A DNA stretch of 10,893 nt, taken from Nitrospinae bacterium RIFCSPLOWO2_12_FULL_45_22. GTDB lineage: Bacteria > 2-12-FULL-45-22. The notes under the pieces were generated by a model. That model saw only the letters and a list, made by a program, of their open reading frames with translations, had not been told where the DNA came from and made no database searches. Below are positions 1-10,893 of the stretch, piece by piece. The stretch lies in assembly GCA_001803565.1 (NCBI GenBank), contig MHDQ01000317.1:1-10893 (forward strand), given 5' to 3'. The translations under genes and the position numbers were made by a program. Each line of letters starts with the position of its first letter. Position 1 is the first letter of the stretch.

Positions 1-24
1 ACCCGCTAACGCCAAAAATTTCGG

Positions 25-53
25 TTGCCAGAATGACTTTCTCTGGTTATCTT
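25..53 (+). promoter_or_regulatory. Weak candidate promoter upstream of the nuoE-like gene
   Basis: TTGCCA at 25-30 is followed after 17 bases by TATCTT at 48-53, a partial match to a sigma70-type promoter. If used, transcription would begin only a few bases before the ATG at 64, giving an almost leaderless message. That would fit the absence of a Shine-Dalgarno sequence in front of this ATG. The match is weak and the operon could instead be transcribed from further upstream, outside the window. Nothing else is recognisable in positions 1-63, which have stops at 7 and 34 in the frame of the following gene. Confidence 0.2.
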
Positions 54-63
54 TTTTAATCAT

Positions 64-522
64 ATGGAAAATCTTAATTCAATACTGGCAAAATATGGCT
101 GGGGAAAAATGGCCCTTATCCCTATTCTCCAGGACCTTCAAGAAGAGTATGGCTGGCTCTCTGAAGAGTTATTAGATGAAGTGGCGCAGAGATTGCGGGT
201 TTCTTCTTCGGAGATATTCAGCATGGTAACATTTTATAAATCTTTCAGACTGAAGCCCGTGGGCAAGTACCTCATAACTGTTTGTCTGGGCACTGCCTGT
301 CATGTAAGGGGGGCGCCCGACGTACTGGATGAAATTAAGAGAAGGAGCGGGATAAAAGATGGCGAGACTACTAAGGATAATCTCTTCACTCTGGAAACGG
401 TAAACTGTGTTGGGGCATGTGCCCTTGGCCCCATTGTTATAGTTAATGATGAATATCACGGCTTGATGAGCAAAGTCAAGGTAGAAAAGCTAATTGACCA
501 GCTTTATGAAAAGAATCAATAA
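64..522 (+). CDS. nuoE: NuoE/HydC-like thioredoxin-fold [2Fe-2S] subunit
   Basis: A 152-residue protein of the NuoE / HydC / HoxE family (24-kDa subunit type), a cytoplasmic partner of NuoF that carries one [2Fe-2S] cluster beside the FMN site. The first 75 residues match the helical N-terminal part of the family (for example ALIPILQDLQEEYG and VTFYKSFRLKPVGKY). The C-terminal thioredoxin-like part has the four ligand cysteines as CLGTAC and, about 35 residues later, CVGAC followed by ALGP. Length is normal for the family. The ATG at 64 is the only sensible start, since the frame is closed at 34-36, but it has no visible Shine-Dalgarno sequence. Its 3' end overlaps the nuoF-like gene, indicating translational coupling. 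It could equally be named hydC or hndA; no hydrogenase catalytic subunit is present in the window to favour those names. Confidence 0.93.
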   Translation: MENLNSILAKYGWGKMALIPILQDLQEEYGWLSEELLDEVAQRLRVSSSEIFSMVTFYKSFRLKPVGKYLITVCLGTACHVRGAPDVLDEIKRRSGIKDGETTKDNLFTLETVNCVGACALGPIVIVNDEYHGLMSKVKVEKLIDQLYEKNQ

Positions 523-2407
523 TGAGCAAGATTTAAATAATCTAAGGGAAGAAATCAAAAAAAGGCTCCAGGGCAAGGCTATAACCATTGCTGTTTGCAA
601 TGGTACGGGTTGCCAGGCATACGGATGCGATAAGGTTACCAGGGCATTTATTGACGAGATCACAAAACAGGAGCTGGATTTAGAGATCAAGCCAACGGGT
701 TGCCACGGCTTCTGTCAATCGGGTCCCATTACCGTTATACAGCCAGAAGGCATCTTCTATCAGAGGATAAAACCTGAGGATGTAGGGGAGATTGTTTCAG
801 AAACTATTGTGAAAAATCGTATCATAGAACGGCTCCTATATGAAGACCCTATGACCCATGAAAAAATTATCCACGAGAAAGAGGTGCCATTTTATAGGAA
901 ACAGATGCGTCTAATCTTCGGGAATAATGGCTTCATTAATCCCAGGAGCATAGAGGACTATATTGCCATTGGTGGATATTCAGGTGTGTCTAAAGTATTA
1001 AAAGAGATGGAGCCGGAAGAGGTAATAGAGGAGATAAAGGACTCTGGCTTGAGGGGGAGGGGTGGCGCGGGTTTTCTTACCGGGGTAAAATGGGAGATTT
1101 GCCACAAAGCAGAAGGGACTCCCAAATACCTTATATGCAACTGTGATGAGGGAGACCCAGGGGCATATATGGATCGTAGCCTGTTGGAAGGGAATCCCCA
1201 CTCTGTGATAGAGGGGATGCTCATTGGGGCTTATGCTATTGGGGCACAAAAGGGATTCATCTATGTCCGCCATGAGTATCCTCTGGCGGTGAAAAATGCC
1301 TCTTATGCCATTTCACAAGCCAGAGAATATGGGTTATTAGGAGAGAATATACTTGGCTCTTCTTTTAGTTTTGACCTCGAGATTACCAGGGGTGCAGGGG
1401 CTTTTGTCAGTGGCGAGGAGACGGCCCTGATGGCATCTATTGAAGGGAGAAAAGGTGAACCCTGGCCCAGACCGCCATATCCTGCCCAGAAGGGGCTGTG
1501 GGGTAGGCCCACAAATATAAACAATGTAGAGACCTGGGCAAATGTACCGTTCATTATCAATAGGGGCGCTAAATATTACTCGGCTATAGGGACAGACGGG
1601 AGTAAGGGTACCAAGATATTTTCCCTCGTGGGAAAGATAAACAACACCGGGCTTGTGGAAGTACCTATGGGCATTACCCTGAGGGAGCTTGTTTACGAGA
1701 TAGGGGGTGGCATACCAAAGGGTAAGGCATTTAAGGCAATCCAGACCGGCGGACCTTCCGGGGGGTGCATCCCTAAAGAGCTGCTGGATTTGCCGGTGGA
1801 TTATGAGAGTCTCACTAAGGCAGGGTCTATGATGGGGTCCGGTGGGATGATTGTAATGGATGAGGATACCTGTATGGTAGACTTAGCCCATTATTTTCTG
1901 AATTTTACCCAGGGAGAATCCTGTGGAAAGTGCGTTCCCTGCCGCATTGGTACCAGGCATATCCTTGCGATCTTAGAGAAGATAAAAAGAGGAGGAGGAG
2001 AAAGCGGAGATATCCCCAAATTGGAAAGGCTGAGCGAGACAGTGAAGAAGGCGTCGCTATGTGGATTAGGCCAAACGGCCCCAAATCCTGTTTTGACTAC
2101 CCTCAGGTACTTTCGCCATGAATACGAGGCCCATATCAAGGAGAAGAAATGCCCTGCCCTTGCGTGCAAGGATTTGATCTCCTATTTCATTATCCCGGAA
2201 AAATGTGTGGGGTGCATGCTCTGCCTCAAAAATTGTCCGGCGGGGGCGGTAAGTGGGGAGCTAAAAAAGCTCCATATCATTGATGACCATATTTGTATAC
2301 GCTGTGGAGTCTGTCTTGAGGTATGCCCGGATAAGGTAAATGCCGTGGTAAAAGTATCACCCAAAAAACAAGCAACCTATCAAGCCACCAAGGCACCAAG
2401 TCACTAA
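506..2407 (+). CDS. nuoF: NuoF/HydB-like NADH-binding FMN and Fe-S subunit with extra ferredoxin domains
   Basis: The NADH-oxidising flavoprotein subunit, of the long HydB/HndC type rather than the short respiratory NuoF. Counting from the ATG at 506 (633 aa): residues about 25-100 are a thioredoxin-like [2Fe-2S] domain with C31, C36, C66 and C70; the FMN/NADH core follows with GRGGAGF at 184-190, CNCDEGDPGA and SGEETALMASIEG; an SLBB region follows; then a [4Fe-4S] site at C473, C476, C479 and C519; and a C-terminal two-cluster ferredoxin with C567, C570, C573, C577 and C597, C600, C603, C607. All core ligands are intact. A TTG at 494 would add four residues; the ATG at 506 is preferred, although neither has a clear Shine-Dalgarno sequence. 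The last dozen codons run into the palindromic repeat at 2384-2492, so the C-terminal tail is probably repeat-derived. It presumably transfers electrons between NADH and the NuoG-like subunit. Confidence 0.94.
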   Translation: MKRINNEQDLNNLREEIKKRLQGKAITIAVCNGTGCQAYGCDKVTRAFIDEITKQELDLEIKPTGCHGFCQSGPITVIQPEGIFYQRIKPEDVGEIVSETIVKNRIIERLLYEDPMTHEKIIHEKEVPFYRKQMRLIFGNNGFINPRSIEDYIAIGGYSGVSKVLKEMEPEEVIEEIKDSGLRGRGGAGFLTGVKWEICHKAEGTPKYLICNCDEGDPGAYMDRSLLEGNPHSVIEGMLIGAYAIGAQKGFIYVRHEYPLAVKNASYAISQAREYGLLGENILGSSFSFDLEITRGAGAFVSGEETALMASIEGRKGEPWPRPPYPAQKGLWGRPTNINNVETWANVPFIINRGAKYYSAIGTDGSKGTKIFSLVGKINNTGLVEVPMGITLRELVYEIGGGIPKGKAFKAIQTGGPSGGCIPKELLDLPVDYESLTKAGSMMGSGGMIVMDEDTCMVDLAHYFLNFTQGESCGKCVPCRIGTRHILAILEKIKRGGGESGDIPKLERLSETVKKASLCGLGQTAPNPVLTTLRYFRHEYEAHIKEKKCPALACKDLISYFIIPEKCVGCMLCLKNCPAGAVSGELKKLHIIDDHICIRCGVCLEVCPDKVNAVVKVSPKKQATYQATKAPSH

Positions 2408-2492
2408 GTATCACCAAGTGATATGGGTAGGGTTATATCACATACTATATCGTATAGACTTTATGGCTTTGGTGTCTTCGTGCCTTCGTGGC
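2384..2492. repeat. Imperfect inverted repeat with 8-bp periodicity between nuoF and nuoG
   Basis: A 26-base left arm (2384-2409) and a 26-base right arm (2467-2492) are inverted copies matching at 21 of 26 positions. Each arm is built from 8-base units of the type CACCAAGG / CACCAAGT on the left and the complementary TCTTCGTG / CCTTCGTG on the right, with a further CACCAAGT unit at 2412-2419. The interior holds smaller hairpins: GTGATAT at 2418-2424 pairs with ATATCAC at 2435-2441, and CTATA pairs with TATAG around 2444-2456. The nuoF stop codon (2405-2407) lies inside the left arm. From memory, repeats of this style are dispersed in the genomes of many uncultured anaerobes; copy number here cannot be judged from one copy. 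It looks like a non-autonomous insertion rather than a simple terminator. Confidence 0.75.
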
Positions 2493-2507
2493 AGATACGG
2501 AATAAGG

Positions 2508-5033
2508 ATGATAGAGTTAACTATTGATGGACAAAGGGTCAAGGTGGCGGAGGGGAGCACGGTTCTCGAGGCATCAAGAAAAGCCAATATTTACCTGCCT
2601 ACCCTCTGCTACCATCCCTCTTTGACCCCCTGGGGTGGGTGTAGGTTATGTGTAGTGGAGATAGAGGGGATGAAGGGCTATCCCACTGCCTGTACAACAC
2701 CCGTCACTAATGGGATGAAGGTTAATACCCGGACAGAAGAGGTGCAAGAGTTGAGGAGACAGGTCTTAGAGCTCATCCTCTCTGAACATCCCTGTGTGTG
2801 TTTGATATGTGAGAGGGGAGAAGAGTGTGAGAAGTACCAGGACTGTATCAGGAAGAGTTCTCTTGTTACGGGGTGTAAATTCTGCCCCAAAGATAAAAGA
2901 TGTGAGCTTCAGGATATGTGTAAGTATTTGGGCCTTCGAGAAATATCTTTCCCCACCCGTTACCGGGGGTTGCCGGTTGAGCGCAATGATCCATTCTATG
3001 ATAGGGATTATAACCTATGTATTCTCTGTGGTAGATGCGTGAGAGTATGTAATGAAGTAAGGGGGGACCATGTTCTCTCTACTATCTATCGGGGGAGTGA
3101 GTCTATGGTTTCACCGGCATTCCATCGCTCCCATATGGAATCTTACTGTGAGTTCTGCGGTGCCTGTGTAGATATATGCCCTACAGGTGCCCTTTCAGAA
3201 AGGGCGAGGAAATGGGAGGGTGTAGCTGATGACTTAAAGGCTACTATTTGTCCCCTATGCAGTATAGGGTGTCAGATAAATCTGGAAATAAAGGGAGAAA
3301 GGGTAATAGGGGTTATACCGGACCCCCTGGGCGATATAAATAAGGGTCAAGCCTGTGTGAAGGGTAAATTTGCGCCCGGTATTATTATTTCCCATAAAGA
3401 TAGGATACAGGTGCCGTTTATCAGGAAAAGCGGGAAGCTCAAGGAAGTGAAATGGGATGAGGCCATTGATTTTGTAGCAAATGAATTAAGACGGTACAAA
3501 GGACGAAAGTTTGCCCTTGTCTCATCCCCCTATTGTACTGATGAGGAGCATTATATATTCCAGAAATTTACGGAAAGAGCAATGGATTCCTTCAGCTTCT
3601 CCCCCATGGGGGTTCATCAGGATATACGGTACCTGGGCAATAAAATCCCGAGAAGGGGCTCTATTACCGATATTCCCGCTTCTAAGTCGCTCCTTATATG
3701 CGCAGATGTAACTACTTCCCATCCGGTCCTGGGGGTGTGGATAAAAAAGGCCATGGATAAAGGGGCAAAGGTAGTGCTTATCCATCCCAAAAAAGTGCCC
3801 CTTTCCCGTTGGGCAGATGTCTTTATCCAGACTCATCCCTCAACCGAGTTTTTCATTTTACTCCATATAATGAAGTCCATATTAGATGATGAAAATCTAA
3901 TCCCCCCTAATCTCCCTTTAACAAAGGCGGGAAAGGGGGCTTTGAAAAGGAGATTTTCCGAAGAAAATCAAGGGGAGCTTGCTAAAATTAAAGGTTCTTT
4001 AAAAGGTTCTTTAAAGGGATTAGACTTTAACTCGCTAGGGTTCGATCCTGATGCCTTAGAAGAGGCTGCCCGCTCCCTTGTCCTGGGAAGACCAACGGCC
4101 ATTTTATATAGCGATGCCTTATTCCAGCAACCCAGGGGGGAAGAAGTCCTCTATGCTATAAACAACCTCTCTCTTCTCCTGGGCTCGGAGGTGGTATTAC
4201 CCCTCTTTGCTGAAGGGAATGTTGCGGGCTGCCTCTTTAACAGCAACAAGGGTGAGAAAGGGTTCTTGTCTTATACCCAGATCATGGAGGGGATTCAGGG
4301 GGGAGAGATCGAGGCCCTTTACAGTATTGGCGGTATTACCGGGCACGACAGACCTCCCCTGAAATTTCTCATCCTCCAGGACCCTTATTATTCCGAGCAG
4401 ATGGACTTTGCGGATGCAGTGTTACCAGCGTGCACCTTTACAGAAAAGGATGGTACCTTGACGAATCTTGAAGGGAAAGCTCAGAGGATAAATAGGGCCA
4501 TTGAACCTCTAGGCAGAGCAAAACCTGATTGGTGGATAATTTGCGAGATAGCAAAGAGGCTTGGGGCAAGGGGTTTTGCATTCAATAGCATAGAAGAGAT
4601 CCAGGAGGAGATGGCGCTTTCGAGTATTCACCAGGATCAGGGAGAGAGGAAATTTATAAACATTAATACTGAACCACTATGCTATAAGATAGGAAATCCC
4701 CCGGATTATCCCCTCACACTGATGATAGAATCTGATTCCTATCACTATCGCTCTTTTTCTCTTCGCCACAGGATTAAGGGATACAGAGTATTAAGGGACC
4801 CAGGGGTTATAGAAATGAACCCCCAGGATATGATGTCCAGAGATATTACTGACGGAGAAGAGGTAGATGTGATTTCCCCGCATGGCAGAATCAAGGCAAG
4901 GGCCATGGCCACCGAAAAAATCAAGGCTGGCACAACCTCCATGGTCTTTCATCTTTCTCATAATTCGCCGGTCTTACTAGTGCGGCCTTATGAGCAGAAG
5001 CTCTGCGCAGTGAGGGTTGAGAAACATGTATAA
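2508..5033 (+). CDS. nuoG: NuoG/FdhA-like multi-cluster Fe-S subunit with non-catalytic molybdopterin-type domain
   Basis: An 841-residue electron-wire subunit. In order: a [2Fe-2S] ferredoxin domain (C34, C45, C48, C62); the His/Cys cluster site H94-C98-C101-C107; a second, similarly spaced cysteine set at C123-C126-C132-C138; two [4Fe-4S] sites (C171, C174, C177, C181 and C214, C217, C220, C224); then a molybdopterin-oxidoreductase-like region with its own [4Fe-4S] site (C248, C251, C255, C283). Where formate dehydrogenases carry the catalytic Cys/Sec motif this protein reads SFSFSPMGVHQD (361-372), so it is probably not a formate dehydrogenase. The ATG at 2508 is chosen because family homology begins at MIELTIDG and AAGG lies just before it; an open GTG start at 2418 would add 30 residues translated from repeat DNA. 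Residues about 465-480 come from an inserted palindromic repeat. The 3' end overlaps the NfnA-like gene by 8 bases. Confidence 0.9.
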   Translation: MIELTIDGQRVKVAEGSTVLEASRKANIYLPTLCYHPSLTPWGGCRLCVVEIEGMKGYPTACTTPVTNGMKVNTRTEEVQELRRQVLELILSEHPCVCLICERGEECEKYQDCIRKSSLVTGCKFCPKDKRCELQDMCKYLGLREISFPTRYRGLPVERNDPFYDRDYNLCILCGRCVRVCNEVRGDHVLSTIYRGSESMVSPAFHRSHMESYCEFCGACVDICPTGALSERARKWEGVADDLKATICPLCSIGCQINLEIKGERVIGVIPDPLGDINKGQACVKGKFAPGIIISHKDRIQVPFIRKSGKLKEVKWDEAIDFVANELRRYKGRKFALVSSPYCTDEEHYIFQKFTERAMDSFSFSPMGVHQDIRYLGNKIPRRGSITDIPASKSLLICADVTTSHPVLGVWIKKAMDKGAKVVLIHPKKVPLSRWADVFIQTHPSTEFFILLHIMKSILDDENLIPPNLPLTKAGKGALKRRFSEENQGELAKIKGSLKGSLKGLDFNSLGFDPDALEEAARSLVLGRPTAILYSDALFQQPRGEEVLYAINNLSLLLGSEVVLPLFAEGNVAGCLFNSNKGEKGFLSYTQIMEGIQGGEIEALYSIGGITGHDRPPLKFLILQDPYYSEQMDFADAVLPACTFTEKDGTLTNLEGKAQRINRAIEPLGRAKPDWWIICEIAKRLGARGFAFNSIEEIQEEMALSSIHQDQGERKFININTEPLCYKIGNPPDYPLTLMIESDSYHYRSFSLRHRIKGYRVLRDPGVIEMNPQDMMSRDITDGEEVDVISPHGRIKARAMATEKIKAGTTSMVFHLSHNSPVLLVRPYEQKLCAVRVEKHV
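3902..3940. repeat. Palindromic repeat inserted in frame inside the nuoG-like gene
   Basis: Two 18-base arms (3902-3919 and 3923-3940) with a 3-base loop form an imperfect hairpin matching at 12 of 18 positions, C-rich on the left and G-rich on the right (CCCCCCTAATCTCCCTTT against the complement of AAAGGCGGGAAAGGGGGC). The composition stands out from the surrounding coding sequence. It is read through in frame as IPPNLPLTKAGKG, a low-complexity Pro/Gly/Lys stretch at residues 465-477, in a linker of the molybdopterin-type region. From memory, C-run/G-run hairpins of this kind are common dispersed repeats in environmental bacterial genomes. That it is an insertion is inferred from composition and from the atypical protein sequence. 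Confidence 0.6.
3990..4013 (+). repeat. Exact 12-bp tandem duplication in nuoG coding for KGSL-KGSL
   Basis: AAAGGTTCTTTA occurs twice, head to tail and exactly in codon register, giving KGSLKGSL at residues 495-502; a third degenerate unit (KGL) follows. It lies about 50 bases after the palindromic insertion in the same linker, so this part of the protein tolerates length change. The likely origin is replication slippage. Confidence 0.85.
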
Positions 5034-5856
5034 GGTGCTCTGCCGGGAAATGGTGGTTCCTAATATCCATATAATGAAGATCCATGCGCCGCATGTAGCT
5101 AGAAGCTCCAGGCCAGGCCAGTTTGTTATCCTCATGCCTGACGAAAGAGGGGAGAGGGTACCATTAAATATCGCCGACTGGGACAAGGAAGAAGGGAGTA
5201 TTACGGTGGTCTTTATGGAGGTAGGAACTTCTACCCGAAAATTAGCCTATACTAATCCTAATGGTTATATACCGACATGCGTGGGTCCATTGGGAATCCC
5301 CTCCTCAATAGATAGATTCGGGAGCGTTGTTTGCGCCGGTGGGTGTTATGGTATCGGGGCGCTGTTTCCCGTCGCGAGGGCCTTAAGAGAAGCAGGAAAT
5401 AGGGTGATCGCTATCCTTGAGGCAAAGAGCAGTTATCTATTATACTGGGAAAATAGGTTTAAATCCGTATGCGATGAATTGATCCTTACTACAGAGGATG
5501 CCACCCTGGGTGAGAAAGGCCATGCCCCCAGGATACTGGAGAAAATATTGAAGGAGTATGAGGTGGATAGGGTCTTTGCCTACGGCTGCACCTTCATGAT
5601 GATGTCATGCTCTGAGGCGACCAGACCCTTTGGGGTAAAGACCAGGGTAAGTTTAAACCCTATTATGGTAGATGGGACAGGGATGTGTGGGGTGTGCCGG
5701 GTCCCGGTAGGTGGGAAGGTACGCTTTGCCTGTGTTGATGGCCCAGAATTTGATGGCCATGAGGTGGATTGGGAAGTGCTCCTGTCCCGTAGACACTCAT
5801 ATATAGAGGAAGAAGTCCATTCCCTCAAGTGTTACGAAACAGATCAGTTCTCTTAA
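5026..5856 (+). CDS. nfnA: NfnA/SudB-like FAD and [2Fe-2S] subunit of ferredoxin:NAD(P) oxidoreductase
   Basis: A 276-residue protein of the dihydroorotate-dehydrogenase-electron-transfer / ferredoxin-NADP reductase superfamily, closest in pattern to NfnA and sulfide dehydrogenase subunit B. The N-terminal FAD barrel shows PGQFVIL (30-36) and ERVPLNIAD (43-51); the nucleotide-binding half has GGCYGIGALFPVARAL (105-120); the C-terminal [2Fe-2S] site is VDGTGMCGVCR with C221, C224 and C236. In NfnA of known structure one ligand of this cluster is an aspartate; D216 is the candidate here. The ATG at 5026 overlaps the nuoG stop by 8 bases; an upstream TTG at 5017 is open but the family begins at MYKVLCREM. 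Its normal partner, NfnB, is the next gene. Sulfide dehydrogenase (SudB) is the alternative name. Confidence 0.9.
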   Translation: MYKVLCREMVVPNIHIMKIHAPHVARSSRPGQFVILMPDERGERVPLNIADWDKEEGSITVVFMEVGTSTRKLAYTNPNGYIPTCVGPLGIPSSIDRFGSVVCAGGCYGIGALFPVARALREAGNRVIAILEAKSSYLLYWENRFKSVCDELILTTEDATLGEKGHAPRILEKILKEYEVDRVFAYGCTFMMMSCSEATRPFGVKTRVSLNPIMVDGTGMCGVCRVPVGGKVRFACVDGPEFDGHEVDWEVLLSRRHSYIEEEVHSLKCYETDQFS

Positions 5857-5924
5857 AAAGGGTAACTATAATTCTAATGGCAACCGTGATGTGGAGACTG
5901 GATAGCTACAAAAAGGGGTAGGCT

Positions 5925-7319
5925 ATGGCAATAGATATGGATAGGGCAGAAATGCCAAAGCAACCTCCTGAAGACAGGATACATAACTTCAGCGAGGTAG
6001 CCCTGGGTTATAATATAGAGCTGGCTATTAAAGAGGCCCGGAGGTGTCTCCAGTGCAGTGAGCCCTTCTGTGTTGCCGGTTGCCCGGTAGAGATTGATAT
6101 TCCAGGATTTATCAAGGCCATTGCAGAAGAGGATTTCAGGCGAAGTATTAAGATACTGAAAGATAAAACCATCCTCCCGGCCATATGCGGCAGGGTATGT
6201 CCCCAGGAAGACCAGTGTGAGAAGTCCTGTATACTCAGTAAGAAGAAGGCCCCTATCGCTATTGGGAGGCTGGAACGGTTTGCGGCAGACCAGGAAGCCC
6301 TGGAAGGAACCTGGGCCCTTCCATCTATAGCAGACCCTACCGGTAAAAAAGTAGCCGTGGTAGGTTCTGGCCCTGCAGGGCTTACGATTGCAGGGGACTT
6401 GATAAAAAAAGGCCATAAAATAACTATTTTTGAGGCCCTGCATGAGCCCGGTGGGGTACTGGCATACGGTATTCCCGAGTTCAGGCTGCCCAAGGCCATA
6501 GTGAGGAGAGAGGTAGAATTCTTAAAAAACCTTGGAGTGGGGTTGATCTTTGATTTTGTTGTCGGAAGAACCCTGACGATAGATGAACTCCTGGAGGAGT
6601 TCCAGGCTGTATTCCTCGGCACCGGGGCAGGGCTGCCCTGGTTTATGGAGATACCTGGTGAAAATGCTAATGGCATATATTCCGCCAATGAGTACCTCAC
6701 CAGGTCAAACCTCATGAAGGCCTATATATTCCCTGAATACGATACTCCTATTAAGAGAGGAAAGAGGGTGGTCGTTATAGGGGGCGGCAATGTGGCAATG
6801 GACTCTGCCAGGACGGCTTTGAGGCTTGGCGCGGAAGAAGTGAGGATAATATATAGGAGGTCCCGTACCGAAATGCCTGCCAGACAGGAAGAGATAGAGA
6901 ATGCAGAAGAGGAAGGGATCATCTTTGAATTTCTCACCCTCCCGGTGAGATTTATCCCGGATGATTCGGGATGGGTAAGAGAGATGGAATGCCTCAGGAT
7001 GCAATTAGGAGAACCCGATGCCTCAGGGCGAAGGAGGCCGGTGCCAGTTAAGGGCTCAGAATTCCGAACACCAGTAGATATCGTTGTAGTAGCCATTGGC
7101 CAGAGCCCAAATCCCCTCATACCTTCTACTACTTCGGGTATTGAGGTTGGGAAATGGGGGAATATTGTTGTGGAGCCGGCTACAGGTAGGACGAGCAAAA
7201 GGGGTGTATTTGCCGGTGGTGATGTGGTCAGAGGGGGTGCAACGGTAATACTGGCTATGGGTGATGCCAGGGTGGCCGCAAGGGCCATTGATGAATATTT
7301 AAAATCCAATAACGGGTAA
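5925..7319 (+). CDS. nfnB: NfnB/SudA/GltD-like NADPH and FAD, Fe-S oxidoreductase subunit
   Basis: A 464-residue flavoprotein of the glutamate-synthase small subunit family. The N-terminal Fe-S domain has C41, C44, C49, C53 and C88, C92, C98, C102. The FAD site is GSGPAGL (147-153) followed by E170 and PGGVLAYGIPEFRLPK. The NADPH domain is IGGGNVAMDSART (285-297) with the NADP-type arginines in YRRSRTEMPA (310-319). A second FAD-contact motif, FAGGDVVRGGATVILAMGDA, lies at 429-448. Length and domain order fit NfnB and SudA. In Nfn complexes this subunit holds the bifurcating FAD. The pairing with an NfnA-like gene, and the absence of a glutamate synthase large subunit, favour NfnB over GltD. 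AGGGGTAGGCT just before the ATG supplies a plausible ribosome binding site; the 68-base gap to the NfnA-like gene holds nothing recognisable. Confidence 0.92.
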   Translation: MAIDMDRAEMPKQPPEDRIHNFSEVALGYNIELAIKEARRCLQCSEPFCVAGCPVEIDIPGFIKAIAEEDFRRSIKILKDKTILPAICGRVCPQEDQCEKSCILSKKKAPIAIGRLERFAADQEALEGTWALPSIADPTGKKVAVVGSGPAGLTIAGDLIKKGHKITIFEALHEPGGVLAYGIPEFRLPKAIVRREVEFLKNLGVGLIFDFVVGRTLTIDELLEEFQAVFLGTGAGLPWFMEIPGENANGIYSANEYLTRSNLMKAYIFPEYDTPIKRGKRVVVIGGGNVAMDSARTALRLGAEEVRIIYRRSRTEMPARQEEIENAEEEGIIFEFLTLPVRFIPDDSGWVREMECLRMQLGEPDASGRRRPVPVKGSEFRTPVDIVVVAIGQSPNPLIPSTTSGIEVGKWGNIVVEPATGRTSKRGVFAGGDVVRGGATVILAMGDARVAARAIDEYLKSNNG

Positions 7320-7320
7320 G

Positions 7321-7327
7321 AAGGAGG
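7321..7327 (+). promoter_or_regulatory. Strong Shine-Dalgarno sequence for the ferredoxin-like gene
   Basis: AAGGAGG lies 5 bases before the ATG at 7333. It is the clearest ribosome binding site in the operon, and suggests that the small terminal subunit is translated at least as well as its partners. Confidence 0.85.
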
Positions 7328-7332
7328 AAGTT

Positions 7333-7608
7333 ATGAAATGGAACTATGGTTATACTGATGGACGGGGAGAGTTTTATTTAACGGTTGATACAGACAAATG
7401 TACTGGGTGTGGGGATTGTGTGGAGGCATGCCCTCAAGGGATTCTAGAGGTTGCCCTGAACGATTTTGACCAGGAGGTAGTCCAGGTAAAAGAAACACTG
7501 CGTAAGCAATTGAGCTATAAATGCCTGGGTTACTATGCCGTCTGCAGCAAACAGGAAAAGAATTGCCATAGCGTTTGCCCTACAGACGTAATAACCCATA
7601 CCTGGTAA
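7333..7608 (+). CDS. Small two-cluster ferredoxin-like protein
   Basis: A 91-residue protein. The first site is a standard [4Fe-4S] ferredoxin motif, CTGCGDCVEACPQG (C23, C26, C29, C33). The second set is unusually spaced: C64, then C71, C78 and C82 followed by Pro (C-x6-C-x6-C-x3-CP), with PTDVITHTW closing the protein. The CxxxCP ending suggests a second [4Fe-4S] site whose loops have grown, but this is inferred. It starts 13 bases after the NfnB-like gene, so it is almost certainly co-transcribed. It may be the ferredoxin partner or a dedicated small subunit of the complex. I do not recognise a named family for it. No hairpin terminator is visible in the 60 bases after its stop. Confidence 0.85.
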   Translation: MKWNYGYTDGRGEFYLTVDTDKCTGCGDCVEACPQGILEVALNDFDQEVVQVKETLRKQLSYKCLGYYAVCSKQEKNCHSVCPTDVITHTW

Positions 7609-7667
7609 ATAAGCGGTCAGTATTATAGATGCCTTTTAAAAATGGGCCGGTCGGCTTGATCCCATTG

Positions 7668-7850
7668 TTAGCCCGCTCTTTGTGTGCAAGTGTCAGGCTG
7701 TTGTAAGACCTTGACCTCGTGCTTGATACGCTCGCTTAGTTCTCGATCTGCTACTTCAAGGTCATAGCGTACCTGTAACCGCAACCAAACCGCCGCACTT
7801 GTACCAAAATATCGCGCCAGTCTCATCGCCGTATCTACGGTAAAGGTTCT
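7668..7850 (-). pseudogene. Truncated HigA-like antitoxin (C-terminal part)
   Basis: The minus strand reads RTFTVDTAMRLARYFGTS, then VWLRLQVRYDLEVADRE, then ERIKHEVKVLQ, ending at the stop at 7668-7670. This is the C-terminal half of HigA/VapI-type antitoxins of the Xre family, whose DTAxRLARYFGTS and WLxLQxxYDL signatures are plain. An in-frame TGA at 7851-7853 closes the frame, and the DNA-binding helix-turn-helix that should precede it is not found in any frame nearby. An internal ATG at 7826 would give only 52 residues. No HigB toxin is present. I regard it as a relic; the rest of 7609-7905 shows nothing else recognisable. Confidence 0.7.
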
Positions 7851-7905
7851 TCAAACTATCTTGCAATCAGGCACCTCCCGGAAGTCTGCTCCCCAGTTTG
7901 TTCGG

Positions 7906-8124
7906 CTAATTTCTTTCTTTTTCCGTTTTCGATTTTTCCCTAAATTGCATAGCTGCGGCACTTAGCTCTGCAACTGGCTTATCAACCCAAAGAGTCCTTT
8001 GCCACTTGGTATAATCAAATGGTTCTCTCATTACTAACGAAATGAATCTCTCAGCCTCGACTTTACCTAATGTATTAATAAGAGCTTCGAGTCCTTTAAT
8101 TTTTATTTCTGTATCAGTAATCAT
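7906..8124 (-). CDS. 72-aa partner of the PIN-domain protein, putative antitoxin
   Basis: A small, charged, probably helical protein with the segment EAERFISLVMREPFDYTKWQ (residues about 23-42) followed by a Lys/Glu-rich tail. I recall similar short proteins beside PIN-domain genes but know no established name. It starts with ATG preceded by AAGGAGG seven bases upstream, a strong Shine-Dalgarno sequence lying inside the end of the PIN gene, and overlaps that gene by ATGA (8121-8124), so the two are translationally coupled. The arrangement implies that it neutralises the toxin, with the toxin gene first; this is inferred from position only. No DNA-binding domain of the usual VapB types is apparent. 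Confidence 0.75.
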   Translation of the reverse strand: MITDTEIKIKGLEALINTLGKVEAERFISLVMREPFDYTKWQRTLWVDKPVAELSAAAMQFREKSKTEKERN

Positions 8125-8555
8125 CCAGTTTCCTCCTTTATAAAAGAGATAGGATCAGTCACCTTGATTTCCTTAATGCCAGTTGCCCTTTTGATCAAAT
8201 CGTCATCAGTTGTTAAAAAGTATTCGCATCGCATAGAGATAGCACAAGCCAAATGGAGTGAATCTTTGCTTTTGATCTCCATTTGATGAAACCTTTCAGC
8301 CCATTCAACGATCTCCTTTGTCTCATCTGTATCAACTGAAGCGTGGTTCTTCCAGCCACGGATTGCAATCCTTCTATGATCAAATGGGTTCGCTTCATTC
8401 TCAAAATCCAGGATGTAAGACCATGTGAGTTCAATCTCTTTTTGGAAAATCCTTTCCTGGATATCCAACTTTGCTTCAGTTTCAAGTTTAATTCGAAGTT
8501 GCTTTTGATCGTCAAAGGGACGATTAAAACAACAATTATCAAGATATATTCTCAC
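8121..8555 (-). CDS. PIN-domain ribonuclease, putative toxin (VapC-like)
   Basis: A 144-residue PIN-domain protein opening with MRIYLDNCCFNRPFDDQ, a recognisable subgroup. The acidic active-site residues expected of PIN nucleases can be placed at D6, E52 or E54, D98 (in KSKDSLHLA) and D117 (in TTDDDL), which would bind Mg2+ or Mn2+ for RNA cleavage. Length is normal. The start is GTG at 8555, chosen because the family begins there and GAGG lies 9 bases upstream. The next gene, a 72-residue putative antitoxin, overlaps its stop. A near-consensus promoter lies at 8600-8628. Target RNA cannot be told from sequence. Confidence 0.82.
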   Translation of the reverse strand: MRIYLDNCCFNRPFDDQKQLRIKLETEAKLDIQERIFQKEIELTWSYILDFENEANPFDHRRIAIRGWKNHASVDTDETKEIVEWAERFHQMEIKSKDSLHLACAISMRCEYFLTTDDDLIKRATGIKEIKVTDPISFIKEETG

Positions 8556-8599
8556 TTATTATAACCTCAATATTCCCGATTTTTACAGAATCTTCTGGA

Positions 8600-8628
8600 A
8601 TTATAAAAGAAATACCTGACCACGTCAA
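8600..8628 (-). promoter_or_regulatory. Near-consensus sigma70-type promoter for the PIN toxin pair
   Basis: On the minus strand TTGACG (8628-8623) is followed after exactly 17 bases by a perfect TATAAT (8605-8600). Transcription would begin near 8593, leaving a leader of about 40 bases before the GTG at 8555. The -35 box overlaps the stop codon of the recombinase remnant (8625-8627). No obvious operator palindrome accompanies it. Confidence 0.65.
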
Positions 8629-9214
8629 GGATCTAAAGGACTCTTTATGCTTATCCCCGGCTGATTTAACACATGGGTGTAAACCATGGTAGTTGAGACA
8701 TCGCTATGGCCCAGCAGCTCCTGCACTGTCCTTATGTCGTAATTTGCCTCCAGTAGATGAGTGGCGGAATAAGCTTTACCATCAATTGATAATCACCCGA
8801 CATAGCACCAATTACTCTCATGGTCTCCTCTTTGGTCATCACTGTCGGTAAACGCTTTGGCTTTTTGGCCCTGATGGCATCAATGGAACCATCCAGGTCC
8901 TTTTGGAGAACCTCCTTATAGAGGAACAATAAGGCATTGAAGGCCTGGTTTTGAGTTGCGGCTAATACTTTCATATCCACAGCCAAATAGGAAAGAAATG
9001 CCTCGATCTCCTTATTTCCCATATCTTCTGGAGGCCGTTCATTATGGAAAAGGAGGTATCTCTTGATCCAACCCAGATAACTTTTTTCTGTCCGTATGGA
9101 GTAATGCTTTAACCGGATAAGATCTCTGGCCCGCTCGAAAAGCCCATCGTTCCTCTTGTCAGTCCAGGTATTTTGCCCACCCAGCTCTTCTCTCTTTGTC
9201 TCTGTAGTAAACGA
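8625..9214 (-). pseudogene. Integron-integrase-like tyrosine recombinase with the middle deleted
   Basis: Reading down from 9214, the minus strand gives the N-terminal core-binding domain: ARDLIRLKHYSIRTEKSYLG, then WIKRYLLFHNERPPEDMG, then EAFLSYLAVDMKVLAATQNQ, then KPKRLPTVMTKEE, as far as LMVKLI near 8772. The next bases, in another frame, give [20 protein letters not shown], then [15 protein letters not shown], ending KSPLDP and TGA at 8625. That is the end of the catalytic domain with its Tyr nucleophile (VYTHV). Roughly 120-150 residues, including both catalytic arginines, are missing at a junction about 8763-8775, so it cannot be active. The 5' end also lacks a start codon (in-frame TAA at 9215-9217); the first ATG in frame, at 9022, lies well inside the domain. 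It resembles the IntI/XerC-like solo integrases; no attC site was recognised. Confidence 0.82.
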
Positions 9215-9219
9215 TTACC

Positions 9220-9846
9220 TCATTTTGGCGCCAGGAAATAGGGGAAGATTTCTTTAAGCCGGACTTCTATTTCTCTGGCTTGCTGGCTAAAGGTTTGGAG
9301 ATCAGGGGCCTTAGCCCCTATACCGAACAATCCCGGGCTGCCTAATGTCCTGGGCAAATATTTAAAGTAGTCCGTGATCTCCCGATGAAAATTCCTTCCT
9401 GTCTGCGCATCATATTGTCGTACTGTAGGGGCTAATATTTCCTGATAATATAGCTCCGCCGAATAAAGCCGGGCCTTGTCTGGTATATACCGGGTTAATC
9501 TCTCTTGCTGGTTCCAGTAGAATTTTTGGATCAGAGCCAGGTATACCAGGTTGAGCAGGCCCTTACCAAGTTGAGCCAGGTCTTGGGTGGCAACAACTTC
9601 CTGGAGTAATGGCCCTATCTCTACCTTAATATCCCCCCGGAGTTCCTCTATCTGCCAGGATAGGCTCTTAATATCTTTTCCTACTTTATCCCATTGCTTC
9701 TGTTTGGCATGGAGGATAGCCAGCTTGACCCCTTTAAGCAAGGGGTCTTCCTCCCGGGTATAGCCATAGCCCAGGAGAAAAAAGGCCAGAGAAATGATCA
9801 TAAAGGATACCAAGAACCTATTATTCTGTAGGGAATTTAATTCCAT
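9220..9846 (-). CDS. Exported or membrane-anchored helical protein of unknown function
   Basis: A 208-residue protein I do not recognise. Residues about 8-28 form a signal peptide or anchor: a positively charged start (NNR), then the hydrophobic stretch FLVSFMIISLAFFLLGYGY; no lipobox cysteine is present. The remainder is rich in predicted helix, with conserved-looking segments FYWNQQERLTRYIPDKARL and LGSPGLFGIGAKAPD, and ends FPYFLAPK. It contains no cysteine. It probably acts outside the cytoplasmic membrane. The ATG at 9846 is the first in frame; its ribosome binding site is weak. Its stop lies only a few bases before the recombinase remnant, so that remnant may have been inserted or rearranged behind it. 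The frame is long and intact, which argues that it is a real gene. Confidence 0.7.
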   Translation of the reverse strand: MELNSLQNNRFLVSFMIISLAFFLLGYGYTREEDPLLKGVKLAILHAKQKQWDKVGKDIKSLSWQIEELRGDIKVEIGPLLQEVVATQDLAQLGKGLLNLVYLALIQKFYWNQQERLTRYIPDKARLYSAELYYQEILAPTVRQYDAQTGRNFHREITDYFKYLPRTLGSPGLFGIGAKAPDLQTFSQQAREIEVRLKEIFPYFLAPK

Positions 9847-9970
9847 AGGATCATATTAACTCTCTTCATCCTTACTATCAACCGAAAATAAGCAGAGTGT
9901 GGTTATGAGGTAGGGTTAGCGTTGGCTTCTGGATTAAGGGAGAAAAGGAGGATAGGAACCTTTAGGCGGT

Positions 9971-10167
9971 TCAATTGATTATAAAATGGACATGTTATGT
10001 TGAGCTCAACATAAGACATGGTTATTCATTAGGCAGTATAACCAGATCTTTAAATTATATTTCTGGCTATATTCTTTTAGCCATGACTCATATTGAATAA
10101 AGTCCACTTCTTCCTTGAAGATGGTTTGCTTGTAGTTACCTCTTTGAATTACGTGATACGGATACCT
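9971..10167 (-). pseudogene. Y1 (HUH, IS200-like/RAYT) transposase N-terminal remnant
   Basis: The minus strand reads RYPYHVIQRGNYKQTIFKEE, then FIQYESWLKEYSQKYNLK, then IWLYCLMNNHV, the N-terminal third of the transposase_17 family (YHVxxRGN ... LMxNHVHF). The frame then breaks at a palindromic insertion (9989-10020). Removing 26 bases restores NNHVHFII, the HUH metal-binding motif, before a TGA at 9971. The catalytic tyrosine region is absent, so the gene is dead. Upstream it abuts a methylase 3' fragment, and an in-frame TAA lies just before the first codon listed. Positions 9847-9970 beyond it, the leader of the 208-aa gene, show nothing recognisable. Confidence 0.85.
9989..10020. repeat. 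20-bp perfect palindrome flanked by a 6-bp direct repeat (insertion scar)
   Basis: TTATGTTGAGCTCAACATAA (9995-10014) is perfectly self-complementary and is bounded on both sides by the same direct repeat, GACATG (9989-9994 and 10015-10020). It interrupts the HUH codons of the transposase remnant, and removing palindrome plus one GACATG restores the reading frame and the expected NHVHF motif. This is the structure of an insertion with a 6-bp target duplication. The palindrome equals two abutting 10-bp inverted ends (TTATGTTGAG), as would be left if an element lost its interior. Confidence 0.85.
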
Positions 10168-10258
10168 TTACATCTGCCTGCTTTTGCGGATTTTGCAGGT
10201 AATCTTCGTCTTTGGTGATGGCAAGGATGCGGTCAACGATGGGGATGAAAGCGTCGGC
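10166..10258 (-). pseudogene. 3'-end remnant of an Eco57I/TaqI-type DNA methylase
   Basis: The minus strand gives DAFIPIVDRILAITKDEDYL then QNPQKQADVK, matching the conserved C-terminal region of large N6-adenine methylases and type IIG restriction-modification proteins. The match stops at about 10166, where transposase sequence begins, so the final 30 or so residues are missing. It starts directly after the stop of the DUF2283 gene, with nothing of the rest of the methylase. The part KDEDYL-x-NP-x-KQA-x-VK is shared with the second copy at the end of the window. Confidence 0.7.
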
Positions 10259-10260
10259 AG

Positions 10261-10470
10261 TTAAGCAACCTGGAGTTTCTTTTCCATTAATTTGAGGATG
10301 TCCTTAAACATACAAGATGCTTTAAACAGCTCAACGCCAATAAGATTGCCTTTACTGTCAAGTTCCATATTTACGCCAGGGGATACCTCCACAACCTCTG
10401 CTTCTACTTCCTCTTTGGCAAGATAGAGAATGTCCTCTTCTTCATCATAAAAGACCTTAAAATCGCCCAT
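10261..10470 (-). CDS. DUF2283 family protein, putative antitoxin
   Basis: A 69-residue DUF2283 protein: FKVFYDEEEDILYLAK near the N-terminus (Y-x-E-E-x-D-x-L-Y), then VEVSPGVNMELDSKGNLIGV and an E-L-F-K-A-S segment. The start is ATG at 10470, with GGAGG 8 bases upstream; it shares its first base with the stop of the preceding gene (TAATG), so the two are coupled. An in-frame ATG at 10485 is part of the ribosome binding site and would only add five residues. DUF2283 genes are often paired with DUF4258-type genes and are suspected antitoxins; direct function is not established from sequence. Confidence 0.8.
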   Translation of the reverse strand: MGDFKVFYDEEEDILYLAKEEVEAEVVEVSPGVNMELDSKGNLIGVELFKASCMFKDILKLMEKKLQVA

Positions 10471-10751
10471 TATATTTTCCTCCACCTTCCTGATTGAATT
10501 CTGTTTTCTTTTTGCCCTTTCTTCAAAGGATGGATGGTTAACAGCTTAACTCCCGCATCCTCATGCTTATATGCTACCATTATATATCTTTCTTTGCCAT
10601 ATATTACTGCATTCATAACTGCTATTGTATGACCTGTTTCGGTATCTATGAAGCGCTCCTCTGCATTCTTGTAGATTTCCTTTGGCAGGTCGTATTCAAT
10701 CCTCCTCAGAGCAATTCTTGTTTCAATGTGCCTTGAATATTTAATCTGCAT
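10470..10751 (-). CDS. DUF4258-like small basic protein, putative toxin
   Basis: A 93-residue protein with IKYSRHIETRIALRRI near the N-terminus and VKLLTIHPLKKGQKENR near the C-terminus, a pattern like DUF4258 and other small RelE/BrnT-like toxin folds; the C-terminus is strongly basic. AGGGG lies about 10 bases before the ATG at 10751. It is coupled by TAATG to the DUF2283 gene, making a toxin-first pair, and begins 6 bases after the methylase stop, so it may be co-transcribed with that gene. The family assignment rests on pattern recognition and is moderate. Confidence 0.65.
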   Translation of the reverse strand: MQIKYSRHIETRIALRRIEYDLPKEIYKNAEERFIDTETGHTIAVMNAVIYGKERYIMVAYKHEDAGVKLLTIHPLKKGQKENRIQSGRWRKI

Positions 10752-10757
10752 GGCTAT

Positions 10758-10893
10758 TCACCCCTTTCCCTCCACAATCCGTATCTCCTCCTCCGTCAAA
10801 CTGTAGAGCTGGTACACCATCTGGTCAATCTCCCGCTCCAGCGCCTTCACCTGCGCCTGCTTGGCAGGGTTCTCTAAATAATCCTCGTCTTTG
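10758..10893 (-). CDS. C-terminal end of an Eco57I/TaqI-type DNA methylase (partial, runs off the window)
   Basis: The last 44 residues, KDEDYLENPAKQAQVKALER then EIDQMVYQLYSLTEEEIRIV and EGKG, end at the TGA at 10758-10760. This is the characteristic C-terminus of large N6-adenine methylase / type IIG restriction-modification proteins (I-D-x-x-V-Y-x-L-Y-x-L-T-x-E-E-I-x-I-V-E). The gene continues beyond position 10893, so nothing can be said about its catalytic motifs or whether it is intact. A damaged relative of the same region lies at 10166-10258, on the other side of the DUF4258-like/DUF2283 pair. Confidence 0.75.
   Translation of the reverse strand, partial: KDEDYLENPAKQAQVKALEREIDQMVYQLYSLTEEEIRIVEGKG

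Follow-up and report, generated by a model that had tools for sequence, protein, structure and literature searches.

A 20-bp palindrome within a REP-associated transposase gene, a probable footprint of a RIT element

On the plus strand of the window, i.e. the whole stretch of 10,893 nt of Nitrospinae contig MHDQ01000317.1 analysed here, an operon (64–7608) encodes NuoE/F/G-like subunits, a molybdopterin oxidoreductase, an FeS/FAD subunit and a glutamate-synthase-like pyridine nucleotide oxidoreductase; it looks like that of an electron-bifurcating NAD-linked enzyme. On the minus strand (8640–9190), a decayed integron/Xer-type tyrosine recombinase retains a SAM-like domain at its N-terminus (PF13495, 49.9 bits) and, in another frame, a C-terminal piece; the middle is missing. 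The same strand then contains the gene of a REP-associated transposase (RAYT), the subject of this analysis. Its reading frame proceeds as ...KIWLYCLMNNHV and is interrupted there, the upstream part ending in YCLMNNHV. This 51-residue N-half passes the Pfam Y1_Tnp profile with 26.2 bits against a cut-off of 23, and the nearest intact homologues found (60–65% identity) read YCLMxNHVH without a break. Deletion of 26 bp rejoins NNHV with HFII. In L176, a homologue with 46% identity, the DNA AATCATGTCCATTTTATAG has the letters of the window flanks rejoined over a single CATGTC. The transposase is truncated on both sides: its start is missing and the fragment begins inside another gene fragment, while no transposase reading follows HFIIN*, which leaves a C-half of six codons. 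Because the gene is a fragment at both ends (no start, and a stop after HFII), it was either already dead at the time of insertion or has decayed further since. A KDEDYLxNPxKQAxVK stretch occurs twice on the minus strand (10165–10260 and 10780–10893), and the transposase N-half begins close to the end of the first copy, which suggests an older junction.

The interrupting DNA is read directly at 9989–10020 as GACATG, TTATGTTGAGCTCAACATAA and GACATG (Table 1). On the transposase strand, CATGTC thus stands on both sides of the palindrome as a 6-bp direct duplication, oriented as in the single RIT (Recombinase In Trio) insertions described below. The sequence-only reading had proposed an insertion with a 6-bp target duplication in the HUH motif of a transposase gene, and this holds: GACATG lies on both sides, removal of 26 bp restores NNHV-HFII and intact homologues are unbroken. 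By our arithmetic, a perfect 20-bp palindrome anywhere in 10.9 kb has a chance of ∼0.01, falling to ∼2.5e-6 when a flanking 6-bp direct repeat is added. In its own genome, TTATGTTGAGCTCAACATAA is a single copy even with two mismatches allowed; the flank 9860–9988 is likewise unique there and not part of a repeat. A role of the palindrome as REP substrate of the flanking Y1 transposase was rejected on account of this single copy and of its position interrupting the gene; elsewhere, the palindrome also interrupts unrelated genes. A long element with TTATGTTGAG ends in the same genome was rejected too, single-mismatch 11-mers numbering 68 versus 32 in a reversed control (about 2-fold), with no second exact copy. 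The integron-type integrase fragment at 8.6–9.2 kb was discarded as a source since it has no link to the palindrome.

Table 1. Features at the interrupted transposase gene (window coordinates)
Feature	Position	Strand	Basis
N-half fragment of REP-associated transposase (Y1_Tnp, IS200-like), RYPYHVIQRGN...YCLMNNHV	10015..10167	-	Pfam Y1_Tnp, 26.2 bits; intact homologues
N-half-side copy of the 6-bp core / target, CATGTC on minus	10015..10020	-	Direct repeat of 9989–9994; placed like the host core of RIT insertions
Palindromic end module of RIT element, TTATGTTGAGCTCAACATAA	9995..10014	.	Two inverted 10-bp recombinase-type boxes without spacer; exact match at at least 124 further sites, 66 standing 6 bp from RIT terminal boxes
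C-half-side copy of the 6-bp core / target, CATGTC	9989..9994	-	Counterpart of the far-end core in complete single RIT insertions
C-half remnant of transposase, (HV)HFII	9977..9994	-	Same letters as intact L176 CATGTCCATTTTATA; homology stops here

By chance, the exact 20-mer is expected ∼0.2 times in 257 Gb of genomes. A scan of this volume gave at least 117 stretches with exact TTATGTTGAGCTCAACATAA among the matches listed, and viral contigs gave 3 more. In total, 125 palindrome sites including the window were examined, i.e. at least 124 besides it, in many phyla. In 66 of the 125, one flank consists of 6 bp, a TTATGTGAAG-like box, 7 bp and a second TTATGTGAAG-like box, an arrangement that only 14 of 200,000 simulated random flanks present. 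These boxes are the terminal inverted repeats of elements of 3.1–3.6 kb with three adjacent XerC/D-type tyrosine recombinases, as seen in L083, where ritA, ritB and ritC are all intact, and in L075, where the middle gene hits an early stop and the third is without its N-terminal part. RIT elements have been described as three overlapping recombinase genes (about 3.5 kb) with a 28–29 bp inverted repeat and an overlapping palindrome, their mobility being unproven (PMC3414803); RitA, RitB and RitC subgroups are recognized (PMC8138268). The elements bearing the palindrome belong to this family. Trio elements of the same plan with diverged 20-mers occur on plasmids, namely pSHV1 of Sphingobium herbicidovorans (TTATGGAAAGGTATGCATAA), cited in the literature as RIT, and a plasmid of Paraburkholderia fungorum (TTATCCTCTGCAGAGCATAA).

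Complete elements with the palindrome at one end only were found at 11 loci, and all 11 have the order host1-T6-palindrome-N6-TIR...ritABC...TIR-T6-host2. The T6 duplication is exact in seven (ACGCTA, GTGGGG, AAAGAA, TTTGCG, TACTGG, ATCATA and AAAGCT), the span between the palindrome and the far end measures 3.1–3.6 kb with one exception of 5.2 kb, and in most of the 11 the host flanks rejoin in frame across a single T6. The whole 20-bp palindrome is therefore one end of the RIT, with 6 bp between it and the real terminal inverted repeat. This corrects the description of the insert as ‘two abutting 10-bp inverted ends’, and the ends, for which no element had been known to the sequence-only reading, are those of RIT elements. 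The search of the palindrome's own genome and of others, which that reading had named as a check, thus gave one copy at home and the RIT terminal boxes beside 66 of the copies elsewhere. Three elements have palindromes at both ends (L052, 2170–5654; L075, 128–3324; L083, 2635–5782); in these, each flank pair consists of the same half of a target gene, two different target genes being fused in inverted orientation, implying rearrangement between insertion sites.

In-frame rejoined targets include IstB (AVILD|ELGYLPFSQ), DUF6908 (FYW|RNDYLGIEQW) and DUF932 (FVC|DNLCFG) as well as three named from motifs, i.e. an IS1380-like transposase (ENRIKE|QKLDL), an IS66 accessory-like frame (MYDGQGFWL) and a serine-recombinase-like frame (HPDRLARN). 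Pfam profiles add flanks from an IS66 transposase cut at LLHADE, IstB, Phage_integrase, Amidoligase_2 and MULE. The codons hit are those of the RAYT HUH, the IstB Walker B, the IS66 D, the IS1380-like E, the serine recombinase and the tyrosine recombinase. The target rule that emerges for RITs is conserved codons of catalytic motifs in genes that belong to other mobile elements. Among the matches listed, recognizable RAYT flanks of RIT-borne palindromes are N-halves cut at NH(V/F/Y/I). The window palindrome sits at this very target, in RAYT HUH codons and facing the N-half. In four other genomes, a lone palindrome lies between a RAYT N-half and C-half at the same codons as in the window: L076 (NHY|HIHLIV), L077 (NHF|HYHILI), L097 (NHV|HTHLLVY) and L227 (NHY|HWHILLW, with one arm varied). 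The cores agree at 2 to 4 of 6 positions in these four; among these RAYT genes, they are exact in the window alone.

The most probable explanation, to which we give about 75%, is that a RIT entered the HUH motif of the transposase and that, after later excision or deletion of its body, the 26-bp insert remained as its footprint. Four points are observed: the palindrome is identical with that of RIT ends, RIT insertions follow a 6-bp duplication rule, they have a target motif, and lone palindromes lie in other RAYT genes as well. The window layout, host(N-half)-CATGTC-palindrome-CATGTC-host(C-half), equals a single RIT insertion minus N6, TIRs and ritABC. A full RIT would once have occupied the site, having arrived as a circle with the order box-core-palindrome-core-box; recombination would have taken place between one 6-bp edge of its palindrome and CATGTC in the HUH codons. 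The N-half would thereby have come to border the palindrome, and the C-half the far terminal repeat, with a copy of CATGTC at each junction. The body, about 3.1–3.5 kb with the inner core, both terminal repeats and ritABC, would then have been lost, either by action of the Rit recombinases between the inner core of the palindrome and the far core, releasing the body, or by slippage between ACATAA in the right arm of the palindrome and ACATAA in the far terminal box. Either route would leave N-half-CATGTC-palindrome-CATGTC-C-half, the same end product, which does not tell them apart. Against this reading, the transposase C-half has only six codons, neither RIT genes nor terminal inverted repeats tied to the palindrome are present at the site, and the own genome (a MAG 85% complete) has no second palindrome and no RIT terminal-repeat pair, so that the missing body is inferred. 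A RIT elsewhere in this genome was also rejected on the latter ground, its weak RitC matches (27–46% identical) being perhaps ordinary Xer-type recombinases. One genome of the same order, when searched, had no palindrome match; of 191 other genomes, a single one carries the palindrome, and there at another place. The earlier idea of a scar left by a larger element is thus the best reading, with the amendment that one end module was kept and not both ends; the alternative idea of an extremely small palindromic mobile sequence is less likely.

This alternative would have the palindrome moving alone: Rit recombinases acting in trans would insert it, flanked by two 6-bp cores, into CATGTC, and no RIT body would be involved. 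In its favour, 56 of the sites examined have a lone palindrome, nearly the number with a RIT-borne one (66), and the own genome is without RIT terminal repeats. The flanking 6-mers are perfectly inverted in 28 of the 56 lone palindromes, against 1.7 expected from re-pairing, often because the two flanks come from the same half of a target gene. Recombination evidently takes place at either edge of the palindrome, since many lone copies join two like halves in inverted orientation. Such copies, the commonest lone type, are not explained by simple excision and count against the footprint reading; they need recombination at both palindrome edges, and the module is therefore more active than a passive scar. 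However, movement of the palindrome alone requires a 20-bp donor molecule, body loss from an ordinary RIT insertion also explains the window anatomy, and no genome was found with many lone direct-repeat copies. On balance, we consider it unlikely that this is how the window insert arose, and equally unlikely that the palindrome with two 6-bp cores is a minimal mobile unit, moved or swapped by Rit recombinases in trans at either edge; if it were, few known mobile DNAs would be as small, and it would generate inverted fusions of gene halves. Less probable still is a palindrome that served as a pre-existing docking site for RITs, placed by an unrelated REP-like family of small repeats. Many lone copies do lie within longer palindromes such as TTCAGACTTCTTG-palindrome-CAAGAAGTCTGAA, repeated in one genome, but complete single insertions have one palindrome on one side only, and their host gene is intact when read across a single core copy, which argues that the palindrome came with the RIT. 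Finally, fold-back copying can make short palindromes and GACATG(G)TTAT happens to be common to both flanks, but creation of the palindrome beside the 6-bp duplication by random local mutation (template switching or duplication) is refuted by the recurrence of the same 20 letters, tied to RIT ends, at at least 124 other sites in many phyla, and by the four other RAYT genes that have it at the same codons (one with single-arm variation).

The footprint reading also bears comparison with known systems. Near-precise excision of Tn10 and Tn5 leaves a short palindromic remnant and a target duplication within a gene. The window resembles such scars in both respects; it differs in that a RIT is not a DDE transposon and that the remnant is one end module, not two joined ends. 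For Tn554, the strand-biased circularizing integrative elements (SE) and GInts, we know of no 20-bp palindrome module. These share with RITs several tyrosine recombinases, a 6-bp core travelling with the element and site-specific targets, but have a further conserved gene (srap, ginD or TnpC) and are not the elements found here (PMC10214605, PMC5385486). Published RITs have terminal inverted repeats of 28–29 bp or 34 bp and insertions in IS66 tnpA, a Tn6049-like transposase and radC (PMC3414803; CH34 genome, PMC2864759), from which the window differs by having the 20-bp palindrome and 6-bp duplication only, without recombinase genes and terminal repeats. Van Houdt et al. (2012) noted that RIT ends ‘do not fit well’ with usual recombinase sites (PMC3414803). 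RIT elements are widespread, and the recurrent palindrome gives their ends an explicit anatomy, with one palindrome module, three 6-bp cores and a 6-bp target duplication. With this anatomy and the target rule, direct tests of how circles form, how cores are chosen and how footprints arise become possible, and the 20-bp palindrome becomes a marker of past RIT activity where no RIT remains. The window feature itself is an ordinary relic of a known, little-studied element family; the greater interest lies in what the comparison shows of RIT ends and targets.

Hybrid palindromes were dismissed as proof of slippage, since the one copy of hybrid appearance, TTATGTGGAGCTCAACATAA in the RAYT gene of L227, could also come from a single point mutation. 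In L231 and L232 (at 301), the variant TTATGTGGAGCTCCACATAA has matching changes in both arms; the palindromic form is kept while its letters drift. Hairpins of the TTCAGACTTCTTG-palindrome-CAAGAAGTCTGAA type enclose both lone and RIT-borne copies (L058, L059, L071, L072, L082, L104, L116, L125 and L127), most or all from one Victivallales MAG. Similar longer hairpins are present in L040, L080, L110, L108 and L142, with a like outer arm in several phyla.
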